Shown here: one piece after another, positions 1 to 45,446 of the stretch | Numbering within the stretch: position 1 is the first letter of the stretch | Layout: each line of letters begins with the position of its first letter | Assembly (NCBI GenBank): GCA_943359485.1 | Contig: CALRHR010000006.1 | Coordinates: 1 to 45,446 of the forward strand | DNA length: 45,446 nt | Direction: 5' to 3' | From: Candidatus Nomurabacteria bacterium | GTDB taxonomy: Bacteria > Patescibacteriota > Minisyncoccia > Phycocordibacterales > UBA9973 | Position numbers and translations under genes: made by a program | The notes under the pieces: model-generated | The model's input: only the letters and a program-made list of their open reading frames with translations | What the model was told of the DNA's origin: nothing | The model's database searches: none

Positions 1-297
1 TCGCAGGACCCCCTCCGTCCTTCGGACACCTCCCCCTTGTCAAGGGGGAGGAAGGGTGGGGGTGTATTGATTGAAAATACAAACTGGATTTCTGGTTTAC
101 CTAGAACCTCGCATCTAGAACCTAGAACCTATACCTGCCAAATTCGCTATCACGGTGAACTCTTGCCCTGTAAAATAATTTGCCAAAGTCCGACTTTGGC
201 AAAAGTGATTTTTGGAAAGCCTGTTATTGTTGCTTCTGGTCAGTCTATTGTTATATATGACAAGAATGTATGTCTGGGTGGTGGGGTGGTGAAATAA
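1..297 (+). CDS. mnmA: tRNA-specific 2-thiouridylase MnmA, C-terminal end (5' truncated by window)
   Basis: The reading frame is open from base 1, so this is the 3' end of a longer gene. The last part matches the C-terminal beta-barrel of MnmA, the enzyme that 2-thiolates U34 of certain tRNAs: a CQIRYHGE block, then a GKPVIVASGQSIVIYD stretch and the terminal CLGGGVV signature. Catalytic parts lie outside the window. The fragment contains three foreign-looking in-frame segments. Bases 8-63 are a repeat family R1 copy, bases 100-130 an R3 copy (encoding a LEPRT motif), and bases 181-201 a palindrome also found in pepN. They fall between recognisable beta-strand blocks, so the protein is probably still functional. 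Identification rests on motif recognition only. Confidence 0.85.
   Translation, partial: SQDPLRPSDTSPLSRGRKGGGVLIENTNWISGLPRTSHLEPRTYTCQIRYHGELLPCKIICQSPTLAKVIFGKPVIVASGQSIVIYDKNVCLGGGVVK
8..63 (+). repeat. Repeat R1, copy 1, inside mnmA
   Basis: Composite inverted repeat: outer arms of ccccctcc/gggtgggggt type, a small gtccttcggac hairpin, and an inner cctccccctt/aagggggagg stem. Related copies lie at 11787-11859, 12315-12352, 20225-20260 and 26531-26597. This copy is translated in frame as part of MnmA. Confidence 0.8.
100..130 (+). repeat. Repeat R3, copy 1, inside mnmA
   Basis: Tandem cctagaacct units. Related copies occur at 29648-29681, 36937-36970 and 45305-45338. Here it is translated as LPRTSHLEPRT between two conserved MnmA blocks. 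Confidence 0.7.
181..201 (+). repeat. 21-nt palindrome P21, copy in mnmA
   Basis: Arms TGCCAAAGTC and GACTTTGGCA around a single central C. The identical 21 nt occurs at 44357-44377 inside pepN, in a gene of opposite orientation. It is translated in both genes. Confidence 0.85.
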
Positions 298-307
298 ATA
301 TTTTTAT

Positions 308-315
308 TGTATAAT
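308..315 (+). promoter_or_regulatory. -10 box of alaS
   Basis: TATAAT at 310-315, eight nt before the alaS ATG. There is no Shine-Dalgarno sequence in the gap, so the mRNA is probably leaderless or nearly so. Confidence 0.55.
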
Positions 316-323
316 TACAGTTT

Positions 324-2222
324 ATGATGCAATCTGATGAAATTAGGTCAAAATTTTTAAAATTTTTTGAAAAACGGGGACACAAGATAATTCCTTCGGC
401 GTCGCTAGTACCATTAAATGACCCGACTACTTTATTTACCGGTTCTGGAATGCAGCCGATGATTCCTTATTTATTGGGTCAACCTCATCCGCTTGGTAAA
501 CGCATTGCAGATTCTCAAAAGTCATTTCGCGCTGTAGATATAGACGAGGTGGGGGATAATCGTCATACTACTTTTTTTGAGATGCTCGGTAACTGGTCCC
601 TTGGAGATTATTTTAAAAAAGAACAAATAGAATGGATGTTTGAATTTTTAATAGAAGAAATCGGAATTGATCCAAAAAAACTTTATATTACTGCTTTTAT
701 AGGTGATGAAAAAAATAATATTCCAAAAGATACTGAAGCAGGAGAAATTTGGAAAAAACTTTTTTCAAAAAAAGAAATAGAGGCAAAAGAAGTGGAAATA
801 GGTAGTGAAGAAAACGGATACAAAGTAGGCATGCAGGGTGGGCGGATTTTTTATTATGATGTAAAGAAAAATTGGTGGAGTCGTGCTGGTATTCCAGACA
901 ATATGCCGTCTGGTGAACCCGGTGGTCCGGATTCGGAAATGTTTTATGAGTTTGCTAATGTAGAACACGATACAAAGTTTGGTGAATTTTGTCACCCGAA
1001 TTGTGATTGTGGGAAGTTTCTGGAAATTGGCAACAATGTTTTTATGGAGTATTTGAAGAATCAGGACGGAACCTTTTCCAAACTTCCACAGCAAAACATA
1101 GACTTTGGTGGGGGGTTGGAGCGCCTAGCTATGGCGGTGAATAATTGTCCAGATATTATAGAAACGAATCATAGATCAATATTAGATTATCTCGAAAAGT
1201 TATCAGGCAAAGTTTACGGTAAAGATAAAGCAGACACTAAAGCTTTTAGAATAATTGCAGATCATTTAAGAGCAGCTGTCTTTTTGATTGCTGATGGGGT
1301 TAGTCCTTCTAATACAGATAAAGGATATTTCGTTAGGAGATTGCTTAGGCGCGCTATATTTAATTGGGATCAATTAGGTATTCAAGGGGAGAATTTATCT
1401 GAACTCGTTGATTCAGCTTTGGATACTTACAAAAATGTTTACCCAGATACTTGTGATAAAAAAGAAAGTATAAAAAATGAAATAATAAAAGAAGAAAACA
1501 AATTCAGAGAGACCCTCGATCGAGGCTTAAAAGAATTTGAAAAAGGTATCGATCCATTTATTTTATTTACTACATATGGATTTCCGATAGAGCTTACTCT
1601 CGAACTGGCAAAAGAAAAAGGTAGAGAAATTGATATAGAAGATTTTAATAAAAAGCTAAAAGCACATGTTATACTTTCTCAGACTTCTTCCGCGGGCATG
1701 TTTAAAGGTGGTTTGGCGAATCATAATGAAAAAACTATTAAGCTTCATACAGCGCATCATTTATTGCTCGCGGGGTTGCAAGCAGTTGTAGATAAAAATA
1801 TAAAACAGAGGGGAAGTAATATTACTGAGGAAAGACTGCGTATGGATTTCCTCTGTGACCACAAACTTACTGATGAGGAAAAAAATAAAGTGGAGGATTG
1901 GGTGAATGATAAAATAAAACTCGGGCTCGATGTTGTGCGAAAAGAAATGCCACTAAAAGAAGCAGAAAAAATTGGCGCAGAAATGGAATTTGGGGCAAAG
2001 TATCCGGAGGTGGTGTCTGTGTATTTTATTAGTCCTTCAGCTTCGCTTCAGGACGATGCTGTTAGCATCGAATTTTGTGGTGGGCCGCATGTCGAGAACA
2101 CTATTGAGCTCAATAGTGTTCGAGATCCCGAAGGTAATCCGAGGGATATAGGTCCCTTTAAGATCCAAAAAGAAGAAGCGGTAGCATCTGGTATTAGGCG
2201 CATTAAAGCTGTATTGTTATAA
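324..2222 (+). CDS. alaS: Alanyl-tRNA synthetase, compact form
   Basis: Class II synthetase that charges tRNA-Ala, with an editing site for misacylated Ser/Gly. The N-terminus has the AlaRS catalytic core (RSKFLKFFEKRGHKIIPSAS, then TLFTGSGMQPMIPY and FFEMLGNWSLGDYFKK). The editing domain keeps its zinc ligands: HTAHH (HxxxH form) and CGGPH (CxxxH). At 632 residues it is much shorter than the usual ~870. The C-Ala domain is absent, and the beta-barrel between the central and editing domains seems missing too, because HTAHH follows soon after the GFPIELTLELAKEKG block. Two palindrome-rich in-frame inserts (2032-2070 and 2096-2121) flank the CGGPH motif. ATG 324 or 327 both fit; I use the first. 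The gene follows mnmA by 26 nt with its own -10 box. Confidence 0.97.
   Translation: MMQSDEIRSKFLKFFEKRGHKIIPSASLVPLNDPTTLFTGSGMQPMIPYLLGQPHPLGKRIADSQKSFRAVDIDEVGDNRHTTFFEMLGNWSLGDYFKKEQIEWMFEFLIEEIGIDPKKLYITAFIGDEKNNIPKDTEAGEIWKKLFSKKEIEAKEVEIGSEENGYKVGMQGGRIFYYDVKKNWWSRAGIPDNMPSGEPGGPDSEMFYEFANVEHDTKFGEFCHPNCDCGKFLEIGNNVFMEYLKNQDGTFSKLPQQNIDFGGGLERLAMAVNNCPDIIETNHRSILDYLEKLSGKVYGKDKADTKAFRIIADHLRAAVFLIADGVSPSNTDKGYFVRRLLRRAIFNWDQLGIQGENLSELVDSALDTYKNVYPDTCDKKESIKNEIIKEENKFRETLDRGLKEFEKGIDPFILFTTYGFPIELTLELAKEKGREIDIEDFNKKLKAHVILSQTSSAGMFKGGLANHNEKTIKLHTAHHLLLAGLQAVVDKNIKQRGSNITEERLRMDFLCDHKLTDEEKNKVEDWVNDKIKLGLDVVRKEMPLKEAEKIGAEMEFGAKYPEVVSVYFISPSASLQDDAVSIEFCGGPHVENTIELNSVRDPEGNPRDIGPFKIQKEEAVASGIRRIKAVLL
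2032..2070 (+). repeat. Palindromic insert (R5-like plus small hairpin) inside alaS
   Basis: GTCCTTCAGC/GCTTCAGGAC-type imperfect hairpin (2032-2054), directly followed by CGATGCT-GTT-AGCATCG (2054-2070). It encodes about ten extra residues just before the EFCGGPH zinc motif. Confidence 0.6.
2096..2121 (+). repeat. 26-bp perfect palindrome inside alaS
   Basis: Arms GAACACTATTGAG and CTCAATAGTGTTC abut without a spacer. It is translated within an insert of about 13 residues directly after CGGPHV in the editing domain. Confidence 0.85.
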
Positions 2223-2252
2223 ATTATTTTTTTAATTTGTATTTGTTTTTTG

Positions 2253-2261
2253 TGGTATAAT
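2253..2261 (+). promoter_or_regulatory. Extended -10 promoter of the PilM/FtsA-like gene
   Basis: TGGTATAAT, a perfect extended -10, ends five nt before the ATG at 2267. A start site 6-9 nt downstream of the -10 would give a leaderless mRNA. Confidence 0.65.
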
Positions 2262-2266
2262 AGTGT

Positions 2267-3457
2267 ATGGGAATTTTTTCTGGGAATAGAAAGAAAGATG
2301 AATTAGTACTGGTTTTTGATATCGGTTCTTCTTCCGTAGGAGGGGCATTTTTTGTGGCGCAGAAGTCTGGAGTTCCTAAGGTGATCAAGACTTTTTCGGA
2401 GCCAATAGTCATGAAGGAATCTGTAGATGCCTCAAAATTCATGTCTTCTGCTCTTAAGTCTCTAGAAACTGTAGCCAAAAATGCTTTTGATGTAAAGCTT
2501 GGCGCACCATCGAAGATTTTTTGTATTTTGGGTTCGCCTTGGCATATTTCTCAAACTAGGGTTATAAACTTCGAAAAAAATACCCCCTTTGTATTTACAT
2601 CAAAGTTTGCTGACGATTTAATTCAAAAAGAAATAAATCTTTTTAAAGCAGATTATCTATTAAAATACAAAAGCACGGAGGAAAAGGTTCGTCTGATTGA
2701 GCTTCAGATCATCAAGACTATGCTAAATGGCTACGAAACGCCCCAACCCCTCGGGCAGAAAGTCACAGAACTTGAAATGGCTGTATTTCTTTCACTTTCC
2801 GAAGAACAAGTTTTAAAAAAAATAGAAGATACGATAAATATAAATTTTAATATCAAAAATATAAAATTTTGCTCTTTTTTGTTGTCTTCTTTTGTTGCAG
2901 TCCGAGATGCGTACATAAATCAAGAAAATTTTCTTTTAATTGATATTAGCGGAGAGATGACGGATATAGCTATGGCAAAAAAGAATACTCTTCGTGAGTC
3001 GGTTTCTTTCCCACTAGGATTTAATTTTATTGTTCGCGGAGTAGCTACCGCTCTGGGCTCTTCATTTGATGAGGCTAAATCATTCATTGCTCTTTTAAAA
3101 GATGGGCATGCAACAGTAGAGATGGCAAAAAAAATCGACCCTATTATAAATAAATTGCAGATGGAGTGGTTGGTAAAATTCCAAGAATCTTTAGCCAATC
3201 TTTCCAATGATATATCTATTCCGTCGACTATTTTCATGGTTGTGGAAAGGGACTTGGCAGACTTTTTTCGTCACACGATTGAAATTGAGCAATTTAATCA
3301 ATACACTCTCACTGAGTCAAAGTTTAAAGTTATTTTATTGGGTACGGAAGTTTTTCACGACAAAGTGATAGTGGAGAAAAATGTAAACTATGACCTTAGT
3401 TGTGTTATAGATGCGATTTACATTAATAGTTTTTTGTCCACCTCGAGTAAAAGGTAA
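2267..3457 (+). CDS. Actin-fold (SHS2/PilM/FtsA-like) ATPase
   Basis: 396-residue protein with the two-lobed actin-like ATPase layout. Phosphate-1 loop LVFDIGSSSVGG lies at residues 14-25, and phosphate-2 loop FLLIDISGEMTDIAM at 222-236. The middle, with ELEMAVFLSLSEEQV around residue 168, resembles the SHS2 region of PilM or FtsA. PilM acts on the cytoplasmic side of type IV pilus assembly and FtsA tethers the division ring; no other pilus or division gene is in the window, so the choice is open. The gene downstream starts 9 nt after this stop and encodes a one-pass membrane protein with a large outer domain. The pair probably works as a cytoplasmic ATPase with its membrane partner (inference). 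The start is fixed by the extended -10 five nt upstream. Confidence 0.75.
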   Translation: MGIFSGNRKKDELVLVFDIGSSSVGGAFFVAQKSGVPKVIKTFSEPIVMKESVDASKFMSSALKSLETVAKNAFDVKLGAPSKIFCILGSPWHISQTRVINFEKNTPFVFTSKFADDLIQKEINLFKADYLLKYKSTEEKVRLIELQIIKTMLNGYETPQPLGQKVTELEMAVFLSLSEEQVLKKIEDTININFNIKNIKFCSFLLSSFVAVRDAYINQENFLLIDISGEMTDIAMAKKNTLRESVSFPLGFNFIVRGVATALGSSFDEAKSFIALLKDGHATVEMAKKIDPIINKLQMEWLVKFQESLANLSNDISIPSTIFMVVERDLADFFRHTIEIEQFNQYTLTESKFKVILLGTEVFHDKVIVEKNVNYDLSCVIDAIYINSFLSTSSKR

Positions 3458-3466
3458 CATATTTTT

Positions 3467-4777
3467 ATGCCTAAAAATTTATTTCAAGATATGGTGAAGG
3501 TCAAGCGAGAAAGTAAGAGTGTGAACAAGGGCACTTTGGGTGCTACTCGCATCGAGGCTAAAGAAACGCCTAGCTCCATGGTTATTCCACAAGAAGAAAA
3601 AATGACCCCAATAAAACAAAAAATAAAAGAAAATGACGGTTCTCAGCGTACCTCATCTGTATTTTGGATTATAGCAGGTGTGTGCCTACTGTTTTTCATT
3701 TTTGCTCTTTCTTATTTATTCTCACAAGCCACGGTTACAGTAAATCCTAAAACAGAAAGTTTTGCTTTGAATGAAAATTTCTCCGCCAGTCTTGATGGGG
3801 GAGAGGATGTTTTGTCTTTTGATTTAGTGGTTCTTTCCGGAGAAGAACAAAAAATAGTACAAATCACAGAAGTTGAGGATGTTTCAAAGAAAGCAGAAGG
3901 CATGGTGGTGCTTTACAATTCTTTTAGTTCTGTAGCACAGAAGCTTGATATAAATACTAGATTGGAAGGATCGAATAATAAAATCTATAAAACTGAGAAA
4001 GCAGTAACTATTCCAGGCATAACGGCAGATGGTAAACCAGGTTCGGTTGAAGTAAAAGTTTTTGCCGCCGAGGCGGGCGGGGAATACAATAGCGCCCCGC
4101 TTGATTTTAAAATACTTGGTTTTAAAGGAACACCCAAATACGCAAAGTTTTATGGCAGAAGCAAAGAAGCACTTACGCTAGGATTTATAGGAAAATCTCC
4201 CATTGTGTCCGAAAGTCAAAAAGCAAGTATCATGGGTGAGCTCAAAGCAAACCTCCAGATAAAACTTTTTAAAAAGGCAACAGACCAGATTCCGAGCGGA
4301 TTTATTTTATTTAAAGATGCGGTATTTCTTAATATTGATGAAGAAAATACTGTTGTCGCTTCTTTAGAAAATACAGCAGCTCTTAAATTAAAGGGTACGC
4401 TGTACGGCATTATTTTTAATGAGAAAAAAATAACTGAAAAAATAGCAAAAATTAAAATTAACATGCATGATGAAAGTGGTATCTATATGTCCAATATCAG
4501 AGATCTAGTATTCTCTCTGTCTAGTAAAGATAGCACCACACTTGCAGATATCGAAAATATTATTTTTAATATATCAGGAGATGCTAAGATTGTTCATAAG
4601 GTGGATACAGTGAAACTAGTCAAAGATATTTTAAGCGTGTCTAAAAAAGAATTCAACCAGGTATTATTAAAGTACCCGAACATCGATTCTGCTGATCTAT
4701 TGCTTAGTCCTTTCTGGAAGAGGTCCATTCCTGATAAAATAAAAAAGATAAAAGTAATCGTCAATTATCCAGAGTAA
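3467..4777 (+). CDS. Single-pass membrane protein with large extracytoplasmic domain (baseplate-J-like region)
   Basis: 436 residues: a basic, hydrophilic N-terminal tail of about 64 residues, one transmembrane helix (residues 65-86, FWIIAGVCLLFFIFALSYLF), then a large beta-rich outer domain. The stretch from about residue 145, with GMVVLYNSFSS, TRLEGSNNKIYKTEKAVTIPG and AEAGGEYNSAPLDF, resembles a module seen in baseplate-J-like and related Gram-positive envelope proteins. I know no defined function. It sits 9 nt after the PilM/FtsA-like gene in the same direction, so co-transcription is likely and a cell-envelope role is the best guess. A PilN-like partner is an alternative, but the outer domain is far larger than PilN. 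Confidence 0.6.
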   Translation: MPKNLFQDMVKVKRESKSVNKGTLGATRIEAKETPSSMVIPQEEKMTPIKQKIKENDGSQRTSSVFWIIAGVCLLFFIFALSYLFSQATVTVNPKTESFALNENFSASLDGGEDVLSFDLVVLSGEEQKIVQITEVEDVSKKAEGMVVLYNSFSSVAQKLDINTRLEGSNNKIYKTEKAVTIPGITADGKPGSVEVKVFAAEAGGEYNSAPLDFKILGFKGTPKYAKFYGRSKEALTLGFIGKSPIVSESQKASIMGELKANLQIKLFKKATDQIPSGFILFKDAVFLNIDEENTVVASLENTAALKLKGTLYGIIFNEKKITEKIAKIKINMHDESGIYMSNIRDLVFSLSSKDSTTLADIENIIFNISGDAKIVHKVDTVKLVKDILSVSKKEFNQVLLKYPNIDSADLLLSPFWKRSIPDKIKKIKVIVNYPE

Positions 4778-4807
4778 AACTTATTGATCCGTCAGGTCGA
4801 CAAATGC

Positions 4808-4836
4808 TTGACTCTAATCCTATATTTTACTATAGT
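4808..4836 (+). promoter_or_regulatory. Sigma-70 type promoter of infA
   Basis: TTGACT (4808-4813) and TATAGT (4831-4836), with a 17-bp spacer. It lies 12 nt upstream of ATG 4849, so a more upstream in-frame ATG at 4804 would sit before the promoter and is unlikely to be used. It probably drives the infA-rpmJ-ribosomal protein run. Confidence 0.75.
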
Positions 4837-4848
4837 TACAATCTATAC

Positions 4849-5133
4849 ATGAGTGACTCAAAAAAAGAAAAATTGCTGACAGTGCGGGGGGTTGTCACTG
4901 AAGCTTTGCCTTCTACATTGTTTAGGGTAGAAATAGAGAATCTCGAACCATCCCGCCAGGGTGGGATTGATGGGGTAGAAAAAACTGAAGAAAGTTTTGA
5001 TGAAAAAAAAGAAATTTTAGCGTATCTTTCCGGGAAAATGCGTATGCACAGGATTAAGGTTTTAATAGGAGATTTCGTCGAAATAGTACTTGATCCATAT
5101 GGTGGTAAGGGGAGGATAATCAAGAGGTTGTAA
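4849..5133 (+). CDS. infA: Translation initiation factor IF-1 with internal insertion
   Basis: IF-1 binds the 30S A site during initiation. The OB-fold sequence is clear on both sides of an insert: TVRGVVTEALPSTLFRVEIEN (residues 11-31) and ILAYLSGKMRMHRIKVLIGD (56-75), ending with YGGKGRIIKR. Residues about 32-55 have no counterpart in ordinary IF-1, which runs directly from the EN turn into the next strand, so this protein is 94 residues instead of about 72. The insert falls in a beta-turn and is very acidic and polar. Its DNA includes short inverted arms ATCCC/GGGAT (4950-4967). The start at 4849 is chosen because a consensus promoter lies between it and the upstream ATG at 4804. It heads the ribosomal protein/rpoA cluster, a common place for infA. 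Confidence 0.93.
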   Translation: MSDSKKEKLLTVRGVVTEALPSTLFRVEIENLEPSRQGGIDGVEKTEESFDEKKEILAYLSGKMRMHRIKVLIGDFVEIVLDPYGGKGRIIKRL

Positions 5134-5238
5134 TTTTATTAATAATAGTGTATGATATTTCTTGTAGTCAAATTTGGTTTTTAATAAAGTAAATATGTAA
5201 AAAAATAAGGGTTTTTTCCTTGTTTTTTGTTTTATTGT

Positions 5239-5349
5239 ATGAAAATTAAGTCAGCTGTAAAAAAAATTTGTGATAATTGTAAAATAGTTCGAAGAGCTAG
5301 GCATTTGCGTATTATTTGTTCAAATCCTAAACATAAACAAAAACAATAA
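5239..5349 (+). CDS. rpmJ: Ribosomal protein L36 (bL36)
   Basis: A 36-residue basic protein, [15 protein letters not shown] at the start and SNPKHKQKQ at the end. It has the zinc knuckle of the C+ form of L36: Cys11, Cys14, Cys27 and His32. L36 is a late-assembling 50S protein that stabilises 23S rRNA. It lies between infA and rpsM, the canonical position, and its stop is 2 nt from the rpsM start. The 105-nt stretch before it (5134-5238) is very AT-rich, has no gene, and contains a TATGAT near 5151; I see no convincing terminator there. Confidence 0.95.
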
Positions 5350-5351
5350 TT

Positions 5352-5732
5352 ATGAGAATTCTTGGAATCACAGTACCAAATGAAAAAAGACTCGAAGTCG
5401 GCTTGACTGTCCTCTATGGTATTGGTGTTCCTAGAGCTCGCAAGATTTTAGATCAAGTTGGGATAGGTCGTGGTAAACAGGCTAAAGATTTGACCGCAGA
5501 CGAAGAAAACAAAATTCGTATGGTTATTGAAAAAATCCCGATAGAGGGAAATTTGAAAAGAGAAATAGCTGGAAATATAAAAAGACTGAAAGATATAAAA
5601 AGTTATCGAGGCATTCGCCACATGAAGAGGTTGCCGGTTCGCGGACAGCGAACGAAGACGAATTCCCGAACCGTCAGAGGTAATGTCAGGAAAACAATGG
5701 CTTCCGGAAAGAGAAAGGAAAGTAAGACTTAA
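5352..5732 (+). CDS. rpsM: Ribosomal protein S13 (uS13)
   Basis: 126 residues. S13 sits in the 30S head and contacts tRNA and the 50S bridge. The sequence has the family pattern: RILGITVPNEKRLEVGLTVLYGIG at the start (helix-two-turn-helix follows), then IEGNLKREIAGNIKRLKDI and the conserved basic RGIRHMKRLPVRGQRTKTNSRT tail that reaches towards P-site tRNA. Length is normal. It starts 2 nt after rpmJ and ends 6 nt before rpsK, so the genes are surely one transcript. Nothing unusual. Confidence 0.98.
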   Translation: MRILGITVPNEKRLEVGLTVLYGIGVPRARKILDQVGIGRGKQAKDLTADEENKIRMVIEKIPIEGNLKREIAGNIKRLKDIKSYRGIRHMKRLPVRGQRTKTNSRTVRGNVRKTMASGKRKESKT

Positions 5733-5738
5733 ATAAAA

Positions 5739-6185
5739 ATGGGAAAAACAAAAATCACAACTGAATCAGGAGAAGTCAAGAAAGAAATCTCTGCCGAAGG
5801 TGTGGAGAAGAAGGCTCCGTCCAAGGCTTCAAAAAAGAAAGTCATTTCCGGGGTTTTGCACATTGATGCCACTTTTAACAATACCAAAGTTCTTTTTTCT
5901 GATAAGCTTGGTAATACATTGTTTTGGGGAAGTGCGGGGGCGATGGGTTTCAGGGGAGCAAAAAAAGGAACTCCATTCGCAGCTTCTAAAGTAGGTGATG
6001 TTATTGGTAGTAAGGCAGCGATGCTTGGAGTCAAGGACGCGGATGTGGTCGTGCTCGGAGTTGGATCTGGGAGAGAGCCAGCTATTCGGGCATTTATGGC
6101 TCACGGGATTGAGGTTACTAGTATCGCCGATGCGACACCGGTACCTCACAATGGTCCAAAGGCAAAGAAGCCTCGAAGAGTTTAA
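5739..6185 (+). CDS. rpsK: Ribosomal protein S11 (uS11)
   Basis: 148 residues. S11 lies on the 30S platform near the mRNA exit. The core from about residue 38 is typical: GVLHIDATFNNTKVLFSDKLGN, then SAGAMGFRGAKKGTPFAASKV, and the C-terminal DATPVPHNGPKAKKPRRV. The first ~35 residues form a Lys/Glu/Ser-rich extension longer than in E. coli S11 and are probably disordered. The ATG at 5739 is the only good start between rpsM and the core. It is followed by an 84-nt gap occupied by repeat R2, then rpsD. Confidence 0.98.
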   Translation: MGKTKITTESGEVKKEISAEGVEKKAPSKASKKKVISGVLHIDATFNNTKVLFSDKLGNTLFWGSAGAMGFRGAKKGTPFAASKVGDVIGSKAAMLGVKDADVVVLGVGSGREPAIRAFMAHGIEVTSIADATPVPHNGPKAKKPRRV

Positions 6186-6191
6186 TTAATA

Positions 6192-6267
6192 GCTAACTAG
6201 GCCCTAGGCCTTAGGCATTAGCAAGAAAAAATGCTAACGCCTAGAGCCTAGAGCCTAAAGCCTAGAA
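6192..6267 (+). repeat. Repeat R2, copy a, between rpsK and rpsD
   Basis: Inverted repeat built of cctag/taggc units: TAGGCATTAGCA pairs (one mismatch) with TGCTAACGCCTA across an A-rich loop, flanked by further gagcctag/ctaggcc units. Copies b and c precede dnaK and dnaJ. It ends two to three nt before the rpsD ATG, so it forms the rpsD translation-initiation leader. Confidence 0.85.
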
Positions 6268-6269
6268 TT

Positions 6270-6875
6270 ATGATAAGTAAACCAAAATTTAAAATCTGTA
6301 GAAGGCTCGGTCCGGGGGTGTATGACAAATGTCAGACTGCTAAATTTTCTGCTACATCAGGAAAGTTTGCTGGTCCTGGAGCGCGTCGTCCTAAAGCTCT
6401 GTCTGAGTATGGCATGCAGCTTATCGAGAAACAGAAAATAAGATTTTCATACGGAATATCTGAGCGACAGCTTTCAAATTATGTTAAAAAAGCTTCTCAT
6501 ATTAAGGGCGCCGGAACTGCCGAGAAACTTTATGAAGAACTTGAATCTCGTTTGGATAATGCAATTTACAGGATGGGTCTAGCCCCTAGTCGCAGAGCAG
6601 CTAGACAGATGGTTTCTCATGGACACTTTGTCGTTGGTAGTACTAAGGTCACTATTCCGTCCTATGAATTAAAACCGGGAGATGTGGTAAAAATTCGTGA
6701 AGGTTCCAAGGGAAAGAAAATTTTTGATAACCTTGTAACGATACTAAAAGATTACAATTCTCCAGCATGGGTAAATTTTGATGTAAATATCCTAGAGGGA
6801 AAAGTTTTAGATAAACCAAAAAACACAGAGAGTTTCCTTGATTTAAATGCGGTACTTGAATTTTATAGTCGTTAA
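6270..6875 (+). CDS. rpsD: Ribosomal protein S4 (uS4)
   Basis: 201 residues. S4 is a primary 16S rRNA binder and in many bacteria a translational repressor of its operon. The N-terminal region has FKICRRLG, then PGARRPKALSEYGMQLIEKQKIRFSYG, and the S4 RNA-binding domain follows with ESRLDNAIYRMGLAPSRRAARQMVSHGHFVV. Of the possible N-terminal zinc Cys residues I see only two (in FKICRR and DKCQT), so this looks like a non-zinc form. The leader directly before the ATG is a repeat R2 hairpin, which could influence initiation. It precedes rpoA, the usual alpha-operon order. Confidence 0.98.
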   Translation: MISKPKFKICRRLGPGVYDKCQTAKFSATSGKFAGPGARRPKALSEYGMQLIEKQKIRFSYGISERQLSNYVKKASHIKGAGTAEKLYEELESRLDNAIYRMGLAPSRRAARQMVSHGHFVVGSTKVTIPSYELKPGDVVKIREGSKGKKIFDNLVTILKDYNSPAWVNFDVNILEGKVLDKPKNTESFLDLNAVLEFYSR

Positions 6876-6917
6876 ATTTTTAAAATTTTTTATTATTAAT
6901 CGTAAAAAAATATTATT

Positions 6918-7895
6918 ATGCCTGAATATAAAATAATTTTACCTTCGAAGCCGAGCGTCGTACTAGAAGACGGCAACAAGGGAGTGTTTGAAATAGATGG
7001 TCTGTATCCAGGGTATGGACATACTTTAGGGAATAGCTTGAGAAGGATTATTCTTTCTTCGCTCCCAGGCGCAAGTATTACGGCTATAAAGATCGAGGGT
7101 GTAAGCCATGAATTCCAAACCTTAGAAGGTATCAAAGAAGATGTGATTGTAATGATTCTGAATCTTAAAAAAGTTCGTTTCAAGATGCTTTCCGATCAGC
7201 CTCAAACAGTTACTCTTTCCATCAAGGGTCCCAAAGAAGTTCTTGCAAAAGATATAAAAACTGGCGGGCAAGTAGAAATTTTAAACGAGGATCTTCACAT
7301 CGCGGAAGTTACGGGCAAAGTTAATTTAAATATAGAAATGAAGGTTGAAAAGGGTTTAGGATTTATTGTCAAAGAAGCTTATCAAAAAGAAAAAGTGGAT
7401 GTCGGCACTATCGCTGTTGACGCTATCTTTACTCCGATCCGCCGAGTGTCATATGAAGTTGAAAACATGCGTGTTGGCGACAAGACAAACCACAACCGCT
7501 TGCGGATTTCAATTGAAACAGATGGCACGCTCTCCCCAAGCGAAGCTCTTTCTTCCTCGATAGAAATCATGATTAATCAATTGAAAGCCATTGTTGATTT
7601 CAAAGAACCAGCTGTAAAACTTGAGGAAGTCGGGGTTTCGACTACGGGCAAAAATAAGGTTGAAGATAAAGAAGAAAAAGGAAGTGATGTTGCGGATGTT
7701 TTGAAAACTAGAACTGATAGTTTGGATCTTTCCACTAGGACCTTGAATGCCTTGACTGATGCAAATATTCGCACTTTAGGAGGACTGGCTCGTAAGAAAA
7801 GAGAAGACTTACTTCAAGTCGAAGGTATCGGAGAGAAAGGTATAATGGAGATTAAAAAAGTATTAAGTAAATTTGGGCTAAACCTTAAAGAGTAA
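6918..7895 (+). CDS. rpoA: RNA polymerase alpha subunit
   Basis: 325 residues. Alpha dimerises to start RNA polymerase assembly, and its C-terminal domain binds UP elements and regulators. The N-terminal domain shows GYGHTLGNSLRRIILSSLPG, GVSHEFQTLEGIKEDV and the RVGDKTNHNRLRISIETDG block. A charged linker (about residues 235-258, KNKVEDKEEKGSDVAD) leads to an intact C-terminal domain with LDLSTRTLNALTDANIRTLG and the helix-hairpin-helix LLQVEGIGEKGIMEIKK. The Arg of STRT matches the DNA-contacting Arg265 of E. coli. It is followed after 4 nt by rplQ, the canonical order. Confidence 0.98.
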   Translation: MPEYKIILPSKPSVVLEDGNKGVFEIDGLYPGYGHTLGNSLRRIILSSLPGASITAIKIEGVSHEFQTLEGIKEDVIVMILNLKKVRFKMLSDQPQTVTLSIKGPKEVLAKDIKTGGQVEILNEDLHIAEVTGKVNLNIEMKVEKGLGFIVKEAYQKEKVDVGTIAVDAIFTPIRRVSYEVENMRVGDKTNHNRLRISIETDGTLSPSEALSSSIEIMINQLKAIVDFKEPAVKLEEVGVSTTGKNKVEDKEEKGSDVADVLKTRTDSLDLSTRTLNALTDANIRTLGGLARKKREDLLQVEGIGEKGIMEIKKVLSKFGLNLKE

Positions 7896-7899
7896 TTTT

Positions 7900-8253
7900 A
7901 TGCGACACGGTAATAATAAAAGAAAATTCGGCAGAGTTAAAAAAGTTAGGACAGCCTTGATGAGTTCTTTGGTGTCGAACTTGATTGTGCGTGGAAAAAT
8001 AAAAACAACTTTACCTAAAGCGAAGGAACTACGCCCGATGATTGAGAAGTTTATAACTCGCGCTAAGCGTGGAGATATGGCAACTCGCAGGCTAATTACT
8101 GCTAAGCTTGGAGGTAGGGCTCGCGATGTTAAAAAACTTTTTGAAATAATCGCGCCGAAATACAAAGATGTCAATGGCGGGTATACCAGAATTTTAAAAT
8201 TAGGTGCTAGGAAGGCCGATGGGGCGCCTATGGCTATAATTGAATTTGTATAA
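7900..8253 (+). CDS. rplQ: Ribosomal protein L17 (bL17)
   Basis: 117 residues. L17 lies near the peptide exit tunnel of the 50S subunit. The sequence begins MRHGNNKRKFGRVKKVRTALMSSLVSNLI and ends with GGYTRILKLGARKADGAPMAIIEFV, both family hallmarks (usual: MRHR...GR...HR.A, ...GGYTRILKLG.R.GDAAPMA.IELV). The gene follows rpoA by 4 nt and rplM starts 7 nt after its stop. Confidence 0.98.
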   Translation: MRHGNNKRKFGRVKKVRTALMSSLVSNLIVRGKIKTTLPKAKELRPMIEKFITRAKRGDMATRRLITAKLGGRARDVKKLFEIIAPKYKDVNGGYTRILKLGARKADGAPMAIIEFV

Positions 8254-8260
8254 AAATTTT

Positions 8261-8620
8261 ATGAACACAAAGACAGAAATAAAAATAATAGACGCGAGCG
8301 GAAGGACACTAGGTAGGGTAGCAACAGAAGTAGCGATGTCGCTCATGGGCAAGACTAAGGCGTCTTTTGAACGAAATGTTTATTCTGGTATGCCCGTCAC
8401 AGTTGTAAATGCCTCAAAGTTGCGCATAACTACGAAAAAATTAGCGGAGATTTATCATACCAGATATTCAGGTATTCCTGGTGGCTTGCGTATTTTACAT
8501 GGGACAGAGACAGCAGAAAAGAGGGGACTCAAAGAATTAATCAAGCTTGCTACTTATCAGATGCTACCGGACAATAAATTACGCAGGACAATGATGAAAC
8601 ATTTAAAAATAGAAGATTAA
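8261..8620 (+). CDS. rplM: Ribosomal protein L13 (uL13), short form
   Basis: 119 residues against about 142 usually. L13 is an early 50S assembly protein. Recognisable blocks are IIDASGRTLGRVATEVAMSLMGK near the start, VTVVNASKLRITTKKL in the middle, and the LYKNFMN-free C-terminal part MLPDNKLRRTMMKHLKI. The N-terminal strand that normally precedes VDA is short, and the segment after the HTRYSGIPGG block is compact. ATG 8261 is preferred to an in-frame ATG at 8240 because the latter lies inside rplQ. It is followed after 4 nt by rpsI, the usual partner. Confidence 0.96.
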   Translation: MNTKTEIKIIDASGRTLGRVATEVAMSLMGKTKASFERNVYSGMPVTVVNASKLRITTKKLAEIYHTRYSGIPGGLRILHGTETAEKRGLKELIKLATYQMLPDNKLRRTMMKHLKIED

Positions 8621-8624
8621 ACAA

Positions 8625-9056
8625 ATGGATAAAGATACAACAACAGAAAAATCAAAAAAAACATATCATGAAGCAGTCGGGCGAAGAAAGACTTCTACTG
8701 CTAGAGTGCGCATCACGGAATCCGCCACGGCGAATTTTATTGTGAATGGTAAAGATGCGAAAGAATATTTTAAGACAAATGATCAAAGGCAACTTATCTT
8801 AGATCCAATGATAAAAGGGTTGCCTTCAGGCTCTAGTAAGAAATGGAGCGTAGAAGTGCTTGTTAAAGGCGGGGGAATCCATAGTCAAGCGGAAGCCATT
8901 CGTCATGGTCTTTCAAGGGTGCTTACTTTGTCGGATGCTAATTTGCGTGGAGGGTTAAAGACTTTAGGATTTCTTAAAAGAGATCCAAGAGCTAAAGAAC
9001 GTCGAAAATTCGGTCTCAAAAAAGCAAGAAAGGCACCGAAGTGGAGTAAGCGTTAG
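8625..9056 (+). CDS. rpsI: Ribosomal protein S9 (uS9)
   Basis: 143 residues. S9 is in the 30S head, and its C-terminal tail reaches the P-site tRNA anticodon loop. The core has YHEAVGRRKTSTARVRI, GGIHSQAEAIRHGLSRVL and LKRDPRAKERRKFGLKKARKAPKWSKR; the terminal SKR is the conserved P-site contact. It closes the ribosomal run. A strong intrinsic terminator (9062-9086) begins 5 nt after the stop. Confidence 0.98.
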   Translation: MDKDTTTEKSKKTYHEAVGRRKTSTARVRITESATANFIVNGKDAKEYFKTNDQRQLILDPMIKGLPSGSSKKWSVEVLVKGGGIHSQAEAIRHGLSRVLTLSDANLRGGLKTLGFLKRDPRAKERRKFGLKKARKAPKWSKR

Positions 9057-9061
9057 AAAAC

Positions 9062-9086
9062 AGCCGGCCTTCGCCGGCTTTTTCTT
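9062..9086 (+). terminator. Intrinsic terminator of the ribosomal protein operon
   Basis: AGCCGGC-CTTC-GCCGGCT hairpin followed by a T-rich tract, 5 nt after the rpsI stop. Confidence 0.92.
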
Positions 9087-9087
9087 T

Positions 9088-9195
9088 ACGCTTACTCGGC
9101 CGGAGCTCTAGTACGAACAGTAGTGAGTACAAGCGAGGCGGGGGCTGTGACCGAGTCTCTGCGACGGCAGAGACGAGAGTTGTGGTCCAAAGCGT
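9088..9195 (+). ncRNA. Candidate structured RNA between rpsI and grpE
   Basis: This 108-nt GC-rich block (about 57% by eye, against AT-rich surroundings) lies between two terminators and has no convincing ORF. By hand it folds into nested helices. P1 is ACGCTT (9088-9093) with AAGCGT (9190-9195), closing the whole element. P2 is ACTCGG (9094-9099) with CCGAGT (9151-9156). P3 is GTCTCTGC-GACG-GCAGAGAC (9155-9174), sharing two bases with P2. A smaller GTAC/GTAC pair lies near 9111-9130. A terminator follows at 9201-9230, as expected for a small RNA. It is not a tRNA (no T-arm, no CCA end), and I recognise no known class. The strand is assumed from its terminator, which is itself symmetrical. 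Confidence 0.4.
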
Positions 9196-9200
9196 TAATT

Positions 9201-9230
9201 ACAAAAGCCCCCTGTGGGGCTTTTGTTTTC
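9201..9230 (+). terminator. Terminator-like hairpin, bidirectional
   Basis: AAAAGCCCC-CTGT-GGGGCTTTT followed by GTTTTC. A-tract on one side and T-tract on the other allow function on both strands. It directly follows the candidate structured RNA. Confidence 0.85.
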
Positions 9231-9243
9231 GTTAAACGATAAT

Positions 9244-9275
9244 AAAAAAATCCCTCTTTCAAGAGGGATTTTTTT
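9244..9275 (+). terminator. Terminator hairpin just upstream of grpE promoter
   Basis: TCCCTCTT-TC-AAGAGGGA flanked by A7 and T7. It is the third terminator within about 215 nt and insulates grpE from upstream transcription. Confidence 0.85.
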
Positions 9276-9276
9276 A

Positions 9277-9285
9277 TGTTAATAT
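9277..9285 (+). promoter_or_regulatory. Extended -10 promoter of grpE
   Basis: TGTTAATAT (TGn plus TAATAT) ends 6 nt before the grpE ATG. There is no ribosome-binding site, which suggests a leaderless mRNA. Confidence 0.6.
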
Positions 9286-9291
9286 GTACTC

Positions 9292-9975
9292 ATGTCTGAC
9301 GAAGAAACCAAAAAAGAACCTGAAAATATAGACAAATCCCTCGAGGCTGCTCGGGATGATTCTGCTGAATCAGAAGTGGAGGAACCCTTCGAAGCTTCTC
9401 AGGCCTTCGGTTCTGAGGCTCAGGCTCGAAGAGATGATTCTGTTGAATCATTTGAATTCAACGAAGACGGTGAAGAAGATCTTAAAAAAACTCTAAAAAA
9501 ATTGCGGGTTGACTTGAAAGCTTGCCAAAAAGAAAAAGAAGAGTATCTGCTCGGCTGGCAGAAAGAGCGGGCGGATTTTGCCAATTATAAAAAAGGTGAA
9601 GATGAACGAAGAAATAATATGAAAGAAATGATACGCGAAGATATCCTTTCTAGATTTTTAACAGTGGCGGACAGTTTTAATATGGCTTTTACGAACCGTG
9701 AAGCTTGGGAGAAGGTAGATCCTAATTGGCGTCAGGGTGTGGAATATATTTATGGGCAGATGAATAGTGTTTTTGAAGAATATGGAGTAAAACCAATTGG
9801 TGTCGAAGGTGAAGCCTTTAATCCGAATATTCATGAATCCATAGAGACAGTAAAAACAGATAAAAAAGAACTAGACCATAAAGTTGTATTTGTAATTCAA
9901 AAGGGTTACAAGTTGGGTGAGCGAGTACTTCGTCCAGCGCGAGTTAATGTTTGGGAGTTTAAGACCTCTCCCTAG
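9292..9975 (+). CDS. grpE: Nucleotide exchange factor GrpE
   Basis: 227 residues. GrpE is a cytoplasmic dimer that releases ADP from DnaK. After an acidic, disordered N-terminal tail (about residues 1-65) comes the long coiled coil (KKTLKKLRVDLKACQKEKEEYLLGWQKERADFANYKK) and the C-terminal beta domain with PIGVEGEAFNPNIHESIETV and the ending YKLGERVLRPARVNV. The tail holds two similar segments (ARDDSAES and ARRDDSVES), whose DNA contains GATTC/GAATC arms, plus R5-like ccttcg/ctcagg arms near 9389-9435. These look like repeat insertions in a tolerant region. It heads the chaperone cluster, with dnaK 2.6 kb and dnaJ 12 kb downstream. Confidence 0.96.
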   Translation: MSDEETKKEPENIDKSLEAARDDSAESEVEEPFEASQAFGSEAQARRDDSVESFEFNEDGEEDLKKTLKKLRVDLKACQKEKEEYLLGWQKERADFANYKKGEDERRNNMKEMIREDILSRFLTVADSFNMAFTNREAWEKVDPNWRQGVEYIYGQMNSVFEEYGVKPIGVEGEAFNPNIHESIETVKTDKKELDHKVVFVIQKGYKLGERVLRPARVNVWEFKTSP

Positions 9976-10015
9976 CCCTCTCCTTATTAAAAAAAAAGCA
10001 AAGGGGTGAGGTGAA
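9962..10015 (+). repeat. R1-like inverted repeat after grpE
   Basis: acctctccctagccctctcctt pairs with aaggggtgaggt across an A-rich loop, a diverged relative of R1. Its 3' arm also provides the gaggtg sequence used as a ribosome-binding site for the gene at 10019. Confidence 0.55.
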
Positions 10016-10018
10016 TTT

Positions 10019-11785
10019 ATGAAACTAGAAACTAAAACACATTCGACAAGTCTTGATCCTGAGCTACAGTCGAAGGACTCAGTGTCTACGACTTGTCAAA
10101 ATTGTCAAAAAGATTTCACCATCGAGCCCGATGATTTTTCTTTTTACGAAAAAATAAAAGTCCCTCCGCCGACTTTTTGTCCGGAGTGTCGACTAACTAG
10201 GCGTCTGGTGTGGAGGAATATGAGGTCTTTATACAAGCGTGAATGTGGGCTCTGCAAGAAAAATTTAATCAGCTGTTACAAAGAGGATGTGTGCCCAGTT
10301 TATTGCGTTGAGTGTTTTAATGGAGATGGGTGGGATCAATATGCGCATGCGCAGGAGCTTGACCATTCCCGAGATTTTTTCTCTCAAATTTATAATTTAT
10401 TTAAATTACAGCCCAGGGTTTATCAACTTCGAATAGGCACAATTATAAACGGTGATTACGGAAATTATGTCGGGAATTCCAAGAATTCCTATATGTGTTT
10501 TTCTTCAATTGATAATGAGGATGTAATTTATTCAGAAAATATAGACCGTTCCAGGGATACCTTAGATTCTCTTTCTGTTGCTGATCTTGAGCAATGTTCA
10601 TGGAACATATTTTCCACAAAAAATTATAATTCACAATTCATGCTGAGAACTAATTCGTGCATTGATTCATCTTTTCTGTATGATTGTGTAAATTGCCAGA
10701 ATTGTTGCCTGAGTTCAAATCTCCGCAATCAGCAATATATTTTTAGAAATAAAAAACTCAACAAGGAAACTTACAGAGAAGCTCTAGATGGCCTTCATTT
10801 GGAGACTTATTCTGGATTTAAAAAAGCAGAGAATGAGTTCATTGATCTGTATAAAAATGCCATACATAAATACGCGCAAATTATTTCAAGCCCGAATTCC
10901 ACAGGGGACTGGATACTGAATTCTAAAAATATTTTTAAATCTTTTAACATCTTAGATTCTTCGGAAGATGTGAGGTATTGCATGAGATTCGTGAAAGGTA
11001 AAGATATCTTTGATTGTACTTATGGTGTCTCTGGTGAATTTTTATATGAGTGCACTGGTGTGGGAAGCAATTCATATAATCAACTGTTTTCTATGCTTTG
11101 TTTCGGTTCAAAAGATATATTATATTCTATTTCTTGCAGAAATTGCTCTGACTGTTTCGGGTGTGTTGGATTAAAAAATGCACAGTATTGTATTTTAAAT
11201 AAGCAGTATTCTAAAGAAGAATATTTTGAGTTACTTCCTAAAATTATAAAACATATGACAGATATGCCTTATATTGATAAAATGAACAGGATATATAAAT
11301 ATGGTGAATTTTTTCCCTTTGAATTTTCTCCTTTTGGTTATAATGAAACGATAGCTATTGATATTTTTCCAATCAACAAAGAAAAATCCATTACCATGGG
11401 CTATAATTGGAAGGAAAGAGGGGACAGAAATTATTCTGGGTTAGTGAGTTCAAGGGACTTACCTGATAGTATTAGTGATATACAGGATTTAATATTGTCT
11501 CAAGTTATAAGCTGTCTCAATAATGGAAAACAAGAGTTTCAGTGTACAAATGCATTCAAGATTGTATCTGATGAATTACGATTTTATCGTGAAAAGAAAT
11601 TGCCTCTACCTAGGTACTGTCCAAACTGTCGTCATTATCAAAGGTTGGTTTATAGAAATCCAATGAAACTTTGGCATCGAAAGTGCATGAAAGATAAATG
11701 CCAAAATGAATTCGAAACTTCTTATGCCCCAGACCGACCAGAGATAGTGTATTGCGAAAAATGTTACCAGCAGGAGGTGTATTAG
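10019..11785 (+). CDS. Double zinc-module protein 1 (unknown function)
   Basis: 588 residues; no family I can name. First of three paralogues in the cluster. It starts with a zinc-ribbon module (residues about 26-100: CQNCQKDF, FSFYEKIKVPPPTFCPECR, RRLVWRN, CGLCKK, YCVEC) and ends with a homologous one (FYREKKLPLPRYCPNCRHYQRL, RNPMKLW, then APDRPEIVYCEKCYQQEVY). The Cys- and Asn-rich middle has short irregular repeats such as SSFLYDCVNCQNCCLSSNLRN and SCRNCSDCFGCVGLKN, suggesting a solenoid or beta-helix. There is no signal peptide or membrane helix. About 20 residues before the first CxxC come from an inverted repeat (arms 10045-10052 and 10090-10097). It starts after a GAGGTG ribosome-binding site, 43 nt past grpE. 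Confidence 0.7.
   Translation: MKLETKTHSTSLDPELQSKDSVSTTCQNCQKDFTIEPDDFSFYEKIKVPPPTFCPECRLTRRLVWRNMRSLYKRECGLCKKNLISCYKEDVCPVYCVECFNGDGWDQYAHAQELDHSRDFFSQIYNLFKLQPRVYQLRIGTIINGDYGNYVGNSKNSYMCFSSIDNEDVIYSENIDRSRDTLDSLSVADLEQCSWNIFSTKNYNSQFMLRTNSCIDSSFLYDCVNCQNCCLSSNLRNQQYIFRNKKLNKETYREALDGLHLETYSGFKKAENEFIDLYKNAIHKYAQIISSPNSTGDWILNSKNIFKSFNILDSSEDVRYCMRFVKGKDIFDCTYGVSGEFLYECTGVGSNSYNQLFSMLCFGSKDILYSISCRNCSDCFGCVGLKNAQYCILNKQYSKEEYFELLPKIIKHMTDMPYIDKMNRIYKYGEFFPFEFSPFGYNETIAIDIFPINKEKSITMGYNWKERGDRNYSGLVSSRDLPDSISDIQDLILSQVISCLNNGKQEFQCTNAFKIVSDELRFYREKKLPLPRYCPNCRHYQRLVYRNPMKLWHRKCMKDKCQNEFETSYAPDRPEIVYCEKCYQQEVY
10045..10097 (+). repeat. Inverted repeat (R5 family) coding for the N-terminus of zinc protein 1
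   Basis: Outer arms GACAAGTC (10045-10052) and GACTTGTC (10090-10097), with inner gatcctgag and cgaaggactc segments. It is related to the widespread tccttcgacaagctcagga type repeat and is absent from the two paralogues. Confidence 0.6.
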
Positions 11786-11786
11786 T

Positions 11787-11859
11787 ACCCCCTTCGTCCT
11801 TCGTTAAACTCAGGACACCTCCCCCTACATACTACATAGGGGGAGGATGGGTGGGGGTA
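11787..11859 (+). repeat. Repeat R1, copy 2
   Basis: Long form: ccccctt, an R5-type hairpin (gtccttcg/ctcaggac), then cctcccccta/tagggggagg and gggtgggggt. It lies between convergent zinc protein 1 and the PaaX-like gene. Confidence 0.85.
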
Positions 11860-11886
11860 AGTTCTTAAGATAAAGAAACTTACCTC

Positions 11887-12426
11887 TTACTTTCCAAAAC
11901 TCTCAAATAAAACTTTTTTTGTTTCTTCGTCGATGAATTGAGTAACGATAATCATGAGTTCGGTTGTCAGTCCTAAATCTTTCTTTATATTTGTAAAAAG
12001 ATATTCATAAGGATAGGGCGAAATCCAGGCAGAATTTTTTAGACATACAAAACCAGCTTTTTTTAAAAGATAACGCAAGCTTTCCCGCTCACTTTTTCTA
12101 TTTTCCGGCAGGTCCAGTAAAATTATTCTCCAAAAGCCGTCCCAAGTTTGGGGAACCAAGCTAGTATCGCCTTCGAGATCTAGCACATGCAACTTTTGTT
12201 TGCCCCTGGTAGTTAGTTTTACAAATTTTTGGTTGTCAGAGTTATGTAATTCTGCATAACCAGCCCCCATTAGATTTTTAAGCGCTCTTGTCACTGCATA
12301 TCTAGATTGATTTTCTCCTCCCTTGCGAAGGGGAGGATTAAGGAGGGGTGAAGTGGTGATTTCATAGACTGGCACTGCGGGGCTTTCAGCAAGTTTTTTA
12401 AGTATTTTCTTGGAATAACTTGACAT
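11887..12426 (-). CDS. Winged-helix / Cas2-like (PaaX-type) protein
   Basis: 179 residues. The N-terminal half looks like a winged-helix domain (RYAVTRALKNLMGAGYAELHN, KFVKLTTRGKQKL). The C-terminal half has the ferredoxin-like Cas2/PaaX pattern: WRIILLDLPENRKSERESLRYLLKKAGFVCLKNSAWISPYP. PaaX proteins are DNA-binding repressors, and Cas2 folds are small nucleases or structural dimers; no CRISPR array or cas1 is present, so a regulator is more likely. A repeat R1 copy (12315-12352) is translated in frame as SPLLNPPLRKGGEN between the first helices. The gene runs opposite to its neighbours and is divergent from dnaK, so it may control the chaperone cluster (inference). Confidence 0.65.
   Translation of the reverse strand: MSSYSKKILKKLAESPAVPVYEITTSPLLNPPLRKGGENQSRYAVTRALKNLMGAGYAELHNSDNQKFVKLTTRGKQKLHVLDLEGDTSLVPQTWDGFWRIILLDLPENRKSERESLRYLLKKAGFVCLKNSAWISPYPYEYLFTNIKKDLGLTTELMIIVTQFIDEETKKVLFESFGK
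12315..12352 (-). repeat. Repeat R1, copy 3, inside the PaaX-like gene
   Basis: Short form, ctcctccctt/aaggggagga with a gcg loop plus an aggaggggtga tail. It is fully inside the coding region and in frame. Confidence 0.85.
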
Positions 12427-12506
12427 GTCTATAGGTTATCATATATACTCTAATTATACAAGTTTTTAGTGGTCGCGAAATCTGTGTAAATTATTAATTT
12501 TAATTT

Positions 12507-12575
12507 AAGGCTCTAGGAAACTAGGCTTTAGGCTCTAGCAAAAAATGCTAACGCCTAGTGCCTAACTGCCTAAGA
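12507..12575 (+). repeat. Repeat R2, copy b, leader of dnaK
   Basis: aggctctaggaaactaggctttaggctctagca, then an A-rich loop, then tgctaacgcctagtgccta. It is homologous to copies at 6192-6267 and 21853-21928. It ends 13 nt before the dnaK ATG. No CIRCE element is seen. Confidence 0.85.
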
Positions 12576-12588
12576 CCTTCATGTAATC

Positions 12589-14529
12589 ATGAGTAAAATA
12601 ATAGGAATAGATTTAGGTACAACAAATTCAGCGGTAGCATTTATAGAGGGAGGAGCACCGAAAATTATTGAGAATGTGGAAGGTAATCGCACCACGCCTT
12701 CTGTGGTGGCTGTGGCAAAAAATGGCGACAGACTTGTCGGTCTTTTGGCCAAGAGGCAGGCAGTTACTAATCCGGAGAATACAGTATATGGCATCAAGCG
12801 TTTTATGGGTCATAATTTTAACGATCCAGAAGTACAAAAAGATTTAAAGAACGCTTCTTTTAAAATTCAAAAATCTGCGAATGGCGGAGTGGAAGTAAAG
12901 ATTGGTGATAAGTGGATGCGTCCGGAAGAAATTTCCGCGATGATTTTGTCTAAAATAAAGTCTGATGTGGAGGCAAAACTCGGAGAGAAAATTACCGAAG
13001 CAGTCATCACCGTGCCGGCATATTTCAATGATGCACAAAGAAAGGCAACCAAGGACGCAGGGATTGTCGCAGGTCTCGATGTAAAAAGAATTATCAATGA
13101 ACCGACGGCTGCCGCCCTCGCTTATGGATTTAATAAAAAGAAAAATGAAAAAATCGTAGTGTTTGATTTCGGTGGCGGAACTTTTGATGTTTCGGTATTA
13201 GAAATTGGTGATGATGTCGTTGAAGTAAAGTCTACCGATGGGGACAGCCACTTAGGTGGACGCGACATTGACCATAAAATCATAAACTGGATAGCGGAAG
13301 AATTTAAAAAGACTTCCGGCATAGATGTACGCGGAGATAAACTTGCGCTCCAACGCCTGGACGAAGCCGCAGAAAAAGCAAAAATAGAACTCTCAACTGC
13401 AGTTGAAACAGAAATCAATATTCCTTTTATCACTTCGACTGCGCAAGGTCCTCAACACTTACTTCTCAAGATGACTCGCGCAGAGCTTGAGAAAATTGCC
13501 GATGAATATGTGTCTCGCTCTATTGAGATCACCAAGCGTGCCATGAGTGCTTCTGGATTCAAGATGGAAGATATAAATGAAATAGTCATGGTGGGTGGGC
13601 AGACTAGGATGCCGAAAATGATAGAAGAAGTTAAAAAAGTTTTCGGCAAAACTCCAAATCTAACAATCAATCCCGATGAAGTTGTAGCGCTTGGCGCGGC
13701 GGTGCAGGCAGGCGTGTTGCAGGGTGATGTCCGGGATGTTTTGCTCTTAGATGTTATTCCGCTTTCACTTGGGATAGAAACTCTTGGTGGAGTGGCTACA
13801 AAATTGATTGAAAGGAATACGACCATTCCTTCGAATAAGTCACAAGTCTTTTCCACTGCGGCAGACAATCAAACCAGTGTGGAAATCCATATAGTTCAAG
13901 GTGAACGACCGATGGCGAGTGACAATAAGTCCCTTGGTAGATTTATTTTAGACGGTGTTCCACCAGCGCCACGAGGCATGCCTCAGGTTGAAGTTTCATT
14001 TGATGTGGATGTGAATGGGATCTTGAATGTTACGGCGAAAGATAAAGCTTCCGGCAAGACGCAATCGATCAAAATAGAAGCAAGTTCGGGGCTCAAGGAT
14101 GAAGACATTAAAAAAATGCAAGCGGACGCGGAGCTTCATGCGGAGGAAGATAAAAAGAAAAAAGAAGTTGTGGATGTAAAAAATACTGCGGAGATGGTCA
14201 CTTACACAGCGGAAAAAGCGATCAAAGACGCTGGCGATAAAATTCCAGCGGAATTAAAGACAGAAGTGGAAGGAAAAATCTCTGCACTTAAAACTGCAAA
14301 AGAAAATACAGATATTGAAGTTATCAAAAAAGCTACCGAAGAACTTTCTGCCGAGATGTCTAAAATAGGCCAAGCTATGAATCAAAATGGTCCTTCGGCA
14401 GGATCAGGATCTACGACGCCAGAAGAACAGCCGGTGGAAGTCAATCCTTCACCCGAAGGTTCAGGACCTACTCGGGACGCGGAGTTTAAGGAGAAAAAAG
14501 AAGGGGAGGAAGGGGAAGAGAAGAAATAA
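12589..14529 (+). CDS. dnaK: Chaperone DnaK (Hsp70)
   Basis: 646 residues, ATP-driven peptide-binding chaperone of the cytoplasm. Ordered landmarks: [18 protein letters not shown] at the N-terminus (phosphate 1), [50 protein letters not shown] (phosphate 2), [10 protein letters not shown] (adenosine loop), and the linker region [18 protein letters not shown] leading into the substrate domain. The C-terminal tail is long and acidic with Gly/Ser/Pro-rich segments coded by R5-like palindromic DNA (14389-14469). It lacks a perfect EEVD-type end, which is normal in bacteria. A repeat R2 hairpin sits in its leader, and an intrinsic terminator follows at 14540-14563. Confidence 0.98.
14389..14469 (+). 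repeat. R5-like inverted segments in the dnaK tail
   Basis: ggtccttcgg...gatcaggatc at the left and tccttcacccgaaggttcaggacc at the right. They are translated as part of the disordered DnaK C-terminus. Confidence 0.45.
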
Positions 14530-14539
14530 AATCTTATCT

Positions 14540-14563
14540 AAAAGGTCCCGAAAGGGGCTTTTT
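14540..14563 (+). terminator. Intrinsic terminator of dnaK
   Basis: AAAAGGTCCC-GAAA-GGGGCTTTTT: ten pairs including two G-U, a GNRA loop, and a T-rich run. Confidence 0.8.
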
Positions 14564-14578
14564 GGTTTAGATGAATTA

Positions 14579-14587
14579 TGGTATCAT
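14579..14587 (+). promoter_or_regulatory. Extended -10 promoter of VirD4-like ATPase 1
   Basis: TGGTATCAT, ending 6 nt before ATG 14594. Supports this start over upstream in-frame codons that overlap dnaK. Confidence 0.6.
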
Positions 14588-14593
14588 TTATTA

Positions 14594-16714
14594 ATGGAAC
14601 CCCCAGAAATACCCTTTAATAAAGAAATCACATATCTTGGAATAACCACTTACCGAGATAAAAATACTCTTTTTGGTATAAAGAGAAAGGACAGACGCCA
14701 GCATGTTTACCTTCTCGGAAAATCCGGTACCGGTAAATCCATACTGATGTTCAACATGATTATTCAGAACATTCAAAATGGCGAGGGAGTCTGTATGGTG
14801 GACCCACACGGGGAAAATGTCGAAGCAATCTTGTCTGCCATCCCTCCCCATCGTATGAAGGATGTAATTTATTTCAATCCTGCTGATGCCGACCATCACA
14901 TCGGTTTTAATGTTTTGGAATTAATAGACCCGCAGTACAAGCATTTAGTGGCTTCGGGGCTGATGGGAATTTTTACGAAAATCTGGGCGAATGCTTGGAG
15001 CGCCCGCATGGAATATATTTTAAATAATTGTATTTTAGCATTACTCGACACTCCGGGGACGACACTCCTTGGAATTCCGCGTCTGCTTGTCGACAAAGAT
15101 TATCGTCAAAAAATAATTTCCAATTTGAAAGACCCAGTCATCAAGGCTTTCTGGGTACATGAGTATGAAGCTTGGCAGGACAAATTTAGAAATGAAGCCA
15201 TCGCGCCGATTCAGAATAAAGTCGGGCAGTTTCTCTCTACCTCCATCATCAGGAATGTTGTTGGTCAGAGCAAGAGTACAATAAATATTTTTGACATGAT
15301 GAATGAGGGAAAAATATTTTTGGTGAATGTTTCTAAGGGGCGCATCGGAGAAGATAACTCTGGGCTTCTCGGTGGTATGATTATCACCAAGATTCAACTT
15401 GCAGCTATGGAACGCGTGCGAATTCCAGAGGAAACCAGACGAGACTTTTATCTATATGTGGATGAATTTCAAAATTTCGTGACGGACGCTTTCGCGGGGA
15501 TTCTTTCTGAGGCACGAAAGTATCGCTTAAATTTGACTGTGGCTCACCAATACACTGCTCAACTTATTTCCGACAAGAGCTCGGCTGTGCGCGATGCGGT
15601 TTTTGGCAATGTGGGTACAATGATAGTTTTTCGGGTTGGCTCAGATGATGCAGAATTTTTGGAAAAAGAATTCGAACCAGAATTTACTCCACAGGATATT
15701 GTGAACTTGCCGAACTATAAAGTTTATTTGAAATTAATGATTGATGGGGTGACTTCGCGGCCATTTTCTGCCCAGACTTTACCCCAGATGGTGAAGTCCG
15801 GGAATAAAATAGTGGAAGAAGAAGTTATAAAATCTTCTCGTGATTTATATTGTCGTCCGAGAGAGGTAGTGGAGCGGGAGATAAATAACTGGAGTGGAAT
15901 GTCTCTCGGAGATGACAATGCACCGGCTACTTCAAGCAGTATGGAAAAGTTTCCGATTATCTGCGCACTGTGTGGACTCTCAAAAACAGTGCCATTCAAA
16001 CCGGAGCCTGGCCGTCCGGCGTACTGCAAGGATTGCATTGCTAAAATAAAATCCGGGGAAGTAAAAGTAGAAAAAAAGTCAGAGACTCAAATCAAGTATG
16101 ACGAGACAAAATATTATAGACCACTGGCTGATCTCGGCATTGAGTTCGAGAGCAAGGACGGAGGGCATGTTGAGAAGGAAAATAGACATCCAGAGAGAGT
16201 TGACCTGCATGTGGGCGGGCCTGTCTCAGTTTCGAAACTGTCTGTTTCGCAAGCCGACAAGCCAGCTCCTGTGGCGGAGAAACAGGGAATTTTAAACACC
16301 ATAAAACAAGTTTTCAGTCAGGGTGATGATAAAAATAAAAGACCTGAAAACACAGCTTTGAAAGAAGTTTTGAGTAAAATAAACATGCAACCCGCTTCTG
16401 CGCCGGAAGTGAAAATTGCCCCACAGCCAAAAGCCCCAGCTCCAGCGATCCCGCTCGATACTCTCAAAGAGAAACTGAAAACAGTTGTGCCTCTACAAAA
16501 AGACAAAGCTGCCAGCACGGAGGACATGAATAAATTAAAAGAACTCATTAATGACAAGGTAGAAATTAAAAAACCCGCCCGACCGGACGACGCCGGTCGT
16601 TCGGGCGGGGAAGAAAAAGTTGAAGAAAAAAAACCAGTCGCAGAGCCGCCACTCACAAAAGGGAATGTAAAAGAGGTTCCTGAAGATGTATTGAGAAAAA
16701 TTTTGGAGGAATAG
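14594..16714 (+). CDS. VirD4/TraG-like ATPase 1 with zinc ribbon
   Basis: 706 residues. P-loop ATPase of the FtsK/HerA class that includes type IV coupling proteins: Walker A GKSGTGKS (42-49), a DPHGEN motif (70-75) and Walker B FYLYVDEFQN (285-294). No N-terminal membrane helix is visible, unlike classical VirD4, so it is probably soluble or membrane-peripheral. After the motor comes a zinc ribbon (Cys457, Cys460, Cys478, Cys481; FKPEPGRPAYCKDC) and a long Pro/Lys/Ala-rich tail. The tail includes a 36-nt palindrome coding PARPDDAGRSGG (16574-16609). No relaxase, VirB4 or other secretion gene is nearby. The next gene starts 1 nt after its stop with a GGAGGA site inside this gene, so the two are translationally coupled. 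ATG 14594 was chosen because of the -10 box 6 nt upstream. Confidence 0.85.
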   Translation: MEPPEIPFNKEITYLGITTYRDKNTLFGIKRKDRRQHVYLLGKSGTGKSILMFNMIIQNIQNGEGVCMVDPHGENVEAILSAIPPHRMKDVIYFNPADADHHIGFNVLELIDPQYKHLVASGLMGIFTKIWANAWSARMEYILNNCILALLDTPGTTLLGIPRLLVDKDYRQKIISNLKDPVIKAFWVHEYEAWQDKFRNEAIAPIQNKVGQFLSTSIIRNVVGQSKSTINIFDMMNEGKIFLVNVSKGRIGEDNSGLLGGMIITKIQLAAMERVRIPEETRRDFYLYVDEFQNFVTDAFAGILSEARKYRLNLTVAHQYTAQLISDKSSAVRDAVFGNVGTMIVFRVGSDDAEFLEKEFEPEFTPQDIVNLPNYKVYLKLMIDGVTSRPFSAQTLPQMVKSGNKIVEEEVIKSSRDLYCRPREVVEREINNWSGMSLGDDNAPATSSSMEKFPIICALCGLSKTVPFKPEPGRPAYCKDCIAKIKSGEVKVEKKSETQIKYDETKYYRPLADLGIEFESKDGGHVEKENRHPERVDLHVGGPVSVSKLSVSQADKPAPVAEKQGILNTIKQVFSQGDDKNKRPENTALKEVLSKINMQPASAPEVKIAPQPKAPAPAIPLDTLKEKLKTVVPLQKDKAASTEDMNKLKELINDKVEIKKPARPDDAGRSGGEEKVEEKKPVAEPPLTKGNVKEVPEDVLRKILEE
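16574..16609 (+). repeat. GC-rich palindrome inside ATPase 1 tail
   Basis: CCCGCCCGA (16574-16582) and TCGGGCGGG (16601-16609), with inner ACCGG/CCGGT arms. It is translated as PARPDDAGRSGG in the disordered tail. A smaller 14-bp perfect palindrome, CAGTTTCGAAACTG, lies at 16227-16240. Confidence 0.8.
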
Positions 16715-16715
16715 T

Positions 16716-18380
16716 ATGGAGACTCGAAATTGCATAAAATGTCATACAGATTTTAATCTAGACCAGGATGATCTAGGTTTTTACGAAAAGATGAAAGTGC
16801 CGGCGCCAAAAATTTGTCCGGATTGTCGGTTTATTATGAGATTACTCTGGCGCAATGAGACCACTTTGTATGCTGGACGTAAATGCGATATGTGCGATAA
16901 AAATATTTTATCGATGTATAATCCCAAGCTTCCTTATAAGATATATTGTTATGATTGTTTTTATTCTGAAAAATGGAATTCTAGAGATTATGCTGTAAAG
17001 TTGAATACTCTAGAGCCATTTATGGAACAGCTTGAAGAATTTTTCACTAAAGTACCGAGGGTGAATTTAGGACTTTCTCTTGGCGTGGGGCCAAATATAA
17101 ATAGCGAATATGTCAATATGGCTGCCGCTTGTAAGAATTGCTATCTAGTTTTTAATACGACTTTAGCTGAAAATCTCATGTATTCAAAAGGTGTAAAAGA
17201 AGCCCGAGATTCCGCAGATATATATTTCGGAGGTGATTTTGAGAGATGTTATGAATGCGTCAATGTTCAAAAATCTTCAGGAGTGGTTTTGGGGAAAAAT
17301 ATTGTTAGTTGTGTCGACTGCCACTTTATTCTAAATGGAAGTAATTTAATAAATTGTTTTGGTTGTGTGAATTTAAGGAATAAAAGTTATTGTTGGTTTA
17401 ACGAACAATTAACTGCTGATCAATATAAAAAAAATTTGAGAGAAATTTTAGGAAGTTATAAAAAAATGGAAGAAGCCCGAATTAAATTTAATGAATTTAG
17501 TTTGAAATTCCCGAGACGTGAAAATAATAATCTTAAAACTGTGGCTTCGACAGGAGATTATTTATTTGAAACTAAAAATGTAAAAGAGTCTTTTGAGATA
17601 ACTAATGGTGAAAATTGTAAATATGCTTTTGCTTCAAAAAACATTAAAGATTCTTCAGGGACTATTGGTTATGGAGTAAGGTCTGAAAAACTATTAGAAG
17701 TCGTAGCGACTGGACTTTCGAGTAATGTTATAGGAACTTATTGGGCTGAGAATTGTAGTAATATATTTTATTCTTTTGATATTAGAAATTGTCAGGATTG
17801 CATCGGATGCAACGCTCTTAAAAATGGCAAATATAGTATTTTTAATTACGAATATTCAAAAGAAGAATATGAGAATCTCAAAGATCATATAGAAAAAGAG
17901 CTGACAGCGTTGAATATCCATGGACTTATGATGCCAGGAGAGCTTGCTCCGTTTGCATACAACGAATCTGTCGCCCAAGACAATTTTCCTTTGACTAAAG
18001 AAGAAGCGTTGGCACAAGGTTTTCGATGGGAAGACGATATTCAAAAAACAGAAGGGAAGGAGACTCTAAAGCCAGAAGATATTTCAGATCATATAAAAGA
18101 TGTGCCAGATACTATAACAAAAGAGGTGCTAGCTTGCACAAATTGTAAAAGAAATTATAAAATCACCGAGCAGGAATTTTCGTTTTACAAAAAAATGAAT
18201 ATATCGATACCTAGAAAGTGTTTCTATTGTCGCCACCAAGACCGCATTCTCCGCCGTGGTCCGTATAAATTTTGGGATCGAAATTGTGCGAAATGTGATA
18301 AGGTTATCAGCACGAATTACAACCCCGATCGACCCGAAATAGTGTATTGTGAAAAGTGCTATCAGCAAGAAGTTTATTAA
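16716..18380 (+). CDS. Double zinc-module protein 2 (unknown function)
   Basis: 554 residues, paralogue of the genes at 10019 and 18439. It lacks the N-terminal extra segment, beginning METRNCIKCHTDF. N-module: CIKCHTDF, FYEKMKVPAPKICPDCR, WRNETTLYAGRKCDMCDK, YCYDC. C-module: CTNCKRNYKITEQEFSFYKKM, IPRKCFYCRHQDRI, CAKCDK, then NPDRPEIVYCEKCYQQEVY. The two modules align with each other through both zinc sites. The middle carries Asn/Cys-rich short repeats, with NLRNKSYCWFNEQLTADQY and ALKNGKYSIFNYEYSKEEY as two halves of a probable internal duplication. Its GGAGGA ribosome-binding site (16705-16710) lies within the end of the ATPase 1 gene, which stops 1 nt before this ATG. This implies coordinated synthesis and perhaps a shared complex. 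Its function is unknown. Confidence 0.75.
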   Translation: METRNCIKCHTDFNLDQDDLGFYEKMKVPAPKICPDCRFIMRLLWRNETTLYAGRKCDMCDKNILSMYNPKLPYKIYCYDCFYSEKWNSRDYAVKLNTLEPFMEQLEEFFTKVPRVNLGLSLGVGPNINSEYVNMAAACKNCYLVFNTTLAENLMYSKGVKEARDSADIYFGGDFERCYECVNVQKSSGVVLGKNIVSCVDCHFILNGSNLINCFGCVNLRNKSYCWFNEQLTADQYKKNLREILGSYKKMEEARIKFNEFSLKFPRRENNNLKTVASTGDYLFETKNVKESFEITNGENCKYAFASKNIKDSSGTIGYGVRSEKLLEVVATGLSSNVIGTYWAENCSNIFYSFDIRNCQDCIGCNALKNGKYSIFNYEYSKEEYENLKDHIEKELTALNIHGLMMPGELAPFAYNESVAQDNFPLTKEEALAQGFRWEDDIQKTEGKETLKPEDISDHIKDVPDTITKEVLACTNCKRNYKITEQEFSFYKKMNISIPRKCFYCRHQDRILRRGPYKFWDRNCAKCDKVISTNYNPDRPEIVYCEKCYQQEVY

Positions 18381-18404
18381 TATATTTACTTTACTTAACT
18401 AAAT

Positions 18405-18424
18405 TACTTTATCAAACTAAAGTA
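18405..18424 (+). repeat. Repeat R4, copy a
   Basis: TACTTTA-TCAAAC-TAAAGTA hairpin preceded by aaat and further tactttac units, between zinc proteins 2 and 3. The partner copy is at 37972-37991. Confidence 0.7.
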
Positions 18425-18438
18425 GATAAAATATAAAA

Positions 18439-20223
18439 ATGGAACATAAAAGTGAAAATAAAACATGCCAGAATTGTAAAAAAGATTTTACTATCGAGCC
18501 GGAGGATTTTAATTTTTATAAAAAAATAAAAGTGCCACCGCCGACTTTTTGCTCGGAGTGCAGACTTGTTCGGCGTATGGTTTGGCGCAATGAGCGTTCA
18601 CTTTTTAAAAGACCTTGTGCAAAGACTGGTGAACAAATCATCACCATGTTTCACCCGGATGCAAATGTGGTTGTTTATGATCGTGATGTTTGGTGGAGTG
18701 ACAAGTGGGAGCCTACGGATTATGGGAAAGAATATGATTTTACAAGGCCGTTTTTTGAACAATATAAGGAATTACTTTCAAAAGTACCTCTTGCGAACCT
18801 AGGAAATGAAAATTGTATCGGCAGTCCTTATGGTAATCACAATGCAGATTGCAAGGATTGCTATTTAACCTATGCTTCTTTTAAAAATGAGCGTGTGAAT
18901 TATTCTTCGGGTTCAGTTGCAGGTAAAGATTGTATGGATATGTACATTAGTTTAAATTCTGAACTGTCTTACGATGATATTTTGTGTGGGGAGTTATATA
19001 AAACACATTTTTCTTATGACTCTAGTGGTTGCATAAATTCATATTTTTTAAAATCTTGTAGAAATTTACAAAATTGCATAGGTTGTATAAATTTAAGAAA
19101 TAAAAGTCATGTAATTTTTAATACTGAATACAGTAAAGAGGAGTATGAAGAAAAAATAAAAAATGAATTTGATTTTGGAAGTTATAAAAATATTTGTACT
19201 ATTGCAGATAAGTATAGAAAATTTATAATGAATTTTCCAAATGAATATGTAAAGACAAAAAATTGTATTGATTCATCGGGTGATGAAATGAGAAATACAA
19301 AAAATGTCAAAAATTCATTTGATATTTACGGAGAAGTCCAAGATTCAAAGTATTTAATTCATTTTTTGAATGCAAAAGATTGCTATGACATTTATGGTGG
19401 CGGTGCGGTGATAGAGCTATCCTATGAGGGCGTTGATGCTGGGATTCAATCTTCTAAGCAATTATTTTCTGTGCTCACCCATAGTTGTTTAGAAACTTTC
19501 TATACTTATATGTGTTTTAGTTCCAAAAATCTTTTTGCTTGTATCGGACTACGAGGAAAACAATATTGCATTTTAAATAAGCAGTATTCTAAAGAAGAAT
19601 ATTTTGAGTTACTTCCTAAAATTGTAAAACATATGAGTGATATGCCTTATGTTGATAAAATGAACAGGATATATAAATATGGAGAATTTTTTCCAAGCGA
19701 TATCTCTCCATTTGCCTACAATGAAACAATAGCGCAAGAATATTTTCCGAAAACAAAAGAAGAAATTGTTGAAAATGGTTATACATACAGAGCTCCAAAT
19801 CAAAAAGATTATCAAGTTACTATTAAAAGTGAAGATTTGCCGGATCATATTAAAAATGTATCAGATTCAATTATTGATGAAATAATTTCTTGTCCCAACA
19901 ATGGCAGTGTTCTTACTCAATGTACAAAAGCATATCGTATTATAAAATCTGAATTAGAATTTTTAAAAAATAATAATGTAGCATTGCCGAGGTATTGCCC
20001 CAACTGTCGTCATTATCAAAGATTAGCCAAAAGAAATCCTTTTAAATTGTGGGATAGGAAGTGTCAATGCGCTGGATCACATTCTGAAAATAAGAAATAT
20101 AAAAATACAGTAAAGCATATACACGGGGATGAAGTTTGTCAAAACGAATTTGAAACTTCATATGCCCCCGATCGACCCGAAATAGTGTATTGCGAAAAAT
20201 GTTACCAGCAAGAAGTTTATTAA
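18439..20223 (+). CDS. Double zinc-module protein 3 (unknown function)
   Basis: 594 residues, third paralogue and closest to the gene at 10019. N-module: CQNCKKDFTIEPEDFNFYKKIKV, FCSECRLVRRMVWRN. In place of the second CxxC pair seen in protein 1 it has CAKTGEQIITMF and no YCxEC, so the second zinc site of its N-module seems lost. C-module: CPNCRHYQRLAKRNPFKLWDRKC with a ~20-residue insert, then YAPDRPEIVYCEKCYQQEVY. The middle has the same Asn/Cys-rich repeats. Bases 19570-19623 are identical to 11192-11245 in protein 1 and the similarity runs on for about 70 nt, whereas flanking parts have diverged, pointing to gene conversion. It is separated from protein 2 by 58 nt holding repeat R4. No role can be assigned. 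Confidence 0.72.
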   Translation: MEHKSENKTCQNCKKDFTIEPEDFNFYKKIKVPPPTFCSECRLVRRMVWRNERSLFKRPCAKTGEQIITMFHPDANVVVYDRDVWWSDKWEPTDYGKEYDFTRPFFEQYKELLSKVPLANLGNENCIGSPYGNHNADCKDCYLTYASFKNERVNYSSGSVAGKDCMDMYISLNSELSYDDILCGELYKTHFSYDSSGCINSYFLKSCRNLQNCIGCINLRNKSHVIFNTEYSKEEYEEKIKNEFDFGSYKNICTIADKYRKFIMNFPNEYVKTKNCIDSSGDEMRNTKNVKNSFDIYGEVQDSKYLIHFLNAKDCYDIYGGGAVIELSYEGVDAGIQSSKQLFSVLTHSCLETFYTYMCFSSKNLFACIGLRGKQYCILNKQYSKEEYFELLPKIVKHMSDMPYVDKMNRIYKYGEFFPSDISPFAYNETIAQEYFPKTKEEIVENGYTYRAPNQKDYQVTIKSEDLPDHIKNVSDSIIDEIISCPNNGSVLTQCTKAYRIIKSELEFLKNNNVALPRYCPNCRHYQRLAKRNPFKLWDRKCQCAGSHSENKKYKNTVKHIHGDEVCQNEFETSYAPDRPEIVYCEKCYQQEVY

Positions 20224-20224
20224 G

Positions 20225-20260
20225 ATCCTCCCCCTGCGAAGGGGGAGGTTGGGTGGGGGT
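20225..20260 (+). repeat. Repeat R1, copy 4
   Basis: atcctccccct-gcga-agggggaggt followed by tgggtgggggt, directly after the stop of zinc protein 3. It may also act as a stem for transcript ends, though no T-tract follows. Confidence 0.85.
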
Positions 20261-20268
20261 AAATTTTA

Positions 20269-20311
20269 TGCTAAAATAGCCAGAGCGCCACGCCAAAAGG
20301 ACTTGCGTGGC
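20269..20311 (+). promoter_or_regulatory. Promoter and leader hairpin of VirD4-like ATPase 2
   Basis: TGCTAAAAT extended -10 (20269-20277). The expected transcript start near 20284 is followed by hairpin GCCACGC/GCGTGGC (20287-20311) and a smaller TGATTT-GCA-AAATCA hairpin (20313-20327), immediately before ATG 20329. Unlike most genes here, this one has a structured 5' leader. Confidence 0.5.
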
Positions 20312-20328
20312 ATGATTTGCAAAATCAC

Positions 20329-21849
20329 ATGCCAAAACCAAATCGAGTGCAAATAATCAAATACGGTCCGCCACCGCCAGAACTTCCGGTTTTTGGTAAA
20401 GTTAAGCCCGAAGAGGTGTCTTTTATTGGACGGACGAATTATGTGGCTTCACTTGAAGAGAAAAAATTTGTTTTTGGTATTAAACGAGTGGATAGAAGAA
20501 GACATTTATATATCATTGGGAAGTCCGGTGTTGGGAAGACAAAATTGTTGGAGTTGATGCTTCGGCAAGACATTTCATACAATCACGGTTTGTGTTTGAT
20601 CGATCCGCACGGAGATGTGATCGATGCGATGCTAGACTATATTCCTCGTGAAAGAATGGAAGATGTGTGTATTATTGATCCGACAGATCTTGATTTTCCA
20701 GCGTCTTTTAATCCACTTGCAAATGTCGATCCTTTATTTAAATTTCAATTGACACAGGGCTTGATCGAAGTTTTTCAAAAACAATTCGGGGCAAACTGGA
20801 CGCCGAGACTCGAGCACGTTTTTCGTTTTACTTGTTTGGCCTTGCTTGACTATCCACACGCTACAATGCGCGGGATGATTTCAATGCTTACTGATAGAAA
20901 TTATCGGCAAAAGGTGGTGGAATATATTACAGATGATATGGTAAAAAGATTCTTCGCTATTGAATTTGCCGATTGGTCTGAGAAATTTGATACAGATGCT
21001 ATTATTCCGCTTGTAAATAAACTCGGGCAATTTCTTTCTGATCCACTTTTACGCAATATCTTTGGACAAAAACAAAATAAAATTGATATTAGCAAACTAA
21101 TGAATCAGCAGAAAATCATTTTGATTAATCTTTCTAAGGGTCGTTTGGGAGAAGAAAATTCGTCTTTTCTTGGTTCTATTTTTTTAACAAAAATCAAACA
21201 AGCTGGCATGGAACGCGCCGCAATTCCAGAGAAAGAACGCAAAGATTTTTATATTTATGTGGATGAGTTTCAAAATGTCGTTACGCAAACTTTTGAAAAT
21301 ATTTTGTCGGAAGCTCGCAAATACGGACTTAACCTCACTATGGCTCATCAGTATGTCGGGCAAATTATTACCAAGGTTCATCAAGCCGTGCTTGGAAATT
21401 GTGGTAGTATTATTACTTTTCGAGTTGGCGGTGAAGATGCGGTAAAATTAAAACCGGAATTCGCGCCACTTTTTGATGTGAAAGATATGATCAATCTTGC
21501 GGTTACAGAATTTTATATAAAAATGACGATTGATGGTGAGTCTTACGATCCATTTTCCGCTGAGACATTGCGGGTTCTTCCACCAATTCATCCTTCATAT
21601 CGACAAGAAATAATAGATACTTCTCGTGCTAAATATTCAATACCAAAAGGCGATGCGCAGAAACTTATTTTAGAAGAAGAAGCGACGATCATCCGAAGTG
21701 CTGAAGAAAAGGCTATTATTGAAGGTAAAGGCAAAAAGAAAGATGAAGAGGAAAATTCTAGTGAAATAAAAGGAGAGGAAGAAGTTCGTGCCACGGGCGC
21801 CAAGACAACTTCGGCACGGGGTCGCCAAGAATCAGAGCCTATGATATAA
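20329..21849 (+). CDS. VirD4/TraG-like ATPase 2
   Basis: 506 residues, paralogue of ATPase 1. Walker A GKSGVGKT lies at 64-71, DPHGD about 30 residues later, and Walker B DFYIYVDEFQN in the C-terminal half, with the shared GSIITFRVGGEDA and TIDGESYDPFSAETL blocks. It lacks the zinc ribbon of ATPase 1 and instead ends in a Lys/Glu-rich tail. It starts with a proline-rich KYGPPPPELPVFGK segment, and no membrane helix is visible. ATG 20329 is preferred; a TTG at 20317 in the same frame is an alternative. The gene lies between zinc protein 3 and dnaJ, and the dnaJ promoter overlaps its stop codon. The two ATPases may form a mixed motor, or act separately on DNA or protein substrates. Confidence 0.83.
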   Translation: MPKPNRVQIIKYGPPPPELPVFGKVKPEEVSFIGRTNYVASLEEKKFVFGIKRVDRRRHLYIIGKSGVGKTKLLELMLRQDISYNHGLCLIDPHGDVIDAMLDYIPRERMEDVCIIDPTDLDFPASFNPLANVDPLFKFQLTQGLIEVFQKQFGANWTPRLEHVFRFTCLALLDYPHATMRGMISMLTDRNYRQKVVEYITDDMVKRFFAIEFADWSEKFDTDAIIPLVNKLGQFLSDPLLRNIFGQKQNKIDISKLMNQQKIILINLSKGRLGEENSSFLGSIFLTKIKQAGMERAAIPEKERKDFYIYVDEFQNVVTQTFENILSEARKYGLNLTMAHQYVGQIITKVHQAVLGNCGSIITFRVGGEDAVKLKPEFAPLFDVKDMINLAVTEFYIKMTIDGESYDPFSAETLRVLPPIHPSYRQEIIDTSRAKYSIPKGDAQKLILEEEATIIRSAEEKAIIEGKGKKKDEEENSSEIKGEEEVRATGAKTTSARGRQESEPMI

Positions 21850-21850
21850 T
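21842..21850 (+). promoter_or_regulatory. Extended -10 promoter of dnaJ
   Basis: TGATATAAT matches the full extended -10 consensus and overlaps the TAA stop of ATPase 2. The transcript would begin near 21857, so the dnaJ leader consists almost entirely of repeat R2 copy c. Confidence 0.7.
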
Positions 21851-21852
21851 TT

Positions 21853-21928
21853 AATAGGCCCTAGGAAACTAGGTTTTAGGCGTTAGCTGAATTAAAGCTA
21901 GAGCCTAGTGCCTAAAGCCTAATGCCTG
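21853..21928 (+). repeat. Repeat R2, copy c, leader of dnaJ
   Basis: aggccctaggaaactaggttttaggcgttagct, a short loop, then agctagagcctagtgcctaaagccta. It ends 8 nt before ATG 21937 and is homologous to the copies before rpsD and dnaK. Confidence 0.85.
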
Positions 21929-21936
21929 AATTTAAA

Positions 21937-23040
21937 ATGAGTAAAGATTACTATGAAACATTGGGAGTAAATAAAGGCGCATCCAAAGACGAGATCAAAA
22001 AGGCCTTTTATAAATTGGCGCACAAATATCATCCTGATAAAAAGGGTGGTAATGAAACCAAATTTAAGCAAGTAAATGAAGCTTATCAAGTTCTTTCTGA
22101 TGATGGTAAGCGTTCAAAATATGATCAATTTGGCTCTCAATTTGAAAATATGGGCGCTGGTGGCTATGGAGGAAATGCCGGTGGATTTGGAGGTTTTGAT
22201 GCTTCGGATTTTGCCGGAGGTTTTCAAAATGGTGGAGCAGAATTTGACTTTGGCAATTTGAATGACATTTTTAGCGATTTCTTTGGAGGTGGTATGGGAG
22301 GAGGGAAACGAGAAGTAAGACGGGGTAGAGATATATCTACCGAAGTTCAGATCTCTTTTGTTGATTCCATTTTCGGTATTAATAGAAAAATCTTAATTAC
22401 AAAAACTTCACAGTGTTTGACTTGCAAGGGCTCTGGCGCAAAAGAGGGAACAAAGATGGAAACCTGCAAACATTGCAATGGTCAGGGTAAGGTTCGCGAA
22501 GTTAAAAGATCTTTTCTTGGAAATATTTCTAGCACAAAAGTCTGTGAAGAATGTATGGGTAGTGGCACAGTACCAAAAGAAATTTGTGATACATGTAAAG
22601 GCAAAGGGGTGTTGCGCCGAGAAGAAGAAGTCTCTATCGCTATTCCTTCTGGTATTCGTGATGGAGAAATGATACGAATGACGGGTATGGGTGAAGCAGT
22701 TTCAAAGGGGGTGACAGGAGACCTTTATATAAAAATAAATGTGGCGTCACATCCTGTATTTAAGCGTGATGGACATGACTTAGTGATGAATTTAAATTTA
22801 AAACTCTCTGATGCTCTTCTAGGCACTAAATATCCGATAGAAACTCTGGATGGAGAAATTGAAGTTACGATTCCAGAAGGTGTTAGTATCAATGAAATTT
22901 TGCGTGTGCGTGGCAAGGGTGTACCTGTCGAGAAAAATAAACGTGGTGACCTTTTAATAAAATTAAATATCAAACTTCCCGGTAGATTGTCTCGTAAAGC
23001 ACGCGAAACTATTGAAGAACTAAAAAAAGAAGGAATCTAG
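21937..23040 (+). CDS. dnaJ: Co-chaperone DnaJ
   Basis: Class A J-protein, 367 residues from ATG 21937. It stimulates the DnaK ATPase and delivers substrates. Domains in order: J-domain with KYHPDKKGG (HPD motif), Gly/Phe-rich linker ([18 protein letters not shown]), a four-repeat zinc domain ([32 protein letters not shown]), then the C-terminal beta domains ([19 protein letters not shown] and [22 protein letters not shown]). The in-frame ATG at 21922 lies within repeat R2, so [10 protein letters not shown] is the better start. Together with grpE and dnaK it completes the set, though the three genes have separate promoters or leaders. Confidence 0.97.
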
Positions 23041-23041
23041 A

Positions 23042-23071
23042 GAGTAATTTCTGTATATGCAGAAATTACTC
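23042..23071. terminator. Convergent hairpin between dnaJ and cysS
   Basis: GAGTAATTTCTG-TATATG-CAGAAATTACTC, 12-bp perfect arms, placed just after both stop codons. It probably acts on both strands. T-tracts are short. Confidence 0.7.
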
Positions 23072-23075
23072 GCAA

Positions 23076-24485
23076 TTAAATTTTTGAAATCTTTTGTCCT
23101 CCGTCGGTGTCTTTTATTTCGTAACCTAGGGAATTTATTTTTTTGCGTAGTTCGTCGGATTTTTGAAAGTCTTTGGATCCTCGCGCAGCTTGTCTTAAAG
23201 CGGCAAGCTGCGCTATTTCAGCTGGAATTTCCTCTTGGTCTACTTCTTTTAGACTCTCAAAACCCAATCCCAATACTTTATCAAAATCCAAGGTTGTTGC
23301 TTTTTTGTCGGCGGGCGACATATTTGGGTCTTTGAGCATGTCCCAAAGTATTGTCAATGCTCGCGGAGTGTCCAGGTCGTCCCCAAGGTATTCTTTAAAT
23401 TTATTTCGATACTCCTCATGCACGGCGCCGATATCATTTCCAAGCTCTAAATAAAGCCCATAAAGCCGTCCCAGGGCCGTTTCGGCGCCCCCTAGGGCTT
23501 CCCAGTTAAAGTTCATTTTTGTTCTATAATGACCCATTAAAATCCAGAAACGATAAGCTATCGGACTGATTCCTTTTTCTTTTACTGTTTGCAAGGTAAT
23601 AAATCCGTCTCCAGATTTTGCCATTTTTTCACCATTGTTTATATCTAAAAAATTATTATGCATCCACACACGGACAAAAGGTTTTTTACCCGTGTAAGTT
23701 TCAGATTGAGCAATTTCATTTGTGTGATGGACGGGGATATGGTCAATTCCACCGGTGTGGATATCAAATTGTTCGCCCAAATATTTTATACTCATTGCTG
23801 AACATTCAATATGCCAGCCCGGGAATCCTTTACCGATTTTTGTTTCATAGCCCAAGCCGTCTTTGGCTGAGAATTTCCACAATGCAAAATCTGCTTGATT
23901 CTTTTTTTCTACATTTTCTCCCACTCTCGATTCTGTTTTTTCTTCCGGTGAATCTTTTCTTCCGGAGAGTTGCCAATAATCAGGGAATTTAGCAATTTCA
24001 AAATAGATTCCGTCGCTTGTCTTGTATGCAAATCCTTTTTCTAAAAGTTTTCCAACTATTTCTACATCCTCTTTAATATGATCGCTTGCAAAAGGTATGA
24101 TGTCTGGATGCTTGATGTTCATAGCTGATAAATCTTCCATGAATTTTTCTTTATAAAAAACGGCTAGTTCTTTCATCGCTTCTAAGGTAAAAGGTTTGCC
24201 TTCTCGTTTGAGTCCTTTTGCCATTTTATCCTCGCCGTCATCTGCATCACTAGTCAAATGGCCGATATCGGTGATATTTATTACTCTTTTAATTTTGTAT
24301 TTATAATATTCTAGGGTTTTTTGCAGAATATCAGCAAATACATAGGCTCTTAGATTGCCAATGTGGGCGTAGTCATACACCGTCGGGCCACAGGAATACA
24401 TCCGTACTTCATCTTTATGAATAGGCACAAACTCTTCTTTTGTTCGCGAGAGCGTATTATAAAGTTGTATTTTGCTTGAATTCAT
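23076..24485 (-). CDS. cysS: Cysteinyl-tRNA synthetase
   Basis: 469 residues, class I synthetase for Cys. The N-terminal zinc site and signature appear as [25 protein letters not shown] (HIGH-type AHIGN). The second zinc part is [38 protein letters not shown], followed by [13 protein letters not shown] (KMSKS-type KMAKS). The C-terminal helical part is normal, ending [34 protein letters not shown] 10-bp inverted repeat (23183-23192 with 23204-23213) falls in the AALRQAA coding region but adds no residues compared with the family. The 5' end overlaps the upstream permease gene by 29 nt, so the two genes are co-transcribed. Confidence 0.97.
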
Positions 24486-25479
24486 TTCGATAAATTGAAA
24501 TTAGAGTATAGAAAAAGCTGATTGCGAGCGGGCCTATCAGGACACCCACCGGACCCAAAAGCGAGATGCCACCCAAGACAGAGAATAAAATTAAAAGTGG
24601 AGAAATGTTTGTTCTTCTGCCGACAATGAGCGGACTCAAGAAGTTGTCGATCATACCCACCACTACGGCTGCCCAAATCAAAAGTCCGATTGCAGATGCG
24701 TCATTTCCGGTGACAAAAAGAAAAATAATTGCTGGCACAGATACGAGTGCGGTGCCGATAGTCGGCAAAAGGGAAGTCACAGCAGCTACGACACCCCAAA
24801 GCGCCGGGTTGGGAACATTAAAAATCCAAAGTCCAAAACCCATTAAGATTCCTTGGACAAGAGCGATAAAGAGATATCCCTTGATTATGGCGTTTACAGA
24901 AAATGCCAATCTGTGCATGATTTTTTCATCATCTTGGTCTGGCAGTGGGCTGAGTGTGATCAAAGATTTTTTCCAGCTTTCGCCGTCTTTCAAAAAATAA
25001 AAGATTATCAAGAGCATCAGGATGAACGAGAAAAAAGCGGAGACAGTCGTACGGAAAATATTCGCGATATTATCCGAAACAAAAGAAACAATGTCTGTCA
25101 GTTTGTTTTTTACATCAAAGGTGACGCTGTCGGGCAAAATTTTATTTACGGCGTTATTTACAGAATCCAAAATCGGTCCGACTTTTTCATCATTTGTAAC
25201 CACACGGTAAACATCTTGGCTTTGGTTGAAAACTATCGCGCCGATGCCGAGGAGTGGTCCACAGAGAACTAATGAAAAAAGAATTACGGTTATCAGCGCG
25301 GAAAGGGAACTCGGCATACTCTTCTTGTGTAGCCATTTGTAAACAGGGTAGAGAACTATGGCAAATGAAATTCCGAGCACCAACACTGCCCAAAAAGGAC
25401 GAAAAATAAAGAAGGCAAAAACCATGGTCGCAAACAGAAGCCCAAAGAAAAAGTGTCTCTCAATAATTTTAGTCTGCAT
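24457..25479 (-). CDS. AI-2E family (PerM-like) membrane protein
   Basis: 340 residues and very hydrophobic, with about seven or eight predicted helices by eye: two N-terminal ones (FGLLFATMVFAFFIF, WAVLVLGISFAIVLYPVYKWL), a long helix pair around ALITVILFSLVLCGPLLGIG, then FFSFILMLLIIFYFLKDGE and the C-terminal family block GVVAAVTSLLPTIGTALVSVP with PLIVGRRTNISPLLILFSVLGGISLLGPVG. This is the usual AI-2E/PerM arrangement. Members have been linked to autoinducer export or Na+/H+ exchange, but the substrate here cannot be told. It overlaps cysS by 29 nt. Its own extended -10 lies 6 nt before the ATG. Confidence 0.9.
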   Translation of the reverse strand: MQTKIIERHFFFGLLFATMVFAFFIFRPFWAVLVLGISFAIVLYPVYKWLHKKSMPSSLSALITVILFSLVLCGPLLGIGAIVFNQSQDVYRVVTNDEKVGPILDSVNNAVNKILPDSVTFDVKNKLTDIVSFVSDNIANIFRTTVSAFFSFILMLLIIFYFLKDGESWKKSLITLSPLPDQDDEKIMHRLAFSVNAIIKGYLFIALVQGILMGFGLWIFNVPNPALWGVVAAVTSLLPTIGTALVSVPAIIFLFVTGNDASAIGLLIWAAVVVGMIDNFLSPLIVGRRTNISPLLILFSVLGGISLLGPVGVLIGPLAISFFYTLISIYRNEFKQNTTL

Positions 25480-25485
25480 CTTTAT

Positions 25486-25494
25486 ACTATAACA
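25486..25494 (-). promoter_or_regulatory. Extended -10 promoter of the AI-2E gene
   Basis: On the minus strand TGTTATAGT, with TATAGT at 25491-25486. Six nt separate it from the ATG at 25479, so the mRNA is probably leaderless. Confidence 0.65.
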
Positions 25495-25522
25495 AAGATT
25501 TGCCTTTTTGTGAAATATTGTG

Positions 25523-25528
25523 TAATAT
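25523..25528 (+). promoter_or_regulatory. -10 box of rplU
   Basis: TAATAT ending 9 nt before ATG 25538. The gap has no ribosome-binding site. Confidence 0.5.
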
Positions 25529-25537
25529 GAACCCTAT

Positions 25538-25864
25538 ATGAATATAGGTGAATTTGCGGTTATACAAACAGGTGGGAAGCAATACAAGGTTTCCGAGGGT
25601 GGTCTTCTTTCTATTGAAAAGATAAAAGGGGAGTATTCCAAAGGGGACAAAATCAGCTTTGATAAAGTGCTTCTCGTAGATGATGGTAAAAATACTACAA
25701 TTGGTACGCCTTTTATCACCGGCGCGAAAGTAGATGCCGAAATTGTAGAAATTGGCCGCGCTCGAAAAATCCTCGTTGTAAAATATAAACAAAAGTCTCG
25801 TTATTTGCGCAGAAACGGCCACCGCCAGCCTTTCTTTAAGGTCAAGATTCTCTCAATAAAATAA
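25538..25864 (+). CDS. rplU: Ribosomal protein L21 (bL21)
   Basis: 108 residues. L21 binds 23S rRNA and L20 in the 50S subunit. The family pattern is clear: FAVIQTGGKQYKVSEGG at the start, IEKIKGEYSKGDKISFDKVLLV in the middle, and KYKQKSRYLRRNGHRQPFFKVKI at the end. The usual partner rpmA (L27) does not follow; the next gene, recR, is convergent. It therefore seems to be a single-gene unit with its own -10 box. No terminator is apparent in the 27-nt convergent gap. Confidence 0.97.
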   Translation: MNIGEFAVIQTGGKQYKVSEGGLLSIEKIKGEYSKGDKISFDKVLLVDDGKNTTIGTPFITGAKVDAEIVEIGRARKILVVKYKQKSRYLRRNGHRQPFFKVKILSIK

Positions 25865-25891
25865 AAATTTATAAATAAATTCTGAGCAATT

Positions 25892-26515
25892 TCATTGCCT
25901 AGTCTTTAATGCATTTTTGAGAGTGTCGTTGTCAGAATATTCGAGTTCGGTGCCGGTGGAGAGTCCGCGACCCAGCGACGAAATGCTGATATTTTGTTTA
26001 GATAGCAGGTCAGCGAGCTGTTCTCGGATATATTGGTCCGTGTGGTTGCCTTGTGGGTTTAAAGAAAAAGCAAGAATAATTTCCTGTAATTTATCTGGTT
26101 CTTTATTATTGCTTGTGATTTTTTTCTTCAACTCCTCGATGCGTACTCGGCTTTTTGTATTTTTCTCAACAATCGGCACCAGTCCGCCTAAAATAAAATA
26201 TTTACCAGTATAAACTCTACTTTTTTTAACACTTTCTAAATCAGAATCTTTCTCTACCACCATTAGCATCGAGGAGTCTATATTTGTGTCAGCGCAAATT
26301 TCACACAGATTACCCACACCTTTTTTGTTTATAAAAAATCGGAAGCATTCTTTACATCTAGACACCTCTTTCTTTAGGTCAGCGATTAGGCTAACCAAAT
26401 TTCCTGTGTAAGCTTCATTTTTAGACATTAGAAAATATACAAAACGCCGTGCTTGGCGTTCCCCAATTCCCGGAAATTCTTTAAAGATTTCTGCTAACTT
26501 ATCTACAATGTCCAT
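25892..26515 (-). CDS. recR: Recombination mediator RecR
   Basis: 207 residues. RecR acts with RecO (and RecF) to load RecA at gaps. The helix-hairpin-helix is near the start (LAEIFKEFPGIGERQARRFVYFLM). The Cys4 zinc finger is CKECFRFFINKKGVGNLCEIC. The Toprim domain follows (MLMVVEKDSDLESVKKSRVYTGKYFILGGL), then SLGRGLSTGTELEYSDNDTL at the C-terminus. Length is normal. An extended -10 lies 6 nt before the ATG. A repeat R1 copy separates it from dnaB, which is upstream on the same strand. Confidence 0.97.
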   Translation of the reverse strand: MDIVDKLAEIFKEFPGIGERQARRFVYFLMSKNEAYTGNLVSLIADLKKEVSRCKECFRFFINKKGVGNLCEICADTNIDSSMLMVVEKDSDLESVKKSRVYTGKYFILGGLVPIVEKNTKSRVRIEELKKKITSNNKEPDKLQEIILAFSLNPQGNHTDQYIREQLADLLSKQNISISSLGRGLSTGTELEYSDNDTLKNALKTRQ

Positions 26516-26521
26516 GGTTGT

Positions 26522-26530
26522 ATATTATCA
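26522..26530 (-). promoter_or_regulatory. Extended -10 promoter of recR
   Basis: Minus-strand TGATAATAT (TGn plus TAATAT), with six nt before the recR ATG at 26515; a leaderless arrangement. It abuts repeat R1. Confidence 0.6.
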
Positions 26531-26597
26531 TACCCCCTCCGCCCTTCAAAAACTTCAGGGCACCTTCCCCTTGGCAAGGGGGAGGCTGGGTGGGGGT
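26531..26597 (+). repeat. Repeat R1, copy 5
   Basis: accccctccgcccttc, a loop, cttcagggc (R5-type inner hairpin), then accttcccctt/aagggggagg and gggtgggggt. It occupies almost the whole gap between dnaB and recR. Confidence 0.85.
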
Positions 26598-26600
26598 GGC

Positions 26601-28013
26601 TTAGAACTCGTCTAAGTCACCTCTAACTTTCGACGGAGCAAACTCACTAATGTTGCTCTTTTCTAGACTAAGGAAAGTGGTGGTTTTTTCATCAAAGTAG
26701 AGGTCTATTTTCCCGGTTGGGCCATTTCTGTGTTTTTCGATCAAAATTTCAGCGATGTTTGTTTTTTCAGAATCCGTCTTACCCTTATCGTCTCTATGGA
26801 TAAACATTACGACATCTGCGTCCTGTTCGATGGATCCAGAATCACGTAAATCCGAAAGACGAGGCTTTCCGCCACGAGACTCCACTGCGCGAGAGAGCTG
26901 GGAAAGTGCCAAGACCGGCACATCCAATTCCTTGGCTAAACTTTTTAGAGACCTACTAATTTCCGTCACTTGGTTTACCATTGAGTCATAATTTTTAGTT
27001 GTTGTCATGAGTTGCAAATAATCCACTATGATGAGGTCTAGTCCTTTTTCTGCTTTTAGTCTACGAGAAAGGGCCTTCATTCGGACGATAGTATTGCCGG
27101 GTTGATCATCAATATAAATTTTTGCTTTAGCGAGCTTATCCAGTGAATCCCGAAGTTGAGAGAATTCTTTGTCATTCGATAAACGACCGGTGCGTAAATT
27201 CCAAGCATTGACCCGACTTTCAGCAGAAAGCATTCTGTCGACTAATTGTTGCGAAGACATTTCTAGAGAAAATATTACTACTGATTTTTCATGGATGACA
27301 GATGTCATACGAGCGATGTCGAGAGCCAGAGTAGTTTTACCCATTGAAGGTCGCGCAGCTAGAATAACAAGATCTGATTTTTGCAAACCCGAGAGCATTG
27401 AATCTAAGTCCTTAAATCCAGTCGGAAGTCCGCGGAGCATTCCTTTATTTTCGTGCAATTTTTCTAAGCGTTCATATGCTTCAGGTAGGGCATCTTTTAA
27501 ATTTACAAATTTTTGATTTTTTGGACTAGAGACTACGCTGAAAATTTTCTTTTCGGCCATATCTAAGATGTCATCCATGTGATCATCGGACTCTTCAAAG
27601 GCAAGTTCCGACACATAGTCTGCCGCTTCGATTAAACTCCTTAAAACATATTTTTTTTGTACAATATCAGCGTAGTGTTTGACATTTGTACTCGAAGGAA
27701 CAACATTCACTATTTCTGCCAGATACTGATTGCCACCGATATTTTCCAGTAATTTTTGTTCCTGCAGTTTTGTAGAAAGTGAAAGCATATCTATGGGTTC
27801 ATTTTTCATAGAGAGATCTAACATAGCACTAAATATCATTTTGTGTTTTTCAGCATAAAAAGATTCCGGGCTAACCATGTCTTCTACTTCATGCATAGCG
27901 TCCTTGCGCAACATAATAGAGCCGAGGACTGCTTGTTCGGACTCAATGCTTTGCGGGGGGATGCGAAGGTTTTGTCTTGGATTTTTAGAATTATTTTTTA
28001 CGATCTTTACCAT
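26601..28013 (-). CDS. dnaB: Replicative DNA helicase DnaB
   Basis: 470 residues from ATG 28013. Hexameric 5'-3' helicase of the replication fork. The N-terminal domain has PPQSIESEQAVLGSIML; the RecA-like domain has GLPTGFKDLDSMLSGLQKSDLVILAARPSMGKTTLALDIA (Walker A ARPSMGKT), SLEMSSQQLVDRMLS, LDLIIVDYLQLM (Walker B) and LSQLSRAVESRGGKPRLSDLRDSGSIEQDADVVMFIHR. Everything expected is present and no intein is seen. An in-frame ATG at 28022 overlaps the -10 box itself, so the start three codons later is preferred. It precedes recR on the same strand, separated by repeat R1. Confidence 0.97.
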   Translation of the reverse strand: MVKIVKNNSKNPRQNLRIPPQSIESEQAVLGSIMLRKDAMHEVEDMVSPESFYAEKHKMIFSAMLDLSMKNEPIDMLSLSTKLQEQKLLENIGGNQYLAEIVNVVPSSTNVKHYADIVQKKYVLRSLIEAADYVSELAFEESDDHMDDILDMAEKKIFSVVSSPKNQKFVNLKDALPEAYERLEKLHENKGMLRGLPTGFKDLDSMLSGLQKSDLVILAARPSMGKTTLALDIARMTSVIHEKSVVIFSLEMSSQQLVDRMLSAESRVNAWNLRTGRLSNDKEFSQLRDSLDKLAKAKIYIDDQPGNTIVRMKALSRRLKAEKGLDLIIVDYLQLMTTTKNYDSMVNQVTEISRSLKSLAKELDVPVLALSQLSRAVESRGGKPRLSDLRDSGSIEQDADVVMFIHRDDKGKTDSEKTNIAEILIEKHRNGPTGKIDLYFDEKTTTFLSLEKSNISEFAPSKVRGDLDEF

Positions 28014-28020
28014 GTATGTC

Positions 28021-28029
28021 ATTCTAGCA
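28021..28029 (-). promoter_or_regulatory. Extended -10 promoter of dnaB
   Basis: Minus-strand TGCTAGAAT; seven nt lie between it and ATG 28013. A TTGACT occurs further upstream, with a spacer of about 15 bp. Confidence 0.6.
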
Positions 28030-28078
28030 TAGTAGAGAAATAGTCAAAGTAAATAAGTGTGTAAATATGTTACTAATA

Positions 28079-28087
28079 TGTTAATAT
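28079..28087 (+). promoter_or_regulatory. Extended -10 promoter of trpS
   Basis: TGTTAATAT, the same word as the grpE -10. It ends seven nt before ATG 28095. Confidence 0.55.
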
Positions 28088-28094
28088 ATTTAAT

Positions 28095-29108
28095 ATGGAA
28101 AAAAGAGAAAAAATAGTACTTACGGGCGATCGCCCAACGGGCAAGCTGCACTTGGGGCATTTCGTGGGTTCCATAAAAAATCGTGTAAAATTACAGGATG
28201 AGGCTAGCAAGTGTTTTTATATGGTCGCGGATATTCAAGCCCTTACTGATAATGCCGACAATCCAGAAAAAGTTCGCAACAATGTTATCGAGGTGGTACT
28301 AGACAATCTTGCTTGCGGAGTTGATCCAAAGAAGACAACTTTTTTTATTCAGTCACAGGTGCCAGAAATCGCTGAGTTGACTATTTTATTTATGAATTTG
28401 GTAACTTTACAACAATTATCTCACAATCCAACTATCAAAACAGAGTTAAAAGAACGAGGATTTGGCGAGAGCACGCCATTTGGATTTTTGGCTTACCCTG
28501 TATCGCAGGCGGCAGACATTCTTTTTTGTAAAGCCAATACTGTTCCAGTTGGCATAGATCAGTTGCCTGTTCTGGAACAAGCGAATGAGATTCTCAAAAA
28601 ATTTAATGCAACTTACAATGTTAACTTATTTTCTAAAATTACCGGAGTGGTTAGTGATATTCCTCGTCTTGTTGGTATAGATGGCGGTGCAAAAATGTCA
28701 AAATCTTTGGGAAATTGTATTTATCTTTCAGATTCAGATGTAGAAATAGAAAAGAAAGTAATGCAAGCTTATACTGATCCTGGGCATATTCATGTAGAGG
28801 ATAAAGGCAGGGTTGATGGTAATGTTGTGTTTACTTACTTAGATGATTTTGATGAAGATAAAAAAGGTGTGGAGGAGCTCAAGGCTCAATATCAAAAAGG
28901 TGGTCTCGGTGATATTGTTTTAAAAAAGAGATTGACCAAAGTTCTTATTGATCTTATTTCTCCAATACGCGCGAGGAGGGAAGAGCTTGCAAAAGACCCA
29001 AAATCAATAATGAAAATTCTAGAATCAGGAATCGAAAATGCAAGAAAAGAAGCAAGAAAAACAATGATTGAAGTACGCAAAGCGCTGAAGATTGATTATT
29101 TTAGTTAA
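28095..29108 (+). CDS. trpS: Tryptophanyl-tRNA synthetase
   Basis: 337 residues, class I synthetase charging tRNA-Trp. Signatures: TGDRPTGKLHLGHFVGS (HIGH at residues 19-22), FLAYPVSQAADILFCKANTVPVGIDQLPVLE, and GGAKMSKSLGNCIYLSD (KMSKS). Length and C-terminus (ENARKEARKTMIEVRKAL) are normal. It lies directly upstream of a TrpR-like gene and the trp leader, so Trp charging, Trp-dependent repression and Trp synthesis are grouped. No Trp-responsive T-box or leader is visible before trpS itself; its start follows the -10 box by seven nt. Confidence 0.97.
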   Translation: MEKREKIVLTGDRPTGKLHLGHFVGSIKNRVKLQDEASKCFYMVADIQALTDNADNPEKVRNNVIEVVLDNLACGVDPKKTTFFIQSQVPEIAELTILFMNLVTLQQLSHNPTIKTELKERGFGESTPFGFLAYPVSQAADILFCKANTVPVGIDQLPVLEQANEILKKFNATYNVNLFSKITGVVSDIPRLVGIDGGAKMSKSLGNCIYLSDSDVEIEKKVMQAYTDPGHIHVEDKGRVDGNVVFTYLDDFDEDKKGVEELKAQYQKGGLGDIVLKKRLTKVLIDLISPIRARREELAKDPKSIMKILESGIENARKEARKTMIEVRKALKIDYFS

Positions 29109-29127
29109 AAATTTAAATCATACAAAC

Positions 29128-29141
29128 ACCAGCGTACTAGT
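29128..29141 (+). promoter_or_regulatory. TrpR-type operator upstream of trpR-like gene
   Basis: ACCAGCGTACTAGT, continuing TATGGTG. It matches the site at 29536-29549 (ACTAGCATACTAGT, then ATGATG) at 12 of 14 core positions. Both follow the E. coli TrpR operator layout CTAG-N4-CTAG, with the left half degenerate (CCAG) here. It lies just before the repressor gene and suggests autoregulation. Confidence 0.6.
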
Positions 29142-29151
29142 ATGGTGATGT

Positions 29152-29451
29152 GTGGAAATAAAATCTATGAAAAAAAATTCAGAACAATATAAAAAAGAAG
29201 TTTTGGAAGTGATTTATAAAATTGCTAAAGACAGAGCCCTGCTGCACGATTTTGTGAGAGATATTTTAACTCCGCATGAATTTGAGAATATTGCATTCAG
29301 GTGGCAGATAGTCAAGCGTCTAGCGAAAGGGGAGCATCATCAATCCATCGCTGCCGACTTGCACCTAGGAGTCTCGACTGTCACTCGGGGTTCTCGAGAG
29401 ATGAGGAAGAAGAAAGGTGGCTTCCAAAGAACTCTAAAATTACTAAAGTAA
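29152..29451 (+). CDS. TrpR/YerC-like Trp repressor family protein
   Basis: 99 residues from GTG 29152; ATG 29167 is an equally possible start (94 residues). All-helical TrpR family pattern: KEVLEVIYKIAKDRALLHDFVRDILTPHEFENIAFRWQIVKRLAKGEHHQSIAADLHLGVSTVTRGSREMRKKKGG. The last part is the helix-turn-helix, with SIAADLHLGVSTVTRGSRE very close to the recognition region of TrpR. In E. coli TrpR binds tryptophan and represses trp genes. Its place between trpS and trpBA, together with a matching operator before itself and before the trp leader, makes a real tryptophan repressor likely, although the related YerC subgroup has unknown ligands. Confidence 0.85.
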   Translation: MEIKSMKKNSEQYKKEVLEVIYKIAKDRALLHDFVRDILTPHEFENIAFRWQIVKRLAKGEHHQSIAADLHLGVSTVTRGSREMRKKKGGFQRTLKLLK

Positions 29452-29532
29452 AAACCTGCCCCGTACCGAGCTTGCTCTGGTTCAGGGTTATCCACAGAAA
29501 CACAGCACACCCCCTTGCTTTTATTTTTTATA

Positions 29533-29549
29533 TATACTAGCATACTAGT
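29533..29549 (+). promoter_or_regulatory. trp promoter -10 region with TrpR operator
   Basis: TATACT (29533-29538) is overlapped by ACTAGCATACTAGT (29536-29549). The latter has two CTAG half-sites with the same 4-bp spacing as the E. coli trp operator (ACTAG-TTAA-CTAGT). CATACT (29541-29546) is an alternative -10. Either way repressor binding would block polymerase. The leader peptide starts 3 or 6 nt further on. Confidence 0.7.
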
Positions 29550-29552
29550 ATG

Positions 29553-29642
29553 ATGGTATTAGATAAATTTAAATTAAATAATAAAAGAACAGGGAAGTCA
29601 TGGTGGGGCGCAGAGCTCAATGCTTTTGCGCTATTCTGTTGA
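29553..29642 (+). CDS. trpL: trp leader peptide (tandem Trp codons)
   Basis: 29-codon ORF starting ATG 29553 (ATG 29550 in the same frame is an alternative) and ending TGA 29640. The sequence is basic and then contains KSWWGAE: two adjacent TGG codons at 29601-29606, in a ORF with no other Trp. Such tandem Trp codons in a short ORF before trp genes are the hallmark of ribosome-mediated attenuation. The Trp codons sit just before segment 1 of the attenuator, and the stop lies just past segment 2, the geometry required for stalling to release segment 2. It lies directly after the TrpR-type operator. The peptide itself probably has no function. Confidence 0.75.
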   Translation: MVLDKFKLNNKRTGKSWWGAELNAFALFC

Positions 29643-29735
29643 TTTCTTCTAGCCACTAGAACCTAACTACTAGTCACTAACTCATTAAGGAATCCATTAA
29701 ACAGCGCAATAAAAAGCGCTGATTTTCGTTCTTTC
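29608..29735 (+). promoter_or_regulatory. trp attenuator with mutually exclusive hairpins
   Basis: Segment 1 GCGCAGAG (29608-29615) pairs with segment 2 TTTTGCGC (29624-29631). Segment 2 TTGCGCT (29626-29632) can instead pair perfectly with segment 3 AGCGCAA (29703-29709). Segment 3 CAGCGC (29702-29707) pairs with segment 4 GCGCTG (29716-29721), followed by attttcgttctttc, an intrinsic terminator. A ribosome stalled at the Trp codons (29601-29606) would cover segment 1, favouring 2:3 and read-through. One at the stop (29640) would cover segment 2, favouring 3:4 termination. A repeat R3 copy (29648-29681) sits between segments 2 and 3. Confidence 0.75.
29648..29681 (+). repeat. Repeat R3, copy 2, inside the trp leader
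   Basis: tctagccactagaacctaactactagtcactaa. It shares cactagaacct and ctactagtcactaa with the copy at 36937-36970. Confidence 0.75.
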
Positions 29736-29757
29736 GGGGCTAAGGGGGCCCCTGCAT

Positions 29758-29994
29758 ATGGGTTGGGCTAATAAGATGAATTTGCCTGTAGAAACTCCGG
29801 CTCGTAAACGAGCTAAGGAAAGTAGAGGAGGGCTGTTCGCTTCCAATGGTGAAGAGGGTCAGATCGTGGTGATTTGTCTCTCGGGCGAAGAGAATGATCT
29901 TCGCCAATTTCTCCAGAAATTCTTGGATGAGAAATACAATTTCCCCATCCATTCTAAGAAGGAAGAAGGGAACCCTGGAATGTTGGGATTATAG
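29758..29994 (+). CDS. Hypothetical protein between trp attenuator and trpB
   Basis: 78 residues from ATG 29758, or 72 from ATG 29776. I do not recognise it. The first ~30 residues are basic (PARKRAKESRGG); the rest has alternating hydrophobics and a helix-like part (GQIVVICLSGEENDLRQFLQKFLDEKYNFP), which looks like a small folded alpha/beta domain. GC content is about 50%, well above its neighbours, and there is no ribosome-binding site. It is flanked by the attenuator terminator upstream and two strong hairpins downstream. It would be the first gene of the trp transcript, so either a small regulator or an inserted cassette is possible. It may also not be translated. Confidence 0.5.
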   Translation: MGWANKMNLPVETPARKRAKESRGGLFASNGEEGQIVVICLSGEENDLRQFLQKFLDEKYNFPIHSKKEEGNPGMLGL

Positions 29995-29996
29995 CC

Positions 29997-30052
29997 CGAG
30001 GGTGCTATACCCTCGATGAGCCAGTAGCGTCCGGAAGGAACGCTGCTGGCTC
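29997..30052 (+). other. Two strong hairpins before trpB
   Basis: CGAGGGT-GCTAT-ACCCTCG (29997-30015), then GAGCCAGTAGCGT/ACGCTGCTGGCTC (30018-30052; 13 pairs with one G-U). No T-tract follows, so they may be mRNA processing or stability elements, or the edge of an inserted cassette, rather than terminators. Confidence 0.65.
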
Positions 30053-30086
30053 AAAAATTATTAACGATTAATTACTAAAGTATTTT

Positions 30087-31319
30087 ATGAAATCAAAAAT
30101 AAAAAATGGATATTTTGATAAATACGGTGGGGCGTATGTGCCCGAGATGCTTGTTCATGCGCTTAGAGAAATAGAGAGCGAATTTGAAAAGGCAAAAAAA
30201 GATAAAAAGTTCCAGACAGAATTTCAAGAATTACTCAGATCTTTTAGTGGCAGACCTACACCTTTAATTTATGCCAAAAATCTTACAAAACATTTTGGTG
30301 GAGCGAAACTTTACCTAAAAAATGAAGGCGCAAATCATACTGGCGCGCATAAAATTACCCACTGTATTGGTCAGGCCCTTATTGCAAAAAGGCTCGGCAA
30401 GAAAGAATTAATTGCTGAAACAGGTGCGGGACAGCATGGTGTGGCTACGGCAACCGTAGCGGCAAAATTTGGTTTAAAGTGTAAAATTTTTATGGGTGAG
30501 GTGGATATCGCCCGCCAACGCCCAAATGTTTTCTGGATGGAGCAGCTAGGGGCGAAAGTAATCAGTGTTTCTTCCGGCAGTAAAACTTTAAAAGATGCTG
30601 TGAATGAAGCGTTGAAATATTGGATGGCAAATTCAGACGAAAGTTACTATGTCATCGGTTCTGTTCTTGGTCCACATCCGTATCCACTTATGAACAGGAC
30701 TTTTCAATCCGTGATTGGCCAAGAAATCAAAAAACAAATAAAACAAAAAGAGCACAAGCTTCCTGATTTTGTGATTGCTTGTGTTGGTGGTGGTAGCAAT
30801 GCGATAGGTGCTTTTCATGAGTTTATAAAAAATAAAAAAGTTAGACTAATAGGTGTGGAGGCAGGTGGCACTGGGAAAAAACTTGGCCAGAATGCTTCCA
30901 GAAAAGAAAATGGAAGCCTTGGAATTTTTCAAGGATATAAATCACTATTTCTTCAAACAGAAGAAGGGCACATAGCTCCGACGCATAGTGTGGCGGCGGG
31001 ACTTGATTATCCCGGGATGGGGCCAGAACTCGCAGAGCTTTATAAAAATAAAAAAATGGAATTAAGTTCTGCATTAGACAGGGAAGCGATAGAAGCTTTC
31101 AAATTAACCACAAAACATGAAGGAATTATTCCAGCACTGGAGTCTGCTCACGCGCTTGCTCATGCCTATAAAGTTTTACCAAAATTAGCGCACAATAAAA
31201 TTGTGGTTGTAAATATTTCCGGCAGAGGGGATAAAGATCTCTTCAATGTGGCGCGCTCACTTAATGATAAAGAATTTAAAAAGTTTTTAGCTGAAGAAAT
31301 AAAAAGATATGAAAAATAA
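30087..31319 (+). CDS. trpB: Tryptophan synthase beta subunit
   Basis: 410 residues. PLP enzyme that joins indole and serine into tryptophan. The N-terminus is typical (YFDKYGGAYVPEMLVHAL). The PLP lysine is Lys89 in NHTGAHK, the catalytic glutamate Glu111 in AETGAGQHGVA. The phosphate loop is CVGGGSNAIGAFHEF and the C-terminus has HEGIIPALESAHALAHA and NISGRGDKD. The residues before NHTGAHK read LKNEGANHTG instead of the usual LKREDLNHTG, losing the REDL motif; this may affect subunit communication. Ordinary length. It overlaps trpA by 11 nt, so translation of the two is coupled. It belongs to the trp transcript controlled by the operator and attenuator upstream. Confidence 0.97.
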   Translation: MKSKIKNGYFDKYGGAYVPEMLVHALREIESEFEKAKKDKKFQTEFQELLRSFSGRPTPLIYAKNLTKHFGGAKLYLKNEGANHTGAHKITHCIGQALIAKRLGKKELIAETGAGQHGVATATVAAKFGLKCKIFMGEVDIARQRPNVFWMEQLGAKVISVSSGSKTLKDAVNEALKYWMANSDESYYVIGSVLGPHPYPLMNRTFQSVIGQEIKKQIKQKEHKLPDFVIACVGGGSNAIGAFHEFIKNKKVRLIGVEAGGTGKKLGQNASRKENGSLGIFQGYKSLFLQTEEGHIAPTHSVAAGLDYPGMGPELAELYKNKKMELSSALDREAIEAFKLTTKHEGIIPALESAHALAHAYKVLPKLAHNKIVVVNISGRGDKDLFNVARSLNDKEFKKFLAEEIKRYEK

Positions 31320-32106
31320 TATTGATATTGTTATTGAAAAAATAAAAAAAGAAAAGCGAATTGGAATTATGACTCATCTGGTAACAGGATATCCAACACT
31401 AAAATTTTCAGAAAAGATTGTAAAAGTGTTAGCTGAAAGCAGGGCGGATGTTATTGAAATTCAGATACCTTTTTCTGACCCGATGGCAGACGGGTCGGTT
31501 ATTGTTGGAGCTTGTCAGGAATCTTTAGAAAATGGCACACGGGTAAAAGATAGTTTTAAATTAGCAAAGTTTACTAATGATAATCTTCGAGTTCCAGTAG
31601 TTCTTATGACATATGCAAATATTGTAATTCATATGGGTATTAAAAAGTTTTGTGTTGCTTGTAAAGAAAGTGGTGTTTCTGGAATTATCGTACCCGATCT
31701 GCCTTATGACTCAGAAGAATGTAAAAAATTACGAAGATACTCAACACGAGCAAACATTCACCTCATTTATGTTATTTCTCCGGCGATAGAAGAGAGTGGG
31801 TTAAAAGAAATTAAAAAATTAGCCACTGGTTTTTTATACTGTACATCTAGGCAGGGTACTACGGGAACAGGAAAAAAATTTTCCCAAGATGTTTTGTCTT
31901 ACCTTACACGAATTAAAAAAAATTCGATAATTCCTCTAGCTGTTGGTTTCGGAATTTCTTCACCGAAAGATGTTGAATTAATAAAAAAACATTCAGAAAT
32001 TGTAGTAGTCGGAAGTGCAATAATACATATTATAAGAAAAAATAAAAACCCGAAGGTCCTATCGGCAGTTGGTAAATTCATGTCCGGACTTCAAAAAGTG
32101 AATTAA
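31309..32106 (+). CDS. trpA: Tryptophan synthase alpha subunit
   Basis: 265 residues, TIM barrel that cleaves indole-3-glycerol phosphate to indole and GAP. The start overlaps trpB by 11 nt. Catalytic residues: Glu50 in VIEIQIPFSDPMADG (usual ELGIPFSDPLADG) and Asp61 in the same motif. Further: LVTGYPT, GIIVPDLPYDSEE, SRQGTTGTGK (the usual region is SRxGVTG) and LAVGFGISSPKDV. All expected blocks are present, with several single changes. No trpC, D, E, F or G gene is in the window, so the source of indole-glycerol phosphate is unknown. This and trpB may salvage indole or anthranilate products from partners. Confidence 0.96.
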   Translation: MKNNIDIVIEKIKKEKRIGIMTHLVTGYPTLKFSEKIVKVLAESRADVIEIQIPFSDPMADGSVIVGACQESLENGTRVKDSFKLAKFTNDNLRVPVVLMTYANIVIHMGIKKFCVACKESGVSGIIVPDLPYDSEECKKLRRYSTRANIHLIYVISPAIEESGLKEIKKLATGFLYCTSRQGTTGTGKKFSQDVLSYLTRIKKNSIIPLAVGFGISSPKDVELIKKHSEIVVVGSAIIHIIRKNKNPKVLSAVGKFMSGLQKVN

Positions 32107-32128
32107 TTTACTAACTCTTTTTTATTTA

Positions 32129-32137
32129 TGTTAGAAT
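32129..32137 (+). promoter_or_regulatory. Extended -10 promoter of the 37-codon ORF
   Basis: TGTTAGAAT ends 9 nt before ATG 32147. Similar spacing and word occur at other leaderless starts here. Confidence 0.5.
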
Positions 32138-32146
32138 ATCCCAATC

Positions 32147-32260
32147 ATGACCCAAGCCGAAGCGCTTAATATTTTAAAAGCTGGAGGCGAAAAAGCTAAA
32201 AAAGTTGCTTCTGATAAAATGGACGAAGTGCGAGAGAAAATAGGGGTTAAAGTGTATTAA
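32147..32260 (+). CDS. 37-residue chimeric ORF (helicase start plus TrpRS-like tail)
   Basis: The first 11 codons, MTQAEALNILK, are identical in protein to the start of the PIF1-like helicase 740 bp downstream. At DNA level 36 of 38 bases match from the ATG, and with a 1-nt gap the match runs a little further. After that the sequence becomes GGEKAKKVASDKMDEVREKIGVKVY, which resembles the C-terminal end of bacterial tryptophanyl-tRNA synthetases (compare ENARKEARKTMIEVRKAL of the trpS product). It has its own -10 box. It could be a remnant formed by duplication and recombination, or a short expressed peptide. A further coding-like but start-less stretch follows to about 32330. Confidence 0.5.
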   Translation: MTQAEALNILKAGGEKAKKVASDKMDEVREKIGVKVY

Positions 32261-32330
32261 AATTAAATAGAGAAGTCTACGAAGTAATTTATAATAGCTC
32301 GGTTCATGAGTTTGAATTTCTTGACAATTT

Positions 32331-32840
32331 CTAAACTTTCTTTTTTCTCAAAACCAAAAACCAAACGAGGTAGACGATAGCCAAGGCGGAATAATTTATT
32401 AGCATGAATTTTGGGTTGGCCCAGGAGATTCCATCACTGAAACGATAGCCGGAGATAGGGAAAAGTATTGGTGTTTCAAAAAAGTTCTTGTGAGTAAAGA
32501 GATCAATAAAAATATGTAACGCCCAACCGAGCATTGGCCAGAAAACTTGGCCTTTTCTTATTGCGGTAACTATCAAGAAAACAGCTAGAAAAATTACAAT
32601 TGAATGGGTGTAGTTGTAGCTTTCTACGGCATAGCGGAAGACGGCGGGTGCTCGTCCGAGTTCGGCCATCATGCCGTAAAAATTTTGCCTAGTGAAAAGG
32701 AGAACTATCGTGCTTGGAGCAAAAGAAATTATATCAGGCAAAAGACCAAAAAATATTGCCAAAAATCGATCTCGCTTTTCATTCTTATATTTCTTAAAAA
32801 AAGCTGCGTTGGTCCACAGTCCGTGTGCGAAAACATCCAT
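32331..32840 (-). CDS. YdjM-like (DUF457 / metal-dependent hydrolase superfamily) membrane protein
   Basis: 169 residues from ATG 32840, the only ATG that leaves a TATAAT six nt upstream. The layout is typical of YdjM/DUF457 proteins: DVFAHGLWTNAAFF at the start with conserved His, GLLPDIISFAPSTIVLLF, YNYTHSIVIFLAVFLIVTAI and WALHIFIDLFTHKNFFETPILFPISG. These give conserved His/Asp motifs (H-G, PD, THS, HIFID, TH) that could bind a metal, and four or so membrane helices. Members are poorly characterised; some are inner-membrane proteins annotated as LexA-regulated. The gene is divergent from the helicase gene, which has an adjoining promoter. Confidence 0.75.
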   Translation of the reverse strand: MDVFAHGLWTNAAFFKKYKNEKRDRFLAIFFGLLPDIISFAPSTIVLLFTRQNFYGMMAELGRAPAVFRYAVESYNYTHSIVIFLAVFLIVTAIRKGQVFWPMLGWALHIFIDLFTHKNFFETPILFPISGYRFSDGISWANPKFMLINYSALAIVYLVWFLVLRKKKV

Positions 32841-32846
32841 ATACAA

Positions 32847-32852
32847 ATTATA
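32847..32852 (-). promoter_or_regulatory. -10 box of the YdjM-like gene
   Basis: Minus-strand TATAAT, six nt before ATG 32840. It adjoins the helicase promoter on the other strand. Confidence 0.6.
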
Positions 32853-32870
32853 TCAAGAATAATCTAATTT

Positions 32871-32879
32871 TGCTATACT
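32871..32879 (+). promoter_or_regulatory. Extended -10 promoter of the PIF1-like helicase
   Basis: TGCTATACT, ending seven nt before ATG 32887. Confidence 0.65.
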
Positions 32880-32886
32880 TATTTTC

Positions 32887-34272
32887 ATGACCCAAGCCGA
32901 AGCGCTAAATATTTTAAAAACTGGGGCGAATGTTTTTCTCTCGGGTGAGCCTGGAGCGGGGAAGACACATACAGTGAATGCTTATATAAATTATTTGCGC
33001 GATCGCGATGTGGAGCCAGCAATTACAGCTTCCACGGGTATTGCGGCTACACATATCGGCGGGATGACTATTCATTCATGGAGTGGTATAGGTATTAAAA
33101 CAAAATTAGATAAATATGATTTGGATAAAATTGCTAGCAGTGAATACATTGCCAAGCGTATTCGTCGTACTCGAGTCTTGATCATCGATGAAATTTCGAT
33201 GCTCTCGAGCAACATGCTCGATATGGTGGATATGGTTTGTAGAGAAATAAAGCAAAATGGAGAATCTTTTGGCGGGATTCAGATTATTTTAGTGGGGGAT
33301 TTTTTCCAGTTGCCTCCGATTGTCAAAAAAGATTTTACTGATCAAAAACAAAATTCATTTTTAAAGCCACAGGTTGGACTTGTGGCTGGGGAGAGTAATT
33401 TTGCTTATGGCTCGGGTGCATGGGAGAGGATAAGGCCTGTTATTTGTTATCTTACTGAACAACACCGCCAAGACGATAAAGATTTCCTTTCAGTTTTAAA
33501 TGCTATTCGTAATAATGATCTCACGGAGGAACATAGGACATATATAAATTCTAGGCGTATTGATTATGATGACATGCCAGAGAATACCACTAAACTTTTT
33601 TCACACAATATTAATGTGGATTTAGTAAATAATACTGAACTTAGTAAAATACAAGAAGAGAATAAAATATTTTTAATGACCACAACTGGGAATGAAAAAA
33701 TAGTGGAAACATTAAAGAAAGGTTGCTTGTCTCCAGAGAAATTGGAATTAAAAATCGGTGCTGTTGTGATGTGTACTAAAAATAATCAGAAAGAAAGATT
33801 TGTGAACGGTACACTTGGGATAGTGGATGGTTTTGATGGATTTAGCGGATATCCGATTATTAAAAATAAAAATGGAAGGTTAATAACTATTATCCCAATG
33901 GATTGGGTGGTAGAAGAAAATGGAAAAATTCGTGCGCAGATAACGCAAGTGCCACTTCGCCTCGCTTGGGCTATCACTGTGCACAAGAGCCAGGGTATGA
34001 GTATGGATGCCGCCATTATGGATCTTTCACAAGTTTTTGAATATGGACAGGGTTATGTGGCGCTCTCTCGAGTGCGCAGACTTTCTGGGCTTTATCTGCT
34101 CGGCATCAATGAACATGCTTTCAAGGTCAGTCCAGAGGTTCTAGAAAGAGATATTGATTTTAAAAATAATTCTGCGGAAGCGGTGCGAGTTTTTGGGAAG
34201 CTTTCAGAAGATGAAATTAAAAAAATGCATGAAAATTTTGTCGTGGCTTGTGGGGGTGAGTTGAAGAAATAA
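32887..34272 (+). CDS. PIF1-like DNA helicase
   Basis: 461 residues, superfamily 1B helicase. Walker A GEPGAGKT (20-27); motif Ia ITASTGIAATHIGGMTIHSWSGIG; Walker B VLIIDEISML; motif III ILVGDFFQLPPI; motif IV region CYLTEQHRQDD; and the C-terminal PLRLAWAITVHKSQGMSMDAAIMDLSQVFEYGQGYVALSRVR, the PIF1/RecD2 signature. PIF1-type helicases act 5' to 3' at G-quadruplexes and stalled forks. Its 5' end has a shortened copy about 740 bp upstream. It begins seven nt after an extended -10. Confidence 0.95.
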   Translation: MTQAEALNILKTGANVFLSGEPGAGKTHTVNAYINYLRDRDVEPAITASTGIAATHIGGMTIHSWSGIGIKTKLDKYDLDKIASSEYIAKRIRRTRVLIIDEISMLSSNMLDMVDMVCREIKQNGESFGGIQIILVGDFFQLPPIVKKDFTDQKQNSFLKPQVGLVAGESNFAYGSGAWERIRPVICYLTEQHRQDDKDFLSVLNAIRNNDLTEEHRTYINSRRIDYDDMPENTTKLFSHNINVDLVNNTELSKIQEENKIFLMTTTGNEKIVETLKKGCLSPEKLELKIGAVVMCTKNNQKERFVNGTLGIVDGFDGFSGYPIIKNKNGRLITIIPMDWVVEENGKIRAQITQVPLRLAWAITVHKSQGMSMDAAIMDLSQVFEYGQGYVALSRVRRLSGLYLLGINEHAFKVSPEVLERDIDFKNNSAEAVRVFGKLSEDEIKKMHENFVVACGGELKK

Positions 34273-34280
34273 AATTGGAA

Positions 34281-34309
34281 TTGAAAGAGAAATAAATTCG
34301 TGCTAAACT
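34281..34309 (+). promoter_or_regulatory. Promoter of aspS
   Basis: TTGAAA (34281-34286), 17-bp spacer, TAAACT (34304-34309) preceded by TGC. ATG 34319 is nine nt after the -10. Confidence 0.7.
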
Positions 34310-34318
34310 ATTTTTAAT

Positions 34319-35704
34319 ATGAAAAACAGAATTTATATAAAAGATTTAAAAGAAAGTGTAGGTAAAGAGGTGGTCATTGCTGGATGGGTAGATGTTAGAC
34401 GGGATCAAGGCAAAATGGTGTTTTTTGATATGCGGGATATGACGGGCAAGGTGCAGTGCGTGACTTTGCCGGTCCATCCTGAGGCTATTATTATGGCTAA
34501 AGAAATTCGTCCTGAATGGGTGCTAGAAATAAAGGGCTTAGTCAAAGAACGTAATGATAAAAATGCGGTGCAAGGTGGTGGAGTGGAAATAGAAGTATTA
34601 AATATAGAAGTTTTAAATAAAGCAGAAACTTTGCCTTTTGATATTACGACAGACACAAGTGAAATAAACGAAGAAACACGTTTATCTTACAGATACCTTG
34701 ATCTGCGTTCAGATAGGATGCAGAAAAATATCAGAATGCGAAGCGAGTTTGTGAAAAGAGTTCGTGAATTTTTATTTTCAAAAATGTTTACAGAAATAGA
34801 GACTCCACTTTTAACAGAGTCTACCCCTGAAGGATCTCGTGACTTTGTCGTGCCTTCACGCTTAAATCCTGGTAAGTTTTATGCACTTCCTCAATCTCCA
34901 CAACAATACAAACAACTTCTCATGGTGGGTGGTATGGAAAAATATTTTCAAATTGCCCGAGCATTGCGTGATGAAGATTTACGAGCTGATAGAGGTTTTG
35001 AGCACACACAAGTAGACGTGGAAATGTCTTTTGTGGAGATGGAAGATGTTATGAATTTAATAGAAGAAATGATGACGACAGTAGTAGAGTCTATGGGTTT
35101 CGTAATAAAACAAAAGCCTTTTCCCAGGATTACTTACAAAGAGTCAATGGAAAAATATGGTGCAGATAAATTTGATATGCGAACTGAAGAAGAAAAGAAA
35201 GACAAAAAAATTCTGGCATATGCTTGGGTAGTGAACTTTCCATTTTTTGAAAAGACAGATGAAGGTAAATGGACTTTTACTCACAATCCTTTTTCTATGC
35301 CAATCCCAGAACATATAGAATTTTTAATGAAAGGGGAGAACATAGAAAATATTTTAACAACTCAGTATGATTTGGTTTGTAACGGTTATGAGTCAGGTGG
35401 AGGTTCTATTCGTGCTCATAAACCAGAAATTCTGGAAGCAACATATAAAGTCATGGGATATACTAAAGAAGAGATAGAGGACAGAATCGGCCACATGCTT
35501 GAGGCTTTTAAATATGGAGTACCATCACACGGAGGGATAGCCCTAGGGGTAGAACGCAACCTAATGAATTTAACAGGGGAGACGTATCTTCGTGAGGTGG
35601 TGTCTTTTCCTATGACTCGTGGTGGAAAAACAGCAGTAATGAATGCGCCTAAACCATTAGAAGAAAAACAACTAAAAGAGTTAGGTATAAAGATTGGTAA
35701 ATAA
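34319..35704 (+). CDS. aspS: Aspartyl-tRNA synthetase, compact form lacking GAD domain
   Basis: 461 residues, class II synthetase; the anticodon-binding OB fold comes first (VVIAGWVDVRRDQGKMVFFDMRDMTGKVQCVT). The bacterial-type motif 2 region is intact: SPQQYKQLLMVGGMEKYFQIARALRDEDLRADRGFEHTQVDVEMSF. Motif 3 is HGGIALGVERNLMNLTGE. Bacterial AspRS has about 590 residues because of a GAD insert after the catalytic first half. Here KYGADKFDMR (the start of that segment) runs almost at once into KKILAYAWVVNFPFFEK, so the GAD insert appears absent. Whether it charges only tRNA-Asp or also tRNA-Asn cannot be told. The RFK-like gene follows six nt after its stop. Confidence 0.95.
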   Translation: MKNRIYIKDLKESVGKEVVIAGWVDVRRDQGKMVFFDMRDMTGKVQCVTLPVHPEAIIMAKEIRPEWVLEIKGLVKERNDKNAVQGGGVEIEVLNIEVLNKAETLPFDITTDTSEINEETRLSYRYLDLRSDRMQKNIRMRSEFVKRVREFLFSKMFTEIETPLLTESTPEGSRDFVVPSRLNPGKFYALPQSPQQYKQLLMVGGMEKYFQIARALRDEDLRADRGFEHTQVDVEMSFVEMEDVMNLIEEMMTTVVESMGFVIKQKPFPRITYKESMEKYGADKFDMRTEEEKKDKKILAYAWVVNFPFFEKTDEGKWTFTHNPFSMPIPEHIEFLMKGENIENILTTQYDLVCNGYESGGGSIRAHKPEILEATYKVMGYTKEEIEDRIGHMLEAFKYGVPSHGGIALGVERNLMNLTGETYLREVVSFPMTRGGKTAVMNAPKPLEEKQLKELGIKIGK

Positions 35705-35710
35705 TTTTTA

Positions 35711-36040
35711 ATGCTTAATACAATTTCTGGCATTATAATAAAAGGTGACGGGTATGGGAAAAAATTGGGTTTTCCGACGGTGAATTTGGAAACAAAAGAA
35801 AAAGAATTTCCTCCCGATGGTGTATATGCGGGTGTTGGGTTTTTGGAAGGTAAAGAATATCGCGCTGGTATTGTAGTAGGCCCGCATGGTAAAATTGAAG
35901 CACATCTCATAGGTTTCAATGGTGATGCTTACGGAAAAGAAGTGACTTTAGAAATAAAAAAGTTTTTACGAGAATTTAAAAAATTCGACACCGAAGAAGA
36001 ATTAATTATTCAAATAAAAAAGGATATAGAACAATGCTAA
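35711..36040 (+). CDS. Stand-alone riboflavin kinase domain
   Basis: 109 residues. It matches the riboflavin kinase half of bacterial RibF: ISGIIIKGDGYGKKLGFPTVNLE (usual G..GRGLGFPTANL), FPPDGVYAGVGFLEGKEYRAGIVVG and EAHLIGFNGDAYGKEVTLEIKKFLREFKKFDTEEELIIQI. It would phosphorylate riboflavin to FMN. The FMN adenylyltransferase half is missing, as in reduced or eukaryote-like systems, so FAD synthesis needs another enzyme, or FAD is imported. It starts 6 nt after aspS and overlaps the EamA gene by 7 nt. Confidence 0.88.
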   Translation: MLNTISGIIIKGDGYGKKLGFPTVNLETKEKEFPPDGVYAGVGFLEGKEYRAGIVVGPHGKIEAHLIGFNGDAYGKEVTLEIKKFLREFKKFDTEEELIIQIKKDIEQC

Positions 36041-36954
36041 AAAATTCCACTGGTCCTGTTTTTATTATTATCGCCGCATTACTCTGGGCGTTTGATGGTT
36101 TGATCCGTCAGCATTTATACTCTCTACCCCCGATTACGATAATATTTTTTGAACACTTAATTGGTTTAATTATTTTATCTCCGTTTGTTTTCAAATATGT
36201 TCGGGAGACGCGGCTTGAAAAAAGAGAATGGTGGCTCCTCGTTCTGGTAGCAATTTTAAGCGGACTTTTTGGTACGCTCTGGTTCACTACCGCGCTCGGG
36301 AAAGTACATTTTATTTCTATCTCAGTTGTATTTCTCTTGCAAAAACTTCAGCCAATATTTGCTATCACTACTGCTCGGATTTTTTTGAAAGAAAAATTAG
36401 ATGCTAGATATATTAAATGGGCGGTTCTGGCGCTTTTGTCCGCTTATTTCGTCACTTTTCCAAATGGCGTGGTAAATCTACAGACCGGCGAAGGTACGAT
36501 AATTGCTGCGCTTTACGCGCTTGGAGCCGCTTTTGCCTGGGGGTCTTCCACCACATTTTCCAAAATGCTCTTGGGCCGTGTTCGTGCGGAGGTCAGTACT
36601 TTTTATAGATTTTTATTTACTACAATTATTGCACTGCCTGTTTTACTCTTATTTGGTAAAAGTACTACCGGAAGCCTTGCCTTGCCAAATATTTCTCAAT
36701 TTGGTTTTCTCATCTTGATTGCTGTCTCTACTGGCATGGTGGCTCTACTCATTTATTATAAAGGACTCGCAAAAACTCCGGTACACATTTCTACAATTCT
36801 TGAACTCACTTTTCCTTTTGTTGCAATATTTTTAGATTATATTGTAAACAATACCGTACTTTCCCCATTGCAATGGATTTCTGCCCTCGTTCTCGTTTTT
36901 AGTATTTATCAAATAGCACGACTTCGTGAGAATTCACTAGAACCTAGAACCTAG
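36034..36954 (+). CDS. EamA/DMT-family transporter
   Basis: 306 residues with about ten transmembrane segments in two EamA halves. First half: GPVFIIIAALLWAFDGLIRQHLYSLPPITIIFFEHLIGLIILSPFV and LLVLVAILSGLFGTLWFTTALGKVHFISISVVFLLQKLQPIFAI. Second half: GTIIAALYALGAAFAWGSSTTFSKML, FLFTTIIALPVLLLF and LTFPFVAIFLDYIVNNTVLSPLQWISALVLVFSIYQIA. Drug/metabolite transporters usually move small metabolites; the substrate here is unknown. The C-terminus (SLEPRT) is coded by repeat R3. It overlaps the riboflavin kinase gene by 7 nt and precedes the pterin dehydratase by 17 nt. Confidence 0.92.
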   Translation: MLKNSTGPVFIIIAALLWAFDGLIRQHLYSLPPITIIFFEHLIGLIILSPFVFKYVRETRLEKREWWLLVLVAILSGLFGTLWFTTALGKVHFISISVVFLLQKLQPIFAITTARIFLKEKLDARYIKWAVLALLSAYFVTFPNGVVNLQTGEGTIIAALYALGAAFAWGSSTTFSKMLLGRVRAEVSTFYRFLFTTIIALPVLLLFGKSTTGSLALPNISQFGFLILIAVSTGMVALLIYYKGLAKTPVHISTILELTFPFVAIFLDYIVNNTVLSPLQWISALVLVFSIYQIARLRENSLEPRT

Positions 36955-36970
36955 CTACTAGTCACTAATT
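36937..36970 (+). repeat. Repeat R3, copy 3
   Basis: cactagaacctagaacctagctactagtcactaa. It spans the last codons and stop of the EamA gene and the gap before the pterin dehydratase. Confidence 0.8.
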
Positions 36971-36971
36971 T

Positions 36972-37307
36972 ATGGATTTACTAAAGAAAAAATGCATACC
37001 GTGCGAGAAGAAGGGGATGAAACCTTTATCGCGAGCCGATGCAGAGGATTATGTGGACGAATCTCACGGCTGGACGCTAGATGAGAAAGGGTTAAAAATT
37101 TCTAAAGAATTTAAATTTGCTGATTTTATAGGTGCGATAAATTTTGTTGAGCGTGTTGCGGATGTCGCCGAAATGGAAGGTCATCATCCAGACATTCATA
37201 TCAACTACAACAAAGTATTACTCGAACTCTCCACTCACGCTATCGGCGGACTCTCTGAAAATGATTTTATCCTCGCTGCCAAAATCGACGCGCATAATAA
37301 ATTTTAA
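36972..37307 (+). CDS. phhB: Pterin-4a-carbinolamine dehydratase
   Basis: 111 residues. The family dehydrates the 4a-carbinolamine of tetrahydrobiopterin, recycling the cofactor of aromatic amino acid hydroxylases; homologues also act as moonlighting factors. The N-terminus has a CIPCEKKG metal-site-like stretch, then GWTLDEKGLKISKEFKFADFIGAINFVERVADVAEMEGHHPDIHINYNKVLLELSTHAIGGLSENDFILAAKID. The EGHHPDIHINYNKV block is the active-site signature. No hydroxylase is in the window. It probably belongs to the riboflavin kinase-EamA run. Confidence 0.93.
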   Translation: MDLLKKKCIPCEKKGMKPLSRADAEDYVDESHGWTLDEKGLKISKEFKFADFIGAINFVERVADVAEMEGHHPDIHINYNKVLLELSTHAIGGLSENDFILAAKIDAHNKF

Positions 37308-37315
37308 AAATATTT

Positions 37316-37939
37316 ATGAAATTTTATTTATCATCCTACCGACTAGGGAGAGAAACAGAAAAATTAAAAGAAATGATTCCAAGTAAAAAAATTGGGTATA
37401 TTCCCAACGCGCGCGACTATTCCACAGTAGATCCAGAAATAAAAATGAATCGTACTGAAAGAGATTCTACTTTATTGGCTGAACTTGAGATAGAGACTGA
37501 AATAATTGATCTAACTAATTATTTTAACAAAAAAGATAAATTAAAAAATAAACTCGAAGAACTCGGTGCGATATTTATTTCTGGTGGAAATGTTTTCGTG
37601 CTACGGCAGGCAATGAGACTTAGTGGTCTTGATGAAATTCTCACGGAATTTAAAGATAGTAATAAAAATTTTCTCTATGCTGGCTACAGTGCAGCTGGTT
37701 GTGTGCTTGCGCCGAGTCTTAAAGCGTATGCAATAGTAGATAATCCGAACGAAGCCCCCTATGAAGGAATTAAAGAGACTATTTGGGAAGGTTTGGGGTT
37801 CGTGGATTTTGCTTTCATGCCACATTTTGATTCTGATCACCCTGAATCCGAAGCTATAAATAAGGAAATAGAATTTTGTCAACAAAATAATATTCCCTAT
37901 AAAGCTATTCGAGACGGAGAAGTAATAATTATTGAATAG
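37316..37939 (+). CDS. pepE: Peptidase E (S51 family)
   Basis: 207 residues. Dipeptidase E cleaves Asp-X dipeptides. FISGGNVFVLRQAM, then YAGYSAAGCVLAPSLKAYAIV (nucleophile Ser in the GYSAAG turn) and FMPHFDSDHPESEAI with a conserved His. These fit S51 enzymes such as PepE and cyanophycinase. The N-terminus is KFYLSSYRLGRETEKLKEMI. It follows the pterin dehydratase by 8 nt. It may feed amino acids from peptides, as pepN does. The repeat R4 and a terminator lie just beyond the stop. Confidence 0.82.
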   Translation: MKFYLSSYRLGRETEKLKEMIPSKKIGYIPNARDYSTVDPEIKMNRTERDSTLLAELEIETEIIDLTNYFNKKDKLKNKLEELGAIFISGGNVFVLRQAMRLSGLDEILTEFKDSNKNFLYAGYSAAGCVLAPSLKAYAIVDNPNEAPYEGIKETIWEGLGFVDFAFMPHFDSDHPESEAINKEIEFCQQNNIPYKAIRDGEVIIIE

Positions 37940-37971
37940 AAATAAATTCTGTCTACTTTATCAAAGTAAAT

Positions 37972-37991
37972 TACTTTACTAAAATAAAGTA
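37972..37991 (+). repeat. Repeat R4, copy b
   Basis: TACTTTA-CTAAAA-TAAAGTA hairpin preceded by aaat and tactttatcaaagt, matching copy a at 18405-18424. Confidence 0.7.
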
Positions 37992-37994
37992 TAC

Positions 37995-38038
37995 AAAATA
38001 AAAAGGGGCGGGTCGTATGTTTCAACGATGTCCGCCCC
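37995..38038 (-). terminator. Intrinsic terminator of the phosphoribosyltransferase gene
   Basis: On the minus strand GGGGCGG/CCGCCCC with inner CGT/ACG pairs (38038-38005), then TTTTTATTTT (38004-37995). Confidence 0.9.
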
Positions 38039-38049
38039 CAAAGATGATC

Positions 38050-38673
38050 TCACCCTAAGGCTTCGATAAATTTCTCTTCGAAACCTTTTTCAAAGTTACG
38101 TGCGAAGTAACTCTGCCTGACCGCTGGGTTGTCGATCAGAGTGGAGAGGGAATTAATGGGAACTTTCTTCCCGTTTATATCTCTGACCACCTTACAAGAA
38201 AATATTTTTTTAAAGTTTGGTATTTTTTCTTTTCTTGTGACGGGAGCCGCCGCGTACCAGGTGGCACGCGGGAATTTCCAACTGTTACGCTCTCGCACGA
38301 GCGCAATAGTTGTCCCGGAACTTATCACGTCGTCAATCACCACGACGTTTTTGATTCCAGGATGTATACCCCACCCGAGAGAATGAACCAGAACTACTGG
38401 CTCACTCTCTGGATACCAAATTCTTTTCGCAAAAACTTCTTGCGAAGGAAGATGGCCATTAAAACCCAAAGATTTGACTCTCTGGGCACTCTCCCCGGGG
38501 TACAAGAAGAGAGTTGACTCTTGTTTTAGGTCCAGCTGTCCGAAGACAGCCTCTTGGAGTTCGGTAATCATGACCGATTCATCCCAGAACTGAACCCGTT
38601 GAATCCTTGCTTCTTCAAACAAGGAGATGAGGCTAGAAAGCGATCGCCCTAAATCGTTTATGATGATTACCAT
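38050..38673 (-). CDS. Phosphoribosyltransferase-like protein
   Basis: 207 residues from ATG 38673, which has a strong AAGGAGGGAG site just upstream; an upstream in-frame ATG at 38730 lacks one. The PRTase PRPP loop is VVVIDDVISSGTTIALVRE. The rest, with MVIIINDLGRSLSSLISLF at the start, does not match a specific subfamily that I can name. Possible roles are nucleotide salvage or a nucleotide-linked regulator. Its GC content is about 50%, and it has a strong Shine-Dalgarno sequence and a strong terminator, unlike most neighbours; this suggests horizontal transfer. Its leader holds three AT- and CT-rich inverted repeats (38676-38765). Confidence 0.72.
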   Translation of the reverse strand: MVIIINDLGRSLSSLISLFEEARIQRVQFWDESVMITELQEAVFGQLDLKQESTLFLYPGESAQRVKSLGFNGHLPSQEVFAKRIWYPESEPVVLVHSLGWGIHPGIKNVVVIDDVISSGTTIALVRERNSWKFPRATWYAAAPVTRKEKIPNFKKIFSCKVVRDINGKKVPINSLSTLIDNPAVRQSYFARNFEKGFEEKFIEALG

Positions 38674-38675
38674 TT

Positions 38676-38765
38676 CTCCCTCCTTGTGAAGAAACCCTCT
38701 TGCAGAGAGGGGACAGATTTTTTTATGCAAAAAAAATCTAACCTCTCTCTACGAAAAAGAGGTTC
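38676..38765 (-). other. Hairpin-rich leader of the phosphoribosyltransferase gene
   Basis: Minus-strand AACCTCT/AGAGGTT, then AGATTTTTTT/AAAAAAATCT, then cctctctgc/gagagg type arms, and finally the AAGGAGGGAG ribosome-binding site. No known riboswitch consensus is recognised. Confidence 0.4.
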
Positions 38766-38801
38766 TGTGGTGTAATTTTGAATTATTAAAAATTAATTTT
38801 T

Positions 38802-39338
38802 TCATTTTGTTTTTGCTTGTTTAATTGCTCCACTAACTGCATCTTTAGGATTTTTAGCTGAAATAATTTTCACCGTTTTTCTTGAATCAAGATATTTTTC
38901 TTTTAATATTTTAGAAGCCCAACCGAAAGTATTTTTCATAACAATAATCGGTATTTTGTTTCTATAACATACGGAGATTTCTTGCAGAGTTCCTACTCCA
39001 CCACCAATAACAATTACTGCATCGCACATTAAGGGAATAAATACTTCATCAAGACCTGCGATTTTTGATCCAGTTATAATTTCTATATCTGTCCATTTAT
39101 TGGATGTGCCTCTTGGTCCAGTGATAACTCCAATAGTTGTGCCGTTACTTTCTTTTGCACCTCGAGCCGCATATTCCATAACTCCACCTTTTCCACCGGT
39201 TATAACAATTACTCCCGCTTTTGCAAGTAAAAATCCGACTTCTTTAGCCATTTCTAATTCTTTATTTGTTGGCCCATTACCCACTGGATATTCTTCTTTT
39301 CCTGCCCAACCCAACACCCCTATTTGTAGTTTTTTCAT
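38802..39338 (-). CDS. LOG-like / TIGR00725-type Rossmann protein
   Basis: 178 residues. The SLOG-superfamily pattern is clear: QIGVLGWAGKEEYPVGNGPTN at the start, VIVITGGKGGVMEYAARGAKE (GGKGGVM), and AVIVIGGGVGTLQEISVCYRNKIPIIVM (GGGxGTLQE). These bind nucleotides or cytokinin-type nucleotides; the LOG enzymes release free bases from nucleoside 5'-monophosphates. The Glu of TLQE and the GGxGG loop are conserved. It follows the aspartoacylase-like gene with its ATG 2 nt after that stop, so the two are one unit. Function cannot be fixed without structural comparison; a role in nucleotide metabolism is plausible. Confidence 0.82.
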   Translation of the reverse strand: MKKLQIGVLGWAGKEEYPVGNGPTNKELEMAKEVGFLLAKAGVIVITGGKGGVMEYAARGAKESNGTTIGVITGPRGTSNKWTDIEIITGSKIAGLDEVFIPLMCDAVIVIGGGVGTLQEISVCYRNKIPIIVMKNTFGWASKILKEKYLDSRKTVKIISAKNPKDAVSGAIKQAKTK

Positions 39339-39340
39339 AA

Positions 39341-40081
39341 TTAATATGGGAAACTAAATTTCTGATAAAAATCGACTTTTCTTAATTTGTAACAAACTAT
39401 ACCTTCGTCTTTATATTGGTTAACTAATAATGGGAAAAATTCTTGACCGTTTAACTTCACCTCCTTAAAATCTTTCAGATTTATATTGCCTAACTCATCT
39501 TTTTTGACAGATCCAAATACTTGGTAAAGTTCTTTGTTGCCACCTGGTATCATATTTTTTTTAGATACAAAAGTATTAAAGATGTTTTCTAATTCTTTAT
39601 GAACACTGGTACTATCTTTCGGGCCACACTCAATCCCAACTCCACAGTCTACAAAACGTGAAAGGGGACCCGTACTTCTGCCGTTATTAGTGCTGCCCCA
39701 AATCACTATTTTTTTAATTGGCAGAGAATATACTAGAAACATATTTTGCGGAGTTGGGTTAGTTACGATAGTAAAAATATCTGAATCAGAGATAGTTCCG
39801 TGAATGTCTAGGACGAAAGAATAATTTTTTGACTCTTCCATGATTTCTCTGGCTCTTTTTTCTTCATACAATGCTGATTTTTCTTTTCCGGGTGCGATAC
39901 GGTTTAAATCAACATCAATAAATCTTTTGTTTTCTTTTAATGCTTTAGGATTACCGACAATAAAATCAAAATCGTTCGGAAACTTTTTCTTGATGCCTTT
40001 AATAATTGGTAGGCTAAAAGCCTCATCGCCGTGTGTGGCAACAATTACCAAAAACTTTTTCTTTTTATTTATGTTTTTCAT
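39341..40081 (-). CDS. Succinylglutamate desuccinylase/aspartoacylase-family protein
   Basis: 246 residues from ATG 40081, which has AAGGAAGG eight nt upstream; the longer frame upstream crosses a terminator hairpin and is probably not translated. Zinc hydrolase motifs: VIVATHGDEAFSLPIIKGI (HxxE), VDLNRIAPG and VLDIHGTISDSD (third ligand). Members deacylate N-acyl amino acids such as succinylglutamate or N-acetylaspartate, and some relatives are carboxypeptidase-like. The substrate is unknown. It is co-transcribed with the LOG-like gene. Confidence 0.78.
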   Translation of the reverse strand: MKNINKKKKFLVIVATHGDEAFSLPIIKGIKKKFPNDFDFIVGNPKALKENKRFIDVDLNRIAPGKEKSALYEEKRAREIMEESKNYSFVLDIHGTISDSDIFTIVTNPTPQNMFLVYSLPIKKIVIWGSTNNGRSTGPLSRFVDCGVGIECGPKDSTSVHKELENIFNTFVSKKNMIPGGNKELYQVFGSVKKDELGNINLKDFKEVKLNGQEFFPLLVNQYKDEGIVCYKLRKVDFYQKFSFPY

Positions 40082-40113
40082 AATTTTTACCTTCCTTGTA
40101 AGGAAGAAAGGAT

Positions 40114-40149
40114 GCTGGTCGGTCGGCGTGTAAGTCGATGCCGACCAGC
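40114..40149 (-). terminator. Hairpin after the GNAT gene
   Basis: Minus-strand GCTGGTCGG (40149-40141) with CCGACCGACCAGC (40126-40114; one extra base), followed by atcctttctt. It separates the GC-rich GNAT gene from the following AT-rich pair. Confidence 0.75.
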
Positions 40150-40169
40150 GCAAATTCTTACTCGCAAAA

Positions 40170-40718
40170 CTAATCGAGGGTGGCGTTGTAATCGAGCCAC
40201 TCCTCCTTGAAAATCCGTAGCAGGATATCATCGTGATACTGCCCGTCTACGAAGTATTCCTTCTCGAGGACGCCCTGCCTACGAAAGCCGAGCTTCTCGA
40301 AACACCGCAGGCTCCGCTCGTTGAAAGCAAACACATCAGCGTTCACTTTTCGAAGGTTCAGCGTGTTGAAGGCGTACCATAGTATTAGCGTGACAGCTTC
40401 GCTTCCAATACCTTTGCGGTGGTTACCTTCACCAAGGAACACTGTCAGCTTTCCGGTGCCGTTGATCAGATTGATGCGCCGGAGAGTGATGAATCCGATA
40501 ATCTCGTCACCCAGAGCGATGCCGAGAAACACTTTGTCTTTTCCAGTGATGTCCTCGACGGTTCTCTGAGCTGTGAAAGGAAAGTTCCTGCCGATGAAAC
40601 AACCCAGCTTCGGGTCGTTGCGGAACGACATGACCTTCTCGACCGCTTTCGTGTCCGCTGGGTCGATCACAACGAGGGTTATCTTTTTACCCGCAAGAAA
40701 TACTTTAAACTTGTTCAT
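40170..40718 (-). CDS. GNAT acetyltransferase (RimJ/RimL-like)
   Basis: 182 residues. The GNAT fold motif A is visible as TGKLTVFLGEGNHRKGIGSEAVTLILWYAFNTLNLRKVNADVFAFNERSLRCFEKLGFRRQGVLEKEYFVDGQYHDDILLRI, including the acetyl-CoA loop (GNHRKGIGSEA, R/QxxGxG/A type) and the NERSLRCFEKLGF block of RimJ/RimL and spermidine acetyltransferases. The substrate cannot be predicted. GC content is about 50%, against a low average around it, which suggests recent transfer. It is flanked by terminators on both sides, a self-contained cassette. Confidence 0.85.
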   Translation of the reverse strand: MNKFKVFLAGKKITLVVIDPADTKAVEKVMSFRNDPKLGCFIGRNFPFTAQRTVEDITGKDKVFLGIALGDEIIGFITLRRINLINGTGKLTVFLGEGNHRKGIGSEAVTLILWYAFNTLNLRKVNADVFAFNERSLRCFEKLGFRRQGVLEKEYFVDGQYHDDILLRIFKEEWLDYNATLD

Positions 40719-40786
40719 TTTTTACTCTCGAAGAACTAATCATCCCGTATGGCGGATGGTCCATAGCGTTTCGTAGGAGAACGCAA

Positions 40787-40824
40787 AACCCCTTCCTAAG
40801 CAAACTTAGGAAGGGGTTAGTTTT
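40787..40824. terminator. Strong hairpin between TrpR-like gene 2 and GNAT gene
   Basis: AACCCCTTCCTAAG-CAAA-CTTAGGAAGGGGTT, 14-bp perfect arms. It ends the TrpR-like 2 transcript on the minus strand; the T-tract there is short. Confidence 0.75.
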
Positions 40825-40842
40825 GAAAAATAATTTTTTAAA

Positions 40843-41280
40843 TTACGAACTCAAACGCAACCCTTTCCCAAGTTTGGAAAGAGTGGTATGCGAAACTGTT
40901 TTTGAGTTTCGTCCCGAGCTTTTAGGGGGGAGTGTAGAGAGGCGATTCAAAATCAAACGATATCCACCGAGAGGACCTTTGAGCCATTTTGCAATGCGGG
41001 CGATAGTCGTGGGGGAGAGGCCCGTGTCTTCTCTAATAGCTTCGTACTGTACATCTTTGGAAAGCAGGGTGGCAGCTTCGAGTCTGTTTGCAAATTCTTT
41101 AATTTCTTTTTCGGTCATCAGGTCACGCAGAAAACGCTGCGCTTCATCCGCATTTTTCAGTACCAAAACAGCTTTCACTAGCTGTCCATTTTTCTTTGTA
41201 TTCCAGTCGATTTTAAGGCCAATCCCTTGGACCAGCTTTACCACCCCAACTGATGTATTTTTATTCATTCCTTTACTCAT
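40843..41280 (-). CDS. TrpR-like (YerC/YecD-type) regulator 2
   Basis: 145 residues from ATG 41280; a much longer open frame upstream crosses the promoter and is not used. The TrpR-like core is LRDLMTEKEIKEFANRLEAATLLSKDVQYEAIREDTGLSPTTIARIAKWLKGPLGGYRLILNRL, with a helix-turn-helix at DTGLSPTTIARIAKWL. It has an N-terminal extension of about 45 residues and a Ser/Thr-rich C-terminus. The perfect promoter TTGACT-17-TATAGT lies 6 nt before the start. It is divergent from a kynurenine-formamidase-like gene; three spaced ACTATA repeats lie between (41287-41310) and may be its operator. It is clearly distinct from the repressor at 29152. Confidence 0.8.
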   Translation of the reverse strand: MSKGMNKNTSVGVVKLVQGIGLKIDWNTKKNGQLVKAVLVLKNADEAQRFLRDLMTEKEIKEFANRLEAATLLSKDVQYEAIREDTGLSPTTIARIAKWLKGPLGGYRLILNRLSTLPPKSSGRNSKTVSHTTLSKLGKGLRLSS

Positions 41281-41286
41281 CCCGCT

Positions 41287-41315
41287 ACTATAGCAAACTA
41301 TATTACTATAGTCAA
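41287..41315 (-). promoter_or_regulatory. Promoter of TrpR-like gene 2 with ACTATA repeats
   Basis: Minus-strand TTGACT (41315-41310), 17-bp spacer, TATAGT (41292-41287), extended by TGC. ACTATA occurs on the plus strand at 41287, 41297 and 41305, so a repressor could cover the promoter. The -10 ends 6 nt before the ATG. Confidence 0.8.
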
Positions 41316-41364
41316 GTGTAGTAGATAATGGGGTGGGGAAAACTTTATACTCAGGATTTGTCTG

Positions 41365-41373
41365 TGCTATGCT
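41365..41373 (+). promoter_or_regulatory. Extended -10 promoter of the cyclase gene
   Basis: TGCTATGCT, 6 nt before ATG 41380. Confidence 0.55.
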
Positions 41374-41379
41374 GTATGG

Positions 41380-42060
41380 ATGAATAAAGAATTTAAAGTT
41401 GTTGATCTTACTCATACACTTTCGCCGGAAATTCTAACTTGGGATGGAAGTTGTGGATTTGAAATGGCGACAACACTTGATTATGCAGATTGTACTCATC
41501 CGGATCTTTTTCGAAAACATAGTTTGAAAATGGAATGTGGTATCGGCACGCACATAGATGCCCCGGCGCATGTTGTTCTAGATGGGAGAACAGTTGATAA
41601 ACTTATTATGGAAGAATTAGTAACTGGTTGCATTGTCATTGATGTCAGCTCCGAAGCTCATGAGAATTATATGATCATGCCGGAGGTTGTCGAAAAATTT
41701 GAAAAAAAATATGGAGAAATAAAATCTAATAGTTTTGTAATTTTTTATACAGGATGGGACAAACACTGGAACGATACAGAAAAATATAACAATAATCATA
41801 AATTCCCTAGCGTCGATATTTCGACTGCGAAACTTCTTATGGAAAGAAATATCGCAGGTTTGGGTATCGATACTCTCTCAGCGGATACGGGAATAAACGG
41901 TTTCCCCGTGCATCGAGAGATTTTAGGCGCGGATAAATATCTTGTGGAAAATGTTGCGAATGCAAGAGAGTTACCGTCAAGCGGATCAAGAATTTTAGTA
42001 TTGCCAATGAAAATAAAAGACGGGACAGAAGCACCTGTGCGGTTAGTAGCGTTTATATAA
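41380..42060 (+). CDS. Cyclase-family (kynurenine-formamidase-like) hydrolase
   Basis: 226 residues. The cyclase-family metal site is GIGTHIDAPAHVV (HxGTHxDxPxH type), preceded by VVDLTHTLSPEILTWDG at the N-terminus and followed by FVIFYTGWDKHW and AGLGIDTLSAD. KynB, a family member, hydrolyses N-formylkynurenine in tryptophan breakdown; other members act on isatin or are uncharacterised. The divergent TrpR-like regulator suggests an aromatic or tryptophan-linked substrate (inference). Its 3' end overlaps the end of convergent pepN by 18 nt. Confidence 0.85.
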   Translation: MNKEFKVVDLTHTLSPEILTWDGSCGFEMATTLDYADCTHPDLFRKHSLKMECGIGTHIDAPAHVVLDGRTVDKLIMEELVTGCIVIDVSSEAHENYMIMPEVVEKFEKKYGEIKSNSFVIFYTGWDKHWNDTEKYNNNHKFPSVDISTAKLLMERNIAGLGIDTLSADTGINGFPVHREILGADKYLVENVANARELPSSGSRILVLPMKIKDGTEAPVRLVAFI

Positions 42061-44550
42061 AAATTCTTCTATTTCTTCTCCGTCTCTTTTGATCCAAGCT
42101 ACATTTCCCTCCAGTCGTTCGAGGACTTGGAGGACGGCGCGTTTGGCGCCGGGGGCTTCGTGGGTAGCAAAGAATTTTTTGAAAGATTTAAGGTGTTTCT
42201 CTTCGGCACTAGCACTTATACCTTTGACTAATCGTGAAAGGGTAAAACCGCCACCACCATATCGAGTCATTAATAATTTCCAATTTTTATCTATAAAATT
42301 AAACCAGACATCACGACCCATCGGATTATTTGCAACACTAGAGAGGATGCCGACAGTGTCTTGGATACGGACATTTTTAGAAATTGCAAATTTACAAGCA
42401 GAGTTTAAAATTTTTTGATTTTTAAACTCACCCAAGGCACTACCAATTCTATTTTTTTCTTCATGTAGTGTTTCTTTTTTATATTTTTTTACTAGTAGGT
42501 TGTATTCTTTACTGTTGCCATGTGTAGCAATTATAGAATATATTGCGCCACGAATATCTGGGGATATGTGTTTTCCTTTTTGCATAAATGAGAATTTTTT
42601 TCTAGCTTCTAAAATTATTTCTTTATCACCAGCTCGTCCGACGCGAGAAATGGCAAGAGACCGGAGGAGTGTGTCGGTGTGAGATTCTCTTTTCTTTTTG
42701 TGCCAGCCAAGACGCTTTATGGTAGGGGAAAATAAATTATTAATTAATATATTTAAATTTTTCTTAACTTTGTTTTCAGTAAAAAGTTGTTCAAGTTGCG
42801 AGAGTCCCATAGCTATTTCAAGCCAAACAGTATAATTATCTTCTTTTTTATAAGAAGGGATAAATTCCAATGCGTCTGTTGTAGGTATGGTGCCTGATTC
42901 TGCTAGAGCGAACAGATCTCTAATGATTCCCAGCCTATCTCGAGCACTTAATTTTTTACTTTGTATGGGTTCGCGAAGTTTTTCTAATAATTCTTTGGAG
43001 TAAGCTGTTCTATAAAATCCAGTCTCGCCAAAATTTACCTTATTTTTTTTAAAAGTTATTGGGATTTCCCACTTCGTAGTGTTTTTAATTCTTTTTGCTG
43101 AGATCGGGCTTGAGAAGAATCTCTTTTGCGAGGAATTAATTTTACCGTTTACCATGGAAATGCTTACGACAGGATATCCTGGTTTCGAAGTCCAATTGTG
43201 CATCATTTTGGCGACAGGTTTATGAGAAACTTTTTCAAATGCTTGCCAGAGGTGAATAGTCTCGGTATTTTTGTAACTATGTTTTTTTAAATAATAACCC
43301 AGACCATCTCGAAAGTCTCTCTCTCCTAAATAATCTGCCAACATCCGGATGATAGAAGCCCCTTTGGAATACGAAACAGCATCAAAAATTTCACCAATTT
43401 CATTTGGGTGATGCACTTCTATCTCAATAGGGTGAGTGGAAGCAAGAGCATCCAACCGTAAGGCTATCCCTAGATCATTAGTTGAAAATTGTGTCCAAAT
43501 ATCCCATTTTGGAAAAAGTTTATCTACTGCTAGATATTCTATATATGAAGCAAATCCTTCGTTCAGCCACAAATGTGTCCACCATTCCATAGTTACTAAA
43601 TTGCCAAACCATTGATGAGCTATCTCGTGCGCGATGACAAGCGCCACCCATTGTTTGCTCGAAACAGAAGAGTGATTTTCATCTATTAAAAGCGCATTTT
43701 CTCGGTATGTGATTGCTCCCCAATTTTCCATCGCCCCTGAATCAAAATCTGGAATAGCTATCATATCCAGTGTGTTAAGTGGATACGGAATATCAAAATA
43801 TTTTTCATAAAATTCTAATACTTTTACTGCGACATCAAGAGCGAATTTTGCCTGATGCTTTTTTCCGGGAGTGGTGTGAACTCGTACTATTACACCGCGA
43901 CTAGATTTCTTTTCTAAATATTCAAAATCTCCGACAATGAAAGCGAGGAGGTATGTGGACATTTTAGGTGTGGGTGCAAATTTTATTATTTCAAAACCAG
44001 CTTCGTGTTCGGCCACGGAGACTGGTAGAGTGTTTGAGATTGCCATTTTACCTTTGGGAACGATAAGAGAAACATGAAAGACTGCTTTGTGTGCTGGCTC
44101 GTCAAAGCAAGGGAAGGCACGGCGGGCATCCGTGGCCTCGAATTGCGTAGTAGCCATGTGTCTGTATTCTTCTTTGCCTTGCCCGCTTACACTGTAACGG
44201 CTACGGTAGAAACCGCGCATTTTGTCATTTAGGATTCCTTTGAAGACGATGGTGAGCTTTGTTTTACCAGATGGAATTAATTTTGGAAAAGCAAAAATGA
44301 CTGTTTCAGATTTTTGATTGTAAGATATTTTACCAAATATATCATCTTCTTTTTTTTGCCAAAGTCCGACTTTGGCAGTTGTAATTTCTATTTCTTTTGA
44401 ATGCAGGGTTAAAGTTTTGGTTGGTTTTTTAAGGAGAAGAGTAATGGTCTCAATACCTTCAAAAGTAAAATTTTTTAAATCAGGTTTTAGTTGGATATTA
44501 TAGGCTGTCGGTATTACATTTTTTGACAATCGGACGCTTCTGTTTTTCAT
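42043..44550 (-). CDS. pepN: M1 family aminopeptidase
   Basis: 835 residues. Zinc metallopeptidase that removes N-terminal amino acids. The exopeptidase motif is DFDSGAMENWGAITYRE (GAMEN), and the zinc site is VIAHEIAHQWFGNLVTMEWWTHLWLNEGFASY (HExxH-18-E). The N-terminal beta domain has EGIETITLLLK and QFEATDARRAFPCFDEPAHKA. The C-terminal half is an ERAP1-C-like helical repeat ending RLEGNVAWIKRDGEEIEEF. No signal peptide is seen. A 21-nt palindrome shared with mnmA (44357-44377) is translated as AKVGLWQ near residue 60. It starts only 22 nt from scpA on the other strand. Confidence 0.96.
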   Translation of the reverse strand: MKNRSVRLSKNVIPTAYNIQLKPDLKNFTFEGIETITLLLKKPTKTLTLHSKEIEITTAKVGLWQKKEDDIFGKISYNQKSETVIFAFPKLIPSGKTKLTIVFKGILNDKMRGFYRSRYSVSGQGKEEYRHMATTQFEATDARRAFPCFDEPAHKAVFHVSLIVPKGKMAISNTLPVSVAEHEAGFEIIKFAPTPKMSTYLLAFIVGDFEYLEKKSSRGVIVRVHTTPGKKHQAKFALDVAVKVLEFYEKYFDIPYPLNTLDMIAIPDFDSGAMENWGAITYRENALLIDENHSSVSSKQWVALVIAHEIAHQWFGNLVTMEWWTHLWLNEGFASYIEYLAVDKLFPKWDIWTQFSTNDLGIALRLDALASTHPIEIEVHHPNEIGEIFDAVSYSKGASIIRMLADYLGERDFRDGLGYYLKKHSYKNTETIHLWQAFEKVSHKPVAKMMHNWTSKPGYPVVSISMVNGKINSSQKRFFSSPISAKRIKNTTKWEIPITFKKNKVNFGETGFYRTAYSKELLEKLREPIQSKKLSARDRLGIIRDLFALAESGTIPTTDALEFIPSYKKEDNYTVWLEIAMGLSQLEQLFTENKVKKNLNILINNLFSPTIKRLGWHKKKRESHTDTLLRSLAISRVGRAGDKEIILEARKKFSFMQKGKHISPDIRGAIYSIIATHGNSKEYNLLVKKYKKETLHEEKNRIGSALGEFKNQKILNSACKFAISKNVRIQDTVGILSSVANNPMGRDVWFNFIDKNWKLLMTRYGGGGFTLSRLVKGISASAEEKHLKSFKKFFATHEAPGAKRAVLQVLERLEGNVAWIKRDGEEIEEFLYKRY
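44357..44377 (+). repeat. 21-nt palindrome P21, copy in pepN
   Basis: Identical on the plus strand to 181-201. The two copies are read from opposite strands: mnmA as CQSPTLAK and pepN as AKVGLWQ. Confidence 0.85.
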
Positions 44551-44557
44551 AAATTGA

Positions 44558-44567
44558 TGTTATCATA
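44558..44567. promoter_or_regulatory. Overlapping divergent -10 boxes of scpA and pepN
   Basis: Plus strand TGTTATCAT (extended -10, TATCAT 44561-44566) lies 6 nt before the scpA GTG. Minus strand TATGAT (44567-44562) lies 11 nt before the pepN ATG. Both fall within a 22-bp gap, so the two genes must compete for the same site. Confidence 0.55.
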
Positions 44568-44572
44568 TAAAG

Positions 44573-45340
44573 GTGGAAACCCAAAATTATCAGAGTTACC
44601 AAATAAAAGTTAACGGTTTTGAGGGTCCATTTGGATTGCTTCTTGATCTCGTGGAAAAAAGAAAGCTTTTCATTAACGATGTTTCTCTTTCGGCGGTGAC
44701 CGAGGACTTTTTGAACTATATGAGCAAGTTAGAGGGTCTATATCCTGGGGAAATTTCTAGTTTTGTGTTGGTGGCGTCTACTTTGCTTTTAATTAAATCA
44801 AAATCTTTACTTCCTAATTTGAATTTGACGGACGAGGAAAAAGGCGATATTAAAAATCTCGAAGAGCGTCTGCGGTTGTATGAGCTTTTTATAAAATTGG
44901 GTGGTAATGTTAAAAGTATGTTTGGCAAGGAAATGATTTTTGCGCCACTCGAGCGAAAGTCAGAAATTCTAGTGTTTTTGCCAGATAGCCAAATCACCAA
45001 AGAAAGCATGATGTATTTTGCGCGCGAAGTTTTAGGTGGAATACCGAAAAAAGTTTTTTTACCAGAAACGGATGTGAAGAAAGTTATATCTATTGAAGAG
45101 ATGATAGATAAATTGACGGAGAGAATAACAAGTACAATGAGAATGAGCTTCTCAGATTTTTCTGGTAAAAAGGGTGGGACACATACGCGTGAAGAAAAAG
45201 TGACAGTTATAGTGGGGTTTTTAGCAATGCTGGAATTAGTGAGAAATGGAATATTAGATGCAGTGCAAAATAATCACCGAGAAGATATTATTATTAGTAA
45301 GCAGGTTCTAGAACCTAGAAACTATGAACCTAGAAACTAA
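44573..45340 (+). CDS. scpA: Segregation and condensation protein A
   Basis: 255 residues from a GTG start, fixed by the -10 box 6 nt before it. ScpA is the kleisin that bridges SMC heads and binds ScpB in the chromosome condensation complex. Family blocks: YQIKVNGFEGPFGLLLDLVEKRKLFINDVSLSAVTEDFLNYMSKLEGL, ISSFVLVASTLLLIKSKSLLP and EEKVTVIVGFLAMLELVRNGILDAVQ. The last ten residues (VLEPRNYEPRN) are coded by repeat R3, and the gene overlaps scpB by 17 nt within that repeat. Confidence 0.97.
   Translation: METQNYQSYQIKVNGFEGPFGLLLDLVEKRKLFINDVSLSAVTEDFLNYMSKLEGLYPGEISSFVLVASTLLLIKSKSLLPNLNLTDEEKGDIKNLEERLRLYELFIKLGGNVKSMFGKEMIFAPLERKSEILVFLPDSQITKESMMYFAREVLGGIPKKVFLPETDVKKVISIEEMIDKLTERITSTMRMSFSDFSGKKGGTHTREEKVTVIVGFLAMLELVRNGILDAVQNNHREDIIISKQVLEPRNYEPRN
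45305..45338 (+). repeat. Repeat R3, copy 4, spanning the scpA/scpB overlap
   Basis: ggttctagaacctagaaactatgaacctagaaact. The repeat is translated twice: as the tail of ScpA (LEPRNYEPRN) and, one frame over, as the MNLET start of ScpB. Confidence 0.75.
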
Positions 45341-45446
45341 GATAGAAGCTATATTGTTCTGGAAAGGAGAGCCGATGTCTAAGAAAAAACTTGGAGAAAT
45401 TTTGAAAGTTTCAGAAAGTGAAATAAATCAAAGTATAGAAAAATTA
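45324..45446 (+). CDS. scpB: Segregation and condensation protein B, start (3' truncated by window)
   Basis: 41 codons are visible from ATG 45324, overlapping the end of scpA by 17 nt. KIEAILFWKGEPMSKKKLGEIL is the typical N-terminal winged-helix start of ScpB (usual: IEAILFASGEPLS...LA..L). ScpB binds ScpA and forms the SMC-ScpAB complex. scpA-scpB overlap is standard. The first codons come from repeat R3. The rest lies beyond the window. Confidence 0.92.
   Translation, partial: MNLETKIEAILFWKGEPMSKKKLGEILKVSESEINQSIEKL

Follow-up and report, generated by a model that had tools for sequence, protein, structure and literature searches.

A putative tryptophan-responsive attenuator layered on TrpR repression ahead of trpBA in a Patescibacteria genome

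Members of the Patescibacteria are commonly portrayed as bacteria that have shed their biosynthetic and regulatory functions. We analysed a 45,446 nt stretch of DNA from Candidatus Nomurabacteria (contig CALRHR010000006.1, hereafter the window), belonging to a genome of 713 kb in 20 contigs with 99.8% completeness, for which a first-pass annotation had proposed a leader-peptide attenuator ahead of a two-gene trp operon. The gene pair was borne out by family matches, as trpB (30087-31319, plus strand; TIGR00263, 583 bits) and trpA (31309-32106, plus strand; TIGR00262, 221 bits), with the start of trpA overlapping trpB by 11 bases. The annotation had left out trpS, trpR, the TrpR operator and aspS, and the gene order reads trpS, trpR, leader, a 78-codon ORF, trpB and trpA, with aspS (34319-35704) further downstream. 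The tryptophan--tRNA ligase gene trpS (28095-29108, plus strand; TIGR00233, 256 bits, above cut-off) is the upstream neighbour. The 78-codon ORF (29758-29994), between the attenuator and trpB, had no family matches, and the short ORF 3′ of the attenuator in the related locus L001 is unrelated to it. No chorismate-binding gene of the TrpE or anthranilate synthase type was found in the host genome, and hence trpBA probably constitutes an indole-salvage operon.

The leader ORF runs on the plus strand from an ATG at 29550 to a TGA at 29640-29642 and encodes MMVLDKFKLNNKRTGKSWWGAELNAFALFC; an adjacent in-frame ATG at 29553 is an alternative start, giving the 29 codons of the first-pass annotation, of which all coordinates were exact. 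Its only Trp codons are the tandem pair at 29601-29606, which abuts RNA segment 1 (GGCGCAGAG, 29607-29615), and the stop codon is located just 3′ of segment 2 (TTTTGCGCT, 29624-29632), as annotated. This geometry suits attenuation, since stalling on the Trp codons would leave segment 1 masked by the ribosome, and a ribosome that has reached the stop codon would mask segment 2. An out-of-frame ORF at 29599 with an SD-like sequence (GTCATGGTGG) was also considered, and was dropped because its ATG is missing in L001.

The three pairings and the T-rich run proposed previously were present base for base, all on the plus strand. Segment 1 pairs with segment 2 (29607-29615 with 29624-29632, local hairpin of -14.0 kcal/mol), while TTGCGCT within segment 2 (29626-29632) also pairs with AGCGCAA (29703-29709, -10.8 kcal/mol) in segment 3 (29702-29709). 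The latter is the partner of either segment 2, in the antiterminator, or segment 4 (29716-29721), the 3′ arm of the terminator hairpin, by pairing of CAGCGC (29702-29707) with GCGCTG (about -9 to -10.5 kcal/mol), followed by the U-rich tail ATTTTCGTTCTTT (29722-29734) with a conserved GTTCTTT (29728-29734). The antiterminator contains the outer helix that had been annotated, and also an inner helix that had been missed, formed by GATTTCTT (29641-29648), which overlaps the stop codon, and AAGGAATC (29687-29694). The terminator of the window is modest and its T-run moderate. Folding of the whole region, as the annotation had suggested, gave a z-score of -2.9, with a minimum-energy structure that mixes the helices, so that single-sequence folding is not decisive on its own. 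A script searching for TGGTGG followed by the 1:2, 2:3 and 3:4 helices in register and a T-rich run scored the window at -43.6 kcal/mol, a value equalled by 6 of 10,000 dinucleotide-preserving shuffles, and at a threshold of about -33 kcal/mol it passed 10/16 candidate CPR trp leaders versus approximately 18 of about 1,045 other TGGTGG sites. The Rfam Trp leader models did not match the window even at E-values up to 10, nor did the T-box covariance model RF00230, and the one hit obtained, on the opposite strand, is unrelated and due to chance.

The window is strongly enriched in heptad CTAG repeats (CTAGNNNCTAG; 33 versus 4.5 expected), which occur at 115-125, 6197-6251, 21898-21915, 29649-29680, 36937-36968 and 45308-45340. 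One copy lies within the loop of the antiterminator, as is also the case in L195, L196, L206 and L216.

The TrpR protein was used as query against 80 genomes of the genus, 36 of which have homologues, and we examined 37 loci, consisting of the 36 fetched trpR loci and the window. The same leader was present in 32/37, immediately or a short way downstream of trpR or of its first gene. All 32 leaders keep the first Trp codon, and the second is TGG in 28 and CGN (Arg) in the other four, so that the tandem expected from the first-pass annotation was conserved at its first position, whereas a minority of leaders have Arg, Phe or Tyr at the second. The part of the leader before the Trp codons varies in length, and of the 28 automatically parsed leaders, 23 have the stop at a distance of 39 nt from the first Trp codon. 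The nearest orthologue is L001/L198, from a Nomurabacteria MAG (trpB 84% identical). L001 shares the promoter, operator, leader C-terminus and the TTGCGC/GCGCAA words with the window, and differs by 15 nt (five codons, in frame) within the variable part of the leader, with its terminator re-paired as AGTGGCGC/GTGTCACT.

The alternative pairings were retained in these orthologues. In the 32 leaders, 91.2% of the cells of the 1:2 helix were paired, with compensatory changes and a covariation that was matched by 0/500 column shuffles, and the 2:3 structure including the inner helix was 91.4% paired (alignment A3), with the eight pairs of the inner helix reaching 90.2%. For 2:3, seven pairs had changed on both sides and none of 500 shuffles matched any of five measures; these shuffle counts ignore relatedness, which is retained in controls where the 2:3 pairing was slid by 1-3 columns, and these were 35-53% paired. 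The 3:4 hairpin was scored sequence by sequence rather than from the MAFFT alignment, because MAFFT misaligned the 3′ terminator arm, and was found with compensatory pairs in 30/32 leaders, most of which have a U-rich tail behind the hairpin; L216 and L217 did not have a clean 3:4 hairpin, and L205 did not have a good T-run. Columns 125-127 of 3:4 swap among G-C, C-G, A-U and U-A pairs, and column 127 is common to 2:3 and 3:4. At the level of comparative genomics, this pattern shows a leader switch that is real and under selection.

The C-terminus of the leader peptide (SWWGA..AFALFC) is alike in many members, as would be expected if the nascent peptide itself sensed tryptophan and arrested the ribosome in the manner of TnaC, without codon-dependent stalling and RNA pairing. 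This likeness is explained by the position of segments 1 and 2, which fall within those same codons. Furthermore, in the divergent leaders L221 (FWWTGSKTFEPVL) and L223 (SWWQAREFFGRPL) the peptide and the segments were altered together while the pairing pattern was kept, which points to the RNA pairing rather than the peptide sequence as the conserved feature; peptide conservation independent of the RNA pairing was not seen in these two leaders. The TnaC arrest peptide is characterised by a Trp..Asp..Pro spacing, and no such spacing was seen in the leader. An arrest peptide is thus extremely unlikely here, and codon-dependent stalling coupled to RNA pairing is the preferred reading.

Directly upstream of the leader, the trpR gene (29167-29451, plus strand) encodes a Trp repressor family protein (PF01371, 52.8 bits versus a cut-off of 27), whose PDB matches are Trp repressors and whose score of 39.2 does not reach the 67.25 required by the NCBIfam TrpR equivalog model. 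A second TrpR-superfamily protein, of the YerC/YecD type, is encoded at 40843-41415 on the minus strand (TIGR02531, above cut-off). A candidate TrpR operator with the CTAG-N4-CTAG arrangement (ACTAGCATACTAGT, 29536-29549) overlaps the -10 box of the predicted leader promoter, and was the sole exact match to ACTAGNNNACTAGT in a pattern scan of the 713 kb genome. As in a TrpR regulon, the locus thus has both a TrpR homologue and a promoter bearing a CTAG-N4-CTAG operator. The same pattern scan gave a putative operator with one mismatch (ACCAGCGTACTAGT, 29128-29141, plus strand) upstream of trpR, where a similar sequence (GCGTACTAGTATG) is also found in L195, L196 and L206, and which probably serves trpR autoregulation. 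The attenuator that had been annotated stood, with its account refined by a TrpR operator beneath attenuation and by the trpR gene that had been missed. A near-perfect TrpR operator (ACTAGCATACTAGA) was also noted at G000:C9:19357-19370 (L160), in the short gap between two transketolase-like genes, and this may be due to chance.

The predicted promoter (29515-29543, plus strand) consists of a -35 box TTGCTT (29515-29520), a 17 nt spacer and a -10 box TAGCAT (29538-29543). It was assigned by fixed-offset alignment, as the automatic promoter picker was inconsistent. The arrangement of ATAC, TAGCAT or TATCAT (-10), ACTAGT and ATG is fixed, with the same -10 position and ATG spacing in 20/20 group-I trpR loci, and nearly all of these have a TTGCTT- or TTGACT-like -35 box 17 nt upstream. 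The predicted transcription start falls on the first base of the leader ATG, a geometry that the first-pass annotation had missed, and neither the window nor several of the other leaders contain another in-frame start except an adjacent one. With its start codon at the 5′ end predicted from the promoter, the leader mRNA is probably leaderless, and leaderless translation of the leader peptide is likely.

A covariance model (R1) was built from the leaders of the genus, including that of the window, which it matched at 29595-29734 with 97 bits as a part of its own training set. Leaders matching R1 were present in 37/80 genus genomes, among them four (G102, G1089, G019 and G017) that were outside the training set and that lack a match to trpR. 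In these four leaders a Trp codon is retained and the codon after it specifies Trp, Phe or Tyr, and the 1:2, two-helix 2:3 and 3:4 structures could be folded for three of them. The ribosome-mediated trp attenuation put forward in the first-pass annotation is thus supported by the 32 genus leaders as well as by leaders that did not contribute to the model. The three trpR-less leaders checked closely are located directly behind a trpS-like gene without a CTAG operator, and this joint absence of operator and trpR supports the operator assignment. In the wider order, 5 of 279 sampled genomes matched R1, these being three of the genus and two weak matches without a recognisable leader, and hence the family is essentially restricted to the genus. 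WW-containing ORFs in L004/L089, L026/L142 and many Deltaproteobacteria were rejected as candidates, as they were inside coding genes or lacked a switch.

The persistence of leaders in genomes without trpR or operator indicates that they do not need TrpR, and bears on the question whether TrpR repression alone is functional in the host genome, with leader and terminator as decayed relics. The moderate terminator of the window would fit such decay, as would the four loci with an operator that is not directly followed by a leader (L203, L209, L214 and L224). Set against this, the window retains all elements, including the invariant Trp codon, the 39 nt spacing, both antiterminator helices and the 3:4 hairpin, which makes decay very unlikely and favours a leader working alongside the repressor.

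Based on sequence, alternative helices, covariation, genus-wide conservation and the linkage of operator and trpR, we infer ribosome stalling, termination, TrpR binding and leaderless translation, and propose that trpBA is very probably controlled by a Trp-responsive, ribosome-mediated transcription attenuator following trpL logic and layered on TrpR repression. When tryptophan is plentiful, TrpR would occupy the CTAG-N4-CTAG operator that overlaps the -10 box, and transcripts escaping this repression would start at or next to the leader AUG; their ribosomes would reach the UGA at 29640-29642 and cover segment 2, allowing the 3:4 terminator to form. When charged tRNA-Trp is short, the ribosome would stall at 29601-29606 on segment 1, segment 2 would pair with segment 3 (29626-29632 with 29703-29709, and 29641-29648 with 29687-29694), and RNA polymerase would read through the resulting antiterminator into trpBA. 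An effect of the switch on translation initiation or mRNA stability, and not on transcription termination, could be read from the SD-like GGAGG that sometimes adjoins the GTTCTTT 3′ of the hairpin (L001 and L218) and from the few leaders without a good U-tract, such as L205, but is very improbable given the U-rich tails following most of the 30 hairpins and the start of the trpB gene of the window approximately 350 nt downstream, with no SD sequence sequestered by segments 3 or 4. Transcription attenuation, as proposed here, would imply that CPR cells coordinate transcription with translation, sense charged tRNA and probably translate leaderless mRNAs. It would also provide a Trp-responsive element amenable to testing in E. 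coli or in a CPR-host system that can be cultivated.

The proposed switch resembles the E. coli trpL/TrpR system in its short leader with Trp codons, its mutually exclusive 1:2, 2:3 and 3:4 helices, its U-rich terminator, and a TrpR operator over the promoter with trp synthase genes downstream. It differs from E. coli trp in its occurrence in Patescibacteria, the location of trpR directly upstream between trpS and leader, the predicted leaderless leader mRNA, the two-helix antiterminator, the distance of 13 codons from the first Trp codon to a stop codon just 3′ of segment 2, the absence of an Rfam match, and the cargo that varies between genomes. The predicted working principle therefore matches that of E. 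coli trp, whereas the lineage is new and the architecture is its own. The order of trpR, intergenic region, trpB and trpA is shared with trpRBA of Chlamydia trachomatis, which is likewise reduced and dependent on a host, and lacks the early trp genes. TrpL-mediated attenuation has been argued to be absent from C. trachomatis, which uses the YtgR repressor instead (PMC7755916), and the chlamydial trpL is putative and structurally unproven, with a WW leader in C. felis (PMC3937554), whereas the attenuator described here is clear and backed by covariation. A search of the open-access literature gave no earlier report of CPR attenuators, and no open-access papers joined 'trp operon' with 'Patescibacteria'. 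One member of the Patescibacteria would keep both textbook layers of trp control for a probable indole-salvage operon.

The leader is not confined to trpBA. Genes behind it include trpBA, trpB alone, a TrpB2-like gene, trpE, trpE with trpG, and a trpC-like gene with trpE, as well as non-Trp cargo such as an Asp/Glu racemase, PRPP synthetase and others, with aspS further down, while trpD follows an operator without leader in L224. The cassette sits between trpS and aspS, with aspS often following. We lean towards the interpretation that the genus carries a portable cassette, composed of trpS, trpR, a TrpR-operated promoter with leaderless leader peptide, a composite antiterminator, variable cargo and aspS, and that this is the first ribosome-mediated attenuation described in Patescibacteria. 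The GTTCTTT word is kept just 3′ of the terminator in most leaders, and also occurs in some 5′ regions linked to trpR where no leader directly follows the operator (L203, L214 and L222). It is possibly a boxA-like element, and the rRNA leader carries TACTCTTTGACAAA for comparison, but this reading is unproven, as the window shows no enrichment of the word.

In other CPR lineages, trpB is preceded by WW leaders of a different kind that follow the same 1-2-3-4 logic (L082, L083, L153, L135, L092, L126 and L130), and several of these non-genus leaders have a -10 box followed by 6 nt and the start codon. If the cassette interpretation is correct, such unrelated leaders would mean repeated origin or remodelling of the strategy among CPR bacteria. 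The trpB gene itself is rare, being present in 9/384 genomes of the class and 25/380 of the phylum. A second conserved mini-ORF, M..(F)FK.HCTE.WR, is located between terminator and trpB in L153, L082, L083, L126 and L130; it holds one Trp codon and might encode a second regulatory peptide.

Finally, sister lineages of the same order have T-box-like leaders before their trpBA orthologues (L149, at 797-1033, L150 and L151), with Rfam matches of 30-40 bits that are below the gathering score, and TrpBA proteins that are 82-84% and approximately 67% identical. T-box leaders are likewise responsive to uncharged tRNA and govern genes for amino acids, whereas the switch described here is built around a translated ORF. 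The occurrence of both types of leader at trpBA is an apparent case of regulatory replacement, and would represent a natural swap of tRNA-sensing controls at the same operon. Each of the three T-box-like leaders is followed by a short ORF.
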